From positions 124,001-188,000 of the forward strand of contig JAFGNT010000018.1 in NCBI GenBank assembly GCA_016926855.1: DNA of 64,000 nt, written 5' to 3'. This document shows positions 1 to 64,000 of this stretch, one piece after another. Both the position numbers and the translations under genes were made by a program. How positions within the stretch are numbered: the first letter of the stretch is position 1; each line of letters opens with the position of its first letter. The notes below the pieces were generated by a model. That model was not told where the DNA came from. It was given only the letters and a program-made list of their open reading frames with translations, and ran no database searches. Source of the DNA: Methanomicrobiaceae archaeon (GTDB taxonomy: Archaea; Halobacteriota; Methanomicrobia; Methanomicrobiales; Methanomicrobiaceae).

Positions 1-33
1 ACACGCATTTTCATCAACGAAAATCTGAATCAT
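1..33 (-). CDS. Possible 5' end of a divergent ferredoxin-type protein (partial)
   Basis: Reading leftward from an ATG at position 33 gives eleven residues, MIQIFVDENAC, before the window ends. A VDENAC segment is a frequent opening of 4Fe-4S ferredoxin domains, where the cysteine is the first cluster ligand. An AT-rich TATA-like stretch lies about 60 bases upstream on the minus strand, near 85-100. Only eleven codons are visible, so both the gene and the family are tentative. Confidence 0.35.
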   Translation of the reverse strand, partial: MIQIFVDENAC

Positions 34-160
34 GTCAGGAATCCCCTCGGGTCAGGTATACTTGTGGGTTTTGAGTTACATCTATTTAAAATTATCTTTT
101 ACTGATTAACTATAACAATAAACACTACAGTCTAACATCTAAGATAACCGAGGTAGGAAA

Positions 161-175
161 TATTTAAATAATATA
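161..175 (+). promoter_or_regulatory. TATA-like box of the HAMP gene
   Basis: TATTTAAATAATATA is centred about 28 bases before the ATG at 195. No GGTGA or GGAG precedes that ATG, so transcription would begin at or next to the start codon and the message is probably leaderless. This is inferred from spacing. Confidence 0.45.
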
Positions 176-194
176 GCGTCAGAAATAACCTCAT

Positions 195-623
195 ATGCCA
201 GAGACGAGTAAGAATGACCCTGCTGTACAGGGTAAGGGAATCGCATTCCAGATACCTATCTTCTATAAGTTGATGGTGAGCATGCTCTTTGTCGCAGTCC
301 TCCCCCTCGGCCTCCTCGGCATGGTCTTCATGGGAGATACCCAGAGTTTTGCTTCTGGAATCGGAATGCAGAATGCAATCTTTATACTGACGTTGACCAC
401 GCTTGCCATCGTCGTCATGTGGAGCTTTTTCCTTGCGAGCAGCATTACGAGCCCCATTGTAAAGCTCTCGCAGGTGGCGAACAGCGTAAGTACCGGCAAC
501 CTCAAGGACTCTGAAATCGACGTCCTGAGTAATGATGAGATAGGCGAGCTTGCCGTTGCCTTTAACAGGATGCTAAACTCGTACAAGATTCTCGACACGC
601 TTGCCCGGGAAGACATGAATTAA
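195..623 (+). CDS. Two-helix membrane protein with HAMP domain and no output domain
   Basis: A 142-residue protein with two hydrophobic helices (about residues 25-47 and 58-82) separated by only about ten residues, followed by a HAMP linker (about 83-135) with the SPIVKLSQVAN and NDEIGELAVAFNRM segments. HAMP domains relay signals between membrane helices and cytoplasmic effectors. Here there is neither an external sensor nor a kinase or methyl-accepting module, and the protein ends just after HAMP. It heads a run of four co-directional genes with two roadblock proteins, so it may be the membrane partner of that cassette. The family call is firm; the role is inferred. Confidence 0.8.
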   Translation: MPETSKNDPAVQGKGIAFQIPIFYKLMVSMLFVAVLPLGLLGMVFMGDTQSFASGIGMQNAIFILTLTTLAIVVMWSFFLASSITSPIVKLSQVANSVSTGNLKDSEIDVLSNDEIGELAVAFNRMLNSYKILDTLAREDMN

Positions 624-649
624 TGTGTGTGAAGGTGTAAAGAGTACCT

Positions 650-877
650 ATGAGCCTCAGGGACGATATACTCGCGATACTTCGGCAGGATCTCGGTCCT
701 GCGGCACCCATTTTTCTTGAAAAATGCTGTAAACAGCAACTCGGGCGAACGTCCCAGGAAATTATGCCCGACGACATCAGCGTACTCGCCGAGTGTTTCT
801 ATCGGGGAGTTGCCGACAGTATAGGAGTCGCGAATGCGGAACGCGTCCGCGGACACGTACTCGCCATCAGACAGTAA
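650..877 (+). CDS. Small conserved-type protein of the roadblock cassette
   Basis: A 75-residue soluble protein with one central Cys-Cys pair (EKCCKQQ, about residues 25-31) and a predicted all-helical character. I do not recognise a named family. It starts 26 bases after the HAMP gene and is followed 43 bases later by the roadblock gene, so the genes are probably co-transcribed. Base composition matches its neighbours. It could be an adaptor or regulator of the roadblock proteins; nothing in the sequence shows a catalytic site. Confidence 0.65.
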   Translation: MSLRDDILAILRQDLGPAAPIFLEKCCKQQLGRTSQEIMPDDISVLAECFYRGVADSIGVANAERVRGHVLAIRQ

Positions 878-920
878 TACCACCCGGAACAAATAAACGG
901 GGGAAAAGGAGGAGTGACGT

Positions 921-1301
921 GTGAGTGATATGTCAATGTTGCAGATGGTTCTGAAAAAATTCCTGAACCTTGCCGGCGTCATGGCGGCATTCATACTTGA
1001 GAGTGACGGGACACTGATCGAGCATGCCACACGGGGGATAGACGACATCGACGCCATCGGATTCCCCCTCGCCGAAGCCATAACAGCATCAACAGCAATT
1101 GCCACGGAAATGGGTGATACGGCGCTCTCAATGGCTTTTTGCGAATTCGGTGAGTCATTTGTCCTTGCAATACCCCTGACAGGGGAAAAGCCCCTGAGTG
1201 AAGTTACCTATCTCGCAATCATTGCCGAACGTGATGCGAATATCGGCAGGATCCGGTATGAACTGAAGAAAAACAAAGATCTCATAATATCTGTCCTATG
1301 A
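921..1301 (+). CDS. Roadblock/LC7 domain protein
   Basis: A 126-residue protein with the alternating beta/alpha pattern of the roadblock/LC7 (MglB-like) fold: a GVMAAFILESDGTLIEHA strand-turn-strand near residues 17-34, a central helix, and an SFVLAIPL strand followed by a closing helix. Such proteins dimerise and usually regulate small Ras-like GTPases or act as signalling scaffolds. The start is GTG at 921, preceded by an AAGGAGGAG ribosome-binding site eight or so bases upstream. Its stop overlaps the ATG of the next gene by four bases, so the two are translationally coupled. Confidence 0.75.
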   Translation: MSDMSMLQMVLKKFLNLAGVMAAFILESDGTLIEHATRGIDDIDAIGFPLAEAITASTAIATEMGDTALSMAFCEFGESFVLAIPLTGEKPLSEVTYLAIIAERDANIGRIRYELKKNKDLIISVL

Positions 1302-2101
1302 TCGAACAAATACCCCCGGGAATAAGCATTGGTACGATGAAGGCATCAATGGAATGGCTTTATTCCCATACGTCCCGGTTCATAGGCGTAGTTTTCGTGC
1401 GCATTCAGGACGGAAAAGGGTACATTCTTATCCAGCGTGGTGAGCCGCTTATCTATTATTTCATATCCGGGACGAAGACACTGAATGGCCATGCTGCACG
1501 CGAATATTTTGCCAATGAACGCTTGATCGACTTCGACATGCGAAAATACACCCCAGGGGAATTCGAAAACGCACTTGCACTCTCCCGGGGCGAATCGGTG
1601 GAGCCGCTGAAGCTGTCCACGGGAGAAGAAGTTCCTCCGGGAGATGTAAGCGATTCTATAGGCCCTGCACCGGAGCCCGCGACGGACGTGGATACCGGCA
1701 CTACCCCTCCGCCAGTCACTCCAATTCCTGAGAGTAAAACGGCAGCACCTCCCGCGAAGGCACCCGAACCCGGGGAACTTGCCGAACTCCGTCATATTCT
1801 GACATGGCCCGGTGTGAAAGCGGCTTCAATCTTTGAAAACGGGCTGAACCTCCATGCAATTGGGGAACATTCACTGGACGGGGCGGTCGCGATCGGAGAG
1901 GATGCCGTCAGGGCTGCCGGCGCCCTGTCATCGGTTCTCGGCCGTGGCAGGTTTATTCAGATGACAATCGAACTGCCGTCCGGCACGATCATTATCACCC
2001 CGTACCGGAATACAATGCTCTGTATCCTGACAACCGACCAGGTACGCCTCGGGCAGATTAGAAACATCCTGCAGGACATTCAGCAGCGCCTGCAGGACTG
2101 A
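1298..2101 (+). CDS. Two-domain protein: DUF2226-like N-terminus and roadblock-like C-terminus
   Basis: A 267-residue protein in three parts. Residues 1-90 resemble archaeal DUF2226-type domains (MKASMEWLYSHTSRFIGVVF onward). Residues about 108-155 are a Pro/Ala/Thr-rich linker. Residues about 157-267 form a second roadblock-like domain (LAELRHILTWPGVKAASIFE and later GRFIQMTIELPSG). The ATG overlaps the stop of the preceding roadblock gene. A heteromeric complex of the two roadblock domains is a reasonable inference. No GTPase is encoded next to them. The N-terminal assignment is weaker than the C-terminal one. Confidence 0.6.
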   Translation: MIEQIPPGISIGTMKASMEWLYSHTSRFIGVVFVRIQDGKGYILIQRGEPLIYYFISGTKTLNGHAAREYFANERLIDFDMRKYTPGEFENALALSRGESVEPLKLSTGEEVPPGDVSDSIGPAPEPATDVDTGTTPPPVTPIPESKTAAPPAKAPEPGELAELRHILTWPGVKAASIFENGLNLHAIGEHSLDGAVAIGEDAVRAAGALSSVLGRGRFIQMTIELPSGTIIITPYRNTMLCILTTDQVRLGQIRNILQDIQQRLQD

Positions 2102-2178
2102 AAGCAGGGAAAAGGTCCGAACACACCCGGCGGATAATCGCCACACATAAAAGCACGAAATGCCATTTTTTTATACCT

Positions 2179-2967
2179 ATGATTGAACCGCTGGTCGTCG
2201 CAGCCATCGCGATAGGAATAACGCTCCTGTACGCATCATACCGCGACATCAGGGAACGCCGTGTTCCGTTCAGGACATGGTACCCGATGCTTGCCATAGC
2301 GGTACCCATGGCGGCATGGACATACATCTCTCTCATTGGCCACGATTTCCGGCTTGCATCAGGCTATATCATCCTGGTTATCGTTTTTTCCGTGCTCTTT
2401 TATGTCCTTGCAGCGTACCTGCACCTCTTCGGCGGTGCAGATGCATGGGCGCTCATATTCATCACCGCTTGCATCCCGCTCTTTCCCGTGGAACCGTACT
2501 TCGGATATCCGGCCCTCGCGTTTTTTCCCTTGTCGGTCTTGGTCAATGCGATGCTGCTCAACCTCGCAACACCGTTTGGCATCTTCATCATGAACGTCCT
2601 GAAGGGCAACAGAGCACCATTTCCGTACATGTTTATCGGATTCCCTGTCGGGGGAGCAAATATCGAAGATTCATTCGGCTTCATCATCGAAGAGTTTTCC
2701 GAGGATAACGGACACCTGAAACGCAGGTTTATCTCCATCCCCGACGCAATCCGGAGGATGGTGGCAGGCCAGAGGCGAATGTATACGCGGGATCTGAAAC
2801 GGTTTCCCGAACAATATACTCGCGAACTCGCATTGTACCGGAAGGCAGGGATGGTCTGGATATCTTACGGAGTCCCGTTCATCATCCCCATAACCGCCGG
2901 ATTTATCACGGCGATCTTCATGGGAGACATGCTGTATATGATACTGACAATAGTCACAGGAGTTTGA
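2179..2967 (+). CDS. Archaeal prepilin/preflagellin peptidase (A24 family)
   Basis: A 262-residue polytopic membrane protein with the two aspartates of type IV prepilin peptidases: one in [11 protein letters not shown] (about residue 22) and one in FGGADAWAL (GGAD, about 85-88). Enzymes of this family cut class III signal peptides of archaeal pilins and archaellins. About six hydrophobic segments are visible, with a charged cytoplasmic loop near residues 175-220 that may be lineage specific. It ends two bases before hisI. The pilin-like protein at 9.75 kb is a possible substrate. Whether it serves archaella, pili or both cannot be decided here. Confidence 0.85.
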
Positions 2968-2968
2968 T

Positions 2969-3337
2969 ATGATTTCACTGCATTTCGATCACGGACTGAT
3001 ACCTGTCATCGCACAGGATTCCACGACACAGGAGATCCTCATGCTCGCCTATGCGAACAGCGAGGCGGTGGAGCTTACCCGTTCAACCGGATTTGCCCAT
3101 TACTACAGCAGGAGCAGGAAGAAACTCTGGAAAAAGGGTGAAGAGAGCGGCCATACCCAGCGGGTCGTGCGCATCATCACGGACTGCGATGAAGACGCCC
3201 TGATTTATCAGATTGAGCAGAAGGGAGCCGCCTGCCATACAGGGTACCGGAGCTGTTTTTACCGGACGCTGGAAGGCGAAATTATTGCAGAAAAAGTGTT
3301 TGATCCGGACGAGGTATATGCTAATAAACCAGAATGA
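2969..3337 (+). CDS. hisI: Phosphoribosyl-AMP cyclohydrolase
   Basis: A 122-residue cytosolic enzyme of histidine biosynthesis that opens the purine ring of phosphoribosyl-AMP. It has the typical signature: [11 protein letters not shown] near the start, the [18 protein letters not shown] block, [13 protein letters not shown] as the metal-binding acidic segment, and the [14 protein letters not shown] cysteine motif. Length equals that of free-standing HisI; no HisE domain is fused. ATG at 2969 follows GGAG at 2959-2962 and lies just after the prepilin peptidase stop, so it is probably read from the same message. Confidence 0.95.
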
Positions 3338-3361
3338 CATTCTACTATATGGTGATTTTTT

Positions 3362-5230
3362 ATGAAATTAGTACCGGATACAAGCGTAGTAATAGATGGC
3401 CGAATCACCTCAATGATAAAAAAAGGTGAATATACACAGGCAACAATAATAATACCGGAAGCAGTCGTCGCAGAGTTGGAATCCCAGGCAAACCAGGGAC
3501 GTGAAATCGGATTTTCAGGCCTGACGGAACTTCAGGAATTGTGTCAGATGGCGGGAGAGGGAATTATCGAACTCTCGTTTGTCGGGGTGCGCCCCACCCT
3601 TGAACAGGTAAAACTTGCAAGCGGAGGGGAGATCGATGCACTCATCCGTAATGTTGCCATTGAAAACGATGCTAAATTTATCACGAGCGACATCGTGCAG
3701 GCCGAGGTGGCAAAAGCAAAAGGTCTCGATGTCCAGTATCTCCGCCCGCAGATTGGAGATTTTTCACCGCTTGGCATCGACCGGTTTTTTGATGAGCACA
3801 CTATTGCCGTTTACCTGAAGGATAGGGTACCACCGGTCGCTAAAAAAGGAACTCTGAAAGAGATGCGTCTTGTCAACCTCCGCGAGGATCCGCTTACGGA
3901 ATATGAACTCAAACAAATGGCGCAGGAGATTCTCGAACGTGCAAAACGCGATCCCGACGGGTTTATTGAGCTCGAAAAACGCGGAATTACCGTTGTGCAG
4001 ATCGGGTCGCTCCGCATCTCCATTGCACGAAGGCCGTTTTCCGACGGAATGGAGATTACGGCAGTACGGCCAATCGTAGACCTCGAGCTTGACGGCTATA
4101 ATATGGCTGACGTGATTAAAAACCGCATTCTCGGGGATAAACGCGGGCTATTGATCGCAGGACCACCGGGATCCGGAAAATCGACGCTGGCGCAGAGCAT
4201 TGCGACATTCCTTGCCGATCACAGCTTTGTTGTCAAGACAATGGAGGCTCCCCGGGACCTGCAGGTGCCCGACCATATCACACAGTATACTGCCCTTGAG
4301 GGGAGCATGGCAAATACGGCTGAAGTTCTGCTTCTTGTCCGTCCGGATTACGTAATATTTGACGAACTACGGAAACAGGAGGATTTCAGGATTTTTGCGG
4401 ACATGCGCCTCTCCGGGGTTGGCATGATCGGTGTCGAGCATGCGATGCAGGCGCAGGATGCCCTCCAGCGCTTCATCGACCGCGTAGATTTCAGCGTGCT
4501 GCCCCAGATTATCAATACGATCGTTTTCGTTAATGTCGGAGAGATTGCACGAATCTACGACGTGAGTTTAAGTTTCAAGGTTCCCGAAGGAATGGGAGGA
4601 GACCTGCATATGCGCCCTGTGATCACCGTGACGGATCAGGTGACACAGAGGCCGGAATTCGAGATATTCCGGTTCGAAGGCGAAACAATCGTGATGCCGA
4701 CGCAAATGGCCGCGGCGGAACCGCATGCCGGACCGGAGAAAGAGGAAAAGTTATCGTGGAAACTTGCGGAACGTGAAATCCAGCGGGAGATCGGACGATT
4801 CACCGACGGCTATGTCGATGTACGGATGCAAAGCGACAACAAGGCAATTGTCTATATCGAAGACCGCGATGTGCCGGCCGCTATCGGAAAAGGCGGAAAG
4901 AATGTCGCAAGCATCGTCAACAAACTCAGCATCGGAATAGACATTAAGCCACGGAGCGAGCTTGAGCGACAGCAGGCGCAGCCACAGGAATCAACGCAGG
5001 CGCCCGCACCGGAAGGGAACATCAGGATCCGTGTGGATAAAAAGCAGCTGTCTATTATCGATCCCGAGCATAGCGGGAAGATAGTGGACGTATTCGCTGG
5101 AAAGGAGTATCTCTTCACGGCAACGGTGGATGACAATGGCGAGATCCATCTGGCAAAGAACAGCAGCATTGCCCAGGAGATGATCAGGAGATACAATGAA
5201 GGCGAAGTAATCAGGCTCCGGCCTGTATAG
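3362..5230 (+). CDS. PIN domain - secretion-type ATPase - KH domain protein
   Basis: A 622-residue protein of the widespread archaeal PINc/VapC-type ATPase family. Residues 1-130 form a PIN nuclease-like domain (VPDTSVVIDGRIT, GGEIDALI, FITSDIVQAEVAK supply the acidic residues). Residues about 230-460 are a PilT/VirB11-like ATPase with Walker A GPPGSGKST near 267 and a DYVIFDEL Walker B segment. Residues about 480-530 are a KH domain with the GKGGKN loop, followed by a TRAM-like tail. The architecture points to RNA binding and ATP-driven remodelling, but the exact role is not established. A GGTGATTTTTT ribosome-binding region precedes the ATG. Confidence 0.9.
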   Translation: MKLVPDTSVVIDGRITSMIKKGEYTQATIIIPEAVVAELESQANQGREIGFSGLTELQELCQMAGEGIIELSFVGVRPTLEQVKLASGGEIDALIRNVAIENDAKFITSDIVQAEVAKAKGLDVQYLRPQIGDFSPLGIDRFFDEHTIAVYLKDRVPPVAKKGTLKEMRLVNLREDPLTEYELKQMAQEILERAKRDPDGFIELEKRGITVVQIGSLRISIARRPFSDGMEITAVRPIVDLELDGYNMADVIKNRILGDKRGLLIAGPPGSGKSTLAQSIATFLADHSFVVKTMEAPRDLQVPDHITQYTALEGSMANTAEVLLLVRPDYVIFDELRKQEDFRIFADMRLSGVGMIGVEHAMQAQDALQRFIDRVDFSVLPQIINTIVFVNVGEIARIYDVSLSFKVPEGMGGDLHMRPVITVTDQVTQRPEFEIFRFEGETIVMPTQMAAAEPHAGPEKEEKLSWKLAEREIQREIGRFTDGYVDVRMQSDNKAIVYIEDRDVPAAIGKGGKNVASIVNKLSIGIDIKPRSELERQQAQPQESTQAPAPEGNIRIRVDKKQLSIIDPEHSGKIVDVFAGKEYLFTATVDDNGEIHLAKNSSIAQEMIRRYNEGEVIRLRPV

Positions 5231-5266
5231 CCCTTATGAGTTGAGGATGACACGGAGGAAACCAGC

Positions 5267-8044
5267 GTGAGCAGATTTGATACCCATACCACCGAGGATG
5301 AATATTGTAAAAAATGGGAGCATAGCTTCGAGGCGGATCCAATCGTGAGTGAGAAGTTCTACCTGACGGTTGCCTATCCCTATCCGAGCGGAGCGATGCA
5401 TGTCGGCCATGGCCGCACGTATATTGTTCCGGATGTCATTGCCCGGTTCTGGCGGATGAAAGGGCGGCAGGTGCTCTATCCCATGGCATTCCACGTAACC
5501 GGGACACCGGTAATCGGCATTTCCCGCAGAATTTCCCAGGGAGATGAGAAGACCATCCGGTTGTACCGGGATCTCTACAAAGTGCCGGAGGAGACACTCA
5601 ACAGGTTCGTGGAACCCAGAGAAATCGTCCGGTACTTCAGCCAGGAGTACGAGCGCGTCATGCGGCATTGCGGGTTATCCATCGACTGGCGCAGGCGTTT
5701 TACTACGGTGGATCCCCAGTACAGCAAGTTCATCGAATGGCAGTACATCCACCTCCACGAGGGCAACCATGTCATCCGCGGGGCTCACCCCGTCAAGTAC
5801 TGCCCACAGTGTGACAATCCCGTGGGCGACCACGATCTGCTGGAAGGGGACAAAGCCGATATTATCAAATTCGTCCTTGTGATGTTTTCCTGGGGAGACT
5901 ACAAACTCCCGTGCGCCACGCTCCGGCCGGAAACGACATACGGCGTGACAAACCTCTGGGTAAATCCGGATATAACATACGTGAAGGTAACGGTTGACGG
6001 ACAGAAATGGATCCTCTCCCGTGAGGCTGCGGATAAGATCGGACTGCAGGATCACGACGTCGTTGTTGAGGGCGATATGTCGGGCGAAGAGCTGATCGGA
6101 GTGACCGTATCGCATCCGTTCTCAGGTGACGTCCCCGTGCTCCCGGCAACCTTCGTTGATCCCGACATGGCAACAGGGATTGTCATGAGCGTACCCGCCC
6201 ATGCACCCTTTGACTATATTGCACTTCGGGATCTGCAGGCACAGGGCCTGCATGCCGGCATCGTCCCGGTCCCGCTGATTACCGTCGAAGGATACGGGGA
6301 GATGCCGGCGAAAGACGCCGTCGAACGTGCGGGTGTGCAAAACCAGAACGATCCCGCCATGGACGTCCTCACCCAGGAAGTATACAACGCCGAATTCTCC
6401 CGCGGGCGCATGCTTCCCAAATACGGTGGAAAACCAGTGCGTGAGGCACGGGACGAAGTATCGGCGATAATGGTCGAGCGGTATGGTTCCGCGGTCATGT
6501 ATGACTTCGATTCACGCTCGGTCGTCTGCCGGTGCGGCAGCAGGGTCTTCGTGCGGATTCTTCATGACCAGTGGTTCCTCCAGTACAGTGATCCGGAATG
6601 GAAGGCACAGATCCACAAACAACTCGACGGGATAACACTTGTCCCCCCCGAAGTGCGGGCAGAGTTCGATCGGACGATCGACTGGCTGAAGGACTGGGCC
6701 TGCACGAGAAGGATCGGCCTCGGCACAAAACTTCCGTGGGACAAGGAATGGCTCGTCGAGCCCCTCTCCGATTCTACCATTTACATGGCGTATTACACCA
6801 TCGCCCATAAGCTGAAACAGATTGATCCGGCCCGACTGACCCCGGACGTCTTTGACTATATATTCCGTGGTACGGGGACACCGTCATCCTTGCCGCAGGA
6901 GCAGCTCGACGATCTCCGGAACGAGTTCCTGTACTGGTATCCCTACGATTACCGTTTCTCGGCAAAGGATCTCATTTCCAACCACCTGACGTTCCAGCTA
7001 TTCCATCACGCCGCTCTTTTCCCGGAGAACCTCCAGCCTGAAGGGATGGTAATATTTGGGATGGGTCTGCTTGACGGGGCGAAGATGTCGTCAAGCAAAG
7101 GCAATGTGTTCCTCCTCGAAGACGCACTGGATGAGTTCGGTGCCGATACCGTGCGGATGTTTCTGGTGGGGAGTGCCGAACCATGGCAGGACTTTGACTG
7201 GAGAAAGGAATTTGTCATATCCACACGAAAGCAGATCGACCGGTTTTACACTACCGTCTCCGAGGGCAGGGTCACGGAGGGGACGTATCCCATCGACCGC
7301 TGGCTGATCAGCAGACTTCAAAAACGGATCGCCGCAACGAATGAAGCACTTGCGTCATTCCAGACCCGGCAGGCTCTTCAGGAGGCATATTTCGGTATCG
7401 AAGCGGATCTAAAGTGGTATCGCCGCCGCCTTCCCGCGGAGATCCGAGGCTCGGCAGCACTCCGCGAGATCAGCAGCACATGGATCCGGCTTCTCGCACC
7501 GTTTATCCCCTTCACCTCCGAAACGCTTTGGGCGGAGATCGGTGGTTCAGGAGACGTTGCCTTTGCAGCATTCCCCGAACCGGATGCACAAAGCATCGAT
7601 GAGGAAACCGAACTTGCCGAAGAACTGCTCTCCCGCACGGTCGAAGATATAGAATCAATTATGAAACTCATCCAGATCGAACCGACCGGGATCACCCTCT
7701 TTATCGCGCCGTCGTGGAAATGGGATATATTTACCACTATCGCACATTCCGAGGACAAAAAGCAGGTAATTCGGGATATTATGAAGGACGAGGCGATGAA
7801 GACGCGCGGAAAGGCTGCAACGGATGCTGCAAAACAAACCACCACGCTTATTCACCGCTTCCCACCGCAGCTGGTCTCCCAGCTTGCGGGATCGATGCGG
7901 GACGAGATGGCAGTCTTTCAGGAAGCGAAGGAGTTTCTTGAGAGGGAGTTTGCCGTCCCCGTCACCATCGTGCCTGCGGGGGAGAGCAACCACCCAAAAG
8001 CAGCAGCGGCGCTCCCGTTCAAACCCGCAATCGTCATCGAATGA
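5267..8044 (+). CDS. leuS: Leucyl-tRNA synthetase, archaeal type
   Basis: A 925-residue class I aminoacyl-tRNA synthetase that charges tRNA-Leu. The HIGH-like motif is in [14 protein letters not shown] (about residue 45) and the KMSKS motif is [10 protein letters not shown] (about 606). The CP1 editing domain carries the [17 protein letters not shown] block (about 220), and [16 protein letters not shown] lies just before the second catalytic half. Length and the C-terminal anticodon-binding extension are of the archaeal/eukaryotic form. Start is GTG at 5267, behind a good ACGGAGGA site. It follows the PIN-ATPase gene after 36 bases. Confidence 0.97.
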
Positions 8045-8051
8045 TCAACAG

Positions 8052-8369
8052 TCATTCGTCTATTTTTTTTGCTTTTTTGGCTCTTTCCTTTGAATTATAT
8101 CCGGTAACGTGCTCCAGGTACTGGCGGAATTTTCTGTTCGTGTCAAGGATGAGCTCGTCGTCTTCCATGGAGGTATCAGATTCTGTATCGACGACGAGCG
8201 TCTTTCCATTCGGGCCAAGGCAGACTTCAAGCCTCCTGAGCGCCCCGTAGGTTATTGTATATTTGCCGCCGGACTCCTTAGGCGCCATATCGAAATAGGC
8301 CTTCAGTCCTTCAACCATCCGTGTCTCGAACCCCTTGGTGAACCCACGCTTGATGGGATATTCTTGCAT
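8052..8369 (-). CDS. DUF5611-type small methanogen protein
   Basis: A 105-residue soluble protein beginning MQEYPIKRGFTKGFE, with a compact alpha/beta body and a Lys-rich tail (ERAKKAKKIDE). It resembles the short DUF5611 family of methanogens, whose function is unknown. A longer open frame extends upstream to 8621 but would overlap the start of the PAC2 gene on the opposite strand. The ATG at 8369 gives the family-like N-terminus, so I chose it. It is convergent with leuS and divergent from the PAC2 gene. The family name is from memory of the sequence pattern. Confidence 0.7.
   Translation of the reverse strand: MQEYPIKRGFTKGFETRMVEGLKAYFDMAPKESGGKYTITYGALRRLEVCLGPNGKTLVVDTESDTSMEDDELILDTNRKFRQYLEHVTGYNSKERAKKAKKIDE
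8062..8079 (+). terminator. T-rich stop of leuS transcription
   Basis: An eight-T run followed by a six-T run lies 18 to 35 bases after the leuS stop, and archaeal polymerase stops at such tracts. On the other strand the same bases code for the Lys-rich tail of the convergent DUF5611 gene, so their sequence is partly explained by coding. Confidence 0.35.
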
Positions 8370-8427
8370 ACTATTTTTTGGGATGGCGATGTATGTTAAA
8401 TTAATGCGAGTGTAGCGATGTGATCCT

Positions 8428-9141
8428 GTGGAAGATATAAAAATTATCTCGAAACCGCTCACCGGAAGCGGAAAAAAGGTGCTCATCGGATTTCCCGGCA
8501 GCGGTCTTGTCGGCAGCATAGCATTGCAGTATATTGTTGACCAGATGGAATTCGAGCATATCGGAAATGTGACCAGTAAATATTTCCCCCCCCTCGCGAT
8601 CATGGCGAAGGGCGTGATCAACGTACCTGTGAGGTTCTATGAAAAAGGTGAATTCTTTGCCATCGTTGCCGACATCCCCATTCATCCCATGATCTGCTAT
8701 GAAGTGGCAAACGGTATCATCGACTGGCTGGCCCAGTTCTCGATCCAGGAAATTGTCACCATTGCGGGCATCATCACCAACGAACCGGAAAAACGCGTCT
8801 TCGGTGTCGCCACCACCGAAGAGTCCCTGAAACTTATCGAAGAGAAGACCATCATACTTCCTATGGGAAGTATTTCGGGTATCGCGGGCAGCATCCTCAC
8901 CGAGTGCAAGGTCAGGGATATTCCCGCTGTCGGGCTGCTCGGTGAAACGGTGAACACTCCCGATCCGCGTGCCGCCGCTTCGGCTGTAGCTGTGCTTAAC
9001 ACCATGTACGGTTTGAACATCGGTGTCGATGCTCTTCATGAACAGGCAACCGAGATTGAAGCTGCAATGGCAAAGATGGCGGAACAGGTTCAACAGACGG
9101 AGCAGATGCCGAAGAAAGAGCAACTGCCGATGTATGGGTGA
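8428..9141 (+). CDS. PAC2 family proteasome-assembly-chaperone-like protein
   Basis: A 237-residue protein of the PAC2 family (archaeal homologues of proteasome assembly chaperone 2). It shows KVLIGFPGSGLVGSIALQYI (about residues 17-36), a FFAIVADIPI strand, and the VTIAGIITNEP and PAVGLLGET segments. The C-terminal 30 residues are Gln/Glu-rich and probably helical. The start is GTG at 8428. Its stop overlaps the region just before the DUF473 start, so the two form an operon. A second PAC2 protein occurs at 44.4 kb. The biochemical role in archaea is not firmly established. Confidence 0.88.
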   Translation: MEDIKIISKPLTGSGKKVLIGFPGSGLVGSIALQYIVDQMEFEHIGNVTSKYFPPLAIMAKGVINVPVRFYEKGEFFAIVADIPIHPMICYEVANGIIDWLAQFSIQEIVTIAGIITNEPEKRVFGVATTEESLKLIEEKTIILPMGSISGIAGSILTECKVRDIPAVGLLGETVNTPDPRAAASAVAVLNTMYGLNIGVDALHEQATEIEAAMAKMAEQVQQTEQMPKKEQLPMYG

Positions 9142-9146
9142 TTTTC

Positions 9147-9539
9147 ATGAAATGTATCGCATTAACAGGAATTGCGCCCTCCATCATTTCAGAAATTAAA
9201 TACGGCAAACCCCGCACCCTTGAACTCCAGAGTGCACACAATATCATCACGTTGACCGGGAGCAATGCGGGAGACTGCATCTTCATGACTTCGGTAGATC
9301 TCGATGATCTCTCGGCCGGTGACGCGGGTATTATCGTTCATGTGATATCGATCACGATCAATATGAAACGTATCGTCGAGTTCGTTAACCCGTTGTATTA
9401 CGAGGAGCGGGAACGAATGTCCGCCCGCGTCCAGGTCAAATACATGGACAGCACTATTGTCAGAGAGGTAGAGGGGAAACCATGGAGCGAAGCAACGGTT
9501 GTAGAGGTCATCAAGGGCTCGTGCTACCATGCCGGATAA
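9147..9539 (+). CDS. DUF473 family protein
   Basis: A 130-residue methanogen protein of the DUF473 family. Segments MKCIALTGIAPSIISEIK, SAHNIITLTGSNAGDCIFMT and NPLYYEERERMSARVQVKYM match the family pattern as I know it; function is unknown. I chose the ATG at 9147 rather than GTG at 9138 because GGTGA, formed by the stop region of the PAC2 gene, sits five bases before it and the conserved N-terminus begins there. The overlap with the PAC2 stop implies translational coupling. Confidence 0.8.
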   Translation: MKCIALTGIAPSIISEIKYGKPRTLELQSAHNIITLTGSNAGDCIFMTSVDLDDLSAGDAGIIVHVISITINMKRIVEFVNPLYYEERERMSARVQVKYMDSTIVREVEGKPWSEATVVEVIKGSCYHAG

Positions 9540-9582
9540 TTCTGCCTCGGGAAAGCAACGACCTTAAGAGGAGAGTGAAGGG

Positions 9583-9591
9583 TTAATAATA
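9583..9591 (+). promoter_or_regulatory. TATA-like box before tRNA-Arg
   Basis: TTAATAATA is centred about 39 bases before the first base of the tRNA, a plausible distance for a tRNA promoter with a short 5' leader. It is the only strong AT element between the DUF473 stop and the tRNA apart from TAATATTATT at 9601-9610. Confidence 0.35.
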
Positions 9592-9625
9592 CCAACCCAC
9601 TAATATTATTGACGCACAGCCCAGG

Positions 9626-9700
9626 GGATCTGTGGCTTAGCCAGGATATAGCGCCGGGCTTCTAACCCGGATGCCGAGGGTTCGAATCCCTCCAGGTCCG
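9626..9700 (+). tRNA. tRNA-Arg (UCU)
   Basis: A complete cloverleaf can be drawn by hand. The acceptor stem GGATCTG pairs with CAGGTCC (one G-T wobble) with discriminator G. The anticodon stem CCGGG pairs with CCCGG around the loop CTTCTAA, giving anticodon TCT. The T arm is GAGGG-TTCGAAT-CCCTC. No CCA is encoded and no intron is present in the anticodon loop. A short T run follows at 9703-9707. Confidence 0.95.
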
Positions 9701-9750
9701 TCCTTTTTCAGATGAATTGATGATATATAAATGGCATATTCTGAATTGCA

Positions 9751-10269
9751 ATGGATGAACACGCCATATCGGAAAATGCCGCTGCCGTGCTCGCCATCAT
9801 TGCCACGGTGATCTTTGCCACCGTCATTTTTTCCCTCTTATCAGGACTCTTCACCGGAAGCGAAACTCTGGTCGAAGAGCCTGTATTTGACGTGGATATC
9901 GTCATGGGGCTGGGAGAAAGAGGCAATACCGATATACCTGTCATCCGCCTGTCATATGAAAAAGGTGCACCCCTGCCCCTGAACCAGACCACCATTGAAG
10001 TCGTTGATCCCCGTCGTGTCTCGCATAGTGTACGGGCAGCGGTGCTCATCGACGATGTCATTCAGAAAGGCGATATCTGGTACGTATTCTACTTTGATCA
10101 TGAAGATGCTGAAGTAAGTGATTACTGGATTACCGATGAGCCGGAGATGGTCTTCGGCACAACCTATCATCAGGGTATCGGTATGTTTTCTCCGCCAGGA
10201 AAATGGAAATTCGTCCTCGTTAATAAAAAAACAGGCAGGAAACTTGTGGAAGAGACCTTCGACCTTTAA
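9751..10269 (+). CDS. Pilin-like membrane-anchored protein
   Basis: A 172-residue protein with a short acidic N-terminus (MDEHAISENAAAV), one hydrophobic helix (about residues 11-33) and a beta-rich outer domain. This layout recalls archaeal type IV pilin-like proteins with a class III signal, but the usual glycine/alanine cleavage site before a hydrophobic QxSPIIG-like helix is not clear. It may instead be a simple N-terminally anchored surface protein. It stands alone between tRNA-Arg and the convergent metG, with which it shares a 38-base gap rich in A and T. Confidence 0.5.
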   Translation: MDEHAISENAAAVLAIIATVIFATVIFSLLSGLFTGSETLVEEPVFDVDIVMGLGERGNTDIPVIRLSYEKGAPLPLNQTTIEVVDPRRVSHSVRAAVLIDDVIQKGDIWYVFYFDHEDAEVSDYWITDEPEMVFGTTYHQGIGMFSPPGKWKFVLVNKKTGRKLVEETFDL

Positions 10270-10307
10270 AAAGGTTTGATTCCGGATGGAACTTTAAAAA
10301 ATAAGAA

Positions 10308-12296
10308 TTATGTGATCTTCGTACCGGCCTTTACCGGCTTTTGCGGAGTGAGAAGTGAGGCTTCGTCACCTGCGGCGAGGATCATGCCATTGCTCTCGAT
10401 TCCGAAGATTTTTGCCGGTTTTAAGTTGGCAAGCAGTACGACATCAGTACCGATAAGTTCCGCGGGTGTGGAAAACTGCGCAATCCCGCTTACTACCTGC
10501 CGCTGCTCGTCACCGAGATCGACGGTAAGACGGAGAAGTTTCTCCGAACCCTGTACAGGCTCCGCAGCGACGATCCGGGCTATGCGGATGTCCATCTTTG
10601 CAAATTCTTCAATCGAGATTGTTTCCGGAATTTTTTCTTTCATCTTTGCCTCACTCACCCGTTTTTTAAGAATGGCATCAAGCCGTGAAACCTGTTCATC
10701 TTCGATCTTTTCAAAGATAATCGACGGCGCGGGAAGAGTTGCGGATTCAAGACCTGTGATACCTTCCCCTATGGCATGGGCGGCGATCGCATCTGAGTAC
10801 CCGAGCATCTCCCAGGCAATTTGAGCCTTCCCGGGGATCACCGGCTCAAACAGCAGGACAAGCGCCTTAACGAGCTGAAGGCAGTTACGGATCACCTGTG
10901 CTGCCTGGTCCGGGTCGTCGCGCATGAGCTTCCACGGGGCATTCTTCTGAATATACGTATTTCCAAACGAAGCAAGAGCCATCATCGCATCGATGGCATT
11001 CTTGAATTCATAGTCCCGTACAAAGCCCTCGACAGTGATGATGGATTTTTGAATTTCATCACATATCTCAGCGTCCGGCCTGCATTCGGGAATACAACCG
11101 AGTTTTTTATGTGCGAAATGCATTGTCCTGTAGAGGAAATTGCCCAGTGTGTCGACGAGCTCGTTGTTGACACGTTCCTGAAAGACATGCCACGAAAAAT
11201 TGAGCTCCTTTGTGTGGCTTGTGTAACTGAGCAGATAATAACGCAGATAATCGGCGGACATACCCTGGTCAAGGTAATCTTCGTTGGTCCATACGACGTA
11301 CCCCCGTGTCTTGGAGAACGTTTTATCATCAATTTTTACCATTCCACTCGCAACGACCGCATGGGGCAGGCCGTATCCGGCGCCTTTCAGGAGAGCCGGC
11401 CAGAATACGCAGTGGTGATAGATAATATCCTGGCCGATGAAATGCGTGATCCTGCCATCACCGCACCACAAACGTTTCCAGTCATCGCCCTCGGCGTCCA
11501 TATACTCCTCGGTGAACGAGACATACCCTATGGGAGCGTCGATCCAAACGTATACGACAAGATCGTTTCGGCCCGGAAATTTCACACCCCAGTCGAGAGT
11601 CCGGGTGATGCACCAGTCATGGAGCCCTTCTTTAACCCATCCGAGAGCGTAATTCCGCGCGTTAGAGGTGCCGCCGAGGTTCGGGAGGTAGTCCTCGAGA
11701 AATTCAGAGAAATCCCCCAGTTTAAAGAAAAAATGCTCCTGGTCCCGGAATTCGGCACTTCCTCCGCAGACTTTACAGACGGGTTTAAGGAGTTCGCCGG
11801 ATTCAAGGTGTTTCCCGCATCCCTGATCACACTCGTCGCCCCGCGCCATTGCCCCACAGTGAGGGCAGATTCCCTCGACATAGCGATCCGGAAGGAACCG
11901 CTCACACTGGGGGCAGTAACTCTGGCTGATGGTTTTCCGGTACACATGCCCGTTGTCAATCAGCCGTTGAACGATGGACTGCGTCCGATTGTGATTTGTC
12001 GGATCATCGGTCATACCGAAGTGATCGAAGCCGATGTTCATTCGTGTGAAAGTAGTGTCGAAATGGTGGTGATACCGCTCGCTCATCTCACGGGGTGTGA
12101 CAGACTGCTCTTCGGCGCTGATCACGATAGGAGTGCCGTGGTTGTCGGAACCACAGATGAAGACCACCTTCTCGCCTGCCCGCCGCAGATAGCGGACATA
12201 GAAATCGGCCGGGATATAGGTCCGCAGATGCCCGATATGGCATGGACCGTTCGTATACGGGAGTCCGCAGGTCACCAGCATCGGTGTGTCGCTCAT
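10308..12296 (-). CDS. metG: Methionyl-tRNA synthetase with C-terminal tRNA-binding domain
   Basis: A 662-residue class I synthetase that charges tRNA-Met. The HIGH motif is in GPCHIGHLRTYIPADF (about residue 15) and the KMSKS equivalent is DKTFSKTRG (about 327). A knuckle region at about 125-175 has four Cys pairs (CPQC, CPHC, CDQGC, CKVC), the two-zinc form. The last 100 residues form an EMAPII/Trbp111-like tRNA-binding domain (MDIRIARIVAAEPVQGSEKL, ESNGMILAA). The open frame continues upstream to 12401, but the conserved sequence begins MSDTPMLVTCGLPYTNG, so I use the ATG at 12296. Confidence 0.96.
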   Translation of the reverse strand: MSDTPMLVTCGLPYTNGPCHIGHLRTYIPADFYVRYLRRAGEKVVFICGSDNHGTPIVISAEEQSVTPREMSERYHHHFDTTFTRMNIGFDHFGMTDDPTNHNRTQSIVQRLIDNGHVYRKTISQSYCPQCERFLPDRYVEGICPHCGAMARGDECDQGCGKHLESGELLKPVCKVCGGSAEFRDQEHFFFKLGDFSEFLEDYLPNLGGTSNARNYALGWVKEGLHDWCITRTLDWGVKFPGRNDLVVYVWIDAPIGYVSFTEEYMDAEGDDWKRLWCGDGRITHFIGQDIIYHHCVFWPALLKGAGYGLPHAVVASGMVKIDDKTFSKTRGYVVWTNEDYLDQGMSADYLRYYLLSYTSHTKELNFSWHVFQERVNNELVDTLGNFLYRTMHFAHKKLGCIPECRPDAEICDEIQKSIITVEGFVRDYEFKNAIDAMMALASFGNTYIQKNAPWKLMRDDPDQAAQVIRNCLQLVKALVLLFEPVIPGKAQIAWEMLGYSDAIAAHAIGEGITGLESATLPAPSIIFEKIEDEQVSRLDAILKKRVSEAKMKEKIPETISIEEFAKMDIRIARIVAAEPVQGSEKLLRLTVDLGDEQRQVVSGIAQFSTPAELIGTDVVLLANLKPAKIFGIESNGMILAAGDEASLLTPQKPVKAGTKIT

Positions 12297-12318
12297 CCCT
12301 ATGCTTTTAGCCGTTGCT

Positions 12319-12333
12319 GATATAAATATCATA
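12319..12333 (-). promoter_or_regulatory. TATA-like box of metG
   Basis: GATATTTATATC on the minus strand is centred about 30 bases before the metG ATG at 12296, the expected archaeal distance. The whole metG-12341 gap is 44 bases, so this element overlaps the region that must also serve the divergent gene. Confidence 0.4.
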
Positions 12334-12340
12334 ATATCAT

Positions 12341-13129
12341 ATGAAAAAGCGTCTGAATTTTGAGACGAGGGCGTTCGGTGCTGAGGAGGACGTGCCCTCA
12401 ATCCCGGAGCTCGCCGCCTGGACAGGAAAACAGCACGGGACGGATGCTGATCTCATCTCGTTCCTCCTCGAACGGTCTCTCACCTTACAGGAGGCTATCG
12501 GGACAGCGTGCGCCGGCGGGCGCTATTACGGGGATCGCTGGCTGGAGTCGATCGTGGGCCTGAGGGATCGGGTGCTTACCACGGAACCGGATATGGACGC
12601 TGCCTGGGTAATCAAAGACGGGCGCCGGATACACGCGCTTCGCAAATATGCCTGGTGCGCACTACCCTGCCCTTCGTCCCTCGGAATCGATGATCGCTAT
12701 TTCGGGAACAATGGCGATTTTTACGACGCGCTCTGTCAGGTTTTCTCACGGTTGATGCGTGAGATGCGGGATGCCGGGGTTGCGGGCCATGTGCTCATCG
12801 GTGATGCGTTCACGTCAATCGAACTCGAGGAACTTGCAGGAAGAAAGGTGTTTTTTTTCGCGCCGGAAGGAACCGGAAGGACAATTGAGCGGATTCTTGA
12901 AGTGCAGGATGGCGTTGCCATCCCCGCACATTCTCTCCCGCAGCTCCTGCACCTCATGGGAGAGTATGACGTGCGCCGGGTCGCCCTGATCGACGCGGGT
13001 CAGGAAGACTATACTGCGGCGACCGGGCACTTTGATCCCGAAAATCTATGTGCGGGAGGCTACTGCACAGGAGGGTGCGCCGCCTACTGGAAAGAGATTG
13101 GCGAGCGGGCATGGACACTGCGAGAATAG
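12341..13129 (+). CDS. Unrecognised soluble protein with Cys-rich C-terminus
   Basis: A 262-residue protein I cannot place. It is hydrophilic and has no signal or membrane segment. Its most marked feature is a cysteine cluster near residues 236-246, CAGGYCTGGC, followed by an aromatic AYW; a further Cys pair (WCALPC) lies near residues 105-110. These could bind iron-sulphur or zinc, which is inference. A strand-turn pattern in residues 140-190 suggests an alpha/beta core. It is transcribed divergently from metG with a 44-base spacer. Base use is like that of its neighbours. Confidence 0.75.
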   Translation: MKKRLNFETRAFGAEEDVPSIPELAAWTGKQHGTDADLISFLLERSLTLQEAIGTACAGGRYYGDRWLESIVGLRDRVLTTEPDMDAAWVIKDGRRIHALRKYAWCALPCPSSLGIDDRYFGNNGDFYDALCQVFSRLMREMRDAGVAGHVLIGDAFTSIELEELAGRKVFFFAPEGTGRTIERILEVQDGVAIPAHSLPQLLHLMGEYDVRRVALIDAGQEDYTAATGHFDPENLCAGGYCTGGCAAYWKEIGERAWTLRE

Positions 13130-13234
13130 GCCCATCGGGGGGACATGAAGAAGTGATGAGCCGATTTCCGGTGTGGACACTCCTACAAACATATTAATAT
13201 ATTTTAATCAGAATGTTTTGTTTAGAGGTTTGGC

Positions 13235-13690
13235 ATGGACAATCTTCTGGCAGAAATCGGTTTTAATGTTTTTCCGAAACGGCATACCTGTGACGGCGAA
13301 GACACCTCTCCCGAGATACGAATATCGCGTTGTGAAGCTCCCTGTATTGCTCTCATCCTCACGGATCCGGGAGCAGGCGACGGTGCATTCTACCACTGGC
13401 TGATCTGGAATGTCAGGGCGATGGAGGTAATTCCGGAAGACATTCCAAAAGACAGTGAGGTGACAGCACCGATTGCAGCAGTGCAGGGAAAGAACAGCTT
13501 TGGAAAGATCGGCTACAACGGCCCCTGTCTGCCGCAGGGAAGTGCGCATGAGTATTATTTCAACGTCTATGGCCTCGACGCTCTCCTCGACCTGCCGGGG
13601 GGTGCGTCGCATGATGAACTGATCGACGCAATGGAAGGACATATGATCCAGTACAGCGGTTTTGCTGTAGCTACATACCGGAAAGACTGA
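13235..13690 (+). CDS. YbhB/YbcL-type phosphatidylethanolamine-binding (PEBP) family protein
   Basis: A 151-residue cytosolic protein of the prokaryotic Raf-kinase-inhibitor-like family. Diagnostic segments are RHTCDGEDTSPEI (usual CDGxDxSPP), LILTDPGAG (usual DPDAP, here altered), FYHWLIWN with the ligand-pocket histidine, and GYNGPCLPQGSAHEYYFNVY. Function in archaea is not known; inhibitors of proteases and small-anion binding have been proposed for the family. The altered DPDAP motif (Gly in place of Asp, Gly in place of Pro) is slightly unusual. It appears to be monocistronic. Confidence 0.92.
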   Translation: MDNLLAEIGFNVFPKRHTCDGEDTSPEIRISRCEAPCIALILTDPGAGDGAFYHWLIWNVRAMEVIPEDIPKDSEVTAPIAAVQGKNSFGKIGYNGPCLPQGSAHEYYFNVYGLDALLDLPGGASHDELIDAMEGHMIQYSGFAVATYRKD

Positions 13691-13818
13691 TAAGAATCCG
13701 CTCTGTTTTTATATTTCCGGGAAAGAAAAAATTCGGATTACGGACATATCCGAGGGACGAATCAGGATTAACCGGGGAATTCAATCACAAGGGATCCTTC
13801 CCGCCGAAAGGTGTGTCC

Positions 13819-14787
13819 TTATAGCGATTCCGCAATCCGGACCAGATCATCGAAATGCCGGGTCCGCTTCAGGAGGAAGAAACGAACCCTGTCGAAAAAG
13901 GTGAACTGAAACGTTCCGCCCGCTGCAGGCGGATGGCCGCCGCCATCGAATTCACGGGCGATCAGGTGGCTGACCGGGGGAACGGATCTGATGGAAAAAC
14001 GGCCGTTGTCGGAGATGATCACTTCAATGTCCGTGCCGAGACGCTCACGTATTGTATGGGCCGTCTCGCTCGGGTACCCGTAGAGCGGCGCGAAAGCGAT
14101 CCGGTATTTCGTGCCGAGCACGGTCGTATGCCGGATACTGTGCTCAATCTGTTCCTCCATCTCTCTCATGATCGACGCATACTCCGCCTCGATGGTCGCA
14201 TCAGAAAACACCCCGCGGATGAGTGCGTCCCGGACATGATCGCGGTACTCCTTCCGCATTACCACCTGCCCGAGCACCTTCGACCGGGGATCGGTGTGTC
14301 GCCAGAGATCATAGTCACAGACCACCCGTGCCACCTCGGCGGCCGTCGCGTCTCCGGGCATGAGATCCCGGGCGACAATCCCCGTTGCACAGATGTCCGT
14401 ATCGATGTGCAGGAGTACTCCGACTTTTTCAACCGCGGTTGTCTCCTCCTCCGTCCAGCGATGATGATCCCGCCACTCGATGCGCCAGCCATTCGACTTC
14501 GCTTTTTTCAGCTTCTCAACACTCCCCTTCTGGAAACCGAGATCCGAAATAGAGAGCAGGTCACCCCGGCCCGGACTGCCTGCCACTGTGGCAAGCAGGG
14601 CGGAGAATTTTCCCACCGATGAAAAGATTGTAAAGACCCCTTCCGTATCATACCGCATCCGGTGAATTGCATCGCCGCCGGCAGCATCGAGATCGTTGTG
14701 GGTCAGGTGTACGACATGCTGGCTCCTGTTCGAGAGCGCTTTCATCAGATTTCCGTTGTCATTCCCACCGTTGTTCCGCCCGACCAT
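13819..14787 (-). CDS. DHH-family phosphoesterase
   Basis: A 322-residue member of the DHH superfamily (NrnA/RecJ-like nucleases and phosphatases). The metal-binding motifs are HLTHNDLDAAGGDAI (about residues 27-41), a DLGF segment, the WRDHHRW motif (about 104-110) and the DHHA1 motif DGGGHPPAAGGTF near 284-296. It lacks an OB or exonuclease extension, so it may act on oligonucleotides or cyclic dinucleotides; the substrate cannot be read from sequence. An internal Met at residue 15 is an alternative start that would better fit the first conserved strand. Confidence 0.88.
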   Translation of the reverse strand: MVGRNNGGNDNGNLMKALSNRSQHVVHLTHNDLDAAGGDAIHRMRYDTEGVFTIFSSVGKFSALLATVAGSPGRGDLLSISDLGFQKGSVEKLKKAKSNGWRIEWRDHHRWTEEETTAVEKVGVLLHIDTDICATGIVARDLMPGDATAAEVARVVCDYDLWRHTDPRSKVLGQVVMRKEYRDHVRDALIRGVFSDATIEAEYASIMREMEEQIEHSIRHTTVLGTKYRIAFAPLYGYPSETAHTIRERLGTDIEVIISDNGRFSIRSVPPVSHLIAREFDGGGHPPAAGGTFQFTFFDRVRFFLLKRTRHFDDLVRIAESL

Positions 14788-14973
14788 ATCAGGAATATAT
14801 TAGAGTGTGTACCTCAATAAAAAGGTCGGATCGGGGGAAGTATTGTGCACCAGACTGGATAGGAAAAAGCGGTACGATCCGGCGGTGGCATCGCAGATGC
14901 CTGCCGCCAGTATTCCGGTGAGCAGTCCCCGAAAATACCATATCGGTACGAGGCACGGACCTGAAACAAATCC

Positions 14974-14981
14974 TTTATGTA
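14974..14981 (+). promoter_or_regulatory. TATA-like box before tRNA-Phe
   Basis: TTTATGTA is centred about 32 bases before the tRNA, with an ATGC start-site-like element at 14984-14987 and TATAGTGATAT further down. This fits a tRNA promoter with a short leader. Confidence 0.4.
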
Positions 14982-15008
14982 GATGCATTACGTATAGTGA
15001 TATCCAAC

Positions 15009-15082
15009 GCCCCTGTAGCTCAGTCTGGGAGAGCGCCAGACTGAAGATCTGGTTGTCCCCGGTTCAAATCCGGGCGGGGGCA
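15009..15082 (+). tRNA. tRNA-Phe (GAA)
   Basis: The acceptor stem GCCCCTG pairs with CGGGGGC (one T-G pair), with discriminator A. The anticodon stem CCAGA pairs with TCTGG around CTGAAGA, giving anticodon GAA. The T arm CCCGG-TTCAAAT-CCGGG is standard. No CCA is encoded and no intron is seen. Confidence 0.95.
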
Positions 15083-15182
15083 TACGTATTCTCGTTGTGA
15101 AATGATCCCAAAACTACCCGCGGAAAAGTAAAATATACCACAATATTTATTATTTACTTCATTTCATGGGAAGAATTAACCC

Positions 15183-16523
15183 ATGGCTTTCTTCAGCGAC
15201 CCGATCCTCGTCATCAACCTGATACTCTGCGTTGTCATCGTCATTGTGAGTTACTGGAGTGCCGTGAGAATTGGAAGCACAATCCCGCTCTATATCGGCA
15301 CAGCATTCGGTTTTTTCGGCATTTCACATTTCATGACGATAATCGGACTGCGGGAACAGCTCGAAACGTTTCTCATCATCATCCGCACGGCTGCCTACGT
15401 ACTCGCAGCAGTCGGGGTTTTTGAAACAGGCCGGAGCATCATCCAACGAAAACACGTGGAAGTCTCGCTTCGTGACAACGAGAAAAAATACCGGGCGCTT
15501 TTTGAAGCTGAAATGGATTCCATATTCGTTATCGATACAAAATCCAACCAATTCATGGACGTCAATGCCGCAGCGTCGAAATTATACGGGTATAGCCGCG
15601 ACGAATTTCTGAACATCGGGATCACCGATATATCCAACGAGCCCGAAAAATCGCTTCAGGTGGTGAAAAATTCCCAGGAAATCATAATTCCGTTGCGGTA
15701 CCACAGGAAAAAGGACGGGACAATTTTCCCGGTTGAGGTAGCAGCCAACTCATTCATCCTGAACGGACGCACCATAATTGTCGCTGCAATCAGGGATATA
15801 TCCGAGCGAAAAAGATATGAGGGAGCACTGCAGCGGGTAAGCCGAAAGCTTGGCCTACTCGCGAAAATCACCCGGACAGATCTTGAAAACCAGATTTTCA
15901 TCCTGAGAGGATTCCTTGCGCTTCTCGCAGAAAAGGCCGATGACAGTGAGCTAAAGGACTTTATCGCAAATATCATGTCATCAGTTGAAACAATGGCCAC
16001 ATCAGTGGAATTCACCAAAAACTATCAGGATCTCGGTGAAAAACCACCGGTATGGCAGGATGTTCAGCAGATATTTCTGCTGGCGATTTCGCATCTCGAC
16101 ATGAGCGCTATAAACCGTGAGATCAGGATTGAGGGGATCGAGATCTATGCGGACTCGCTTCTGGAAAAGGCACTTCAGAACATGGTTGCCTGCGCCATCC
16201 GCCAGGGGGGTGACGTCCACAGGATCCTCTTCACGAGCGGCGTTTCCGGCGCCCTGAGTTTAATCTATGAACAGGATGGAGAAGGTTTTGCAGAAATCCG
16301 GAAAGAGGATATTTTCAGCCCGGATTACTCCCGGGATCGCGATCTGTTTATGGTTCGTGAAATCCTGGACATCACGGGAATCTCAATACACGAAACCGGC
16401 ACGCGGGATGGGGGCATCCGGTTCGAGATTAGTGTTCCCGAAGGGCTTTACCGCACCAGCGGCGGAGAGGACAGAATTCCACCATTTCACACGGAAGCCA
16501 CGGGAGGAGTCTCCTCAGAGTGA
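15183..16523 (+). CDS. PAS sensor protein with degenerate histidine-kinase core
   Basis: A 446-residue membrane sensor. About three hydrophobic helices occupy residues 8-85, a PAS domain residues 100-212 (SIFVIDTKSNQFMDVNAAA and IRDISERKR), and a kinase-like region follows. In the related Methanomicrobiales kinases the dimerisation helix reads about ITRHDxxNQ; here it is KITRTDLENQ, so the phosphorylated His is replaced by Thr. The ATP-binding part lacks the N-box Asn (MVACAIRQGG) and the Gly-rich lid (DRDLFMVREIL). It is therefore probably a pseudokinase or allosteric scaffold. No response regulator is adjacent. Confidence 0.82.
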   Translation: MAFFSDPILVINLILCVVIVIVSYWSAVRIGSTIPLYIGTAFGFFGISHFMTIIGLREQLETFLIIIRTAAYVLAAVGVFETGRSIIQRKHVEVSLRDNEKKYRALFEAEMDSIFVIDTKSNQFMDVNAAASKLYGYSRDEFLNIGITDISNEPEKSLQVVKNSQEIIIPLRYHRKKDGTIFPVEVAANSFILNGRTIIVAAIRDISERKRYEGALQRVSRKLGLLAKITRTDLENQIFILRGFLALLAEKADDSELKDFIANIMSSVETMATSVEFTKNYQDLGEKPPVWQDVQQIFLLAISHLDMSAINREIRIEGIEIYADSLLEKALQNMVACAIRQGGDVHRILFTSGVSGALSLIYEQDGEGFAEIRKEDIFSPDYSRDRDLFMVREILDITGISIHETGTRDGGIRFEISVPEGLYRTSGGEDRIPPFHTEATGGVSSE

Positions 16524-16645
16524 AAACAGGATTTTAAAACGTTATTCCTGATGTATATGCACGATAGTTGAGAATTGACCCCATATGCAACCGACGGCAT
16601 ATATACTTCTCTAAAACCTTTTCCGGGCAATAAAAGACTGCGCAT

Positions 16646-16819
16646 TTAAAGTTCAGGTTCATCACGGAGAGCATCAATACTCACAAACGATCCGACGTCC
16701 TCGACGAACTTACAAGCAGGACAGTACAGCCCAGTTGATCCGCTGAGTCGTTTGATGGGAACTCGTTCCGGAGCCTGACAGAGCGGGCATGCACTGTCAT
16801 GACGTGGCACGGGATTCAT
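16646..16819 (-). CDS. 57-residue zinc-ribbon protein
   Basis: A small gene of 57 codons plus stop. The protein opens MNPVPRHDSACPLCQAPERV and has a second knuckle LYCPACKFVED, giving two CxxC pairs about 20 residues apart, a one-zinc ribbon. The acidic tail (DALRDEPEL) ends the protein. No ribosome-binding site precedes the ATG, but a TATATATA element lies 26 bases upstream, so it is probably leaderless. Similar short zinc-ribbon proteins are common in methanogens and mostly uncharacterised. Confidence 0.7.
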   Translation of the reverse strand: MNPVPRHDSACPLCQAPERVPIKRLSGSTGLYCPACKFVEDVGSFVSIDALRDEPEL

Positions 16820-17129
16820 AGTATTGTATAAAAATTAGGGATATATATAATTATTTATTATGTTAATTAGATTTCTCGCGTGACCTCCTGAAGGCACCGC
16901 CGGAAAGGTTTTTCGTGTGCCCGGAATTGTATCGCTTGACAATTCAGCATCTTTTGCACAAGGGACCCGGCCGGAACCCGCAGCTGGGCGTCTAACGCAA
17001 CACCTTCAGCGCTTTTCCTTTACTTCCATGGAGAGACGTTCGCGCGATCCCGCGAACGTTCCGGGGAACAGAACAGTATGAATATCTAAAACATCCATCC
17101 AACATGCAGTACAGAGGGAGGTCAGGTAG
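16820..17129. other. 310-base intergenic region with an inverted repeat
   Basis: There is no convincing gene here. The left third is AT-rich and holds the promoter of the minus-strand zinc-ribbon gene. At 17036-17059 there is a perfect 9-base inverted repeat, ACGTTCGCG and CGCGAACGT, around a six-base spacer. It lies about 70 bases before the permease start and could be an operator or a hairpin in the leader. Confidence 0.5.
16840..16852 (-). promoter_or_regulatory. TATA-like box of the small zinc-ribbon gene
   Basis: A TATATATA tract centred near 16846 lies about 27 bases before the ATG at 16819 on the minus strand. That places the transcript start at the start codon. Confidence 0.4.
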
Positions 17130-18431
17130 GTGAGGGAACAGGGTCCGGCGCAGCTGAAACGGGTACTTACTCTCAGGGAAGTTGTTTTATCCGGGATAGG
17201 GGTCATTTTAGGTGCCGGAATCTATGCCCTGATAGGAGAAGCCGCAGGTCTTGCGGGAAATGCAATCTGGATGGCATTCATTCTCACAGCCATCATTGCC
17301 GCATTCACCGGACTGAGCTACGCCGAACTCTCCTCCATGTTCCCGCTTGCGAGCGCGGAATACGAATACACGTCCCGGTCATTCGGACAATCGCTCGCCT
17401 TTCTTGTCGGGATTCTTGTCATTCTATCCGGCATCGTAGGGGCTGCGACAGTTTCGCTCGGATTTGCCGGGTATTTCACGGCAATCACCGGCATACCGAT
17501 GATCCTGACCGCCACAATCCTGCTGTTCCTGCTTTCCATTATAATATTCACCGGAATCAAGCAGTCCGCAGCGGTTATCATCACATTTACCCTTATTGAG
17601 GCAGGCGGGCTCATCGGGATAATTGCCATCGGATTCCCCTATCTCGGATCCGTCGACTATCTTGAGATGCCAATGGGAATCGCGGGTGTGCTCCAGGCCT
17701 CCGCACTCATTTTCTTTGCGTACCAGGGTTTCGAGCAAATCGTAAAGCTCTCGGAGGAAACAATTGAGCCTGAACGGACTATCCCTCAAGGACTCCTTCT
17801 TGCACTGGCAGTTACGATCCTGCTCTATATTCTCGTCGCGCTCGCAGCAGTGAGTGTGGCCGGTTGGCAGACACTGGCAGGATCACCGGCACCCTTTGCA
17901 GTGGTCGCGGAAGAGGCGCTCGGGCCGGGAGCATTTCTGGTCTTTACACTCATTGCCCTCTTCGCAACGGCAAATACCGCCCTTCTCATGCTGCTTTCAT
18001 CATCCAGAATTATGTTCGGCATGGCCAGGTCACGGTCACTTCCGCAGGCCATCGGGTATGTTCACCCGCGAACCCGGTCACCGCTGGTGGCGATCGCCGT
18101 AGCATTTGCCGGAGGAGTTCTCTTCCTCTCCCTTGGAAATATCAGGGATGTCGCACTCATGGCCAACTTCACCCTGTTCGTCACGTTCGCGATCATCAAT
18201 GCTGCGGTAATCCTCCTGCGCTTCCGAATGCCTGAGCGGAGCCGTCCCTTCCGGGTTCCCGGTGCAATTGGCTGGGTGCCGCTGCTACCCGTCCTCGGCA
18301 TCATGACCTGTCTCTTCTTTCTCTTCCAGATGGAAGTGAAAATCCTCCTTATCGGCGGGCTGATCATCATACTGGCACACGGTGCCGGATTCGTTCTCCG
18401 CCGGATATCGCACGGGAGCAAAGCAGAGTAG
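17130..18431 (+). CDS. APC-family amino acid/amine permease
   Basis: A 433-residue integral membrane transporter of the amino acid-polyamine-organocation superfamily, with about twelve hydrophobic segments. The first helix carries the substrate-site signature GIGVILGAGIYALIGEAAG (about residues 23-41), and FAYQGFEQIVKLSEET near 195-210 is typical of helix 6 and the loop after it. Substrate is not predictable. The start is GTG at 17130, supported by GGGAGGT seven bases upstream. The next gene is a separate MFS transporter in the same direction 100 bases on. Confidence 0.88.
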   Translation: MREQGPAQLKRVLTLREVVLSGIGVILGAGIYALIGEAAGLAGNAIWMAFILTAIIAAFTGLSYAELSSMFPLASAEYEYTSRSFGQSLAFLVGILVILSGIVGAATVSLGFAGYFTAITGIPMILTATILLFLLSIIIFTGIKQSAAVIITFTLIEAGGLIGIIAIGFPYLGSVDYLEMPMGIAGVLQASALIFFAYQGFEQIVKLSEETIEPERTIPQGLLLALAVTILLYILVALAAVSVAGWQTLAGSPAPFAVVAEEALGPGAFLVFTLIALFATANTALLMLLSSSRIMFGMARSRSLPQAIGYVHPRTRSPLVAIAVAFAGGVLFLSLGNIRDVALMANFTLFVTFAIINAAVILLRFRMPERSRPFRVPGAIGWVPLLPVLGIMTCLFFLFQMEVKILLIGGLIIILAHGAGFVLRRISHGSKAE

Positions 18432-18531
18432 TGTACAATGGTCGCGAATGTAACCTCATCAATCGAGTACGGGAAATCCATAATAAACCGCAGAAATTAT
18501 CAATTCCGCAGGTGAGTGAAAAAAGACGCTC

Positions 18532-19719
18532 ATGAATATTCTTCCGGATACCCCGTCCCGGCGCCGCACCGCCTATGGGATCATCATCCTTTTCGGCATC
18601 GTCAGCATGTTCGGCGATGTCATCTATGAAGGCGCGAGGAGCGTAACCGGCCCGTACCTCTATTTTTTTGGTGCGAGTGCACTTATTGTCGGGATTGTCG
18701 CCGGCCTGGGGGAGTTCCTCGGGTACGCCCTTCGTCTCGTCTCAGGGTACGTCACCGACACAACCGGTCGGTACTGGGGTGTGACATTTCTCGGGTATGG
18801 AATGCTTATCGCCGTGCCGTTTCTAGCATTCGCAGGCAGGTGGGAAGTCGCCGCAGCACTCTTCATCGTGGAGAGAATGGGCAAAGGCATCAGGGCGCCT
18901 GCAAAGGACGCAATCCTCTCCAACGTCACCGTTACCGTAGGAAGGGGATGGGGATTCGGCATTCATGAGGCGATGGACCAGATCGGGGCAATCATCGGCC
19001 CCCTCATATTCACCGCAGCGTTCCTCATCAGGGGCGAGTTTCAGGTCGCTTTCATTCTGCTCTTCATTCCGTTTTTCCTGATGATTGCGGCCCTTGTCAT
19101 CGCACGTCGTACAGTGCCCGACCCGGTCACGATGGAATCCGCACTTACCTGTCAGGAGCAGACCACACAACCCGGGGTATTGCTGCGATTCGGGATTTTC
19201 ACCGCTTTTACAATGGCGGGATTCGCGGCCTTCCCGCTTATCGCCTTTCACTTCACCGCGACCGGCGTCGTGCCCGATGCGGAAATCCCCCTGTATTACG
19301 CCATTGCAATGGGAGTTGATGCAGTTGTCGCTCTTATCATCGGACGTGTATACGACCGGAGAGGAGTATCCGTTCTTTACATCCTCCCGTTGCTTGGCAT
19401 TGCCATCCCCTTTGCTGCTTTTTCAACATCCGCGCTATACGCACTCGTCGCAGTCGTATTGTGGGGTGCGGCGATGGGAGTGCAGGAGACGATTCTCAGG
19501 GCAGCGGTGGCGGATTTTACTCATATCAGCAAACGCTGCACAGCATACGGGGTTTTCAATACGGTATACGGAGCCGCGTGGTTCCTCGGAAGCGTGTTCA
19601 TCGGATGGGCCTATGAGATCTATCTCCCCCTCGTGATCGGATTTCTGACCGTCATGCAATTCTGTGCGGGTGTCGCGCTCTTCGGGGCGATGCAAAAACT
19701 CACATCGAAAACGTCCTGA
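18532..19719 (+). CDS. MFS transporter
   Basis: A 395-residue integral membrane protein with about twelve hydrophobic segments in two halves. GLGEFLGYALRLVSGYVTD (residues about 60-80) is the loop 2-3 motif of the major facilitator superfamily, followed by ERMGKGIRAPAKDAIL, a form common in archaeal and bacterial MFS proteins of unassigned substrate. A second loop motif (DRRGVSVLYILP) occurs near 275. The substrate is unknown; drug or metabolite export is possible. It is not closely spaced to the permease upstream (100 bases). Confidence 0.88.
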   Translation: MNILPDTPSRRRTAYGIIILFGIVSMFGDVIYEGARSVTGPYLYFFGASALIVGIVAGLGEFLGYALRLVSGYVTDTTGRYWGVTFLGYGMLIAVPFLAFAGRWEVAAALFIVERMGKGIRAPAKDAILSNVTVTVGRGWGFGIHEAMDQIGAIIGPLIFTAAFLIRGEFQVAFILLFIPFFLMIAALVIARRTVPDPVTMESALTCQEQTTQPGVLLRFGIFTAFTMAGFAAFPLIAFHFTATGVVPDAEIPLYYAIAMGVDAVVALIIGRVYDRRGVSVLYILPLLGIAIPFAAFSTSALYALVAVVLWGAAMGVQETILRAAVADFTHISKRCTAYGVFNTVYGAAWFLGSVFIGWAYEIYLPLVIGFLTVMQFCAGVALFGAMQKLTSKTS

Positions 19720-19869
19720 CGCAATAAGCCGGTGTCCACAGGGATCCTGCTGGCACCCGGTAGTTTTCTCTAACCGGTTCACGGGAGCCTGAAATAGCTC
19801 CTCAATTCTGATTTTCCCCTCTCCCATCCGACCAAAACCAAAATATTCTCTCGCGGGACATCACCGTAT

Positions 19870-20343
19870 GTGACGACTGCGGGAGAAAAAGAGAAAAATC
19901 AGAGAGTGCCGATTTACACTGCACGGACAGGGTCCGTCGATCTGGTGGAGAAAGTAATCCGGACGGATAATGAGTGGCGTCTTCTGCTCTCACCCGAAGA
20001 GTTCCGTGTAGCCCGAAAAAAAGGGACCGAAGCACCCTTTACCGGGGCGTACCACGACTGTAAGGAACACGGTATATACCAGTGTGCCTGCTGTGGAACC
20101 GATCTCTTTTCATCTGATTCAAAATTTGATTCGGGAACCGGGTGGCCCAGTTTTTGGGACCCGATTGCAGAGGGGAACATCTCGACATCAACCGATTACG
20201 AGCTCGGCTACCCGCGGACCGAGGTCCTCTGTCGCCGTTGCGACGCCCACCTGGGGCATGTATTCGATGACGGACCTCCGCCAACGAATAAACGGTATTG
20301 CATGAATTCAGCTGCCCTCCGGCTGGCACGACCGACTGAGTGA
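19870..20343 (+). CDS. msrB: Peptide-methionine (R)-S-oxide reductase
   Basis: A 157-residue cytosolic repair enzyme that reduces the R-sulfoxide of methionine. It carries the MsrB signature: zinc pairs CACC (about residue 75) and CRRC (about 119), SGTGWPSFW (about 93-101), HLGHVFDDGPPPT and the active-site RYCMNSAALRL with catalytic Cys near residue 146. The start is GTG at 19870. No MsrA is adjacent. Oxidative-damage repair of this kind is common even in strict anaerobes. Confidence 0.95.
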   Translation: MTTAGEKEKNQRVPIYTARTGSVDLVEKVIRTDNEWRLLLSPEEFRVARKKGTEAPFTGAYHDCKEHGIYQCACCGTDLFSSDSKFDSGTGWPSFWDPIAEGNISTSTDYELGYPRTEVLCRRCDAHLGHVFDDGPPPTNKRYCMNSAALRLARPTE

Positions 20344-20548
20344 GGCCCGGTGAGGCAATCTTCCGGGGACAAGGGGATTGAGGGCCGTGGACATGTCCTT
20401 TGCGGATCCAAATACGGATAATTCCTGCAAACCAGCATAATACCTGCAAGAAAAACCACCTGATGCCTTTTTACTCGTCTATACCTCCGGGATTGCCAGC
20501 GTACAAACCTATAAATCGTCTCGTGATACGTCTCGGGTGGTGATGTGC

Positions 20549-22320
20549 ATGGATGCCTATGCCGGAAAGATATTGTACGGGGATCTGAACAAAAAAACCT
20601 GAAAAACCAACCCTGTCCGGAGGACCTCAAACGACTTTGTCTCGGAGGACGTGGATGCGGCGTAAAGAATATTTCAGACACGATGGACCCGTCAACCGAC
20701 CCGTTCAGTCCCGAAAACGTAGTTGTTATCGCCTCAGGCCCTCTGACAGGCACCGGAGTCCCACTCGGAAGCAGGTACGAGGTTATTACGAAATCCCCGC
20801 TCAATGGAACGCTGACATCCGCAAACAGCGGCGGGGTATTCGGGTGGAAGATGAAAAAAGCCGGATTCGACGCCATTGTGATTACCGGAAAGTCCGAAAC
20901 TCCCGTCTATCTCCTTCTTACAGACGGCGATGCCGAGATCATGGATGCAACGCCCTACTGGGGCATGAAAACCGGTGAGGCGACCGATGCCATCATACGG
21001 GACCTCGGGGACGCAGGCGCACGGATTTCCTGTATCGGCCCCGCAGATGAGAAGCTCAGCCGTATTGCATGCGTAATCAACGAGAAAACACGGGCGGCGG
21101 GACGCGGCGGCATTGGCGCTGTCCGGGGTTCCAAAAACCTCAAAGCCATTGCTGCGACAGGAACCCAAATCATTGCCGAAGCGGATGAAGAACGCTTTAA
21201 TTCCGTAAAGGAAGACTTCAGGAAGAAAATCACCGAGAACGGAATCGATCAGGCACTGCATCACTACGGCACCGCAGTCCTTGTCAATATCATCAATGAA
21301 AACTACATCCTTCCGACGAAGAACTTCCAGAGCGCCCATTTCACCGAGGCGGATAAAATATCCGGCGAGGAGATCGCAAAGACGATCCTGAAAAAGCCAA
21401 AAGGCTGCTATGCCTGCATTGTCCAGTGCGGACGTCTGACCGAAGTGGACGGCGTGACGAGTGAAGGGCCGGAATATGAGAGCGAATGGGCGTTCGGGGC
21501 GGACTGTGGAGTATCAGACGTTAAAAATATTACAAAAGCGAACTATCTCTGCAACGATCTCGGTCTGGACACCATTTCAACCGGGGCGACAATCGCCTGC
21601 CTGATGGAGATGGCCGAAAAAGGGTAAGTCAATTAGCCAATCCGGTTTGGTGACGGCAATGCAATGCTGGAGATGGTGAGAAAAATCGGATACCGTGAGG
21701 GCATCGGTGACGAACTTGCCGAGGGATCGTAACGGTTCGCTGAGGGACACGGGCATGCGGAACTCTCCATGAGCGTAAAAATGCAGGAGCTCCCTGCATA
21801 CGATCCACGGGGCCTGCAGGGACACGGCCTGCAGTACGCAACCTCGGTCCGCGGCGGTGACCATGTGTACGGATTCATGATCTCGCCAGAAATTCTCGGC
21901 TCCCCTGAGAAACTGGATCCCTATACGAGTGAAGGAAAGGCCGAATGGACTAAGATCTTCCAGGATCTCACCGCAGCGATTGACTCCAGCGGGATGTGCC
22001 TTTTTTCCTCCTTTGCACTCGATGCGGCAGACTATGCGAAAGCAATTGCCGCTGCGACGGGCATGAATATCGATGCACAGGAACTGCTCCGTATCGGAGA
22101 ACGCATCTGGAATATGCAGAAACTCTTCAACCTGAAGGTGGGATATACCAAAGAAAATGATACGCTCCCCCAAAGGTTCCTGACTGAACCGCTAAAGGAA
22201 GGAGCGCCCGCCGGGAGGGTGTGGGAACGCCAGCCGCTGCTGGATGAGTAGTACAGTGCCCGGGGATGGGACAGCGAGGGAGTGCCGACTCCTGAAAAAC
22301 GAGCCGAACTGGGGCTTTGA
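20549..22320 (+). pseudogene. Aldehyde (tungsten) ferredoxin oxidoreductase, multiply disrupted
   Basis: The reading, pieced together, is a full-length aldehyde ferredoxin oxidoreductase of about 590 codons. The start region (ATG 20549 after GGTGGTGA) reads AYAGKILYGDLNKK, then shifts frame at the seven-A run 20591-20597 into PCPEDLKRLCLGGRG. The pterin-binding KSPLNGTLTSANSGG and cluster ligands CYACIVQCG are present. In-frame stops follow: TAA 21625, TAG 21634, TAA 21730 and TAG 22249, and the family-typical sequence continues past each of them in the same frame (PIRFGDGNAML; RFAEGHGHAELSM; GWDSEGVPTPEKRAELGL) to TGA at 22318. It is followed by ThiF/MoeB and MoaD-like genes, the usual cofactor partners. 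Confidence 0.93.
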
Positions 22321-22336
22321 AAGGAGCTGTACACCT

Positions 22337-23092
22337 TTGCCCGATCCGGCAGAAGACGAACGATATGCACGGCAGCTGCCTGTCATCGGATCCGGGGGAC
22401 AGAGAGTCCTTTCCCGGTCACATGTCCTCGTCGCCGGTGCCGGGGGGCTCGGCTCAATAATTGCAGCATGTCTCGCCGGTGCGGGCTTCGGACATATCCG
22501 TATCGTTGACAGTGACCGTATTGAAAAAAGTAGCCTGAACCGGAAGATCCTGTACCGGGATGAAGACATCGGCCGTTTCAAGGCCGATGTTGCCGGGGAA
22601 GCACTCCGCACACTTAATCCCCGCACTCAGGTGGAAGGGATGTGTGAGGTCATCAGCCAGGAGACCATCCGCGATCTCGCATCCGGGATGGACCTGATTC
22701 TCGACGGCATGGATAACTTCCCCACGCGGTACATCCTTAACGGGATAGCACTCGAATATGGCATTCCGTTTGTTCACGGGGCAGTCAACGGCTTTTAAGG
22801 ACAGGTTTCAACAATTATCCCCAATGAAACACCCTGTCTCAGCTGTATTGTTCCGGTCCCCCCGCCTGCCGGTCCGGTCCCGATTATCGGGATGACTACG
22901 GGCGTCATCGGAAGTATCGAGGCGACAGAGGCGATCAAACTCTGTCTCGGCACCGGCAGCGTGCTCGCGGGAAGGATGTTGTTCTGGGACGGGCTTCGCA
23001 GTGAAACGGATACAATCGTAATCGGCAGGGCACCCCGCTGCATCAGCTGCGGTGGAAAGGCCGCTTCATCCGGGAGGGAGGAGAGGTCATGA
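22337..23092 (+). pseudogene. ThiF/MoeB-type adenylyltransferase interrupted by an ochre codon
   Basis: About 251 codons encode an E1-like enzyme that adenylates the C-terminal glycine of MoaD/ThiS proteins. VLVAGAGGLGSIIAACLAGAG is the nucleotide loop, NRKILYRDEDIG and DGMDNFPTRYILN are family motifs, and zinc pairs CLSC and CISC lie in the second half. TAA at 22796-22798 follows AVNGF, where homologues have an aromatic residue before GQVSTIIP, and the frame then continues open to 23092. The probable start is TTG at 22337 after GGAG. The end overlaps the MoaD gene by four bases. Without readthrough it is inactive. Confidence 0.88.
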
Positions 23093-23367
23093 AAGTATCC
23101 GTGAAGGTATTTGCGGGATTCCGGGATATTATGGAGAAGGAGATTCTCGTCGTACTGCCGGAAGGAGCGAGAATAAAAAAACTGCTTGATGAATTATCAG
23201 GGCTGTATCCGGATCTGGAAGCAGCGCTCTTTGAATCACGTGACGTACTCCTCCCGTATGTAAATATTCTTCAAAACGGCAGGAATATTTATTTCATCGA
23301 TAATCTGGATACCGCGCTCAGGGACGGTGATGTTATCGCCCTGTTCCCCCCTATCGGCGGCGGGTAG
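23089..23367 (+). CDS. MoaD/ThiS-family sulfur-carrier protein
   Basis: A 92-residue ubiquitin-like sulfur carrier that ends FPPIGGG; the final Gly-Gly is the site of adenylation and thiocarboxylation. The VKVFAGFRDIMEKE opening, the LLDELSGLYPDLEA helix and DGDVIALFPP near the end are typical of MoaD. In molybdopterin synthesis it donates sulfur to the pterin. MoaD-like genes often sit beside tungsten aldehyde oxidoreductases, and here both neighbours upstream are broken. This gene shows no lesion. Its ATG overlaps the ThiF stop. Confidence 0.88.
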   Translation: MKVSVKVFAGFRDIMEKEILVVLPEGARIKKLLDELSGLYPDLEAALFESRDVLLPYVNILQNGRNIYFIDNLDTALRDGDVIALFPPIGGG

Positions 23368-23378
23368 AGGGCGGCCGT

Positions 23379-24551
23379 TCACGTCACGGCATACCATATG
23401 CGGTAGATGGCGTTCGCCCGGTCATCAGAGACGAGCAGAGCGCCGCCCGGCATTTCAAGGATATCGACGGATCGTCCCCAGGCCGGGAAGCCGTCCAGCC
23501 ACCCCTCGGCGAACGGTTCGTAGCTTTCGGCTTCATTTCCCGAAAGGCGCACCAGCGTAATCCGGTACCCGACGGGCACCGCACTATTCCAGGAGCCGTG
23601 TTCGGCGATGAATACCCGGTTCAGGGCGTCGGGATGAAACAGCGATCCGGTGTAAAAGGCCATTCCCAGTGGTGCGACGTGGGCACCGAGTTCAAGAACG
23701 GGGGGAGTCGTCGCCTCACAGGCATCAGGAGTCCCGATCTCCGGATCAGGGAGTGCTATTCCATGGCAGTACGGAAATCCGAAGTCCATTCCGGGGTTTG
23801 GTGCTCGGTTCAGTTCATCGGGAGGGAGAGCATCCCCAAGCCAGTCCCTGCCATTCTCAGTGAACCAGAATTCACCGGTCAGCGGGAGCCAGTCGAAACC
23901 GACGGTATTCCGAATCCCGGTAGCAAAGACCTCGCGCTCCGATCCGTCCGCTTTCATCCTGAGAATTGTTGAGAAGAGAACTCCCGGTGGGCGGCAGACA
24001 TTGCAGGGCGCCCCGACAGGCACATACAGGAGATCGTCCGGCCCGAAACCGGTATATTTCCACCCATGGTGCGGATTTTCCGGCTAATCGTCATAAATTG
24101 TGATGGGATCAGGTATTCCGGGCAGATGAGACCAGATATCATCATAACGGAGCATACGATTTACTTCCGACACGTAGAGTGCACCGTTCCGGACGGCGAC
24201 ACCATTGGGCATGTTCAGGTCATGAGCGATTACAACCGCATGGTCGGCATGGCCGTCCCCGTCCCGATCACGGATGGCGTAGACTGACCCTGCCCGGGTT
24301 CCGATATACAGTGTATTGTCCGGGCCGAGGGCAAGAGATCGTGCACCCGCAGGCGGATGGGCGTAGAGTTCACTGTGATAGCCGGGGGGAAGTCGGATCG
24401 AGTCAAAGGGAAGAGCCGCATCGTCCGTTGTGAGCGGAATCCAGGTACCCGTAATCTCGCCGGGCCCTTCGGCAGTAAGGGATGTCAGTGCAAACACGGC
24501 GATCGCACCGAGAATCAGCAGGGGCACAATCCATGACCATCGGGGCGCCAT
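23379..24551 (-). pseudogene. PQQ-type glucose/sorbosone dehydrogenase-like protein split by an amber codon
   Basis: The gene encodes 390 residues if an in-frame TAG at 24084-24086 is ignored. It begins with a hydrophobic signal or anchor segment (about residues 7-25), then a beta-propeller with repeats such as LALGPDNTLYIGTRAGSVY, GVAVRNGALYVSEVNRM and, after the stop, PHHGWKYTGFGPDDLLYVP and FTENGRDWLGD. The stop lies in the turn YDD-stop-PENPHHGW, where related proteins usually have Leu. A TATA-like CTTTATATTAA and a GGTGA site precede the start, so the signals are preserved. This looks like a recent single nonsense mutation in an exported sugar or alcohol dehydrogenase. Confidence 0.87.
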
Positions 24552-24659
24552 CCGGAGTCACCTGCTCCGGAATCGGCGCGTTAATATAAAGGATTTAACA
24601 TACCACGGGAGTTATACTCCCATCAGTGATCGAAATGCAGTGAATTCAGGCCGAAAATT

Positions 24660-24669
24660 AAAAAAAAAA
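24660..24669 (-). terminator. T-tract terminator of the kinase-regulator operon
   Basis: A ten-base A run on the plus strand is a ten-T tract on the minus strand, about 46 bases after the response regulator stop at 24716. It is not inside any gene, which favours a real terminator. Confidence 0.5.
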
Positions 24670-24715
24670 GATCATCCCGGCTCTTTTAAGTTACGTTTAT
24701 AAAAAATCTGCCTGA

Positions 24716-25078
24716 TCATGCAAACGGCTCAAGTGCCCGGCGCAGATCAGAGGGCAGAACCGGTTTTTCAAGTACGCCCACCACACCATCGGCGTACAGG
24801 GAAAATTCCTCGGGCCATATATGCTTTGCCGTAAACAGGAGCACGGGAATATCCTTCATTGCAGGATTTCCCCGAAGCCGTTTCAGGAACTCCCAGCCGT
24901 TTAAGGGCGACATCATAATGTCGAGGAGAATAAGCCTCGGCTGTTCCTTTTCAAGCATTTCAAGTGCTTCCAGCGCATTGTTCACCATAATCGGCTCCCA
25001 TCCAAGGCGGGGAAGGAGAAGCTTCATCACTTCAAGAGTCGGGAGGTCATCATCGATAACCATGACCTTACGACTCAT
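24716..25078 (-). CDS. Single-domain response regulator
   Basis: A 120-residue CheY-like receiver domain with no output domain. The acidic pair is in VMVIDDDLPT (about residues 8-11), the phosphorylated Asp in RLILLDIMM (about 54), and the conserved Thr and Lys in LLFTAKHIW (Thr about 83) and VLEKPV (Lys about 105). It overlaps the upstream histidine kinase by 11 bases, so the two are translated together and almost certainly form a phosphorelay pair. Output must be through protein-protein contact. Confidence 0.93.
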   Translation of the reverse strand: MSRKVMVIDDDLPTLEVMKLLLPRLGWEPIMVNNALEALEMLEKEQPRLILLDIMMSPLNGWEFLKRLRGNPAMKDIPVLLFTAKHIWPEEFSLYADGVVGVLEKPVLPSDLRRALEPFA

Positions 25079-26900
25079 CGCACACCACCTTCGGCAACTT
25101 CACGGTAAATGTGCTTCCAATCCCGGGTTCACTCTCCACGATGATCTTCCCCTTATGCATATCAACATATTTTTGTGCAATTGAGAGCCCGAGGCCGATT
25201 CTTCCGTACTCGCGGGCGAGTTTCTCCGAATCAGCCAGATAAAACGGTTCGAAGATATTATTGAGCGATTCCTGTGCGATGCCTATCCCATTATCCCTGA
25301 TTGAAATGTAGTGATACTGCTCATCGTCCCGGTATAAAACCTCCACGATTCGTGGGGGCTCGCTGAACCGGACTGCATTTGAGATGATTCCATCAAGAAT
25401 CTGGTAGATGCGGTCACGGTCGGCACAGATCATCAAATCCGGTGACATCCGGCACTTGATTTTAGCCTGAAGATCGTAGCCGCCAATCCTGGTCACCGTA
25501 CTGATGAGCTGCCGGAGTGAAAAATCGGTCAGGTTGAGGTTAATCTTGCAGGAGTCCATGATACCGAGCTCCAGCATGCGGTCCACAACCCTCCGTTCGC
25601 GCTCCACGTTTTCAAGGCAGAGGCGCAGGAGCTTTACCGTTTCCGAATCCAGAGCATAACTGGACGGTTCTTCAAGAATCAGGTGGAGATACCCGAGAAT
25701 CGGCTGGAGCGGTGTCCTCAGCTCATGTGCGGCAGTGTTGATAAAGTTGCGCCACCGGTCGAGTTCGCGTTCCAGCTGCATGTACGTCAGATCCTGTTGG
25801 AGACCGTCCGTGACGTCACGCATCGTTCCGATAACGCCAATCGTTTTACCGGCACGGTCAAGCACCGGGCCGAGGAGCGTGGAAAAATTCCGCTCAGATC
25901 CATTCAATGTGACGTCAAACTCGTAATTGATCGTCTCGCCATTCTGGAACACCTCGCGGATCCGCCGGCTGTGGGCTTCCGCAACGATATCCGGAAAGAA
26001 ATCCGCGAGTGTTTTTCCGATCATGTTCACGGGATCAATCCCGAATTCTTCCGCCTTCGCCCAGTGGAACTGCAGGAACCGTCCGGAGCTGTCCTGCATA
26101 AAGATAAGATCCTGCGATGAATTAACAAGAGACTGGAGCTGTTCTTTTGCCTCGATCAGATTGGTCTCTTCCTGTTCAATCTTTGTGATGTCAAAAACCG
26201 TGCATTCGATAAAGGACTGTTCAGCAGTTTTTTTACAAGAAAAAAGTACGGTTTTTATATTTCCAGACTTCCCGAGGAACCGCATCCGACGTTCGAACAC
26301 CGGTCCCTTACTATCGCATTCCTGCAGTACATTCACGCCGTCCTGCGGATTTTCCCAGAGCTCCCCGGCCGGGAGGCCTCGCAGTTCCAAAGGATTGTAT
26401 CCCAATATATCGCCGAGTTTCTGGTTCGCATCGACAATTTTTGTATTTGTGTCTTTGATGAGAAACATCCCGGCCTCGGCGTTTTTAAACACGTTCCAAT
26501 ACTTAACATTTAGCAGGCCGCCCTCTTTGGCAAGCTGTGTCGTCGCGATGACGACCCAGAGGTACATCGCCGCATTCACTCCGAATATGAACGGATCCAA
26601 AACAGTTCCGGTGAAATAAAAATACGAAGTAATCGCCAGAAATGCAGCCACCAGCAATATCGTGCATTGCAATCCGTATCGCGGATACCAGAGAGATATG
26701 AGGAGAATCGGGATGTAATACAATTGAGGAAAGAGAAACATCAGCGCCGGGTACATCGCGCCGACAGGAACCGTCAAGGAGAACACGGTCACCAACACGG
26801 AAACCATGATAAAACATGCAATGACCCAGATTTTTACCAGATCGGTCTCCTTTAGACCAAGATCGCGCAGTGATTGCGACGGAAAAACCCCGGAAGGCAT
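25068..26900 (-). CDS. Membrane histidine kinase with two PAS domains
   Basis: A 610-residue sensor kinase. About five hydrophobic helices occupy residues 20-125. PAS domain 1 (about 137-255, AGMFLIKDTNTKIVDANQKL) and PAS domain 2 (about 262-380, QDLIFMQDSSGRFLQF) follow. The dimerisation helix has the phosphorylated His in AAHELRTPLQPILGYL (about 393). The ATPase domain has the N box IISNAVRFSEPP, the G1 box DNGIGI and the G2 box GRIGLGLSIAQ, and all appear intact. It is followed by its response regulator with an 11-base overlap. Confidence 0.93.
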   Translation of the reverse strand: MPSGVFPSQSLRDLGLKETDLVKIWVIACFIMVSVLVTVFSLTVPVGAMYPALMFLFPQLYYIPILLISLWYPRYGLQCTILLVAAFLAITSYFYFTGTVLDPFIFGVNAAMYLWVVIATTQLAKEGGLLNVKYWNVFKNAEAGMFLIKDTNTKIVDANQKLGDILGYNPLELRGLPAGELWENPQDGVNVLQECDSKGPVFERRMRFLGKSGNIKTVLFSCKKTAEQSFIECTVFDITKIEQEETNLIEAKEQLQSLVNSSQDLIFMQDSSGRFLQFHWAKAEEFGIDPVNMIGKTLADFFPDIVAEAHSRRIREVFQNGETINYEFDVTLNGSERNFSTLLGPVLDRAGKTIGVIGTMRDVTDGLQQDLTYMQLERELDRWRNFINTAAHELRTPLQPILGYLHLILEEPSSYALDSETVKLLRLCLENVERERRVVDRMLELGIMDSCKINLNLTDFSLRQLISTVTRIGGYDLQAKIKCRMSPDLMICADRDRIYQILDGIISNAVRFSEPPRIVEVLYRDDEQYHYISIRDNGIGIAQESLNNIFEPFYLADSEKLAREYGRIGLGLSIAQKYVDMHKGKIIVESEPGIGSTFTVKLPKVVCDES

Positions 26901-27149
26901 GACAATAGTAAATCTCTCCGGTAGCTATATATATGGTTTTTGATATGAGGCGATATAATTGCGAATTTTGCAAAAAGGGTTCAATTATCAGCACTGATTG
27001 ACAATCCCCGTATCCGGTGTGCTAACAACCGTAATCAAGAGGAGATATATACACACTCTGGCGCAATCCCACCACACGAATACCCGTCCCGGGTATATTC
27101 GTCCCGGGAATTCAAAACATTCAAAAACGAATCAGGCATATCTTGTGGC

Positions 27150-27830
27150 ATGCGCCCGTTTGTCTTTGTCAATCTCGCAATGAGTGCAGACGGCAAACTC
27201 TCAACCAGAGCACGGAGGCAGGTGCGTATCTCCGGAAGGGAGGATTTTGCCCGAGTCGACCGGATAAAGGCGGCAAGCGATGCAATCGTGGTCGGAATCG
27301 GCACGGTGCTCGCAGATAATCCGTCGCTTACCGTAAAGTCTCCTGAACTCAGGCAAATGCGTCGGGACATGGGTGTTTTTGAAAACCCGCTCAGGATTGT
27401 TGTAGACAGTCGCGGACGAACTCCATATGATGCCGATATCCTTCACAAGGGACCGGGAAAACGGCTTATTGCCGTCTCGCACCAGGCACCTGCCGAAAAG
27501 ATTCGTAATCTGGCACTACGTGCTGATGTCAGGGCGTTCGGGGAACAGGAAGTTGATCTTACCGCTCTTCTCGCATACCTCTATGAAGAGGGAGTCCAGC
27601 GTGTCATGGTGGAAGGAGGCGGAACGCTGATAGGATCCCTCTTTCGTGACGGTCTGGTGGATGAATTCATCACCTACATAGGGAATATGGTGATCGGCGG
27701 AAAGGATGCGCCGACCCCTGCGGATGGAGAAGGATTTATCAGTGAGGCACTCTTCCCGAAACTCACCCTCACCGACATGTGTCCCTGTGACGACGGAGTG
27801 CTCATCACGTGGACCGTTGCACACGATTGA
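27150..27830 (+). CDS. 2,5-diamino-6-(ribosylamino)-pyrimidinone 5'-phosphate reductase
   Basis: A 226-residue RibD C-terminal-type reductase, the archaeal enzyme that reduces the ribosyl group in riboflavin, F420 and FAD precursor synthesis. The family pattern is clear: FVNLAMSADGKLSTRAR at the start, DAIVVGIGTVLADNPSLTV (about 45-63), PLRIVVDSRGRTP, and VQRVMVEGGGTLIGSLFRDGLVDE near 150-173. Length is that of the stand-alone archaeal reductase without the deaminase domain. It appears to be monocistronic, with an AT-rich 250-base upstream region shared with the divergent kinase operon. Confidence 0.93.
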   Translation: MRPFVFVNLAMSADGKLSTRARRQVRISGREDFARVDRIKAASDAIVVGIGTVLADNPSLTVKSPELRQMRRDMGVFENPLRIVVDSRGRTPYDADILHKGPGKRLIAVSHQAPAEKIRNLALRADVRAFGEQEVDLTALLAYLYEEGVQRVMVEGGGTLIGSLFRDGLVDEFITYIGNMVIGGKDAPTPADGEGFISEALFPKLTLTDMCPCDDGVLITWTVAHD

Positions 27831-28006
27831 TCCACCCGGTAAAAAGGTTCGATGCTGGCTCTCCAGAGAGAGGTTGCCGCAATCATCGCAGCACTGATGA
27901 AGATGCCCTTGCCAGAGACAGCCCTCCTGCCAGGCACAGAGCACGGAATTATTCTCAGCTGTTCCGGCAGAGTGCCTGCAGGCGAGCCGCCCGGTCGTAT
28001 CCCGGT

Positions 28007-28015
28007 AAAAAAAAA
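28007..28015 (-). terminator. T-tract terminator of the lipoprotein gene
   Basis: Nine A bases on the plus strand form a T tract on the minus strand, starting about nine bases after the lipoprotein stop at 28024. Confidence 0.45.
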
Positions 28016-28023
28016 GAAATATA

Positions 28024-28497
28024 TTACTGACGCGGTCTCAATGCCAAAGTTCCATCATAGATCTTGTATGACGTGCCGTCATTGAAAAAAGCGGTCACTT
28101 CGACACGGTCGGATCCTGTCGTTCCGGGGAATTCAGCTTCCTTATTCACTTCAGGAGCAAGGTCCTGAATATGCAATTCACCATTTGCAAGTGTTGCTTT
28201 AACGGTCAGGGTCGTGACGGCGTACTGTCCTTTTCCTCCCCGGAATATGACGATAATTGTCCCGTAGATGGGATCCTTATCAACCTGGACCTCAACGTAC
28301 TTCTGGGTCGGGATGACATCGGTGGGTTGTGGCTGGAGGTCCGGCGATTGCGGTGTCTGAACCGCGGTAATTACCGGAACTGTCGTCTGGACAGGCGTCG
28401 GTACAGGTGTCGGTGTATCTGACGAGGAGGTGCATGCTGCCCCCACGGTAAGAATTGCGATGAAAAGCACTACCAGCAGAGTTGCAATTTTGTGCAT
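28024..28497 (-). CDS. Predicted surface lipoprotein
   Basis: A 157-residue secreted protein. Residues 1-20 are a signal peptide with the lipobox-like VGAACTSS, so Cys 21 is the probable lipidation site. A Pro/Thr/Val-rich spacer follows (about 25-65, TPTPVPTPVQTTVP), then a beta-rich globular domain (VEVQVDKDPIYGTIIVIF onward) of about 90 residues. I do not recognise a named family, though similar short lipoproteins with such spacers are frequent in Methanomicrobiales. Function unknown; it is monocistronic and divergent from the small membrane protein at 28.65 kb. Confidence 0.75.
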   Translation of the reverse strand: MHKIATLLVVLFIAILTVGAACTSSSDTPTPVPTPVQTTVPVITAVQTPQSPDLQPQPTDVIPTQKYVEVQVDKDPIYGTIIVIFRGGKGQYAVTTLTVKATLANGELHIQDLAPEVNKEAEFPGTTGSDRVEVTAFFNDGTSYKIYDGTLALRPRQ

Positions 28498-28649
28498 ACG
28501 AAGTCATATGAAGACCATATATTTGAGGATTGTGGCGTTCAGCCGATAAAAGGAGCGAATCCCTGCACTCCCGAAAAAATACGTGCCTGCTGTGGGAAGG
28601 ATTAAATAAATATTCGGGGAATATCTCCCTCTTGACTGGTTGGATTGAA

Positions 28650-28871
28650 ATGATTTATGAACTGGCATATCACTCCGTATTCGGGCTGCCGTTTCTTGTC
28701 ATAATGGGCATTATCACCCTGCTCTGTTTTTGTGTGACCGCCGCGATAGCCGCTATGAACCGCCGCGGTATCCGGACTATCCCCATCCGCTGGCATTTTA
28801 CCATGGCAAAGATCTCAATTGCCCTCGCACTCTTTCACGGTGTGCTCGGCCTCTCCGTGCATATCCTGTAA
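28650..28871 (+). CDS. Small two-helix membrane protein
   Basis: A 73-residue protein with two hydrophobic helices (about residues 8-33 and 50-72) joined by a basic loop (MNRRGIRTIPIRWHF). Both ends are therefore predicted on the same face. I do not recognise the family. An open frame extends further upstream to 28530, but the hydrophobic domain begins soon after the ATG at 28650 and the upstream codons look non-coding. It precedes another membrane protein in the same direction by about 70 bases. Confidence 0.6.
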   Translation: MIYELAYHSVFGLPFLVIMGIITLLCFCVTAAIAAMNRRGIRTIPIRWHFTMAKISIALALFHGVLGLSVHIL

Positions 28872-28940
28872 GGGCAGTTACTCCTCACAGTCCCGGGAAT
28901 CATTTATACACAGTAGTGCCCATATCAGTATCAGGACGTG

Positions 28941-29687
28941 ATGCCGATGACCAGAATTAGCTGGGAAATGAAGCTCGGGATATTCCTTGTAGCTGTTTCA
29001 GCAATGATTTACACGGTAAAATTTCTTTTCCTGGGCGATCCGGAGAATACGTATTATTACATATTTAACGCGCTCGGATTCCTGCCCATCAACGTGCTGC
29101 TTGTAACTATCGTTCTGAATTCCCTGCTCTCCATCAGGTCGAGGCGGGAAAAACTTCAGAAACTCAATATGGTCATCGGGACGTTCTTCTCAGAAGTAGG
29201 AACAGGCCTGCTCACCGTACTGTCCGAGCATGATACCTGCAATACTGACATCAGGGAGAAAATGGTCGTCAAAACGGACTGGGTACAGCAGGAGTTCGAC
29301 AGGGTATCCGAATGTCTCGCCGCCCACCCCTATGACGTGGATATTACACAGGTGCGCCTGCAGGAAATGAAGGATTACCTCCAGGAGAGGCGTGATTTCC
29401 TGCTCCGCCTTCTCGAAAATCCTGTACTTCTGGAGCACGAATCATTCACCGCACTTCTGCAGGCGGTCTTTCATCTCACCGAGGAACTGGAGCGAAGAAA
29501 TACGCTCTCCGGCCTTCCTGATTCCGATTATGCCCACCTCGCAGGGGATATTAAGCGCGTGTACGGGCTTCTCGTCCGCCAGTGGCTTGACTACATGCAA
29601 TACCTGAAAGACAATTATCCGTACCTCTTCTCGCTTGCGATGCGCACCAACCCCTTCGACAGTGAGGCATCCCCCATCGTCAGGTAA
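28941..29687 (+). CDS. Membrane-anchored helical protein of unknown function
   Basis: About 248 residues. Two hydrophobic segments (about residues 10-28 and 44-64) are followed by a long charged, helical cytoplasmic part with many Glu, Arg and Leu (SRREKLQKLNMV, VRLQEMKDYLQERRDFLLRLLE) that could form a coiled coil or four-helix bundle. No catalytic motif is seen. The layout resembles archaeal conserved membrane proteins without known function. GTG 28938, ATG 28941 and ATG 28947 are all possible starts. Confidence 0.7.
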   Translation: MPMTRISWEMKLGIFLVAVSAMIYTVKFLFLGDPENTYYYIFNALGFLPINVLLVTIVLNSLLSIRSRREKLQKLNMVIGTFFSEVGTGLLTVLSEHDTCNTDIREKMVVKTDWVQQEFDRVSECLAAHPYDVDITQVRLQEMKDYLQERRDFLLRLLENPVLLEHESFTALLQAVFHLTEELERRNTLSGLPDSDYAHLAGDIKRVYGLLVRQWLDYMQYLKDNYPYLFSLAMRTNPFDSEASPIVR

Positions 29688-29783
29688 TGACTACTCACTG
29701 GCGTATCCCTGCCGGCGCTCCCGGCAGGGAGTACGCAACCCTTATCACCTTCTTTAACATCATCATCGGTTGTGTGAGCGATA

Positions 29784-31451
29784 ATGGAGGATTTTTCAGT
29801 ACTTATCGGTGGTAAAGCAGGCGACGGAATCAACCGGGCGGGTTTCGTGATCGGCAGAATACTATCCCGGATAGGATATCGCATTTATATGTACTACGAT
29901 TATCCCTCCCTCATCCGGGGAGGGCATAATTTTACGATAGTACGGGCATCCCGGCATGCAGGGATTGCATCGCACCATGTCTCGGTTGATTGCATCCTTG
30001 CCCTGGATCATGCCACCCTCCTCCGGCATGCGGGGAGACGAACACCCGCGACAATTACCATCGTCAACAGCGACTCGGTGAAGGCTGAAAACCACGCAGG
30101 CGGTTTGGCTGTGCCCCTGGATACAATCACGAAGGAGGAGGGAGGCATTCCCATTATGGCGAATTCCTGCCTCATTGGCGCATTCTGCCATGCAACAGGC
30201 ATCCCATGGGATGTTGTCGGCACAGTTCTCGACGAGGAAATGCCACAGGAGACGGAAAAAAACATAGCAATTGCCCGACGCGGCTTCGATGCGGTTCCGG
30301 AACAGTTCATTCTGCCGAAGGGGGAAGCTCCGGAAGTGCCCCTCGTAACGGGAAACGAGGCCATCGGTCTCGGCCTGCTTCAGGCCGGGCTTGATGCATA
30401 CGTTTCCTATCCGATGACGCCATCCTCAGGTATCCTGCATTATCTTGCAGAAGTTGCGGGTGAAACCAGCCTGAAAGTCATTCACCCGGAGAGTGAGATC
30501 GCTGTAATGCTCATGGCACAGGGATTTGCATTCGCCGGTAGCCGGACGGCCGTTGGTACATCGGGAGGAGGTTTCTGCCTGATGACCGAGGGCGTTTCCA
30601 TGGCCGGAATGACAGAAGTGCCGGTAACCATCGTTGTTTCCATGCGTCCTGGACCAAGCACAGGAGTTCCCACGTATACAGCACAGGGAGATCTTGCATT
30701 TATTCTCAGTGCCGGACAGGGAGAGTTCCCCCGTTTTGTGATTGCCCCCGCCGATCCGGCACAGGCATTCGAATGGTCGGGAAGAGCACTCAATCTCTCG
30801 TGGAAATACCAGGTTCCGTCGTTTATACTCGTCGATAAAACCCTGAGCGAAGGGACCTTCAGCTTCGACCCCGAGGAACCTGAATGGACAGGTGAGGAAC
30901 CGATTCCGCGGTGGGACGGAACCCACCCCTACCACCGGTATGCAGAGGGGGAGGGCGGCGTGTCACCCTTCTGTCCCGTGCCCACCACAGGTGTTGTCGT
31001 TAAAGTAAACAGCTACGCCCACGACGAGGACGGGATTACCACAGAGGACCCGGATCGGGTTGTACGGCTTGTCGAGAAGCGAATGAAAAAAAGCCGGGGC
31101 ATGCAGGCGGAAATTGATGCGCTGGATCCTGTTCTGGTATCAGGCGACCCCACCGCTGCAACTGCAATCCTCTGCTGGGGAACCACGTCCGGTATCTGCA
31201 GAGAGGTGGGAGATATCATCGGACTACGCGTGGTCCAGCCCGTCGTTCTCTCCCCGTTCCCGGCCGTTGCTCTCCGGGACGCTCTTGCCGGGGTCTCCCG
31301 TATCATTTCCGTTGAAGATAATGCAGGGGGACAGCTGGCTTCTCTTGCCGCCGCCCATGGAATTACTATCAGTGCACAGATCCTCCGGTACGACGGGCGG
31401 CCTCACGCACTCGAAGAGTTGCGCGACCGGGTCATGGGGGTGAAGGCATGA
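29784..31451 (+). CDS. 2-oxoacid:ferredoxin oxidoreductase, fused gamma-alpha subunit
   Basis: A 555-residue subunit of the two-subunit type. Residues 1-185 form the gamma-like domain (LIGGKAGDGINRAGFVIGRIL, YPSLIRGGHNF), and residues about 190-555 are the alpha domain with the pyrimidine-binding region (GNEAIGLGLLQAGLDAYVSYPMTPSSGI), ESEIAVMLMAQGFAFAGSRT and a transketolase C-terminal part. With the beta subunit it converts a 2-oxoacid to acyl-CoA with reduction of ferredoxin. The preferred 2-oxoacid cannot be stated; 2-oxoglutarate or broad specificity is common for this type. It overlaps the beta gene by four bases. Confidence 0.92.
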   Translation: MEDFSVLIGGKAGDGINRAGFVIGRILSRIGYRIYMYYDYPSLIRGGHNFTIVRASRHAGIASHHVSVDCILALDHATLLRHAGRRTPATITIVNSDSVKAENHAGGLAVPLDTITKEEGGIPIMANSCLIGAFCHATGIPWDVVGTVLDEEMPQETEKNIAIARRGFDAVPEQFILPKGEAPEVPLVTGNEAIGLGLLQAGLDAYVSYPMTPSSGILHYLAEVAGETSLKVIHPESEIAVMLMAQGFAFAGSRTAVGTSGGGFCLMTEGVSMAGMTEVPVTIVVSMRPGPSTGVPTYTAQGDLAFILSAGQGEFPRFVIAPADPAQAFEWSGRALNLSWKYQVPSFILVDKTLSEGTFSFDPEEPEWTGEEPIPRWDGTHPYHRYAEGEGGVSPFCPVPTTGVVVKVNSYAHDEDGITTEDPDRVVRLVEKRMKKSRGMQAEIDALDPVLVSGDPTAATAILCWGTTSGICREVGDIIGLRVVQPVVLSPFPAVALRDALAGVSRIISVEDNAGGQLASLAAAHGITISAQILRYDGRPHALEELRDRVMGVKA

Positions 31452-32302
31452 GCCGTTCACTGATTACCGAAACGCAGAACACGTGGTGTCCGGGATGCGG
31501 GAATTTCGCTATCGAGCATGCACTGAAAGCCGTCATTGCAGCACGGGTGGAAGAGGGCTTCCCCCCTGAGAATGTGGTGCTCGTCACCGGCATCGGGTGT
31601 CACGCGAAAATTGCCGATTATCTCGATGTAAACAGCTTTTATGCAATCCACGGGAGAACGATTCCCGTTGCAACCGGGATCAAGCTGGCCAACCCCGATC
31701 TCTGTGTCATCTGTTGTGCCGGTGACGGTGATTGCTACGCAGAAGGGCTCGATCATCTCATCTTCGCTGCCAAACGAAACATCGATCTGACGATGATTGT
31801 TCATAACAACCGCGTATACGGCCTCACGACCGGACAATATACGCCGACTTCACCGCTGCACTTCAAGGGGAGGTCAACACCAGGGGGGACAGAGGAAAAA
31901 CCGCTCAATCCGCCTGCACTCATGCTCGCCTCCGGGGCGACGATGGTGGCACGGGCATATACCAGAAAGCTCGACCATCTCAGTACGATCATCCGCGAGG
32001 GGATAGATCATCCGGGCTTCGCATTCATTGACGTACTCCAGATTTGTGCGAGTTTCTTTAATATGACGGAATACTATAACGAACGCGTATATTTCATCGA
32101 AGGACACGACAGCTCGGACTTCTGGAGTGCATGGCAGAAGGCACGGGAATGGGATTATTCCTCCGATGCTCCGATTGCCCTCGGTACTTTTTACCGATCG
32201 GAAGAACCGATGTTTGATGAGAAGTACCGGATTACACGGCAATCTGGCGAGGGGAGGAAACGGACAGTCAGAAAGCTGCTGGAACACCGTATCAGGCAAT
32301 AA
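31448..32302 (+). CDS. 2-oxoacid:ferredoxin oxidoreductase beta subunit
   Basis: A 284-residue thiamine pyrophosphate-binding subunit. The opening NTWCPGCGNFAIEHA gives the CxxC of the cluster site; IGCHAKIADYL and the TPP motif GDGDCYAEGLDHLIFAAKRN (about 96-115, GDGD to N) follow, then VHNNRVYGLTTGQ. Its start overlaps the alpha-subunit stop, as expected for stoichiometric translation. No ferredoxin-like delta subunit is encoded here, consistent with the two-subunit class. The 590 bases after it hold no clear gene. Confidence 0.95.
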   Translation: MSRSLITETQNTWCPGCGNFAIEHALKAVIAARVEEGFPPENVVLVTGIGCHAKIADYLDVNSFYAIHGRTIPVATGIKLANPDLCVICCAGDGDCYAEGLDHLIFAAKRNIDLTMIVHNNRVYGLTTGQYTPTSPLHFKGRSTPGGTEEKPLNPPALMLASGATMVARAYTRKLDHLSTIIREGIDHPGFAFIDVLQICASFFNMTEYYNERVYFIEGHDSSDFWSAWQKAREWDYSSDAPIALGTFYRSEEPMFDEKYRITRQSGEGRKRTVRKLLEHRIRQ

Positions 32303-32892
32303 TAATTCTGTGCCGCGTTCGGCACACTACTAAATTACCTTTTTTCGCACCACTTTGATCATTCCCCCATGCAAGAGGGGGACAGGCGTCTTCACACCTC
32401 CGACACCGGAGAAGGGCACGCCATTACGCCATCAGATCCATTTTTTCCGGACAGAGTGTGCGAACCGATGCCAAAATCCTGTCTGCATGCTAAATTTCGG
32501 GTAATAGTACATCCATCCGGCCACGCGCGCCTGAACCTGATGAAAAACACCATTCATTGCGAATTTTAAAAAATTGAGAGCAAATAAAGGCAGAACTCTA
32601 CCTTCAAGCACTATTATACCTTACAGGGTGAACAACAGTAAACGGTAGTATCCTCTCCTTTTGCAATATGTCGATTAAGGGCAGGTATGACCGTCATCGT
32701 AAAATTCTCCGAATGTAAATCCACAGGATTAAATAAGCTTAAAATGAAATTAAAAGCATAATTTACGGCAAAACATGTAATAATTCGATTAAAGAGACTC
32801 AAATTGAATAATAACCATTTAAACAGTGTAATATACTTACCTTTAAGTAGACAGCAGAGAACCTATGTCGCAAATTGTTAGGTGATGTCTGA
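32303..32892. other. 590-base region without a convincing gene
   Basis: The first half has ordinary composition but only weak open frames on both strands with no family features. From about 32570 it becomes strongly AT-rich and holds several TATA-like elements before pdaD, among them TAATATACTTA near 32830. It probably carries the pdaD promoter and may hold an untranslated leader or a small RNA that I cannot demonstrate. Confidence 0.4.
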
Positions 32893-33396
32893 GTGACGGG
32901 AATGTTCGTGCCAAAGAAAGTTTTTTTCACGTCAGGATCCGGTAAACACAAGGAGCGTCTTACATCCTTTGAAATGGCGCTTCGTGATGCCCGAATAGAA
33001 TGCTATAACCTTGTCTCAGTCAGTTCGATTCTCCCGCCGAAATGCCAGATAATCTCGAAAGACGAGGGGCTCAAACAGCTGCAAGCCGGCAGCATCGTCT
33101 TTACCGTCATGTCACGCCTCTCATCAAATGAACCATCCCGTCTCGTTGCTGCCTCCGTCGGAGTGGCAATACCTGAAGATATGGATGTTCAGTGGGGCTA
33201 TTTCGCCGAACACCATTCTTTCGGGCAGGATAAAAAGCGGGCAGGTGAGTATGCCGAGCAACTCGGCTATGACATGTATCACAGCATTACTGATAAATTG
33301 CCAAAGAAAACCCTGAATATTACCGCATCCGCGGAAGTCAGCGATGAGGGTGAATGGAATACCGTCATTGCCGCCGCTATATTCCTGATGGAGTAA
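32893..33396 (+). CDS. pdaD: Pyruvoyl-dependent arginine decarboxylase
   Basis: A 167-residue proenzyme that cleaves itself into alpha and beta chains and makes agmatine for polyamines. The processing site lies in LVSVSSILPPKC (about residues 40-51), where the second Ser of the pair becomes the pyruvoyl group. The opening FFTSGSGKHKERLTSFEMAL and the GYFAEHHSFGQ segment are also typical. Size matches the family. Start is GTG 32893 or ATG 32902; the latter is close behind and keeps FVPKKVFFTSG. No polyamine partner gene is adjacent. Confidence 0.95.
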   Translation: MTGMFVPKKVFFTSGSGKHKERLTSFEMALRDARIECYNLVSVSSILPPKCQIISKDEGLKQLQAGSIVFTVMSRLSSNEPSRLVAASVGVAIPEDMDVQWGYFAEHHSFGQDKKRAGEYAEQLGYDMYHSITDKLPKKTLNITASAEVSDEGEWNTVIAAAIFLME

Positions 33397-33475
33397 CACG
33401 ACGGGTGTGCTGCAGTACTGCCCACAACCCGGCGTTTATTAATTCTACAATCTCCAGTGATCATGGAGTTTCCTT

Positions 33476-33955
33476 ATGACATCCCGCATACATGCCCCCC
33501 ATACAACATGCCCCAGCTGCAAGGAAGAAGTCTATCTCGACGAATTAGTGGGCGGGCGATGCCCCCTCTGCGGATGTTCACTGGAAAACGGAGAAGAGGT
33601 CGACTCGGAATTCGATGAACTGATCGGGCGGTCGGATCTCTCCTGGATGGTGTTTCAATATTTCTTTTTCAGAAAACTGGACAGGCTCGGCGCTCATCCG
33701 GTCCAGATAATGCATTTGATCTCCCGATACGAAGAGCAGCTGGCATCGGGCGAAGCAGCAACCAGCGACATCCCCTTTGACCTGGAGATTCCAATGCGGC
33801 TCTCCGATGCAATCCGCCTGAAACGCTGCTCAGTTTGCGGGAAACTCTTCGTGAGAACAGGAAAAAAGTATGTCTCCGGTCTGCTCCGGTCACCATCCGA
33901 GAAAATCAGGTTCACCTGTCCGTCATGTGACAAAACATCCGGGGCGCAGGAATAA
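33476..33955 (+). CDS. Zinc-ribbon protein of unknown function
   Basis: A 159-residue protein with four CxxC knuckles: CPSC and CPLC in the first 35 residues, and CSVC and CPSC in the last 45. They bracket a helical middle (FDELIGRSDLSWMVFQYFFF). This suggests two zinc sites and possibly nucleic-acid or protein binding. It begins at ATG 33476, with GGAG nine bases upstream, and is convergent with proS. I do not recognise a named family. Confidence 0.75.
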   Translation: MTSRIHAPHTTCPSCKEEVYLDELVGGRCPLCGCSLENGEEVDSEFDELIGRSDLSWMVFQYFFFRKLDRLGAHPVQIMHLISRYEEQLASGEAATSDIPFDLEIPMRLSDAIRLKRCSVCGKLFVRTGKKYVSGLLRSPSEKIRFTCPSCDKTSGAQE

Positions 33956-33994
33956 CTGCATTTGTTATGTTCTTACTTTACTGGAAACCGTTTT

Positions 33995-35428
33995 TTAGTA
34001 GCTTCTCCCAAGAATGGCGGGTTTTCCCTCTTTCCCACATACGATGCAGGGCCCGCCGGTGTCAGAGATATAAGGCGAACGCACATCCGTTCCGAGAATG
34101 CTCGCGTCGACAATCCGCTCGACCTCTTCCGCGCATTCCGGGGCGCCGCACCACTGTACTACGGCAATGCCCGATGCAATGGCGGACACCGCCTCATCCA
34201 TCGACGTCACACGGGTGATGCTCTCCTTCATCCGCTCTTCGGCACGGGCCCGAAGGGTTGCGGCAAAACGGTCGAGCATCCGAACGACACTGCCCGCCAG
34301 CCCCGCCCTCGCCATGGGATTTTTCTCCCCAAGACGGGTAACGGAGACGACAGAACCGGCATCAATGTCCCGGGGCCCGATTTCAATCCTGAGCGGCACC
34401 CCGCGCATCTCCCAGTGGTAGTATTTTGCCCCGGGCCGGAGAGACCGGGAATCTGTCCTGACCCGGAACCCTGCCTGTTTCAGCTCTTCCTCACATGCCG
34501 CGGCGTGCAGAAGCACTTCCTCACCGCGCTTCCCGATGATAATCGGCACGATGACGACCTGTACTGGCGCCACGTCGGGTGGAAGGACCAGTCCGCGGTC
34601 ATCGCCGTGAATGCTGATTATCGCTGCAATCGACCTTTCTGAGATTCCGTAACAGGCCTGGTACGCGTACTGCTGGTCGCCGTCCTGATCCTCGTATGTA
34701 ATGTCAAATGTCTTTGAGAAGTGGTCGCCGAGATGGTGTACGGTGCCTATCTGCAACGTCCGTCCGTCCGGCATGACGGTATCGGTGGCGATCGTGTAGT
34801 CGGCACCCGGAAACTTATCCCAGTCCGGCCTCCGTGACACGATGACCGGGACACACAGCTGGTTGTAAAAAGCCCGGTAAAGCACCACTGCCGCTTCCAC
34901 CTGCCGCTCGGCATCCTCCCACGTAGCATGAACCGTGTGTGCCTCTTTAAACGACGTGATCTCCCGGAGCCGGATTAGCGGCCGGGTATGCTTCGTCTCG
35001 TACCGGAAAGTGTTGACGATCTGGTAGAGTTTCATCGGCAGGTCGGCATGGGAACGCACCCAGAGGGCATACATCGGATAAATGGCCGTTTCACTCGTAG
35101 GGCGAAGGGCAAGAGGGATATCGAGCTCGGTGAGACCTCCGTGTGTAACCCAGTACACCTCTTCCTCAAAGCCCTTGATATGCTCTGCCTCCTTCATAAA
35201 CTCCGTTTTCGGGATGAGAAGCGGGAAAAGAGCCTCCTGATGGTCGACGTCAAGCAGGTCTCGGAGCGACTGGTAAACGGCACGTCGCAGGGCAAATCCG
35301 TGTGGATACCAGACGTACAGTCCCTTGACGGGATAGCGGACATCCATCACTTCTGCCCGCCACAAAATATCGTTATACCACGCGCTGAAATCTTTTTTCG
35401 CGGGAAGCGAGCCGCCCTCTTCTTCCAT
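33995..35428 (-). CDS. proS: Prolyl-tRNA synthetase, archaeal/eukaryotic type
   Basis: A 477-residue class II synthetase that charges tRNA-Pro. [20 protein letters not shown] is the family's N-terminal block. Motif 2 is in [19 protein letters not shown] with the following [14 protein letters not shown], and the C-terminus has the archaeal zinc-type tail ([21 protein letters not shown]) ending in Tyr. Length of about 480 is characteristic of the ThRS-like archaeal form. The open frame runs up to 35527 but would overlap SpoIIM, and the ATG at 35428 gives the usual N-terminus. It is the last gene of a DUF63-SpoIIM-proS operon. Confidence 0.95.
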
Positions 35429-35442
35429 TGTACAGACACACC

Positions 35443-36009
35443 TCAAATTACTAAATTTATGATTTCCGGAGTAATAAATACCTCTATAAAAGCGGCGACG
35501 GCGAGAAGCGGAATGATGACAGCACAAAAAATGCGTCCCAGTACGAGGGCATCGTCAGCTGCATCACCACTGCCGTGCAGTTCACTCCATAACAATTCAC
35601 CAAGATGAATCCCAAGCGTAGCGGCGATGAGTATTGCCGGCACTTCGAAGATGCCGTGGGGCAGGATCGCCGCGGCGGTGTACGCAAGACCCTGCTGCTG
35701 GCGCACCAGCTCCATCACGCCACCGACAAGCAGGCCGTTTGAAACGAGGAGGACACACGTGAGCACACCGAACGTCGCGCCTCCTACAAACAGGATCAGG
35801 CTTACCTGCAGATTATTGATGAAGAGTTTGACCGCTACAATCCATGCTTCATCGTTCATAATCCGGGTACCGATCTCCTGTGCAATCATCTCCACCAGCC
35901 GTTCACCGACAGTAGGATCCTGCAGAACGACAATCGCTCCCGTTGCAACCGCCACAATGAAGCAGAGAACTGAAACGGTCACCGCGCGGAGAAGCGGCCC
36001 GTTATACAT
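35443..36009 (-). CDS. SpoIIM-family (stage II sporulation protein M-like) membrane protein
   Basis: A 188-residue integral membrane protein with about five hydrophobic segments and the SpoIIM pattern: [20 protein letters not shown] (about residues 63-82), [19 protein letters not shown] and [23 protein letters not shown] near 120-142. Archaeal members have no sporulation role, and the function is unknown. It overlaps the DUF63 gene by eight bases and precedes proS by 14 bases, so the three are co-transcribed. Confidence 0.85.
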
Positions 36010-36847
36010 ACAGTACCATTCTCATCATATCACGAATGCCCGGAGCAAAACCAACCATAATCATGGCGAGGATCACGAGATGCCAGAGCGCTCTGTTTCC
36101 TTCCTTCCGATAGAGTTCAAGCACGTAGAGCGCGGGTATCACGACAGCGAGTTTCAGGGGGAACATCGAAAAAGCAGTGCCGGTTGCCTGAATAAGGGTC
36201 GATCCCACCACATGCTGCTCAACATACGTGAGGGGATGAAGGTCTATACCGTAGCTCGTCGCGCTTGCATCAAGCATATGACCGAAGATCAGCAGTTTAT
36301 AGAGAGGATCGGAGAGGAAAGTCCATTTAAATCCGCGCATGAGAATCACTATGACGAGAAGCGTGGCGACTACAGCCATTCCGGTAATAATGAGAAAGAT
36401 CTCGGGAGCAATCCGGGTAACGGTAAGGCCGAATGCACCCAGGACAAGAAGAACAATCCCGCACGCTATACCACCGCCAACACCGTATCCCGTCCAGTAG
36501 TGCAGGATCCAGCCGCGCTGAGCACATGTACGCGACAGAATGAGTGCGATCACAGCAATAAAGAAAACAACAAAGAAGATCAGCGGAGTTACCAGAAGTA
36601 CATGCCAGGGGAAAGGTATGATGCCGGTGTCCTCGACAATCCGCAGCAGGCCGCCCAGCACGACATAAGGTATTGTTGCGTAGATGAAATCCCTGTCAAT
36701 CTGTAATCCGGTGCGATTAAGCCACCTGTACACCAGATACACCGATACGATCAGAATGGCGGCATATGTCAGGGTGTCGACAATAGTATAGGCTTCGCCG
36801 TTGACAATGGGACCCACGTAATATTTGTATATAAAATCCCCAATCAT
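36002..36847 (-). CDS. DUF63 family membrane protein
   Basis: A 281-residue polytopic membrane protein of the archaeal DUF63 family, with about eight hydrophobic helices. The start is MIGDFIYKYYVGPIVNG, then TYAAILIVSVYLVY, and a HMLDASATSYGIDLH segment near residue 200 stands out for its polar residues in a membrane protein. Function is unknown. The open frame extends to 37057 on paper, but the ATG at 36847 is supported by a TATA-like box 30 bases upstream and by the family N-terminus. It is only 13 bases from the divergent egsA start. Confidence 0.87.
   Translation of the reverse strand: MIGDFIYKYYVGPIVNGEAYTIVDTLTYAAILIVSVYLVYRWLNRTGLQIDRDFIYATIPYVVLGGLLRIVEDTGIIPFPWHVLLVTPLIFFVVFFIAVIALILSRTCAQRGWILHYWTGYGVGGGIACGIVLLVLGAFGLTVTRIAPEIFLIITGMAVVATLLVIVILMRGFKWTFLSDPLYKLLIFGHMLDASATSYGIDLHPLTYVEQHVVGSTLIQATGTAFSMFPLKLAVVIPALYVLELYRKEGNRALWHLVILAMIMVGFAPGIRDMMRMVLYV
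36828..36838 (+). promoter_or_regulatory. TATA-like box of egsA, inside DUF63 coding sequence
   Basis: GTATATAAAAT is centred about 28 bases before the egsA ATG at 36861. It lies in the first codons of the divergent DUF63 gene. The distance predicts a leaderless egsA transcript. Confidence 0.5.
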
Positions 36848-36860
36848 GTATGATAGTAAA

Positions 36861-37940
36861 ATGAGCGCAGACGGTATAAAAGTACTTAAAACTAAAATAT
36901 TCGATAAATCCAAGTGGATGCAACTTCCGCGGGATGTGGTGATCGGACATGATGCCCTGTCCCAAATTCCAAAAGTCTGCGAGGATTTGAAACTCGGGAG
37001 CTCTGTGCTCATCATCACCGGCCCCCGGACGCAGGAGGTGGCGGGCAGGGAAGTCAATGAAATGCTTGCCCGTCTGTATACGGTGAATCACTTTCCCGTG
37101 ACAAGGATCTCACCGGAAGTCATTTTAGAGGCCGAGGGGGCTGCGGAGAATGCAGATTTCATCATCGGTGTTGGCGGAGGGAAAGTCATCGATACCGCGA
37201 AAATTGTATCATATAACCGTGACTCCCAGTTTATCAGTGTTCCTACGGCGGCATCCCACGACGGTATCGCCTCCGCGCGGGCTTCGGTGCCGATGGAGGA
37301 CGGGAGCGTGTCCCTTCAGGCGCACCCGCCGATTGCGATCGTTGCCGATACGGGGATAATCGCAGGGGCACCGCACCGCCTCCTTGCATCAGGCTGCGCC
37401 GACATTATCTCCAACTACACGGCAATCCTCGACTGGGAACTCGCCCATCGCATCAGGGGTGAAGAAATCAGCGAATATGCCATTGCACTGTCCCGTATGA
37501 CCGCAGAAATGCTGGTGCAGAACGCGGCTCTTATCAAACCTCACCAGGAAGAGAGTGCCTGGATCGTGACAAAGGCGCTCGTCTCGTCGGGGGTTGCGAT
37601 GAGTATCGCCGGATCGTCGCGCCCCGCGAGCGGCGGCGAACACAAGTTCAGCCACGCGCTTGACCGACTTGCCCCGGGAAAGGGTCTTCATGGAGAACAA
37701 TGCGGGATCGGTTCCATTATCACGATGTTTCTCCACGGCGGCGACTGGCGCGGAATCAGGAATTCGCTCCGGATGATCGGAGCACCGACAACACCAAAAG
37801 AGCTCGGGATCGATGATGAAACAGCGGTGCAGGCGCTCATGGCAGCACGGGATATCCGACCCGAGCGTTTCACGATCCTCGATATGGCCCTCACCGAAGA
37901 ATCCGCACGGGAATTAATCAGGATGCTCTACAAGGAGTGA
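36861..37940 (+). CDS. egsA: sn-Glycerol-1-phosphate dehydrogenase
   Basis: A 359-residue enzyme that reduces dihydroxyacetone phosphate to sn-glycerol-1-phosphate, the backbone of archaeal lipids. FDKSKWMQLPRDVVIG opens the conserved region. The nucleotide loop is IIGVGGGKVIDTAK (about 97-110). Metal-site segments are SHDGIASARAS, GGEHKFSHALD and HGEQCGIGSI. Start candidates are 36846 and 36861; I chose ATG 36861 because a TATA-like box at 36828-36838 places the transcript start there. The UPF0179 gene follows after three bases. Confidence 0.95.
   Translation: MSADGIKVLKTKIFDKSKWMQLPRDVVIGHDALSQIPKVCEDLKLGSSVLIITGPRTQEVAGREVNEMLARLYTVNHFPVTRISPEVILEAEGAAENADFIIGVGGGKVIDTAKIVSYNRDSQFISVPTAASHDGIASARASVPMEDGSVSLQAHPPIAIVADTGIIAGAPHRLLASGCADIISNYTAILDWELAHRIRGEEISEYAIALSRMTAEMLVQNAALIKPHQEESAWIVTKALVSSGVAMSIAGSSRPASGGEHKFSHALDRLAPGKGLHGEQCGIGSIITMFLHGGDWRGIRNSLRMIGAPTTPKELGIDDETAVQALMAARDIRPERFTILDMALTEESARELIRMLYKE
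36873..36883 (-). promoter_or_regulatory. TATA-like box of the DUF63-SpoIIM-proS operon, inside egsA coding sequence
   Basis: On the minus strand CTTTTATACC is centred about 31 bases before the DUF63 ATG at 36847. It lies in the first codons of egsA. The two start sites are therefore back to back with each promoter inside the other gene. Confidence 0.45.
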
Positions 37941-37949
37941 CACGTGTCT

Positions 37950-38399
37950 ATGAGTGAAGGAAAAGTTAAAATCACCCTCATCGGCAGGGACATTGCCCGC
38001 ACGGATCTCGAATTTGTCTACGAAGGACCGCTTCCCGAGTGTGACGGTTGCAAAGTCCACCGCGTATGTACAAATTTACAACTGCATAAACGGTATCGTA
38101 TCGTCGGGATCCGGGGGAACACTGTTCATGAATGCCAGGTACATCATGACGGAGTCTGTGCCGTTGAGGTGATCGAGGCCCCCATTATCACCCTGATCAA
38201 ATCGGAACGCGCCATCGTGAACTCAAAGATCCTCTTTGAATCGTCCTGCTCAGCAACGGAATGTAAAAGCTATGAGCTCTGCCACCCGGAAGGGATTGTC
38301 GAAGGTGCGTACTATATTGTCGGAGAGATCCTCGGCAATGCTCCCGAGGGGTGCGAACGGGGCCGGACACTTAAACTCGTAGAACTCCGGCCCGTATAA
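37950..38399 (+). CDS. UPF0179 family Cys-rich protein
   Basis: A 149-residue protein of the archaeal UPF0179 family. Cysteines fall in two groups: PECDGCKVHRVCTNL with a following HECQVHHDGVC, and SSCSATECKSYELCHPEG. They are likely metal or cluster ligands, but the function is unknown. The ATG at 37950 or GTG at 37944 begins it, three to nine bases after egsA, so it is the second gene of that operon. Confidence 0.87.
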   Translation: MSEGKVKITLIGRDIARTDLEFVYEGPLPECDGCKVHRVCTNLQLHKRYRIVGIRGNTVHECQVHHDGVCAVEVIEAPIITLIKSERAIVNSKILFESSCSATECKSYELCHPEGIVEGAYYIVGEILGNAPEGCERGRTLKLVELRPV

Positions 38400-38404
38400 C
38401 AGAT

Positions 38405-39289
38405 TCAGGCAATTGCGGAACGGTACAGGTTCCGGGACAGGACCAGCAGTTCCTCACGGATGGTGAGCGCAGCAAGCCAGTCGCCCGGGATCGAGAGAAT
38501 GCCCCAGTATGCCCCTGACAGGGCACCGGTGACCGCACCCGCGGTATCGGAATCTCCCCCAAGGTTCACGGCAGTTTTCACGGCCGATGAAAATGATCGC
38601 GCTCCGAGAAATATCGACACGGCGCAGTGGAGCGTATCGAGTGCGTCGAGGGACGATACGAGGGGGCGGCTGTGCGGCGACACCATTCGATATCGTACTT
38701 CCCTGTCAAGACAGCCGGACAACGCATGGCGATAGGCGGCATCCGGGTCCACCCCCCTGCAGAGCTCACTGATCATGCGGTTTAAAAAAGCGGAGCATTC
38801 CGCAGCTGTGTGATCAAAGTGCGTCAGGTGGGAACACGCGACACTCACGCCAGCAACAACACACGGCGGATAGAAGATGCCTATCGGGGCACCCCGCATC
38901 ACACTTCCGTTTGTCCGTGTACCGCCGGTTCGCTCGTGCACACACCTTGCCGCTTCATAGGCGGGCACTCCCTGGCGTATCAGGTCGAAGACCGCGCCGG
39001 ATGTCGGACCGTAAAATTCGGGATGCGCGATATATCCTCCGAGGAACCGCCGCACGATGTCCGGAGGATCGAAACCTCCCCGGATAACCAGGGATTCAGC
39101 GACTGCCATCGCCTGAAGGGTATCGTCGGTAACGCCTCCCCGGCGCAGCCTGTGGACACCGCCGCCACGCATCCCGGTAAGCAGGCGGCTGGGTGGAGGG
39201 TATCCTTCAAGGGGCGCACCCAAAGCGTCGCCGATAGCCAGTCCGATTAGAGATCCCGTAACTCTCGAAATAGCGAATATAAAGATCAC
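38405..39289 (-). CDS. ADP-ribosylglycohydrolase family protein
   Basis: About 294 residues. RVTGSLIGLAIGDALGAPLEGY at the start, GGVTDDTLQAMAVAESL (Thr-Asp-Asp metal site), RTNGSVMRGAPIGIF and GGDSDTAGAVTGALSGAYWG (second metal site) are the hallmarks of magnesium-dependent ADP-ribosylglycohydrolases (DraG-like). The substrate is unknown. The open frame reaches 39367, but its upstream part overlaps the divergent UPF0058 gene. I use GTG at 39289 as the most likely start, with moderate confidence. It is convergent with UPF0179. Confidence 0.82.
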   Translation of the reverse strand: MIFIFAISRVTGSLIGLAIGDALGAPLEGYPPPSRLLTGMRGGGVHRLRRGGVTDDTLQAMAVAESLVIRGGFDPPDIVRRFLGGYIAHPEFYGPTSGAVFDLIRQGVPAYEAARCVHERTGGTRTNGSVMRGAPIGIFYPPCVVAGVSVACSHLTHFDHTAAECSAFLNRMISELCRGVDPDAAYRHALSGCLDREVRYRMVSPHSRPLVSSLDALDTLHCAVSIFLGARSFSSAVKTAVNLGGDSDTAGAVTGALSGAYWGILSIPGDWLAALTIREELLVLSRNLYRSAIA

Positions 39290-39343
39290 CAATAAACTAT
39301 ATCTCGTTTCGCAAAGTAGTAAGTTTTGAGGATTGGTGATACA

Positions 39344-39610
39344 GTGCAAAAAGAAGAACTTCTCCATTTACACATGCTGCTGGTTCACGTACGTAAATAC
39401 TACGAAGGTGTGACCGGCGAGGAAATTCCAACTGAACAGTATAACACGCTTGAAATATCACCGGTTCATATCCATAAAAATAAAATCTGTCACAAAAAGG
39501 CTATCCTGACTCTGGGTGAGGAGCTTGTTCAGCACATCAGGCATAACCATACACCCGTGGTAAATTACGCAAAGGATACCGCATCCGAAGAGATTGCGGT
39601 TGAACATTAA
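39344..39610 (+). CDS. UPF0058 family protein
   Basis: An 88-residue small protein of the archaeal UPF0058 family, opening VQKEELLHLHMLLVHVRKYYE and containing EISPVHIHKNKICHKKAILTLG; the function is unknown. The GTG at 39344 is preceded by GGTGAT at 39335-39340 and gives the family's N-terminus, so I prefer it to the upstream TTG at 39326. The elp3 gene follows after three bases, suggesting co-transcription. Confidence 0.85.
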   Translation: MQKEELLHLHMLLVHVRKYYEGVTGEEIPTEQYNTLEISPVHIHKNKICHKKAILTLGEELVQHIRHNHTPVVNYAKDTASEEIAVEH

Positions 39611-39613
39611 CCC

Positions 39614-41188
39614 ATGAATGAATTCACTGTTTTTCGGGAAATTATCTCCCGTCTTTCCACCGAGGATCCTGAGACGGTGGACGTTCAGCATATAAAAATC
39701 GCGATTTCCCGCGCGTTTCGGTTACCTTCCATTCCCAAAAATTCTGCAATCCTTGCCGCCGCAACAGATGACGAACGGAGATGGCTGCGTAAAATTCTCC
39801 GGATTAAACCCACCCGCACAATCTCAGGAGTAGCCCCCGTAGCAGTCATGACATCCCCGTTTCCCTGCCCACACGGGAAATGCCTCCCCTGCCCGGGCGG
39901 GCCGGATCATCCATTCGGGTCCCCGCAGAGCTATACCGGAGAAGAACCGGCCGCACTGCGGGCGAGGGAGCACGGGTATGATCCGTACCGCCAGGTTCAG
40001 GCGCGCCTTACCCAGTTTGAGGAGCTGGGGCACTGCGTGGACAAGGCGGAACTGATTGTGATGGGTGGGACGATGACGGCGCGTGATCCCGGTTACCAGG
40101 AATGGTTTATGCGGTCCTGCATCAGGGCAATGAACGACTATCGAGGCGCGGATAGTGGCGATACGCGTTCGTTCGAGGCGCTCTCCACGGAGAATGAAAC
40201 CGCAGCCGTACGGTGCATAGCCACAACATTCGAAACGCGGCCCGACTGGTCACGGAGAGAGCACATCGACAGGATGCTGTCCCTCGGCGTGACAAAAGTG
40301 GAAATCGGTGTCCAGCAGCTCGACGACCGGATTCTTGACTACAACCGGCGCGGGCACGGCGTTGCCGAAACAGTGGAAGCAAACCGCCTTCTCCGCGATG
40401 CCTGCCTGAAAGTCGGCTTTCACGTGATGCCCAATCTGCCGGGAGCGACGATGGAGGACGACCGCCGGATGTTCGAGACATTATTTTCGGACGAACGCTA
40501 TAAACCGGACTTCATAAAGATTTACCCGACTCTCGTCACTCCGGGTTCGGAAATTGAGGCTCTCTGGAAAAGGGGAGAGTATACCCCGTACGATGAGGGA
40601 GAACTCATTGAGCTCATCGCATACGCAAAATCCCTTCTCCCCGAATATGTGCGACTCCAGCGGATCCAGCGCGACATTCCCGCAAAATTGATCGTTGCAG
40701 GATCGCGGCACAGCAATTTCCGCCAGCTCGCCGAGGCCCGGTTGAGAGAGACGGGCGGCACGTGCCGGTGCATCAGGTGCCGTGAAATCGGCAGAATGCC
40801 GGGAGACGGAGAACCTGAGCGCCGGGATCTCCGGTATGTCTGTGCGGGAGGTGAGGAACACTTCCTCTCGTATACGGCCGGCGATGCGTTGATCGGTTTT
40901 ATACGGCTCCGGTTCCCTGGCAGCGTATGGCGGCAGGAGCTCAGAGACACGGCGCTCATCCGTGAGCTTCATGTATACGGAGATCTTGTCCCCGTCGGGA
41001 ATGCTGCCGACGAGGATGAATGGCAGCACCGGCGGTTTGGAAACCGTCTTCTGAACCATGCGGAGGAAGCGGCTGTCCGGGAAGGGTTCCGGAAGATCGC
41101 AGTCCTGAGCGGGATCGGCGTCCGTCCGTATTACCAGAGACAGGGCTATGAGCGCACAGGACCATATATGGTAAAGAGGCTCGCATGA
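39614..41188 (+). CDS. elp3: Elp3-type tRNA uridine(34) modification radical SAM enzyme
   Basis: A 524-residue enzyme that starts carboxymethylation of the wobble uridine. The radical SAM cluster is CPHGKCLPCPGG (C-x4-C-x2-C, about residues 89-100). The C-terminal third (about 400-524) is a GNAT acetyltransferase-like domain (ELHVYGDLVPVG, RFGNRLLNHAEEAA, GVRPYYQRQGYE). A Cys pair after CRCIRCRE near 385 is also typical. It follows UPF0058 by three bases and overlaps priS by four, part of a long information-processing operon. Confidence 0.95.
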   Translation: MNEFTVFREIISRLSTEDPETVDVQHIKIAISRAFRLPSIPKNSAILAAATDDERRWLRKILRIKPTRTISGVAPVAVMTSPFPCPHGKCLPCPGGPDHPFGSPQSYTGEEPAALRAREHGYDPYRQVQARLTQFEELGHCVDKAELIVMGGTMTARDPGYQEWFMRSCIRAMNDYRGADSGDTRSFEALSTENETAAVRCIATTFETRPDWSRREHIDRMLSLGVTKVEIGVQQLDDRILDYNRRGHGVAETVEANRLLRDACLKVGFHVMPNLPGATMEDDRRMFETLFSDERYKPDFIKIYPTLVTPGSEIEALWKRGEYTPYDEGELIELIAYAKSLLPEYVRLQRIQRDIPAKLIVAGSRHSNFRQLAEARLRETGGTCRCIRCREIGRMPGDGEPERRDLRYVCAGGEEHFLSYTAGDALIGFIRLRFPGSVWRQELRDTALIRELHVYGDLVPVGNAADEDEWQHRRFGNRLLNHAEEAAVREGFRKIAVLSGIGVRPYYQRQGYERTGPYMVKRLA

Positions 41189-42336
41189 ACCACGCCACGC
41201 TGGAATTTCTTCGTCAGCGCTTCTCGGAGTATTACCGGAAGGGAACCCTGATGACACCGCCGTCCCTCGAACAGAGGGAGTGGGGTTTCATTTTCTTCGA
41301 TATATCCTCCGACGTGCGCATGCGCCGGCATATGGCGTTCCAGACACCGGATGAAGCGATCACCTATATGAGGAGCATGGTACCCGCTCACGTTTACTAC
41401 TCAACCGCCTATTATGCCCTTCCCGGTGCGGCGACGATGAACGATAAAATCTGGAGCGGAGCTGACCTGATCTTCGACCTCGATGCCGATCATCTCATGC
41501 GCGGACCCTATGACACCATGCTGCTCCGGGTGAAGGAGGAGACTGTCAAACTCCTGGAAATGCTGATCGAAGAACTCGGTTTTTCCGAAAAAGAGATATA
41601 TATCGCCTTTTCCGGAGGACGAGGATACCATGTTCACATCCGGCGTTCTGATATCCGTGAATGGGGGAGCCAGGAGCGGAGGGAGCTCGTCGATTACGTC
41701 TGCGGTATCGGCATCGATCCGTCTATTATGATGAAAAGACCGTTCACGCAGGCGGGCTGGGGGCGCCGTTACCGGAGGGCACTTGCCACATACCTGAAAG
41801 GATTCCGGCAGCTTGACCGCGAGGAGGCGATATCCCACCTCCGATCCCTCGAAGGCATGGGTAGCCGTTCGAAACGTCCGGAAACACTCTACGACGGGCT
41901 CGACGACCTTATCGAGGCGCTTGAATCAGGCCGCCGCATAACACTAAACGACAAGATACTTCGTATACTGACCGGCCCGGGAAACAGCGGGTTCACAACG
42001 ATCCTGCATGAGCAGGCGGCACGTGCCGACGAACCCGTCACAACGGATATTAAGCGGCTGATCCGGTTGCCGTCCTCTTTGCACGGGGGAAGCGGCCTGC
42101 GGGTCACACCGATGGCTTTCGGCGAACTCCATGAATTCGACCCACTTTCCGAAGCGGTTGTGTTCGGGGAGACGGATGTCCGGGTGGATCTCGCTTTCCC
42201 CTTCTCGATGCCGATGCTCGGAACCAGCTATACGCTGAAAAAAGGTGAGAATACCGTCCCTGAAGCTCTCGCAGTATTTCTCTGCTGCCGGGGCATAGCT
42301 GATCTCTCGGAAGGGGGGATGTCCCGTCGTGCTTGA
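41185..42336 (+). CDS. priS: DNA primase small catalytic subunit
   Basis: A 383-residue archaeo-eukaryotic primase. The metal-binding aspartates are in LIFDLDADHL (about residues 93-102), the nucleotide-binding block is YIAFSGGRGYHVHIRR (about 139-154), and RLPSSLHGGSGLRVTPM (about 295) is the conserved C-terminal strand. It synthesises primers with the large subunit PriL, which is not in this window. Its ATG overlaps elp3 and its end overlaps the GINS gene by eight bases. Confidence 0.96.
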   Translation: MNHATLEFLRQRFSEYYRKGTLMTPPSLEQREWGFIFFDISSDVRMRRHMAFQTPDEAITYMRSMVPAHVYYSTAYYALPGAATMNDKIWSGADLIFDLDADHLMRGPYDTMLLRVKEETVKLLEMLIEELGFSEKEIYIAFSGGRGYHVHIRRSDIREWGSQERRELVDYVCGIGIDPSIMMKRPFTQAGWGRRYRRALATYLKGFRQLDREEAISHLRSLEGMGSRSKRPETLYDGLDDLIEALESGRRITLNDKILRILTGPGNSGFTTILHEQAARADEPVTTDIKRLIRLPSSLHGGSGLRVTPMAFGELHEFDPLSEAVVFGETDVRVDLAFPFSMPMLGTSYTLKKGENTVPEALAVFLCCRGIADLSEGGMSRRA

Positions 42337-42985
42337 TGAACTCCGTCTAATTGTTCTTAATGAACGAGAAAGTGGACGATTGAGCCAGATGCAGCATGAG
42401 GCCTTTTCCGGGGCTCATAAATACCTTGAACAGCTGTACCGGGAGGTGCAGCGGGAAACACCTTCACTCGACCGTTTCCTTGCCGGCAGACCACGCGACG
42501 CTGCCTCCGAACTGCACAGCATAGCCGAAACTCTCGAGGAGATTGTAACGCTCAGGAGCCGAAAAATCCTGATGCTCGCCCTCTACGGAACGGGACACAG
42601 CGACGAACTGAAGAAGATGCTGCCTGCCGAAAGGGTGCTATTCGATGAGGTGGTTCATGCCATATGCCAGTGCAGGAATTCGCTCATCGGTTCGTTTCCC
42701 GCTGCCACCGAAACGGACGGGGACGGAGAGAGAGTGGAAGAGGCGGACGAGACTGTGCCGGACAGCCAGCAGGCCCCAGTGACTCGTCAATCAGGTGATG
42801 CCGACGCGCCAGCCGGCGAGTGGGAATATTCGATCGTCCGTATCCTTGAGGATGTTGAACCTTTTTTAGGCGTAGACGGGAGAGTATATAATCTCACGAA
42901 AGAAGATATAGTAGCACTTCCGGAGAGCAACGCACTGGTGCTCTGTGGGCGCGACATAGCCTTAAATATCAGGCTTAGCAAATAA
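42329..42985 (+). CDS. GINS complex subunit (Gins15-like)
   Basis: A 218-residue protein of the replicative helicase complex. The N-terminal A domain is helical and includes ETLEEIVTLRSRKILMLALYG, the conserved GINS core, near residues 70-90. An acidic linker (about 130-160) joins it to a small C-terminal B domain (SIVRILEDVEPFLGVDGRVYNL). The AB order is that of the Gins15/Sld5-Psf1 type. Start is GTG at 42329, overlapping priS. The priS-GINS pairing is common in euryarchaea. Confidence 0.88.
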   Translation: MLDELRLIVLNERESGRLSQMQHEAFSGAHKYLEQLYREVQRETPSLDRFLAGRPRDAASELHSIAETLEEIVTLRSRKILMLALYGTGHSDELKKMLPAERVLFDEVVHAICQCRNSLIGSFPAATETDGDGERVEEADETVPDSQQAPVTRQSGDADAPAGEWEYSIVRILEDVEPFLGVDGRVYNLTKEDIVALPESNALVLCGRDIALNIRLSK

Positions 42986-43023
42986 TATTGGGATTTATTA
43001 TCCAAAGTAACGGGGCACATTTC

Positions 43024-43302
43024 ATGAAAATGCCAGGTAAATTCAAGACATACTGTCCTTTCTGCAGAAAACACGAGATCCATGAGGTTGAGAAGGTCAA
43101 GAAAGGAAAAACCCTCCACCTGAACTGGATTGACCGGCAGAAGGCACGGAGAAGCACCGTCGGCAACATGGGCAAATTCAACAAGGTACCGGGCGGCGAT
43201 AAGCCAACCAAGAAGCTTAATGTACGGTACCGCTGCTCGGTCTGCGGAAAAGCACACCTGCGGAAAGGTTTCAGGTTAGGTAAATTCGAACTGACGGAGT
43301 GA
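43024..43302 (+). CDS. Large ribosomal subunit protein L44e
   Basis: A 92-residue archaeal/eukaryotic ribosomal protein with the zinc motif KTYCPFCRKHEIH and RYRCSVCGKAH, and the basic loop KVKKGKTLHLNWIDRQKARR between them. The open frame begins upstream at 42988, but the ATG at 43024 gives the normal MKMPGKF start. It is followed at once by S27e. Confidence 0.95.
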   Translation: MKMPGKFKTYCPFCRKHEIHEVEKVKKGKTLHLNWIDRQKARRSTVGNMGKFNKVPGGDKPTKKLNVRYRCSVCGKAHLRKGFRLGKFELTE

Positions 43303-43307
43303 AGGAT

Positions 43308-43496
43308 ATGGTACGACAGCACAGAGATAACAGGAGCAAATTCTTCCGGGTGAAATGCCCGGATTGCGAGAACGAACAAATAATCTTCGAGCGTGCGAGC
43401 ACAGTCGTTGACTGCAGCGTGTGCGGTCACGTCCTTTCCGAACCGCGCGGCGGAAATGCAAACATAAAGGCTGAAAAACTGGCCACCCTCGAGTGA
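43308..43496 (+). CDS. Small ribosomal subunit protein S27e
   Basis: A 62-residue zinc-ribbon ribosomal protein: RSKFFRVKCPDCENEQIIFE and VVDCSVCGHVLSEPRGG hold the four cysteines. GTG at 43299 is also in frame, but ATG at 43308 follows GGAG by eight bases and matches the usual length. It lies between L44e and aIF2alpha, a conserved archaeal gene order. Confidence 0.95.
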   Translation: MVRQHRDNRSKFFRVKCPDCENEQIIFERASTVVDCSVCGHVLSEPRGGNANIKAEKLATLE

Positions 43497-43502
43497 TTCC
43501 CT

Positions 43503-44291
43503 ATGCATGAGAGAGACTGGCCCGAAACCGGGGAACTGGTCGTCTGCACTGTCACGAATGTGAAGGATTTTGTCGCATTCGTCACTCTTGACGAGTACAA
43601 TGGTCGCGAAGGACTCATCCCCATCGCTGAAATTGCCCGGGGATGGATCAAATATATTCGGGACTTTGTACGGGAAGGGCAGAAAGTCGTCTGTAAAGTC
43701 CTGCACGTCAACAAAGACCGTGGCCACATCGATCTCTCATTGAAGGATGTCAACGAGCACCAGCGGAGGGAAAAAATCCACGAGTGGAAGAACGAACAGA
43801 AAGCCCACAAGTGGATAAGTTTTGTCGCCGAGGCGTCCGGTGCGGATCCCGCAGTCATCGGAGACATTTTTTACCGTGAATACGGTATGCTCTATCCGGT
43901 GTTTGAAGATGTGCTCCTTGACGAAAAAGCAACCTTAAAAAGGCTCGAACTTGACCAAGAGGTTGCAAAGGCTCTCATTACAGTTGCAAATGAGAATGTA
44001 AAAATCTCCAAGGTGACCATCACCGGAAACCTGATTCTCACATCATACAAGCCCGACGGTGTGAATGTTATCCGGAGGGCTCTCCGGAGCGCAACCCCCA
44101 AGATCGAAGGCGTTGATGTTGACATCAACTATATCGGCGCACCGAAGTACGCCATTAAAGTAACAGCTTCCGATTATAAACAGGCCGAAAAGGCGATAGA
44201 GAAGGCGGCGAGTGCTGCCATCGGTGTCGTGGAAAGGGCAGACGGTACCGGAAAATTCGTACGAAAACAGCGGGCCGGTAAAACTCAATGA
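43503..44291 (+). CDS. Translation initiation factor aIF2 subunit alpha
   Basis: A 262-residue subunit of the aIF2 trimer that delivers initiator tRNA. Residues 10-85 form an S1 OB fold (GELVVCTVTNVKDFVAFVTL, GREGLIPIAEIA, HIDLSLKDV). A helical middle and a C-terminal alpha/beta domain (VKISKVTITGNLILTSYKPDG) follow. The eukaryotic Ser 51 region is replaced by the archaeal form. The stop overlaps the Nop10 ATG by four bases. Confidence 0.95.
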   Translation: MHERDWPETGELVVCTVTNVKDFVAFVTLDEYNGREGLIPIAEIARGWIKYIRDFVREGQKVVCKVLHVNKDRGHIDLSLKDVNEHQRREKIHEWKNEQKAHKWISFVAEASGADPAVIGDIFYREYGMLYPVFEDVLLDEKATLKRLELDQEVAKALITVANENVKISKVTITGNLILTSYKPDGVNVIRRALRSATPKIEGVDVDINYIGAPKYAIKVTASDYKQAEKAIEKAASAAIGVVERADGTGKFVRKQRAGKTQ

Positions 44292-44455
44292 CCGGACGCA
44301 TCCGCCGGTGCCCCCGTGATGGCACGTACACACTCGCACCCACCTGTCCCGTCTGCGGTGTTCCGACAGGCAACGCGCATCCGGCACGCTTTTCTCCGGA
44401 GGATCGTTACCGGCTCTACCGTCGGAGGATGAAACAATGGAACCAATACGCGTAA
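44288..44455 (+). CDS. nop10: H/ACA RNP protein Nop10
   Basis: A 55-residue protein that fits Nop10 of the pseudouridylation ribonucleoprotein. It opens MTGRIRRCPRDGTYTLAPTC, has two cysteine knuckles (RRCPRDG and TCPVCG), and ends with the basic helix RFSPEDRYRLYRRRMKQWN. Its start overlaps the aIF2alpha stop and its last 19 bases overlap the PAC2 gene. This aIF2alpha-Nop10-PAC2 order is common in archaea. Confidence 0.92.
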   Translation: MTGRIRRCPRDGTYTLAPTCPVCGVPTGNAHPARFSPEDRYRLYRRRMKQWNQYA

Positions 44456-45180
44456 ATTTTTTACACACAACAGATATTGAAAGCACACTACTTATCGAAG
44501 GGCTCCCGGGAGTGGGGCAGGTCGGAAAGCTCGTCGCCGAGCACCTGATCCACGAACTCGGCGCCGAAAAGATTGCGGAAATTCACTCCATCTACTTTCC
44601 TCCCCAGGTGCTCCTCGATGGAGAGGGGGTTAGCCGCCTCGTCAGCAATGAACTGTACCGGTACGGGGGCGACAGCCCGATTCTGTTCCTCGTGGGCGAC
44701 TACCAGAGCACGTCTGGCGAGGGACACTACCTCCTCGCGGACGAGTATCTTACTATTGCTGAAAAACTTGGAGTGAAACGGATTTATACGCTTGGCGGAT
44801 ATGGTGTCGGCCACCTCATCGATGAACCCAGGGTGCTCGGGGCGATCAATACACCCGGACTGAAAGAAGAAGTCGAACGTGCCGGGGCAGTTTTTACCCG
44901 TGAGGAACCGGGAGGGGGTATCGTGGGTGCATCGGGACTCCTTCTCGGCCTTGGCGCATTCCGCGGCATCGAAGGAATATGCCTGATGGGCGAGACGTCG
45001 GGCTACCTTGTCGATCCGAAAAGTGCCCACAGCCTGATAACCGTTCTCTGCCGGATGACCGGGATCGACGTTGACACGACGACACTGCAGGAACGCGCAG
45101 GGGAAATGGAACAACTCGTGGAACGGCTTCGCCAGATGGAAGAACGCCGGAATGACGAAGAGCTGAATTATATCGGCTGA
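44437..45180 (+). CDS. PAC2 family proteasome-assembly-chaperone-like protein
   Basis: A 247-residue PAC2 protein with LLIEGLPGVGQVGKLVAEHL (about residues 18-37), EIHSIYFPPQVLL, ILFLVGDYQSTSGEGHY and an RIYTLGGYGVGH strand-loop. The C-terminal helix is charged (LVERLRQMEERRNDEEL). It starts inside Nop10 in another frame and is followed one base later by the endonuclease Q gene. With the protein at 8.4 kb it makes two PAC2 paralogues in this window. Confidence 0.9.
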   Translation: MEPIRVNFLHTTDIESTLLIEGLPGVGQVGKLVAEHLIHELGAEKIAEIHSIYFPPQVLLDGEGVSRLVSNELYRYGGDSPILFLVGDYQSTSGEGHYLLADEYLTIAEKLGVKRIYTLGGYGVGHLIDEPRVLGAINTPGLKEEVERAGAVFTREEPGGGIVGASGLLLGLGAFRGIEGICLMGETSGYLVDPKSAHSLITVLCRMTGIDVDTTTLQERAGEMEQLVERLRQMEERRNDEELNYIG

Positions 45181-45181
45181 T

Positions 45182-46297
45182 ATGGAATCCAACGCCGATC
45201 TGCACATCCACTCCCCCTATTCCATGGCGGTATCGGAACGGATGACACCTCCGGGGATCCTTGAGGCCTGCGCTATCAAGGGTATCACCATCATTGCCAC
45301 CGGTGATGCACTGCACCCCGAATGGCGAACCCAGTGGGCAGATTACCAGGAGAACGAACAGGACATCATTGTTGTGCCATCTACGGAAGTGGAAGGTATG
45401 GCACGGGTCCATCATCTGATCCTGTCGGAGGACTTCGCCATCTGCGAGAATATTTCATCCCGGTTGTCCCCCTTTTCAAAAAATATCGAAACCAGCGGTC
45501 GTCCCCAGGTACGTCTCTCCGGTGAGGAGATTGCCCGGATAGTCCATGAGGAGGGCGGCTTCATCGGTCCCGCCCATGCATTTACGCCATGGACCGGGAT
45601 ATACGCCCATTACAACAGTATGCGTGCGTGCTACGGGAATGAAAGGCCCGATTTTCTTGAGCTCGGTCTGAGTGCCGACAGCTCCTACGGTGCGGGAATT
45701 CGTGAACTTGAAGACGTTCCGTTCCTCTCCAACTCCGACGCACATAGCCCCACCCCGCATAAAATCGGAAGGGAATTCAACCGGATACGAATTCGGAAGG
45801 GGGGTCCGGGTGAAACCATTGACAGCATACGGCGGGGCGATATTCTCATGAATGCCGGATTTTTCCCCGAAGAGGGGAAGTACAACAGGACTGCATGCAC
45901 CCGTTGCTATAAACAGTATACTGCGGCGGTTGCGGAGGCATATCGATGGCGATGCCCGCATGACGGCGGAAGAATTAAGAAAGGAGTGCGTGACAGGGCC
46001 ATGGAACTCTCGGATATCCCGCCGTCCCGGCGTCCGCCCTATTACCACATTATCCCGTTGGGGGAAATTATCTGTACCTGCCTTGGCATGGGTTCTCCCG
46101 AAACCCGGAAGTGCCAGCTTCTGTACCGGGCGCTTATCGACCAGTTGGGCAATGAGATCAGTATTCTCATCGATGTGCCGATATCAGAAATCGCCGCGAT
46201 AGAAGAAGGGATTGCAGCCGCCATACAAACATTCAGAAGCGGGGCAATTACGCTGGTTCCGGGAGGAGGAGGGAAATATGGAAGCTTCTCATTTTAA
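45182..46297 (+). CDS. Endonuclease Q family (PHP domain) protein
   Basis: A 371-residue protein of the archaeal EndoQ group, which nicks DNA 5' of deaminated bases such as uracil and hypoxanthine. The PHP metal site begins with ADLHIHSPYSMAV (about residues 5-17), GPAHAFTPW and SNSDAHSPTPHKIG supply further His and Asp ligands, and a four-Cys zinc finger (CTRCYKQY and RWRCPHDG, about 240-260) follows. The last 90 residues resemble the DNA-interacting tail. It is directly after the PAC2 gene. Confidence 0.88.
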   Translation: MESNADLHIHSPYSMAVSERMTPPGILEACAIKGITIIATGDALHPEWRTQWADYQENEQDIIVVPSTEVEGMARVHHLILSEDFAICENISSRLSPFSKNIETSGRPQVRLSGEEIARIVHEEGGFIGPAHAFTPWTGIYAHYNSMRACYGNERPDFLELGLSADSSYGAGIRELEDVPFLSNSDAHSPTPHKIGREFNRIRIRKGGPGETIDSIRRGDILMNAGFFPEEGKYNRTACTRCYKQYTAAVAEAYRWRCPHDGGRIKKGVRDRAMELSDIPPSRRPPYYHIIPLGEIICTCLGMGSPETRKCQLLYRALIDQLGNEISILIDVPISEIAAIEEGIAAAIQTFRSGAITLVPGGGGKYGSFSF

Positions 46298-46359
46298 AAA
46301 AAGGTTCCTTCCAATTTACACAGCGGAAACCGGCACAGTGTGTTGAAAAAATGGTTTTT

Positions 46360-46557
46360 TTAGAGATCCGTGGTCGTTTCAGCCTGCTCCTCTTCGAGCT
46401 TGATCCGTGTTATTTTTTCACGCAGCTGCCGGATCTCATCAAGTGCCTGATCACGTTTTTCGTAGTCTCCGCGCTCGTGTGCAGCGGCGGCAATATCCGT
46501 TAACTGGAGCAGAAGCGAAAAGGTTTCATCGTCATCAAGAATCGCCTTCGAGATCAT
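46360..46557 (-). CDS. Small coiled-coil protein, tentative
   Basis: A 65-residue acidic protein that is nearly all helical, with heptad-like spacing in DYEKRDQALDEIRQLREKIT. The opening MISKAILDDDETFSLLLQL follows an AT-rich stretch with a TATA-like TATATCTTATACAT about 20 bases upstream. It fills the gap between convergent endoQ and cbiA. I do not recognise a family; it may be a small regulator or be spurious. Confidence 0.5.
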   Translation of the reverse strand: MISKAILDDDETFSLLLQLTDIAAAAHERGDYEKRDQALDEIRQLREKITRIKLEEEQAETTTDL

Positions 46558-46645
46558 ATGTATAAGATATATTGTGCCTTAACCCAGATACGTGTTTCCT
46601 CCGATCCGGGCACCTCATCCCGGACAGAAAAACGGGAAAAAATGA

Positions 46646-47974
46646 TTAAACCCGGAAAGACGCTCGTGCTGCAGCATTCAGCGAGGACGCGAATTCAGGA
46701 GTGAAGTACGCATGCGTATACCCTGCAAGCACATTGTGCTCATACATCCCGTCCTGTCCTGCACATATCCCCTCTCCCCTCTGCAGGCAAAAGGCAAACC
46801 GTGCATCGTCATCACATTCGAGGCGTGAATAATGGAATTCATGCCCCCGGAAACAGAGACCCGCCGGAAGGAGGGGCGTGCCTCCCGTACACACCGCATT
46901 AACGTATCCGAGAGCAGCAAACCGTTTCTGCATGACCGCCCGTGCAGGCAGCACCCCGACCATCGGGTACTCCACGGTTTCTGTGAGAATGCCGGTGGTG
47001 AGATAGGCAAGGCCGCCGCATTCGGCGTATACAGGCATCCCTTCACCAATTGCACGGGCAAGATCTGACCGGCAGGGGGCCCGGCTCAGGGCGGCGGCAT
47101 AAAGTTCCGGATACCCGCCTCCGAGATAAACTCCGTCAACGTTCGGTAGTCTGTCCCGGATCGGGCTGAAAAAGACGAGGTCCGCACCTTTCCGTGCAAG
47201 GAGGTCGAGGTTGTCCCGATAGTAGAAACAGAACGCTTCATCCGATGCCACACCGATTCTTACCTTCCCGGACGGTTCGCCACGCCCCTCTGGTTTTAGT
47301 GCCGGAAGGGGGGGTGCATCTCGGGCGGCCGCAAGGATTCCGTCGAGATCGCAGTGCTCCTCGATTACCGATCCAAAATGTGCAATTGATGCGGTTTCAT
47401 GGGCCATGCGGAGCCCGAGATGTCTGCTTTCGACAATGCCCTTCGTCTGTACCGGCACCCATCCAAAGACCGGAACTGACCGTTCCTCTGCTATCAGTAA
47501 CCGGTGGCGCGGGCTGCCGATGCGGTTGAAGATGACTCCTGCAAACCTGACTGCGGTGTCAAATCCGGCATACCCGGACGTGAGGGCATGGGCACTCCGG
47601 CTCATCCCCTTCACATCGGCCACGAGCAGGAGGGGAGCATCGAGTATTTTCGCGATGTGGGCGGTGCTCCCCGTATCAGTTCCGTCAAGGCCGTCATACA
47701 TTCCCATCACACCCTCGATCACGGCGATGTCGGCATCCCTGCACGCGGCATGAAAGGTGGACAGAACGCCGTCCTCTCCCATCATATAGGCATCGAGATT
47801 TCGTGATGGACGCCCGCTGATCGCTGTATGGTGCGTGGGATCGATGAAATCCGGACCGACTTTAAACGGCTGCACACGGTATCCGCGGGCGGTAAGCGCT
47901 GCCATAATGCCGCTCGCTATCGATGTTTTGCCGCACCCGCTGTGTGTTCCGGCGATGACAATTCTGGGGATCAT
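46646..47974 (-). CDS. cbiA: Cobyrinate a,c-diamide synthase (CbiA/CfbB family)
   Basis: A 442-residue ATP- and glutamine-dependent amidase. The N-terminal ATP-binding domain opens VIAGTHSGCGKTSIASGIM with the P-loop-like motif, and the C-terminal class I glutamine amidotransferase domain has the catalytic Cys in PVYAECGGLAYL (about residue 325) and His near the end (GHEFHYSRLE). CbiA amidates cobyrinate in B12 synthesis; the close homologue CfbB amidates Ni-sirohydrochlorin on the way to F430. Next to cbi genes CbiA is favoured, but CfbB cannot be excluded from sequence alone. Confidence 0.88.
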   Translation of the reverse strand: MIPRIVIAGTHSGCGKTSIASGIMAALTARGYRVQPFKVGPDFIDPTHHTAISGRPSRNLDAYMMGEDGVLSTFHAACRDADIAVIEGVMGMYDGLDGTDTGSTAHIAKILDAPLLLVADVKGMSRSAHALTSGYAGFDTAVRFAGVIFNRIGSPRHRLLIAEERSVPVFGWVPVQTKGIVESRHLGLRMAHETASIAHFGSVIEEHCDLDGILAAARDAPPLPALKPEGRGEPSGKVRIGVASDEAFCFYYRDNLDLLARKGADLVFFSPIRDRLPNVDGVYLGGGYPELYAAALSRAPCRSDLARAIGEGMPVYAECGGLAYLTTGILTETVEYPMVGVLPARAVMQKRFAALGYVNAVCTGGTPLLPAGLCFRGHEFHYSRLECDDDARFAFCLQRGEGICAGQDGMYEHNVLAGYTHAYFTPEFASSLNAAARASFRV

Positions 47975-48219
47975 GGTAAAACCCGTTTATTGAACCTGTG
48001 GAGATTTGGGGTCCTCGAAAAACCCCTCTTCTTAAGAGTAGTATTTTTTCACGATGCTAAAAGTGTCTTCGTATATCTCACAGCAGTATCCTCATTCTTT
48101 CCGGGCAGGAGAGGCGGATGTGGCGCCCCGAATCGCGGATGATTGCTCCTCTTACGGAAAATAAAAAAAGTACAATTATATACCGGGAATGCCAACCCAT
48201 TAAAGTAAAATTTAGTTAA

Positions 48220-48242
48220 AACATAATATGTTGAATTAATTC
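48220..48242 (+). promoter_or_regulatory. Paired palindromes before cbiM (possible operator)
   Basis: AACATAATATGTT is a perfect palindrome with a one-base centre (48220-48232) and GAATTAATTC (48233-48242) is a perfect ten-base palindrome that abuts it. Both lie 18-40 bases before the cbiM ATG, where the transcript would start, so a metal- or corrinoid-responsive repressor could bind. The regulator is unknown; short AT palindromes also occur by chance. Confidence 0.35.
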
Positions 48243-48259
48243 GCCAGAAGGTTTGTCCT

Positions 48260-48955
48260 ATGCATATAATGGAAGGTTTTCTCCCCAGTCCATGGTGGCA
48301 GATATGGTTCCTCATCTCTGCACCGTTCCTTGCCTATGGCATGTACCAGTTGAGGCAGATATATGAAGAGCGGCGTGAGACACTGCCGCTGCTTGCCGTG
48401 GCAGGCGCTTTCATATTCGTCCTCTCGTCGCTCAAACTGCCCTCGGTGACAGGCAGCTGCTCGCATCCGACGGGGACGGGCCTCGGCGCGATTGTCTTCG
48501 GTCCGTTTATTACGTCTGTCCTCGGGCTGATTGTTCTCATCTATCAGGCACTCTTCCTTGCACACGGGGGCCTCACCACTCTTGGCGCCAACGTCTTTTC
48601 GATGGGTATTGCCGGTCCGCTGCTCGCGTACGGCATCTACCGTGCAGGCACGAAGGCGGGAATCAACCCGTTCGTTGTTGTATTTCTCGCAGCCTCCCTC
48701 GCCGACCTCTTCACATACATCATCACCTCACTCCAGCTCGCGCTTGCATTCCCTGCCGAAGCAGGCGGCATTATGACCTCTTTTCTCGCATTCGGGACGG
48801 TGTTTGCCATCACACAGATACCCCTTGCCATCATCGAAGGCCTGATTATCGCACTGATCTTCAAGTATATTATTGCAGTTCGTCCCGATCTGCTTGTCCG
48901 GCTGGATGTGCTCAGCCAGACGGCAGTCAACAGGATCAGGGAGGCAATTGCATGA
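48260..48955 (+). CDS. cbiM: Cobalt ECF transporter substrate-binding protein CbiM
   Basis: A 231-residue membrane protein. The N-terminal MHIMEGFLP supplies the metal ligands typical of CbiM/NikM, and [20 protein letters not shown] near residues 68-87 is the second signature. Six to seven helices follow. With CbiN, CbiQ and CbiO it imports cobalt (or nickel; CbiM and NikM differ little). The cbiN start overlaps its stop by four bases. Confidence 0.93.
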
Positions 48956-49251
48956 AGTACGGACTGGAACTGATCGTCACCGTTGTCATTATCATCTTCG
49001 CGGCACTCTTCCTCGTGCAGAACGCACAGATTCAGGCAACACTGGGCGACGACGAGGAGGCATGGGGCGGCGCCGACGGCACTGCGGCGGAGATTATCGA
49101 GGCATCGGGGTACGAACCGTGGTTTACACCGCTCTGGGAACCCCCGAGCGGAGAGATCGAATCGCTGTTTTTCAGCCTTCAGGCAGCAATAGGCGCAATA
49201 ATCATCGGGTATTTCTTCGGGTATTACCGCGGGAAAACCCAGAATGCCTGA
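48952..49251 (+). CDS. cbiN: Cobalt transporter accessory subunit CbiN
   Basis: A 99-residue protein with two membrane helices (about residues 5-22 and 68-88) and a periplasm-side loop with the [21 protein letters not shown] signature of CbiN. It assists metal delivery into CbiM. It overlaps cbiM by four bases and is separated from cbiQ by 89 bases. Confidence 0.92.
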
Positions 49252-49340
49252 CCGGCCCGCCGGTTTAAGGCGGCGCTTATTTTCTTTTATGGCGTCAAAT
49301 ATTATGATCAGAAGCGGCGCATGCCGGGAGGAGCGTCCCC

Positions 49341-50135
49341 GTGGAAAATATTCTGGATGATTATGCCCATACAAACGGCCTGAGGGATGTCGACACCCGC
49401 CTCAAGCTCATACTGGGTGCAGGGGCCATCCTCATCAGCGTCTCCTCCGCATCACCGGTTGCCCCGCTTTTTATTGCAGCTTCCATGGCGCTTGTCACGG
49501 TATGGCTCGCAAAAATTCCCGCGGCCTTCTATTCCCGGCTCCTTGCCATTCCGGCAGGGTTCGCGCTGACAAGCGGAATCGTCCTGATCTTCCTTACCGG
49601 CGGCGGAGTCCCCCTCTGGGAAATTCAGCTTCCGGGTCTCACGCTTTCCGTGACCACCGCCGCTATCGGTCTTGCTTCCGTGGTTTTTGCACGGACCCTC
49701 GGTGGAATGTGCTCACTCTACTTCATCGCGCTCTCGACACCAATGGTAGAGATGTTTTCGGTAATGCGCTCATTGCATCTCCCCCGGGAATTCGTGGATC
49801 TCTCCATGCTCGTATACCGGTTCATATTCATCCTGATCGGCGAGGCAATCGCCATCCACAACGCACAGGAGATGCGCCACGGTTATGTACGCTTCAGCAC
49901 GTCGATCCAGTCATTTTCCATGCTGGGAGCCATGCTGTTCATCAGGTCACTGGCAAAGGGGGAGGACCTGATCCGGGCAATGGATGCACGATGCTATGAC
50001 GGGAAGCTGGAGCTGATCTCGGAAAAGAGAAACTTAAGTATTGCCGGGCTTCTGTGTGTCGCCGGATACCTTACGGCCTGTACGCTGATCCTGCTCTCGA
50101 CAACCGACATCACGATTGTATGGGGAAACTTATGA
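49341..50135 (+). CDS. cbiQ: Cobalt ECF transporter T component CbiQ
   Basis: A 264-residue membrane protein with five or so helices. NGLRDVDTRLKLILGAGAIL is the N-terminal family block, and the coupling helices include an AQEMRHGYVRFST and a RAMDARCYDG motif (the Ala-Arg-Gly-type signature near residue 215). It links CbiM to the ATPase CbiO. Start is GTG 49341 after GGGAGGAG; the stop overlaps the cbiO ATG (ATGA). Confidence 0.92.
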   Translation: MENILDDYAHTNGLRDVDTRLKLILGAGAILISVSSASPVAPLFIAASMALVTVWLAKIPAAFYSRLLAIPAGFALTSGIVLIFLTGGGVPLWEIQLPGLTLSVTTAAIGLASVVFARTLGGMCSLYFIALSTPMVEMFSVMRSLHLPREFVDLSMLVYRFIFILIGEAIAIHNAQEMRHGYVRFSTSIQSFSMLGAMLFIRSLAKGEDLIRAMDARCYDGKLELISEKRNLSIAGLLCVAGYLTACTLILLSTTDITIVWGNL

Positions 50136-51301
50136 CCGCAGTACTGGAATTCGACGATGTGCATTTCGCATACACAAATCTTCCCGAAGCACTCAGGGGA
50201 ATCACTTTCGCGGTCCCGAAAGGGAGGAAAGTGGCTCTTGTCGGGGCAAATGGTGCAGGAAAAACAACGCTGCTCCTGATGTGCAACGGAATGCTGAAGC
50301 CGACGCGCGGACAGGTACGGCTCCACGGGGTTCCGCTCGCCAATACAACCCGCGCATTGCGGGAAATCCGGAAAAAAGTGGGTCTTGTCTTCCAGAATTC
50401 TGACATGCAGCTCTTTGCACCGACTGTGTACCAGGATGTCGCGTTCGGCCCGCTGAACCTCGGGGTGGAGCACGACGCGATACGGAGAATTGTTGCCGCA
50501 TCATTAACAGCTGTCGGCCTCTCCGGTTTCGAGAAGAGAACGCCGCACCAGCTCTCGGGTGGCGAGAAGAAACGCGTGGCAATCGCAGGGATTCTCGCCA
50601 TGGAACCGGACGTCCTCATCTTTGACGAACCGACAAGCTCTCTCGATCCCGCCTCGGCAGAGGAGATTATGGATCTCCTGGATGAGCTCAACCATGACGG
50701 CAAAACAATCATCATCTCGACTCATGATGTCGAAATGGCCTACCGGTGGGCACACGACGTCATTCTCATGAAGGAGGGGTACATTCTGTGCCACGGGCCG
50801 CCGGACGAGGTGTTTCACAATGCAGATCTTCTGCAAGAGGCACGGCTCAAACCGCCGGTGATTCTCGAACTCTTCCGGGAGCTCTCCCACCGGGGCATGC
50901 TGGACGGCAGCCAGTCGCCGAAGGGCATTCTTGAGGTGACGGACATCCTCGAGAACACATTCATGCGCACCGTTTCCTCCCCGGTCGAGGGATCCATCTC
51001 TGTCTGCGATGTCGGGATCTCGCCCCGCGGTGAGATCCTGCAGTCAGTCCGAGAACCCGGAATAGGGTTCGTGGGTGCAATGGGCACAAAGGCGAAGCAG
51101 ATCATAGAAGAGGAGCGGATCACACCGGACTTTACCTATGGTGTCATTGATAAGTGCATTCTCAGGGCACTCGTCGGCGGGCATTCCCTGATCCTGACAT
51201 CGGGGGGGATGGTTGACCATGTGCTGCAGAGGATTCGTGCATACGGGGAAGAGAGCGGAAAAACTATCCCCTGTCTCGTGCTCCCACCGGAAAAAAGTTA
51301 G
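50132..51301 (+). CDS. cbiO: Cobalt ECF transporter ATPase CbiO with C-terminal extra domain
   Basis: A 389-residue ATPase. The ABC domain (about residues 1-265) has Walker A GANGAGKTT, the Q-loop region QNSDMQLFAPTVYQDVAFGP, the signature LSGGEKKR, Walker B VLIFDEPTSSLDPAS and the switch STHD. Ordinary CbiO proteins are about 270-280 residues; here an additional 110 residues (about 275-389, with VRRPVSSPVEGS-like beta segments and GFVGAMGTKAKQIIEEERITP) form an unassigned alpha/beta domain. The ATG at 50132 overlaps the cbiQ stop; longer upstream frames are spurious. It is convergent with cbiE, overlapping it by four bases. Confidence 0.9.
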   Translation: MTAVLEFDDVHFAYTNLPEALRGITFAVPKGRKVALVGANGAGKTTLLLMCNGMLKPTRGQVRLHGVPLANTTRALREIRKKVGLVFQNSDMQLFAPTVYQDVAFGPLNLGVEHDAIRRIVAASLTAVGLSGFEKRTPHQLSGGEKKRVAIAGILAMEPDVLIFDEPTSSLDPASAEEIMDLLDELNHDGKTIIISTHDVEMAYRWAHDVILMKEGYILCHGPPDEVFHNADLLQEARLKPPVILELFRELSHRGMLDGSQSPKGILEVTDILENTFMRTVSSPVEGSISVCDVGISPRGEILQSVREPGIGFVGAMGTKAKQIIEEERITPDFTYGVIDKCILRALVGGHSLILTSGGMVDHVLQRIRAYGEESGKTIPCLVLPPEKS

Positions 51302-51879
51302 AAATCACCGATTACCAGAGCGAAGAGTTCACCGCCCGCAACGGGGGGTGCCGCCGGTGTTCCGGTAGTGATCCGTTCATCGGGATACCCAAGACGCTCA
51401 CAGACTGCAATGCGAACAAAAATCCCTGCAACGTCGATTCTGGAGCTCAGTTCGGTGATGTCGAACAGGGGATCGGCGATACAGAATATTATTTTTCCCC
51501 GCCGGAGTTCAAAAACAGCCTCGTTCATTGCCGCCCCATGATCTTTTCCATGCGCATTCACCACGACTGCACGGGCAAGGGAGAGGCCCAGGCGGGCGAA
51601 GGCCACCTGCATCGAGGAGATTCCGGGGATAATCTCCCCGCCGAGGTACCCGAGCCCGGCGAGCATCGGATCGCCCGTAGAAAGCACGAAAACATCGTCA
51701 GGGAGCGAGTGCAATGCCCGGTAATCGGTGATTTCACGCACCATGCACCCCTGTGGAATATGCGCTGCCGCGAGATCGATCGCCCGGCGTGAACCATATA
51801 TGAGGCGTGCACATGAAAGTGCCCCGATAGCTTCCTCGGTCATCATGCAGGGGCCGCACCCGACGCCGATGATCTTCAC
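51298..51879 (-). CDS. cbiE: Cobalt-precorrin-7 C5-methyltransferase CbiE
   Basis: A 193-residue S-adenosylmethionine-dependent methylase of the uroporphyrin methylase fold. The opening KIIGVGCGPCMMTEEAI and VFVLSTGDPMLAGLGYL (about residues 64-80) are the substrate and cofactor loops, and EIIPGISSMQVAFARLGL follows. It works with CbiT, here separate at the head of the operon. The start overlaps the cbiD stop. Confidence 0.92.
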   Translation of the reverse strand: MKIIGVGCGPCMMTEEAIGALSCARLIYGSRRAIDLAAAHIPQGCMVREITDYRALHSLPDDVFVLSTGDPMLAGLGYLGGEIIPGISSMQVAFARLGLSLARAVVVNAHGKDHGAAMNEAVFELRRGKIIFCIADPLFDITELSSRIDVAGIFVRIAVCERLGYPDERITTGTPAAPPVAGGELFALVIGDF

Positions 51880-52898
51880 GGGCTTTCCTCCACACTGTTC
51901 CCTGCCCGGTCCACGAGCACCACCCGGACATTCGGCGCCCGAACCCGGTATTCCCGGAGAGTTCTTGTGACAATTGTGGAAAATCCCGGATCGGCAGAGA
52001 ACTCCTCTATGGTTCCGTACCCCGTCCCTTCAAGAATTCCGGGGTTGATATGGCGAAGGATGAGCCCCGGCAGGCCGCAGAGAATGACAGGCCGGTTGTT
52101 CGCGGCGGCAATCGCCCCGGCGATCCGCGCACCCACCAGCACCACCTCGTGATCCGGAAAACGGAGGCGCGAGTACCGCAGGCCGAGGCGTCCGGTGGTG
52201 AGTACGGCCCGCTCGGCGGCCGCCACGCGGGCAAGGGCGGAGTCCGCGAGGTGATCGTCCCAGGGCTCCACGAACCCGGTCGAACCCAGCACTGAGATAC
52301 CCCCGGCCACTCCCACACGGGGATTGAGGGTTAACCGTGCTGTTTCCGCACCACGGGGGATGATAAGAGTGACCTGAACACCGGAGAGTACCCTCTCCCG
52401 CATCGCCTCGCCGATGGCCCCGAGAATGGCGGCATACGCCGGGGCGCTGATTGCAGGATCACCGCGGCCGTACCGAGGTGTATCACGAACGAAACGGCCG
52501 ATCCCCTCTCCTGCCACCAGTGAAGGTCCGGTGCCGCATATCACTGCACGTGCAACAAATTCGAGGCCTCCCGTCACATCGCCGGGGTAATCGCCCGGAT
52601 CTTTGACTGCCATTGCCTCGCCATCCGTTGCACGGACGGGCAGGGTGGCGGGCAGGCCGCAGGGAAGGAGGACGGTAACACGCTCTACCGGGCCGGAGAG
52701 GGAGAGTACGGATGCCTTGCATGCAGCCGCAGCAGTCATCCCGGTTGTATATCCCCGGCGCAGGACAGCGCCGGTGGCGGTCAGGACTGCACGGCCCGCC
52801 GCAACCTCCCGGAGATCATCCGGGCTGCATGCCGCGACCCAGGAGTCAGGGTAGACAAAACCTGTCACCGGATCCAGAAGACCGGGTTCTGCACGCAT
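51876..52898 (-). CDS. cbiD: Cobalt-precorrin-5B C1-methyltransferase CbiD
   Basis: A 340-residue methyltransferase of the anaerobic corrin pathway. The family block is VLRRGYTTGMTAAAACKASVL (about residues 45-65), then VTVLLPCGLPATLPV and GGLEFVARAVICGTGPS. An open frame reaches 52970, but that start would overlap cbiC by 52 bases; ATG 52898 sits after GGGGATGA and is preferred. An N-terminal stretch of about 45 residues before the block is longer than in many CbiD proteins. Confidence 0.9.
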   Translation of the reverse strand: MRAEPGLLDPVTGFVYPDSWVAACSPDDLREVAAGRAVLTATGAVLRRGYTTGMTAAAACKASVLSLSGPVERVTVLLPCGLPATLPVRATDGEAMAVKDPGDYPGDVTGGLEFVARAVICGTGPSLVAGEGIGRFVRDTPRYGRGDPAISAPAYAAILGAIGEAMRERVLSGVQVTLIIPRGAETARLTLNPRVGVAGGISVLGSTGFVEPWDDHLADSALARVAAAERAVLTTGRLGLRYSRLRFPDHEVVLVGARIAGAIAAANNRPVILCGLPGLILRHINPGILEGTGYGTIEEFSADPGFSTIVTRTLREYRVRAPNVRVVLVDRAGNSVEESP

Positions 52899-52918
52899 AG
52901 TTTCATCCCCAATACCGG

Positions 52919-53587
52919 CTACGACCGGGAATTCCGCTCCCAATGAATAGTGATCAGTTCGTTCAGGCATGCCACCGCCACCGGCGTACCCCCGCGTGTG
53001 CCGCGATTCGAGAGGGAGGAGACTTCCGTGTGCCTGAGACGAGTCTTCGACTCCGCGGCATTAACAAATCCGACCGGCGTTCCGATGACAAGGGAGGGTC
53101 GTATTCCGCTGTCGACAAGATCACAGACGGTCAAGAGGGCGGACGGGGCGTTGCCAATCACCACAACAGAACCGGGGATTAGATCCTGTAATGCGTAAAA
53201 GCCTGCGGAAGTGCGGGTAATCCCCCGATCACTGGCAATATCAGCACCAAAATCAAGAGCGCAGAGCACCTCGCATTCGTGCCCTTTCTTCAGCACTCCC
53301 GTTTGCACCATCCGGATATCGGTAATGACCGGCGCTTTTGCTTCAAGGGCAGCAAGCCCGGCATATACCGGATCACCAATAAAGCACATGAGATCGGCCA
53401 TCACGAAATCGCCGACGGCAATTGCGCATCGCTGACGAATGCGATCCTCGACTCTCCGGTTGCCGACGACCTGCCGGGCAAGCGTCCTGCTGCTCTGTGC
53501 AATGGCATACCCCTCGGGAGTGTCCGCCCCGAGATCAGTATACGTATTTTCTGTCGTAGCCTCTCGGCGTGATGATTCCTCTGACAT
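52919..53587 (-). CDS. cbiC: Precorrin-8X methylmutase CbiC
   Basis: A 222-residue enzyme that moves a methyl group to form the corrin. Key segments are YTDLGADTPEGYAIAQSSR (about residues 16-34), FVMADLMCFIGDPVYAGL, KAPVITDIRMVQTGV and IGTPVGFVNAAESK with the catalytic region. The start (GTG 53593 or ATG 53587) lies inside the end of cbiH by more than 50 bases, an unusually long overlap for this operon; I use 53587. Confidence 0.92.
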   Translation of the reverse strand: MSEESSRREATTENTYTDLGADTPEGYAIAQSSRTLARQVVGNRRVEDRIRQRCAIAVGDFVMADLMCFIGDPVYAGLAALEAKAPVITDIRMVQTGVLKKGHECEVLCALDFGADIASDRGITRTSAGFYALQDLIPGSVVVIGNAPSALLTVCDLVDSGIRPSLVIGTPVGFVNAAESKTRLRHTEVSSLSNRGTRGGTPVAVACLNELITIHWERNSRS

Positions 53588-54317
53588 TGTCACCCTCCTT
53601 CATGAACCGGGACTCTTCGCCCCCGATGATAACGAGCGTATGCATATCCACTGCAGAATCATCAATTTTAAGAGATTCTATGGTTGAATAGGCTGTTTTT
53701 TCCCCGGTACGGTAGGCGTTCCTGATAATACCCACCGGCGTCTCCGGCGCACAGTGCCGGAGTGCAATCCCGAGTGCTTTTTTCAGATTATCAGGCCTGC
53801 CCCGGCTCCGCGGATTGTATAAAACAACGGGAACGCCCATCCGGAACGCAAGATCAAGTCTTTTTTCAATTATTTCGATCGGTGTGAGGAGATTCGAGAG
53901 AGAGAGAGTAATATGGTCGCCCGAAAGTGGTGAACCGATACGGGCGGCGCATGCCGTCGCTGCTGTCACACCCGGGATCACCTCCACATCGATCGTCTCT
54001 CCCGAGCGATCAAGCACCTCAAGGACGATGCTCGCCATCCCGTATACGCCGGGATCTCCGCCGCTTACCATGGCGACAGTGTGGTGGCGGGCAAGGTCGA
54101 TGCACCGCTTCGCCCGCTCGACTTCACCACCCATAGGACTGGGAATGACCTGTTTTCCAGCAATAAACGGCTCTATAAGTCTCAGATAAAATGTGTTGCC
54201 GATGATGTATTCTGCGGCACGGATCGCTTCGACTGCACGCCCGGTCAGCATGTCGGGGCTCCCGGGCCCCGTACCGACGATATACAGCTTTCCCTGTGAA
54301 TTATCGTGTGATTGCAA
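53535..54317 (-). CDS. cbiH: Precorrin-3B C17-methyltransferase CbiH/CobJ
   Basis: A 260-residue SAM-dependent methylase that also drives ring contraction. LYIVGTGPGSPDMLT (about residues 11-25) binds the cofactor, VAMVSGGDPGVYGMA (about 80-94) is the second loop, and EVIPGVTAATACAARIGSPL follows. LYNPRSRGRPDNLKKA is typical of CbiH. It overlaps cbiG by 17 bases upstream and cbiC downstream. Confidence 0.93.
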   Translation of the reverse strand: MQSHDNSQGKLYIVGTGPGSPDMLTGRAVEAIRAAEYIIGNTFYLRLIEPFIAGKQVIPSPMGGEVERAKRCIDLARHHTVAMVSGGDPGVYGMASIVLEVLDRSGETIDVEVIPGVTAATACAARIGSPLSGDHITLSLSNLLTPIEIIEKRLDLAFRMGVPVVLYNPRSRGRPDNLKKALGIALRHCAPETPVGIIRNAYRTGEKTAYSTIESLKIDDSAVDMHTLVIIGGEESRFMKEGDNVRGIITPRGYDRKYVY

Positions 54318-55173
54318 CTGTCACTCCCCCCCGGACTGTTTTTCCGAGCACAATTTCCCCATGACGCGAGACTGCAAGGGCCGCAGGCTCAGCGACACCC
54401 TTCAGACCGATCATCGTTGCGCGCGACGGCCCTGTTCCCGGCTGGCTGTTAATGGTGTCGTCATCCACGAATACCAGCACCCCCCCGAGCTGCCGTACGG
54501 CATCAACAAGCCCCTTTTCACACTGCTTCTTTTCGGTCGTGGCGTACACCAGCACATCCTCCGTCCCGACACGGGCGAGGGCAAGTGCTTCCCGCACCGC
54601 TTCCACGACCTCGTGAGCGGCAGCGCCCCGGCGGCATCCGATGCCCACGACATATGTACCCTCACGGACAAGCACCGCGACCTTCGGTTCCGCAATCACC
54701 ATTGCAGGCCCGTATATCCGGTGGAACGGGATATCGCCGTCAAGAAATGCGGCATTGACCGGGCGGGTCGCAACGCGGTTCACAACCTCGCACTCGTAGG
54801 ACCGGGCAATCCCTTCAACAGAGGGGCGGCCTGCTGTCTCGGTGGCGGTCGTGATCACCGGCTCAATCCCGAGGGCTGTAAGTTCACGGGCGAGATCGTT
54901 TGCACCGTGATGCCCGCCGACAAGCGGAATCGCGTACAGCATATCAGGGCTTACGAGAACGACCGACGGATCCGTCCATTTATCCCGGAGCAGGGGTGCA
55001 ATACCCCGCACGGCTATTCCCGTCGACATCAGTGCAATAATGCGCGAGTACCCGGAAAACGCCCGCTCAAACACGCCGGTTTCATAGGGCAAATACTCAC
55101 CCCCCGTTGCCGTGGCGATAATGGCCGCCTTTTCGGCAAACCGGGGCAATGATATCACGCAGGTTCGTGTCAT
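54301..55173 (-). CDS. cbiG: Cobalt-precorrin-5A hydrolase CbiG
   Basis: A 290-residue enzyme that opens the acetaldehyde lactone of cobalt-precorrin-5A. Segments MSTGIAVRGIAPLLRDKWTD, YAIPLVGGHHGANDLAREL (about residues 71-89) and VVGIGCRRGAAAHEVVEA (about 175-192) are the N-terminal and C-terminal CbiG hallmarks. It overlaps cbiF by four bases and cbiH by 17. Confidence 0.93.
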   Translation of the reverse strand: MTRTCVISLPRFAEKAAIIATATGGEYLPYETGVFERAFSGYSRIIALMSTGIAVRGIAPLLRDKWTDPSVVLVSPDMLYAIPLVGGHHGANDLARELTALGIEPVITTATETAGRPSVEGIARSYECEVVNRVATRPVNAAFLDGDIPFHRIYGPAMVIAEPKVAVLVREGTYVVGIGCRRGAAAHEVVEAVREALALARVGTEDVLVYATTEKKQCEKGLVDAVRQLGGVLVFVDDDTINSQPGTGPSRATMIGLKGVAEPAALAVSRHGEIVLGKTVRGGVTVAITR

Positions 55174-55889
55174 CCGTAGAGATCCGATCGGGTAAACGAC
55201 GACGCCGTCGCATCTACAACCCCGCCGATGATAATCAGGGCGGTCTTCTCAATACCGGCAGCACGGGCTTTTGCTGCCAGGTCCGCAATGGTGCCGCGGA
55301 TCACTTTCTGGTCAGGCCACGTGGCATGATACACGATTGCAGCAGGGGTGTCGGCCGGTCGTTCAACTTTGCTGAGGACCGATTCAATATGCTCCGTCCC
55401 GAGGAACACCACCATCGTCGTGCCGTGACGGGAGAGCTCCCGAATCTGGTCGTGTTCAAGAGTGTTCCCGGCCGGTCGTGTGATGATGACCGAATCAGAA
55501 ACACCCCGCAGTGTCAGTTGTGTCTGGAGAGCGGCAGCGGCTCCGAACATGCTCGAAACTCCGGGAACGACGGTCACGGTGATCCCGCGGGCCTCAAGCG
55601 CGGCAATCTGCTCGACAATCGCACCGTACAGGGACGGATCTCCGGAGTGAAGGCGTACAACCCGTTTTCCGGCTTCTACTGCGGACACCATCAGATCCAC
55701 GATATCATGAAGCGCCATTCCCCAGCTGTCCGCTTTTTCCCTCGCATTCGAGCGTGCAACCAGCTCAGGATTTACAAGCGATCCGGCATACACCAGCAGA
55801 TCTGCGGATGTAAGGAGATCCAGACCTCTGACCGTAATCAGGTCGGGATCGCCCGGCCCCGCTCCTACAAAAAATACATGTCCCACCAT
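55170..55889 (-). CDS. cbiF: Precorrin-4/cobalt-precorrin-4 C11-methyltransferase CbiF
   Basis: A 239-residue methylase. FFVGAGPGDPDLITVRGLDLL (about residues 6-26) and VVRLHSGDPSLYGAI (about 77-91) bind S-adenosylmethionine, and TVVPGVSSMFGAAAALQTQLTL follows. DSVIITRPAGNTLE is a CbiF-like active-site stretch. Its start shares one base with the cbiL stop. Confidence 0.93.
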   Translation of the reverse strand: MVGHVFFVGAGPGDPDLITVRGLDLLTSADLLVYAGSLVNPELVARSNAREKADSWGMALHDIVDLMVSAVEAGKRVVRLHSGDPSLYGAIVEQIAALEARGITVTVVPGVSSMFGAAAALQTQLTLRGVSDSVIITRPAGNTLEHDQIRELSRHGTTMVVFLGTEHIESVLSKVERPADTPAAIVYHATWPDQKVIRGTIADLAAKARAAGIEKTALIIIGGVVDATASSFTRSDLYG

Positions 55890-56497
55890 TATCGCCTCGC
55901 ATAGAGAATACTGAAATAGCTGCTTTCGTCCGGGAGATCTTCGTCCCGGTACACGCGTTCTCCTGCCATATACATCCGTTCAACCAGCACAAAACGGGAA
56001 AACCCCTCTTTTCGCAACGCATCCGCTGTTGTCTTAGGTTTTCGCACTTTCAGGAGCACCCTCGCCCTGTCCGATGAACCGTCACTCACCGAAAACCCCC
56101 CGGAGACAGCCTCGCCTGCCACCGATGCAAACGCGGTGATCGCACTGATACCGGGAACGGAAGAAAACCCGATATCAGAATAGCGTGCTGAGATAACCTC
56201 GCACAGGCGGGGAAATGTGCCGAAAAAGTTCGGGTCACCAAGAATACAGAAAACTGCAAGTCCATTTCGAGCGACCGGCGCAATCATACCGGCATTGGTA
56301 ATCAGGCACCTGCGAATTTCATCTTCGTCTTCCGTCATCGGAAACGAGAGTGTCTGCACATCGGTCCGGTACGGGGCGATGATCGTTTTCGCAACCTCTC
56401 CCGGCACAAAGACAGCGTCGGCTTCCCGGATGAGGCGTACTGCGCGAACTGTCAGTAGTTCGGGATCACCGGGACCGATGCCGACACCGATCAGCAT
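55889..56497 (-). CDS. cbiL: Precorrin-2 C20-methyltransferase CbiL
   Basis: A 202-residue methylase that adds the C20 methyl to (cobalt-)precorrin-2. LIGVGIGPGDPELLTVRAVRL is the N-terminal loop, FCILGDPNFFGTFPRLCEVI (about 94-113) the second loop, and SVPGISAITAFASVAG the third. It is short for CbiL (usually 210-240) but complete. Its start overlaps the cbiT stop by seven bases. Confidence 0.91.
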   Translation of the reverse strand: MLIGVGIGPGDPELLTVRAVRLIREADAVFVPGEVAKTIIAPYRTDVQTLSFPMTEDEDEIRRCLITNAGMIAPVARNGLAVFCILGDPNFFGTFPRLCEVISARYSDIGFSSVPGISAITAFASVAGEAVSGGFSVSDGSSDRARVLLKVRKPKTTADALRKEGFSRFVLVERMYMAGERVYRDEDLPDESSYFSILYARR

Positions 56498-57024
56498 TCG
56501 TCATTCACCTGCCCGACAATGATATAGACAGGATTTATCGGCCTGAGCGCGATACCGTCGGCTAGTGAATAAGACCGGGAAACCTGTACATGCACTACCT
56601 CGCGAAATATCCCGAGAGTCTGCATCGTATGCACAGCCCGGAGGACGGTATCCAGGAGGACTGCATTGACAACGATCGTACGGCGGACCTGTCCCGACAG
56701 GATATCAAGAACGGCCTCCAGATTTCCTGAACCACCAACAAAGGCACAGTCCAGCGGCCCCTGCGATGGAAGAATTTCTGCCGCCTCGCCAAGATAGACA
56801 TCCAGATTGCGCATCTCCGATTCCACGGCATGTTCCCGGGTGAAGGCGGCGGCTTCCGGACGACGGTCGATGGCGATTACCCGGCCTGCCGTTTTTGCAC
56901 ATTCCCGTGACACTCTTCCCGTTCCGCAGCCGATATCCGCGACAACGTCTCCTCCTCTCAGACCGAGTTTGAAGAGCGAAATCGCCATGATTTCGTCCTG
57001 TGTAGGGCCGCCCTTAACATCCAT
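56491..57024 (-). CDS. cbiT: Cobalt-precorrin-6B C15-methyltransferase (decarboxylating) CbiT
   Basis: A 177-residue class I methyltransferase. VVADIGCGTGRVSREC (about residues 24-39) binds S-adenosylmethionine, RVIAIDRRPEAAAFTREHA contains the acidic residue after strand 2, and CAFVGGSGNLEAVL is the family's GGSG loop. The open frame extends to 57261 but with no support; the ATG at 57024 gives the start MDVKGGPTQDEIM like characterised CbiT. An AT-rich promoter lies right before it. It heads the cbi operon. Confidence 0.93.
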   Translation of the reverse strand: MDVKGGPTQDEIMAISLFKLGLRGGDVVADIGCGTGRVSRECAKTAGRVIAIDRRPEAAAFTREHAVESEMRNLDVYLGEAAEILPSQGPLDCAFVGGSGNLEAVLDILSGQVRRTIVVNAVLLDTVLRAVHTMQTLGIFREVVHVQVSRSYSLADGIALRPINPVYIIVGQVNDEC

Positions 57025-57034
57025 CGATTTCAAC

Positions 57035-57063
57035 TTAAAATTAAATTGTATTAAGGTATTAAT
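57035..57063 (-). promoter_or_regulatory. AT-rich promoter region of the cbiT-L-F-G-H-C-D-E operon
   Basis: On the minus strand a run with TTAATAC and TTTAATTTTA elements occupies 11-40 bases before the cbiT ATG. It is the only AT-rich stretch at the head of eight overlapping genes, so it probably drives them all. Confidence 0.4.
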
Positions 57064-57210
57064 CCTTGTTTTCAGCGTAACACCCCCCCGGGAGTTTTTC
57101 CTTCCGCACAGCGGACACGTGCGCACCGGCATCGTTTGAATCGGCACAATCGCTAAACACTCAAAAATACGGGCAGAACATCCCTTTCCACCATTCCCTG
57201 AACACAATCC

Positions 57211-57435
57211 ATGAAGAAAGGTTCTTTGGCGTACGCGTACAACATGTTTCCAATGCTGCACATTCGAAGAGAGATTTGTGGGTATTGCGGTGCATGCGTG
57301 TCAGTATGTCCGGAAGGAGCTCTGGAGCTGATAGATGCGTACCTGACTGTGGATGACCGCTGTATTGAATGCGGAATCTGCGAACGCGTCTGCCCGCTTG
57401 GTGCACTTGAGGTGACACATGAAAAATCAGTATGA
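57211..57435 (+). CDS. 2[4Fe-4S] ferredoxin
   Basis: A 74-residue protein with two 4Fe-4S motifs: [15 protein letters not shown] (about residues 23-37) and [15 protein letters not shown] (about 51-65). It is a small electron carrier. Its end overlaps the start of the geranylgeranyl reductase by 17 bases, so it is probably the reductant of that enzyme. Internal Mets at 57244 and 57253 are alternative starts giving the more usual length of about 60. Confidence 0.92.
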
Positions 57436-58615
57436 TGTTCTGGTGATTGGCGGCGGGCCGGGCGGAGCCATGGCTGCCAGAACAGCTGCCGAGGCAGGGC
57501 TTTCGGTGTGCATGATAGAAAAAAGGCCTGCCATCGGAACACCGGTCAGGTGTGCCGAAGGTATTGGCGAGGAGCTCCTCAGGGAATTTATGGAGCCCGA
57601 TCCGAAATGGATCTCATCAAAGATCGACGGAGCACGGATTGTCGCACCGGACGGCGCGATACTGGACCTCAAACCCGAGATGGCAGGTAATGAAGTCGGA
57701 TACATTCTCGACCGCAAGGTCTTTGACCGTGAACTGGTCTGGCAGGCCGCGAAGGCAGGTGCGGATATCTTTGTCAAAGCCCGCGCCGTCGACGCAATTA
57801 CTGAAAACGAAACCGTTGTAGGAGCCAGGATAGAATACAATGGTTGTACGCAGGACGTCCGTGCCCGCATTGTTATCGCAGCAGATGGTGTCGAATCGAA
57901 ATTCAGCCGCTGGTGCGGCATCGATACCACCGTCCCCCTGCGGGAGCTTGAGACCTGTGCACAGTATGTCCTCTCCGACATAGATATCGATCCACATAAA
58001 ACGGTCTTTTACCTCGGATGCACCATTGCACCTGAAGGGTATATCTGGGTCTTTCCGAAAGGCGAACGAACGGCAAACGTGGGTATAGGAATATCCGGCA
58101 GGAAGAGCGGAGAGGGTCACCGTGCTCGCGATTACCTTGACCGGTTCGTGGCCGAACATTTCCCGGAAGGGAAGGTTACGGAACTGATCGTCGGAGGAGT
58201 CCCCGTCTGCCGCCCTCTCGCCAGTACGGTTGCCGACGGCCTGATGATTATTGGTGACGCCGCCCGGGTGAGTGATCCGATAACAGGCGGGGGAATTTAC
58301 AATGCCATGCTGACAGGAAAAATTGCCGCCGATGTTGCTGCCGAATGCATCGCCCGGAATGACACGAGCGGCACAGCCCTCGCGAAATATGATACCCTGT
58401 GGCGCGAAACGCGCATGGGGAAGGCAATTAAGCGGAACCATGGCATCAAGGAGTTTTTCATCACCCTCGACGATAAAAAACTCAACGATCTTCTCTCATC
58501 AATCCGAAACATTAACCTTGAGGAGTTTTCCACGCTGACTCTCATCAGGGAACTCATCAGGAAAAATCCAAAGCTTATTCTTGAGCTGCGTGAGCTGCAA
58601 AAATTAGTCGGGTGA
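57419..58615 (+). CDS. Digeranylgeranylglycerophospholipid reductase family flavoprotein
   Basis: A 398-residue FAD enzyme that saturates the isoprenoid chains of archaeal lipids. [21 protein letters not shown] (about residues 7-27) binds [17 protein letters not shown] and [12 protein letters not shown] are family segments, and [21 protein letters not shown] (about 276-296) is the second FAD motif. It is coupled to the ferredoxin gene just before it, a known archaeal pairing for electron supply. Final reduction of other polyprenyl substrates cannot be excluded. Confidence 0.93.
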
Positions 58616-59272
58616 TTTTTTCAGCTGCTTGGTGAGGACCCGCAGGCACTCGGCTTCCGCCTCTTTTTTCGTAAATACCGTGATGATATCATTCGGCCGG
58701 ATCCGCACCGTGCCGCTCGGAATGATCAGATCCCCGCCTGCACGGCTGATAGCAATGAAAACAAAATCTTTCACGTCGAGCTCACGGATTTCGTGATCCA
58801 CAATCGGCGCACCCTCCTCCGCAATGATTTCAAAGATCGTGCCCCCGGGTATCAAAGCGAGCTGCTGCATATTCGGATTTTCCGACCAGTAATACAATCT
58901 GTTTGCGACCAGTTCGTCAGGGTTTTCACTGATCTTTACCCCGACCTCCTTAAAGAGATCAGAATGCTCCTTTCCGTTGACGATGGAGACAACATTCGGG
59001 ACATTAAAGCGCTTTGAGAGCCAGCAGGTCATCAGGTTCACCGCATCATCACTCGTAGTGGCAACGAGTGCGTGCGCCCGGTCGATACCAGCATCTTCCA
59101 GAACGGACTTATCTGTTGCATTGCCGGTGATGGCAAGCACGTCGTAGTGCTCGAGAAGTTCACTGCAGCGGTTCTCGTCCTGATCGATGACAACTACGCT
59201 GTCGCCGTGGGCAGCCGCTATTGCAGCCAGATTTCGTCCGATGCCACCCAGTCCCACGATGATGATGTACAT
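58604..59272 (-). CDS. TrkA-family potassium channel/transporter regulatory subunit
   Basis: A 222-residue protein with an N-terminal RCK/TrkA-N Rossmann domain ([44 protein letters not shown]) and a C-terminal TrkA-C domain (about 140-215, [20 protein letters not shown]). It binds nucleotides to gate K+ uptake. The membrane subunit is not adjacent. I start at ATG 59272, with ATG 59278 equally possible; longer upstream frames overlap rnhB. It is convergent with the reductase by 12 bases and divergent from rnhB. Confidence 0.88.
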
Positions 59273-59329
59273 GTGCATTCTGGTTTCCATCATTGCCATT
59301 GATATAACTTGTGAATCGTACGAATACAT

Positions 59330-59977
59330 GTGATATGCGGAGTGGATGAAGCCGGAAAAGGAGCTGTTCTCGGTCCGATGGTAATAGCGGCCGTGGGATG
59401 CCGCAATCAGTCGGATTTCAGGGAGTTTGGCATCCGCGACTCCAAACAGCTTACACCTGCCCGGCGTGAAGTCTTGTTCGAAGAGATAACGGCTTCGTTT
59501 CCATTTGTGATCACCAGCCTCTCCGCAACCGATATCGACACGCTCAGAAAGCGGACGAATATGAATGAGATCCTTGCACGCGCCCATGCGGGCGTTATCG
59601 GCAGACTCAGACCCTCGTGCGCCATCGTCGATGCGTGCGATGTAAACGCACGACGGTACGGTGCCTCAGTCACCTCATTTCTCCCGTCACCCTGTCGCAT
59701 CATTGCGGAACATCATGCGGATGACCGGCATGCAGTGGTGGGTGCGGCAAGTATTGTTGCAAAAGTAACGCGGGATCGCGAACTGGAAACACTCCGCGAT
59801 GAATTCGGTCAGATCGGAAGCGGGTATCCTTCCGACCCCGCCACCATCACATACCTGAAAGACTATATTGCCGGTCACAACGGGCCACCACGATGCGCAC
59901 GGACAAGCTGGAAGACTGTCGCGATTCTTATGGAAACCCTCACCCAGTCGACGCTTGCAGATTATTCAGGCGAATAA
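59330..59977 (+). CDS. rnhB: Ribonuclease HII
   Basis: A 215-residue enzyme that removes RNA from RNA-DNA hybrids. CGVDEAGKGAVLGPMVIAA (about residues 3-21) supplies the first Asp and Glu, IVDACDVNA (about 98) the next Asp, and HHADDRHAVVGAASIVAKV (about 127) a further acidic residue and the conserved Ala-Ser region. GSGYPSDP is typical for archaeal RNase HII. Start is GTG at 59330. Confidence 0.95.
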   Translation: MICGVDEAGKGAVLGPMVIAAVGCRNQSDFREFGIRDSKQLTPARREVLFEEITASFPFVITSLSATDIDTLRKRTNMNEILARAHAGVIGRLRPSCAIVDACDVNARRYGASVTSFLPSPCRIIAEHHADDRHAVVGAASIVAKVTRDRELETLRDEFGQIGSGYPSDPATITYLKDYIAGHNGPPRCARTSWKTVAILMETLTQSTLADYSGE

Positions 59978-60036
59978 CCACTATTTCCGGATTGCCGGCG
60001 TGAGGATTTATCTATTCGCCATGCATCATAGTATTG

Positions 60037-61329
60037 ATGAACTGGCTCCTTGTCGTGCTTCTCCTTCTTGCCATTTACCTCCTTCTTTTTGATTTTATCA
60101 GGCGAAGCGGGATCTGGAAAGACCGGATAGCGTTTTACGGACCGATACTTGCCCTGAAAAGTTTCAGGGTCGGCTTTTTCGATTTTTTTCGCCGTTATAC
60201 CAGAGCCCTTCGCATCTACAGCACCATCGGTGTCGTCTGCGTCGTGCTCATCTCAGTTCTCATCTCCGTGCTGCTCATCCTGTCAGTCCGGTTCACGCTT
60301 ATTATCCAGCCCGAACCGACCGGAATTTACGAACCCCAGAATATTCTCCTCCTGCCCGGAATCAACGAATTCGTTCCCTCCACGTTTGCGGTATGGTTTG
60401 CATTTCTGCTCACCATCGCCATTCACGAATTCGGCCACGGGATTCTCTGCAGGGTAGAGGGGATCACCGTCAGAAGCATCGGTGCGCTGATTGCGGTCAT
60501 CCCGATCGGGTTCTTTGTCGAACCGGACGAAGAGGAGCTTGAACAGCTGCGCGGATGGCCGCGGGTCAGGATGTTCGGGGCGGGGATAACCAATAACCTT
60601 CTCCTCGGGTTTGCCTGCTTTGCCATAATGCTTCTCCTTGCAGGAATGCTCGTGCCGACAACTGCACCTGTCATTCATGGAGTGTATAAAGATTATCCGG
60701 CGGATATTGCCGGAATTCCACAAAATTCCATTATCCTTGAAGTAAATGGAAGCCAGGTATCCACGAGGGAAGACGTGGGTATGTTTTTAAACAAAACCGC
60801 CCCCGGCGATACCGTGCATCTCCTCGTACGCCATGAATCGATCGTTGAGCCATTCGATGTTACTCTCTCGGGATGGCCGGATGAGCTCGACGAAAAGGAT
60901 ACCGGTTTTATGGGCATATATTATTTTAATGCGGATTTCGCAAAACAGGCGTTCGACAATCTTGCATCGCCGCTTGGAATCCTGCGGATGATATCGATTC
61001 CATTCGACACCTCGCTTGAAGGGAAATACTATCGCGCACTTGCCTTCGATAGTGTCGAAAAAGAATATTACAGTACGCCGTTCCCCCTCTTCTGGGATCT
61101 GGCCCATATCCTGTTCTGGTCTGCCTGGATCAATATAAACGTCGGAATTTTCAACGCCATCCCGATGATTCCGCTGGACGGCGGGTATATCATGCAGGAA
61201 GGAATTACCCGCATCTTCGAAAGGAGGCGACTCGAGCATCTCGCAAAATACTTCGTAGCTCTGATCAGCTGGCTCATGCTCATCATGATGATTGCACTCA
61301 TCGCCCTCCCGTACCTGCTTCACCTGTAA
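60037..61329 (+). CDS. Site-2 protease family (M50) membrane metalloprotease with PDZ domain
   Basis: A 430-residue membrane protease. About six helices are visible. The zinc motif is IAIHEFGHGILCR (about residues 128-140) and the third ligand is in NAIPMIPLDGGYIMQ near 370-384. A PDZ domain (about 210-290, DYPADIAGIPQNSIILEVNGSQV) lies between. These proteases cut membrane-bound substrates such as regulator anchors. The upstream TTG at 60034 is also in frame, but ATG 60037 is more likely. No substrate is evident nearby. Confidence 0.9.
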   Translation: MNWLLVVLLLLAIYLLLFDFIRRSGIWKDRIAFYGPILALKSFRVGFFDFFRRYTRALRIYSTIGVVCVVLISVLISVLLILSVRFTLIIQPEPTGIYEPQNILLLPGINEFVPSTFAVWFAFLLTIAIHEFGHGILCRVEGITVRSIGALIAVIPIGFFVEPDEEELEQLRGWPRVRMFGAGITNNLLLGFACFAIMLLLAGMLVPTTAPVIHGVYKDYPADIAGIPQNSIILEVNGSQVSTREDVGMFLNKTAPGDTVHLLVRHESIVEPFDVTLSGWPDELDEKDTGFMGIYYFNADFAKQAFDNLASPLGILRMISIPFDTSLEGKYYRALAFDSVEKEYYSTPFPLFWDLAHILFWSAWININVGIFNAIPMIPLDGGYIMQEGITRIFERRRLEHLAKYFVALISWLMLIMMIALIALPYLLHL

Positions 61330-61379
61330 TTCAGATCACATGCAGGACACGAACGAACTCCTTTTTTAGAGAAAAACGA

Positions 61380-61879
61380 TTACGAGTCCGGGGGATCGAT
61401 CTCCTCATCGCGAATTATATCCGTGGCGGTTCTTTTAACCTCCTCGGAAATCCCCTGCTCAATCGTCTTCACTTCCTGGCTTGCCCTGTCAATCTCGCTC
61501 CTGACCGGAATGTCACCAAGGAGGCTTTCGTCGATCTCGACATCAGAACCGAATCCCTCTTTCGTCCCGAAGGTCCTCCGTCGCGCCGAGAAACTATGCT
61601 ACCTGTTTTATCAGGCTCGAGAGCCCGAAGGGGAAGATGATTTGGGTTGCCGGGCCATCCGCCATCTGCTTGAGCGCATCAAGCGAGAGGGCGGTGATTG
61701 AGCGCATATCCAGTGGCCGGGCACCAAGAGAGATAAACCGAAGACCCTGCGCTTCACCCTGTGCCCAGCCATATCTGCAATCCCTGCTGGTAAGGCTGGA
61801 CGATGACAACTCCACGCGCAAAAAGGATGACGAGTACCAGCACGAGAAACGTCGTTACAAGTGTATCAATCAATGCCAT
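61380..61879 (-). pseudogene. Slipin/stomatin (SPFH) gene with internal deletion
   Basis: The start MALIDTLVTTFLVLVLVILF and QPYQQGLQ is the membrane anchor of a slipin. After about 40 codons the sequence jumps, in another frame, to the C-terminal helix-strand AQGEAQGLRFISLGARPLD and KQMADGPATQIIFPF. Most of the SPFH domain, about 150-190 codons, is missing at about 61755. An amber codon follows at 61594-61596, and a further frameshift near 61570 precedes an acidic tail ending at TAA 61380. Intact slipins have about 250-270 residues. It directly follows the nfeD pseudogene, its usual partner. Confidence 0.85.
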
Positions 61880-61881
61880 GC

Positions 61882-62337
61882 TTACCTGACCTCCTCCACA
61901 ACCACATGTACTCCCTCCGATTGCACGACTTTGACGTGTGCTCCGGATGGCATGGTGCCTTCCAGCGTCCGGGCACCCCACTCGATCCCCCGATAACAAC
62001 TTTACCGGCGATTGAATCGGTGCCAATGTCTTTAATTACCTTTCCCTCTTTTACCCAAAAGAGAATCCCGGCTGACAGTAACCGGTGATTCATCGGGTGT
62101 CAGCCTGCCGTAAAACCAGACGGTAATGCCGGCTGTACACGTCGCCACCGTCACACCGATGGCGACAATCCAGACGGATGAAAAGATATCGGGGATTATC
62201 AGCGAGAATATTCCGAGAATTATCAGCACAGTCCCGGGAACAGCGATGAAAAAACCGGGATTATACGCTTCAATGAGCAGCATGCAGAACCCGGCGACGA
62301 CGAGCACCCATCCAATCGCCATGCCCTCCAACGCCAT
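61882..62337 (-). pseudogene. NfeD-like protein gene with two frameshifts
   Basis: The first 90 codons encode membrane helices of NfeD1b type (GWVLVVAGFCMLLIEAYNPG, VPGTVLIILGIFSLIIPD). In the third base-run an extra A in GGTAAAAGAGGG (near 62056) shifts frame so that GKVIKDIGTDSIAGKVVIGG appears in a different frame, and a shortened G run (61987-61991, CCCCC on plus) shifts it again to EWGARTLEGTMPSGAHVK and VVVEEVR at TAA 61882-61884. Correcting both gives a whole NfeD with OB domain. As read, it ends early. A TATA-like CATAAATATT stands 25-30 bases before the ATG. Confidence 0.85.
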
Positions 62338-62521
62338 ATATGGGTGTAGGAAATCGAAATATTTATGCTATTCTTCACCTGGATTCGGTTATCACACAGG
62401 CGAAGTCGCTCATACCATTATCATTCTTTCGGGAACGGTACACATCGCAAACGATATTAAGAAGTCATTATAACTGTAACACTAATTAACGCGGTCAATA
62501 GAACGGATCCGATAAACTGAG

Positions 62522-63220
62522 ATGTCCATGAGAGAAATTCCCAAAAACAAACGATATGCATTGGGATGGTATAACGAAGGAGTGACGCTCCTCGGGATCA
62601 GGGAATATGAAGAGGCAACGACCTTTTTTGATAACGCCCTGAAAGCGATACCAGACCACCCCGATTTCCTGATCGGGAAGGGGGACGTACTCCTTGCCAC
62701 CGGCAACTATTCCGAGGCGCATCATTTCTACCATAAGGCAATCGAGCAGGAACCGGAGAATTTCCGTGCATGGATGCGTGCGGGAGTCGCCCTTTTACGC
62801 ATGGGAAAGAACGAAAAGGCGTTAGAGACGTTTGAGAAGGCGAAGGACATTTTTGAATACGACGGCGAACTCTGGCTCGGGTATGGTATTGCCCTCCTCA
62901 ATGTGCATCGCACTGCCGAGGCAACGGAATCGCTCAAAAAAGCGATGCGGCTGAAACCGAACCAGCCCGCCCTCTGGTATTTCCTCTCAACACTCGAGAA
63001 AAACGACGAGGATGCGATGAAACTCCTGATCCGCGGCAACAGGATGGATCCGGGCAATATCGATATTCTCCTCGAAATGTCAAAGCGCCTTCTGCATATG
63101 GAACTTGTGGATAAGTCCGCCGAAACACTCAAGAAAGCCTACGAGATCGACTCCGAAAATATGTACATACGCCGGGCCGTCGAGCATTTCCGCAAAAAAA
63201 CCGGAAAATATCCCTTTTAA
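62522..63220 (+). CDS. Tetratricopeptide repeat protein
   Basis: A 232-residue all-helical protein made of about six TPR units, with the canonical residues visible in GWYNEGVTLLGIREYEEATTFFDNAL, GKGDVLLATGNYSEAHHFYHKAI and RAGVALLRMGKNEKALETFEKA (pieces of 34-residue repeats). It is a scaffold for protein interaction, partner unknown. Start is ATG 62522 or 62528. It is not coupled to its neighbours. Confidence 0.9.
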   Translation: MSMREIPKNKRYALGWYNEGVTLLGIREYEEATTFFDNALKAIPDHPDFLIGKGDVLLATGNYSEAHHFYHKAIEQEPENFRAWMRAGVALLRMGKNEKALETFEKAKDIFEYDGELWLGYGIALLNVHRTAEATESLKKAMRLKPNQPALWYFLSTLEKNDEDAMKLLIRGNRMDPGNIDILLEMSKRLLHMELVDKSAETLKKAYEIDSENMYIRRAVEHFRKKTGKYPF

Positions 63221-63245
63221 TTCCGTTTTCCTGTCAGGGAAGAGT

Positions 63246-64000
63246 CTATTCGACGAACAGGGCAACCTTCGATCCCGGGGGTGCACCGATCGAGCGTGCA
63301 ATCGGATCGCACTTTACGGACATCAGGTATGCAACGGGTGGCAGGTCTTTCATGGTAACAAGCGATTCGTAGTTCGCCATTCCCTTGGAGATGATGATTG
63401 TTGCCCGCTCCAGCGCCTCTGCCAGATCAGCGGGCAGGAGCGCCGGATTGAGACCCAGTTCGGCTACCCCGTCCCCGGCATTCACGGTGAGCAGGTCTGC
63501 GATGCTTTTAAAACCAAAGTGGAGCGCATCGTCGAGGGTGGCGTCGTTAAGTATCGGGCCCCCCCGTACGACAAATGTAACATGAGCACCTTGATTCTTC
63601 AGGTATTCCACCACCGGCCTGTCAAAGACAATCTCGCCGCAATTGTCTGCGAGATATACGACGCGTGCGGCACGCTGTTCGATACGGGCCGTATGATCGA
63701 TCGTAAATCCCGACGCGAATTCCCGGGCGAAAAAACCTGCCAGATCATTCGTCACATGATGCTTCGCGGACCCGTAATCAAGGGTGTTGGCAATGACTGC
63801 ACCGAGGCATAGATCATGGAACGTCTTCAGAGAGGGTGCGACACGTCTCATTACTGCGAGAGCATCATCGTTGTTTGCCCGTTTCAGCCGGGCATACGGA
63901 TCGGCGGAGCCGATAAGCCTGCAGGCAAGCCGGTGTATGCGGCTAGCGATGACGGGTGAAGGGCATTCCTCCCGCTGGAGGGTCCGGAGAAGAGCCTCGC
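63246..64000 (-). CDS. DUF89/ARMT1-type damage-control phosphatase (N-terminus beyond window)
   Basis: At least 251 residues, open to the right edge of the window. An ATG at 63851 is internal: the frame continues upstream with IHRLACRLIGSADPYARLKRANNDDAL, the typical helical N-terminus of the family. Core motifs are VVYLADNCGEIVFDRPVVEYL, VVRGGPILNDATLDDALHFGF and ERATIIISKGMANYESL, the metal-dependent phosphatase site (Asp-Asn-Cys-Gly-Glu and Lys-Gly). Such enzymes remove unwanted phosphometabolites. The start lies outside. Confidence 0.88.
   Translation of the reverse strand, partial: EALLRTLQREECPSPVIASRIHRLACRLIGSADPYARLKRANNDDALAVMRRVAPSLKTFHDLCLGAVIANTLDYGSAKHHVTNDLAGFFAREFASGFTIDHTARIEQRAARVVYLADNCGEIVFDRPVVEYLKNQGAHVTFVVRGGPILNDATLDDALHFGFKSIADLLTVNAGDGVAELGLNPALLPADLAEALERATIIISKGMANYESLVTMKDLPPVAYLMSVKCDPIARSIGAPPGSKVALFVE

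Follow-up and report, generated by a model that had tools for sequence, protein, structure and literature searches.

DivL of Caulobacter combines a PAS sensor with a kinase fold described as having neither kinase nor phosphatase activity; its receiver partner is DivK, and it illustrates that a dead kinase can act through receiver binding (PMC4211667). A second dead kinase, the pseudokinase ChrS from an evolved strain of Corynebacterium glutamicum, is described as acting with its active paralogue HrrS, via heterodimers (PMC9491836). Among methanogens, the MA_type 2 kinases of Methanosarcina acetivorans do not have an H-box; the study that defines them describes RdmS as a cytosolic protein that binds and hydrolyses ATP and has no autokinase activity, and it revises as unspecific the Tyr autophosphorylation under oxidising conditions which had been reported earlier (Georgiev et al. 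2025, PMC11784639). Finally, nonenzymatic archaeal proteins resembling histidine kinases, found mainly in Archaeoglobi and Methanomicrobia, were predicted to have no kinase activity (Galperin et al. 2018, PMC5847659).

We analyzed a gene for a sensor protein in a 64,000-nucleotide stretch of DNA (hereafter, the window) from a Methanomicrobiaceae archaeon, and we compared it with each of these systems as they have been described. Like the MA_type 2 proteins, it is a methanogen kinase-like protein without the phospho-accepting His, but its H-box helix is still recognizable. RdmS is cytosolic and binds ATP, whereas the sensor protein is predicted to be membrane-anchored and has none of the ATP-site residues, a loss that argues against ATP binding or hydrolysis of the MA_type 2 kind; the comparison with RdmS is one of descriptions. 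It is the reverse of the proteins of Galperin et al., which keep the His and have no recognizable HATPase domain, because here the fold of that domain is kept and the His is lost. With DivL it shares a PAS domain joined to a non-catalytic kinase fold. ChrS is likewise catalytically dead but stems from a laboratory frameshift, not from a long-maintained family. Histidine-less methanogen kinases have already been reported (MA_type 2, Methanosarcina). In Methanomicrobiales, neither histidine-less kinases nor a Ser-His motif were described among the literature matches listed (titles and abstract openings), which is weak evidence of absence from a search that left the subscription literature mostly uncovered. 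What is new here is a large pseudo-histidine-kinase clade, seen in one order in this sample, whose members share a Ser-His motif, and a sensor protein within it that retains none of the four ATP-site residues.

Architecture and catalytic residues of the sensor protein

The sensor gene begins 100 nt downstream of a tRNA-Phe gene (15009-15082), in a draft genome (G000) of 35 contigs that is 89% complete, and its 446 codons form a reading frame with an ATG start and no interruption (Table 1). An AlphaFold model computed from a 75-row alignment (mean pLDDT 90.9) predicted three transmembrane helices, a PAS domain, a DHp hairpin (helices 207-251 and 255-282) and a CA domain, which is the order of the histidine-kinase fold, with the helices and strands of the DHp and CA parts in order. 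Pfam recognized PAS_9 above its cut-off, and HATPase_c at 18.4 bits fell below the curated cut-off of 26.4. Among the VIA-align 2 matches listed were the MprB CA domain (Z 17.7), ZraS (Z 17.6, 3.0 Å over 218 residues), and the pseudokinase DivL (4q20_B; Z 16.7, 6.5 Å over 210 residues). The best 50 rows of Foldseek and of VIA-align 2 were mostly sensor kinases, the remainder being largely PAS proteins and phytochromes, and NifL (9qq6_A) was present among the Foldseek matches listed. In the model, then, a DHp hairpin is followed by an HATPase-type alpha/beta domain, and the predicted structure is that of a pseudo-histidine kinase, in which the kinase fold is retained and the catalytic residues are gone.

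Table 1. Features of the sensor gene, the receiver gene at 24.7 kb and the kinase gene overlapping it, and two further sets of loci.
Feature	Position (or loci)	Strand	Basis or remark
Pseudo-histidine-kinase sensor gene, 446 aa	15183-16523	+	Open reading frame, ATG start; AlphaFold model
N-terminal three-helix membrane module, residues 1-93	15183-15461	+	Helices 7-30, 34-53, 61 onward (AlphaFold model)
PAS domain, residues about 100-216	15480-15830	+	Pfam PAS_9 1.6e-11, PAS 2.8e-7
DHp-like two-helix hairpin, residues 207-282	15801-16028	+	AlphaFold model
Thr232 codon, phospho-His position	15876-15878	+	Alignment to canonical-type cores
CA/HATPase-like domain, residues 290-425, ATP-site residues gone	16050-16457	+	Pfam match below cut-off; model
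Ser303-His304 codons, after CA helix 294-302	16089-16094	+	Clade-invariant motif
Cys337 codon, N-box Asn position	16191-16193	+	Alignment; Asn in 47/47 canonical-type cores
Gln364 codon, G1 Asp position	16272-16274	+	Alignment
RDRD, residues 384-387, replacing G2 glycines	16332-16343	+	Alignment
Receiver gene	24716-25078	-	Pairs with its own kinase gene
PAS-PAS-HisKA-HATPase kinase gene, ordinary	25068-26900	-	Overlaps receiver gene
TRHD clade with Thr-His, Ser-His or Ile-His	L239, L240, L241, L285, L287-L296, L298, L303		
Stand-alone membrane module loci	L058, L061, L067-L069, L071-L074, L077-L079, L081-L083		

The original prediction, made from the letters of this DNA, had been that the gene is an uninterrupted PAS sensor of normal fold and length whose kinase core has lost its H-box His, its N-box Asn and its glycine lid. 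The intact frame and the predicted fold bear out the first part, and alignment to canonical-type cores confirmed the second. The H-box helix reads LLAKITRTDLENQIF, and Thr232 falls in the alignment column of the His in the [IV]TRHD box carried by nine other TRHD-type cores of the same genome, whose 18 listed cores or fragments otherwise belong to other kinase types. The N-box reads LQNMVACAIRQG, with Cys337 in place of the Asn, and the G2 stretch reads SRDRDLF, without a GxG. To these three of the four sites the alignment added a fourth, the G1 Asp, replaced by Gln364 in EQDGEG. At the same positions, the 47 canonical-type cores have His in 44, Asn in 47, Asp in 46, and the two glycines in 46 and 47. 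With the phospho-His, the N-box Asn, the G1 Asp, and the G2 glycines all gone, canonical ATP binding by the sensor protein is not to be expected, nor is phosphorylation of its H-box. DivL has a Tyr at the His position and DivK as its receiver partner; the sensor protein differs in having Thr232 there and no adjoining receiver gene.

Elsewhere in the window there are two broken genes. One of them, an aldehyde ferredoxin oxidoreductase gene (20545-22248, + strand), which probably starts in another frame, contains in-frame stops at 21625 (TAA), 21634 (TAG), and 21730 (TAA), with homology to the enzyme on both sides of the stops. A gene resembling glucose/sorbosone dehydrogenase (GSDH; 23382-24551, - strand) contains a single in-frame TAG at 24086, and its frame is open on both sides.

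The histidine-less clade and its Ser-His motif

Phylogenetic analysis placed the sensor protein in a clade of histidine-less cores. In a quick tree of 156 cores with the H column masked, 47 canonical-type cores separated from 109 others (SH-aLRT 97), and only 2 of the 109 had an H-box His. In a more careful tree of 83 rows, comprising all 19 TR-x rows, all 18 TRHD-[STI]H rows, and random samples of 30 of the 114 TF-type and 16 of the 122 canonical rows, the split between canonical and histidine-less cores was supported at 100/98; after masking of eleven diagnostic columns (H, N, G1, G2, and Ser-His, plus columns 25, 33, and 106) it was supported at 99/99, with a bootstrap that had not fully settled. 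The sensor protein was on the histidine-less side in all three trees, on a long branch (1.01-1.08 changes per column), and its highest plain identity in the masked tree was to a canonical core (L232, 42%). Its closer placement is tentative: it grouped with a TR-x-DL subgroup of 18 other rows (L306, L309, L310, L313-L317, L320, L321, L324-L331) at 94/82 in the careful tree and at 55/27 after the diagnostic columns were masked. Since the same loss is the pattern of the whole clade, the missing His of the sensor protein is more than chance.

We then considered a larger set of 134 members defined by Ser-His, a pair of residues that follows the first CA helix, leaving out three Ser-His rows with TRHD and an intact G2 (L239, L277, L292). 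The original prediction had looked to conservation of the Thr at the H-box, which did not hold up: the position is Gln in 51 members, Asn in 18, Thr in only 17, Ser in 11, Lys in 10, Glu in 8, Arg and Asp in 7 each, His in 3, and Ala and Met in 1 each (His in 6/137 if the three rows are included), and what is conserved instead is the Ser-His pair elsewhere in the core. The four ATP-site residues are retained to very different degrees, with all four present in 70 members, three in 35, two in 22, one in 5, and none in 2, one of which is the sensor protein; among canonical TRHD cores, 113/118 have all four. Georgiev et al. (2025) propose that MA_type 2 proteins (RdmS, MsmS) are protein kinases for another substrate, and the 70 members with complete ATP sites would suit such a role, as would RdmS itself, described in that study as an ATP-binding and ATP-hydrolysing protein with no autokinase activity (PMC11784639). 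Because the sensor protein has lost all four residues, this proposal may fit its relatives but hardly the sensor protein, for which we regard it as very improbable.

The Ser-His pair was present in 109/109 tree-defined members, the sensor protein included (Ser303-His304). At the same columns, none of the 47 canonical-type cores had Ser-His or Thr-His, and two had a lone His at the second column. It was also found in seven members with at most one of the four ATP-site residues, within the set that Ser-His itself defines. The 109 rows had been drawn from matches to the sensor core and to an eight-row profile in which every row has Ser-His, so the invariance could partly be an effect of the search. 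As a counter-check for this bias we took 93 of the 94 HATPase places of one genome, G127 (C2:1498544 was left out). Eighty-five cores could be aligned, 65 of them at ≥190 bits: 54 had the H-box His, 8 had Ser-His and no His, and 3 had neither, so that all 8 Ser-His cores were without the H-box His. One TRHD core of this genome (L277) showed Ser-His, in a gapped stretch, under a mixed model and not under a canonical model.

A separate 16-row clade that groups with the canonical kinases and has an intact TRHD box carries Thr-His (13 rows), Ser-His (2), or Ile-His (1) in the corresponding position of the CA domain. Ser-His is therefore not simply a replacement for the H-box, and we regard that idea as weakened. 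A more specific version would have the phospho-chemistry relocated, with Ser-His receiving a phosphoryl group in trans from a partner kinase in place of the H-box. The occurrence of the pair in every tree-defined member and the missing His in all eight Ser-His cores of G127 are what such a relocation would produce, but 15 of the 16 rows with an intact TRHD box also have Thr-His or Ser-His, and the three other histidine-less cores of G127 do not have the pair. The end of a CA helix is not known as an acceptor site, and we consider the relocation decidedly unlikely. The invariant Ser-His is the best candidate for part of a working surface that the clade would have retained.

Within the sample, the clade looks confined to one order, Methanomicrobiales. 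Of the 392 genomes sampled from the phylum, the profile matched 24 at E 1e-30, all of them listed as the source genome itself or as belonging to its family or order. A more permissive search at E 1e-12 of 80 genomes, 79 of them outside the order, gave matches at eight places in five genomes, and all eight had an intact TRHD box and no Ser-His. Two other kinase types that lack the His, TYQD and TRQD, are also without Ser-His (L247 and L265 of G127; L144, L153, and L155), and the His therefore seems to have been lost more than once among these kinases. The best explanation that we can offer, and one that is probably right, includes a clade of histidine-kinase-like proteins in which the phospho-accepting His was lost first, with the loss of parts of the ATP site following in many members.

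Maintenance or decay of the sensor gene

A kinase that has lost its catalytic residues could be maintained for another function, as originally predicted for this gene, or it could have lately become non-functional and be heading toward a pseudogene. The sensor gene is without a close orthologue among the genomes searched, so our dN/dS values come from its clade relatives. Fifty-five pairs of Ser-His rows with cores 72-99.5% alike, which share rows and are not independent of one another, gave 51 finite values, all between 0.066 and 0.395, and the pair L237/L238, which retains one of the four ATP-site residues, gave 0.076. Thus, relatives without the His are under purifying selection. Thirty-seven columns show ≥90% conservation across the remaining 133 members; the sensor protein itself retains 35 of them, and the median member retains 36.

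The other genome of the genus (88% complete) contained no match to the membrane module and no match to the core at 1e-60; two core matches appeared at 1e-45, and the one examined (L038) has an intact His. With no orthologue in the genus at these thresholds, we had to judge conservation from relatives further away. The missing orthologue is one of the points consistent with recent decay, together with the long branch of the sensor protein, the presence of two other broken genes in the window, and a third-position GC of 0.58, a little under the range of six other measured genes (0.60-0.69). Set against these are the intact frame, the clade-conserved columns that the sensor protein retains, and the purifying selection on relatives that are equally without the His, and we consider recent decay unlikely. 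Hence the predicted maintenance of a non-catalytic sensor is supported through its clade, by the relatives and the conserved columns.

Possible partners and output of the sensor protein

We think it probable that the product of the sensor gene is a PAS receptor anchored in the membrane, whose output is a maintained pseudokinase acting by protein contact. The three-helix membrane module, the PAS domain, or both would sense a signal and shift the DHp/CA part, from which the signal would leave by protein contact, with the protein serving as a PAS-driven adaptor. The loss of all four catalytic positions from a core whose predicted fold is kept supports this reading, and DivL and ChrS are precedents for mechanisms of this kind. 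The most likely partner would be another PAS kinase, in a hetero-oligomer, or a receiver domain docking on the DHp hairpin.

In the window, no kinase or receiver gene adjoins the sensor gene, which is therefore an orphan. The receiver gene at 24.7 kb had been suggested as encoding a partner, and we found no support for this pairing, as it overlaps by 11 nt an intact HisKA-type kinase gene, whose product is the likely partner of that receiver. Pairing with another kinase, the other partner that had been suggested, is possible and is supported for a subgroup only. Among 20 clade genes at 24 TR-x-DL loci, some of them cut by contig ends, six overlap or abut a same-strand kinase gene with an intact His (L315, L316 twice, L317, L320, and L324; the L316 gene at 1430-3190 itself retains its His), and because these include orthologous loci of related genomes, the independent arrangements are fewer. 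At L315 (1721-3865), L317 (390-2159), and L320 (994-3138), in three genomes with one genus code, the intact-His kinase gene directly follows the histidine-less gene, with ends overlapping or abutting. In a larger set (L114-L193), a kinase-like neighbor was found at 5 of 80 loci, which we estimate to be about the chance level for a kinase-rich genome; three of the five were partial matches to another kinase type, one was a histidine-less TRQD core, and one was an intact-His core. We therefore rejected a general kinase-operon linkage of the clade.

A dead kinase module could also do without kinase pairing, if, in the manner of DivL, it bound a (phosphorylated) REC domain and passed the signal backwards or sideways. 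The structural matches listed for the sensor protein include DivL, and the 16 REC matches in its own genome mean that candidate partners exist; no REC gene adjoins the sensor gene, though, and the nearest receiver in the window is the one whose gene overlaps that of its own kinase. We consider a receiver sensor of this kind doubtful, and we continue to favor the contact-signaling adaptor.

The membrane module offers a separate view of possible partners. Of 199 genomes sampled from the order, 47 have a homologous three-helix module, either fused or stand-alone. Where it stands alone as a small protein, a STAS-like gene is nearby in 15 of 17 loci, compared with 0/12 loci in which the module is part of a longer protein and 0/167 other kinase loci. 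Two STAS-like ORFs were found in one stretch of G127 (L246). Pfam confirmed two of the STAS-like ORFs as STAS; it also gave one stand-alone module a weak DUF5985 match, below cut-off. We found no STAS match in the source genome assembly (89% complete), and a STAS protein is for this reason not favored as the partner of the sensor protein.

More tentatively, we consider it possible, short of likely, that Ser-His is the new functional site of a kinase-derived signaling family. Kinases of this methanogen order would have been converted repeatedly into receptors that do not phosphorylate and that signal through a conserved Ser-His surface of the CA domain, serving as a hetero-oligomer interface or as a relocated phospho-acceptor; in the sensor protein the pair would have outlived the whole ATP site and been combined with a membrane module which, at other loci, occurs by itself with a STAS-domain gene nearby. 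If this is true, the sensor protein is an end point of the conversion from phospho-relay to purely allosteric signaling.

Among the PAS kinases of methanogen genomes are many that annotation would label histidine kinases, and in G127, which was sampled almost completely, the phospho-His is missing from 11 of the 65 cores of this kinase type. Should these be maintained pseudokinases, a considerable share of the two-component signaling predicted for such genomes would involve no phospho-transfer. The clade ranges by degrees from members with a complete ATP site to members with no ATP-site residue left, and through its one invariant motif, the role of a kinase fold after catalysis may become approachable.
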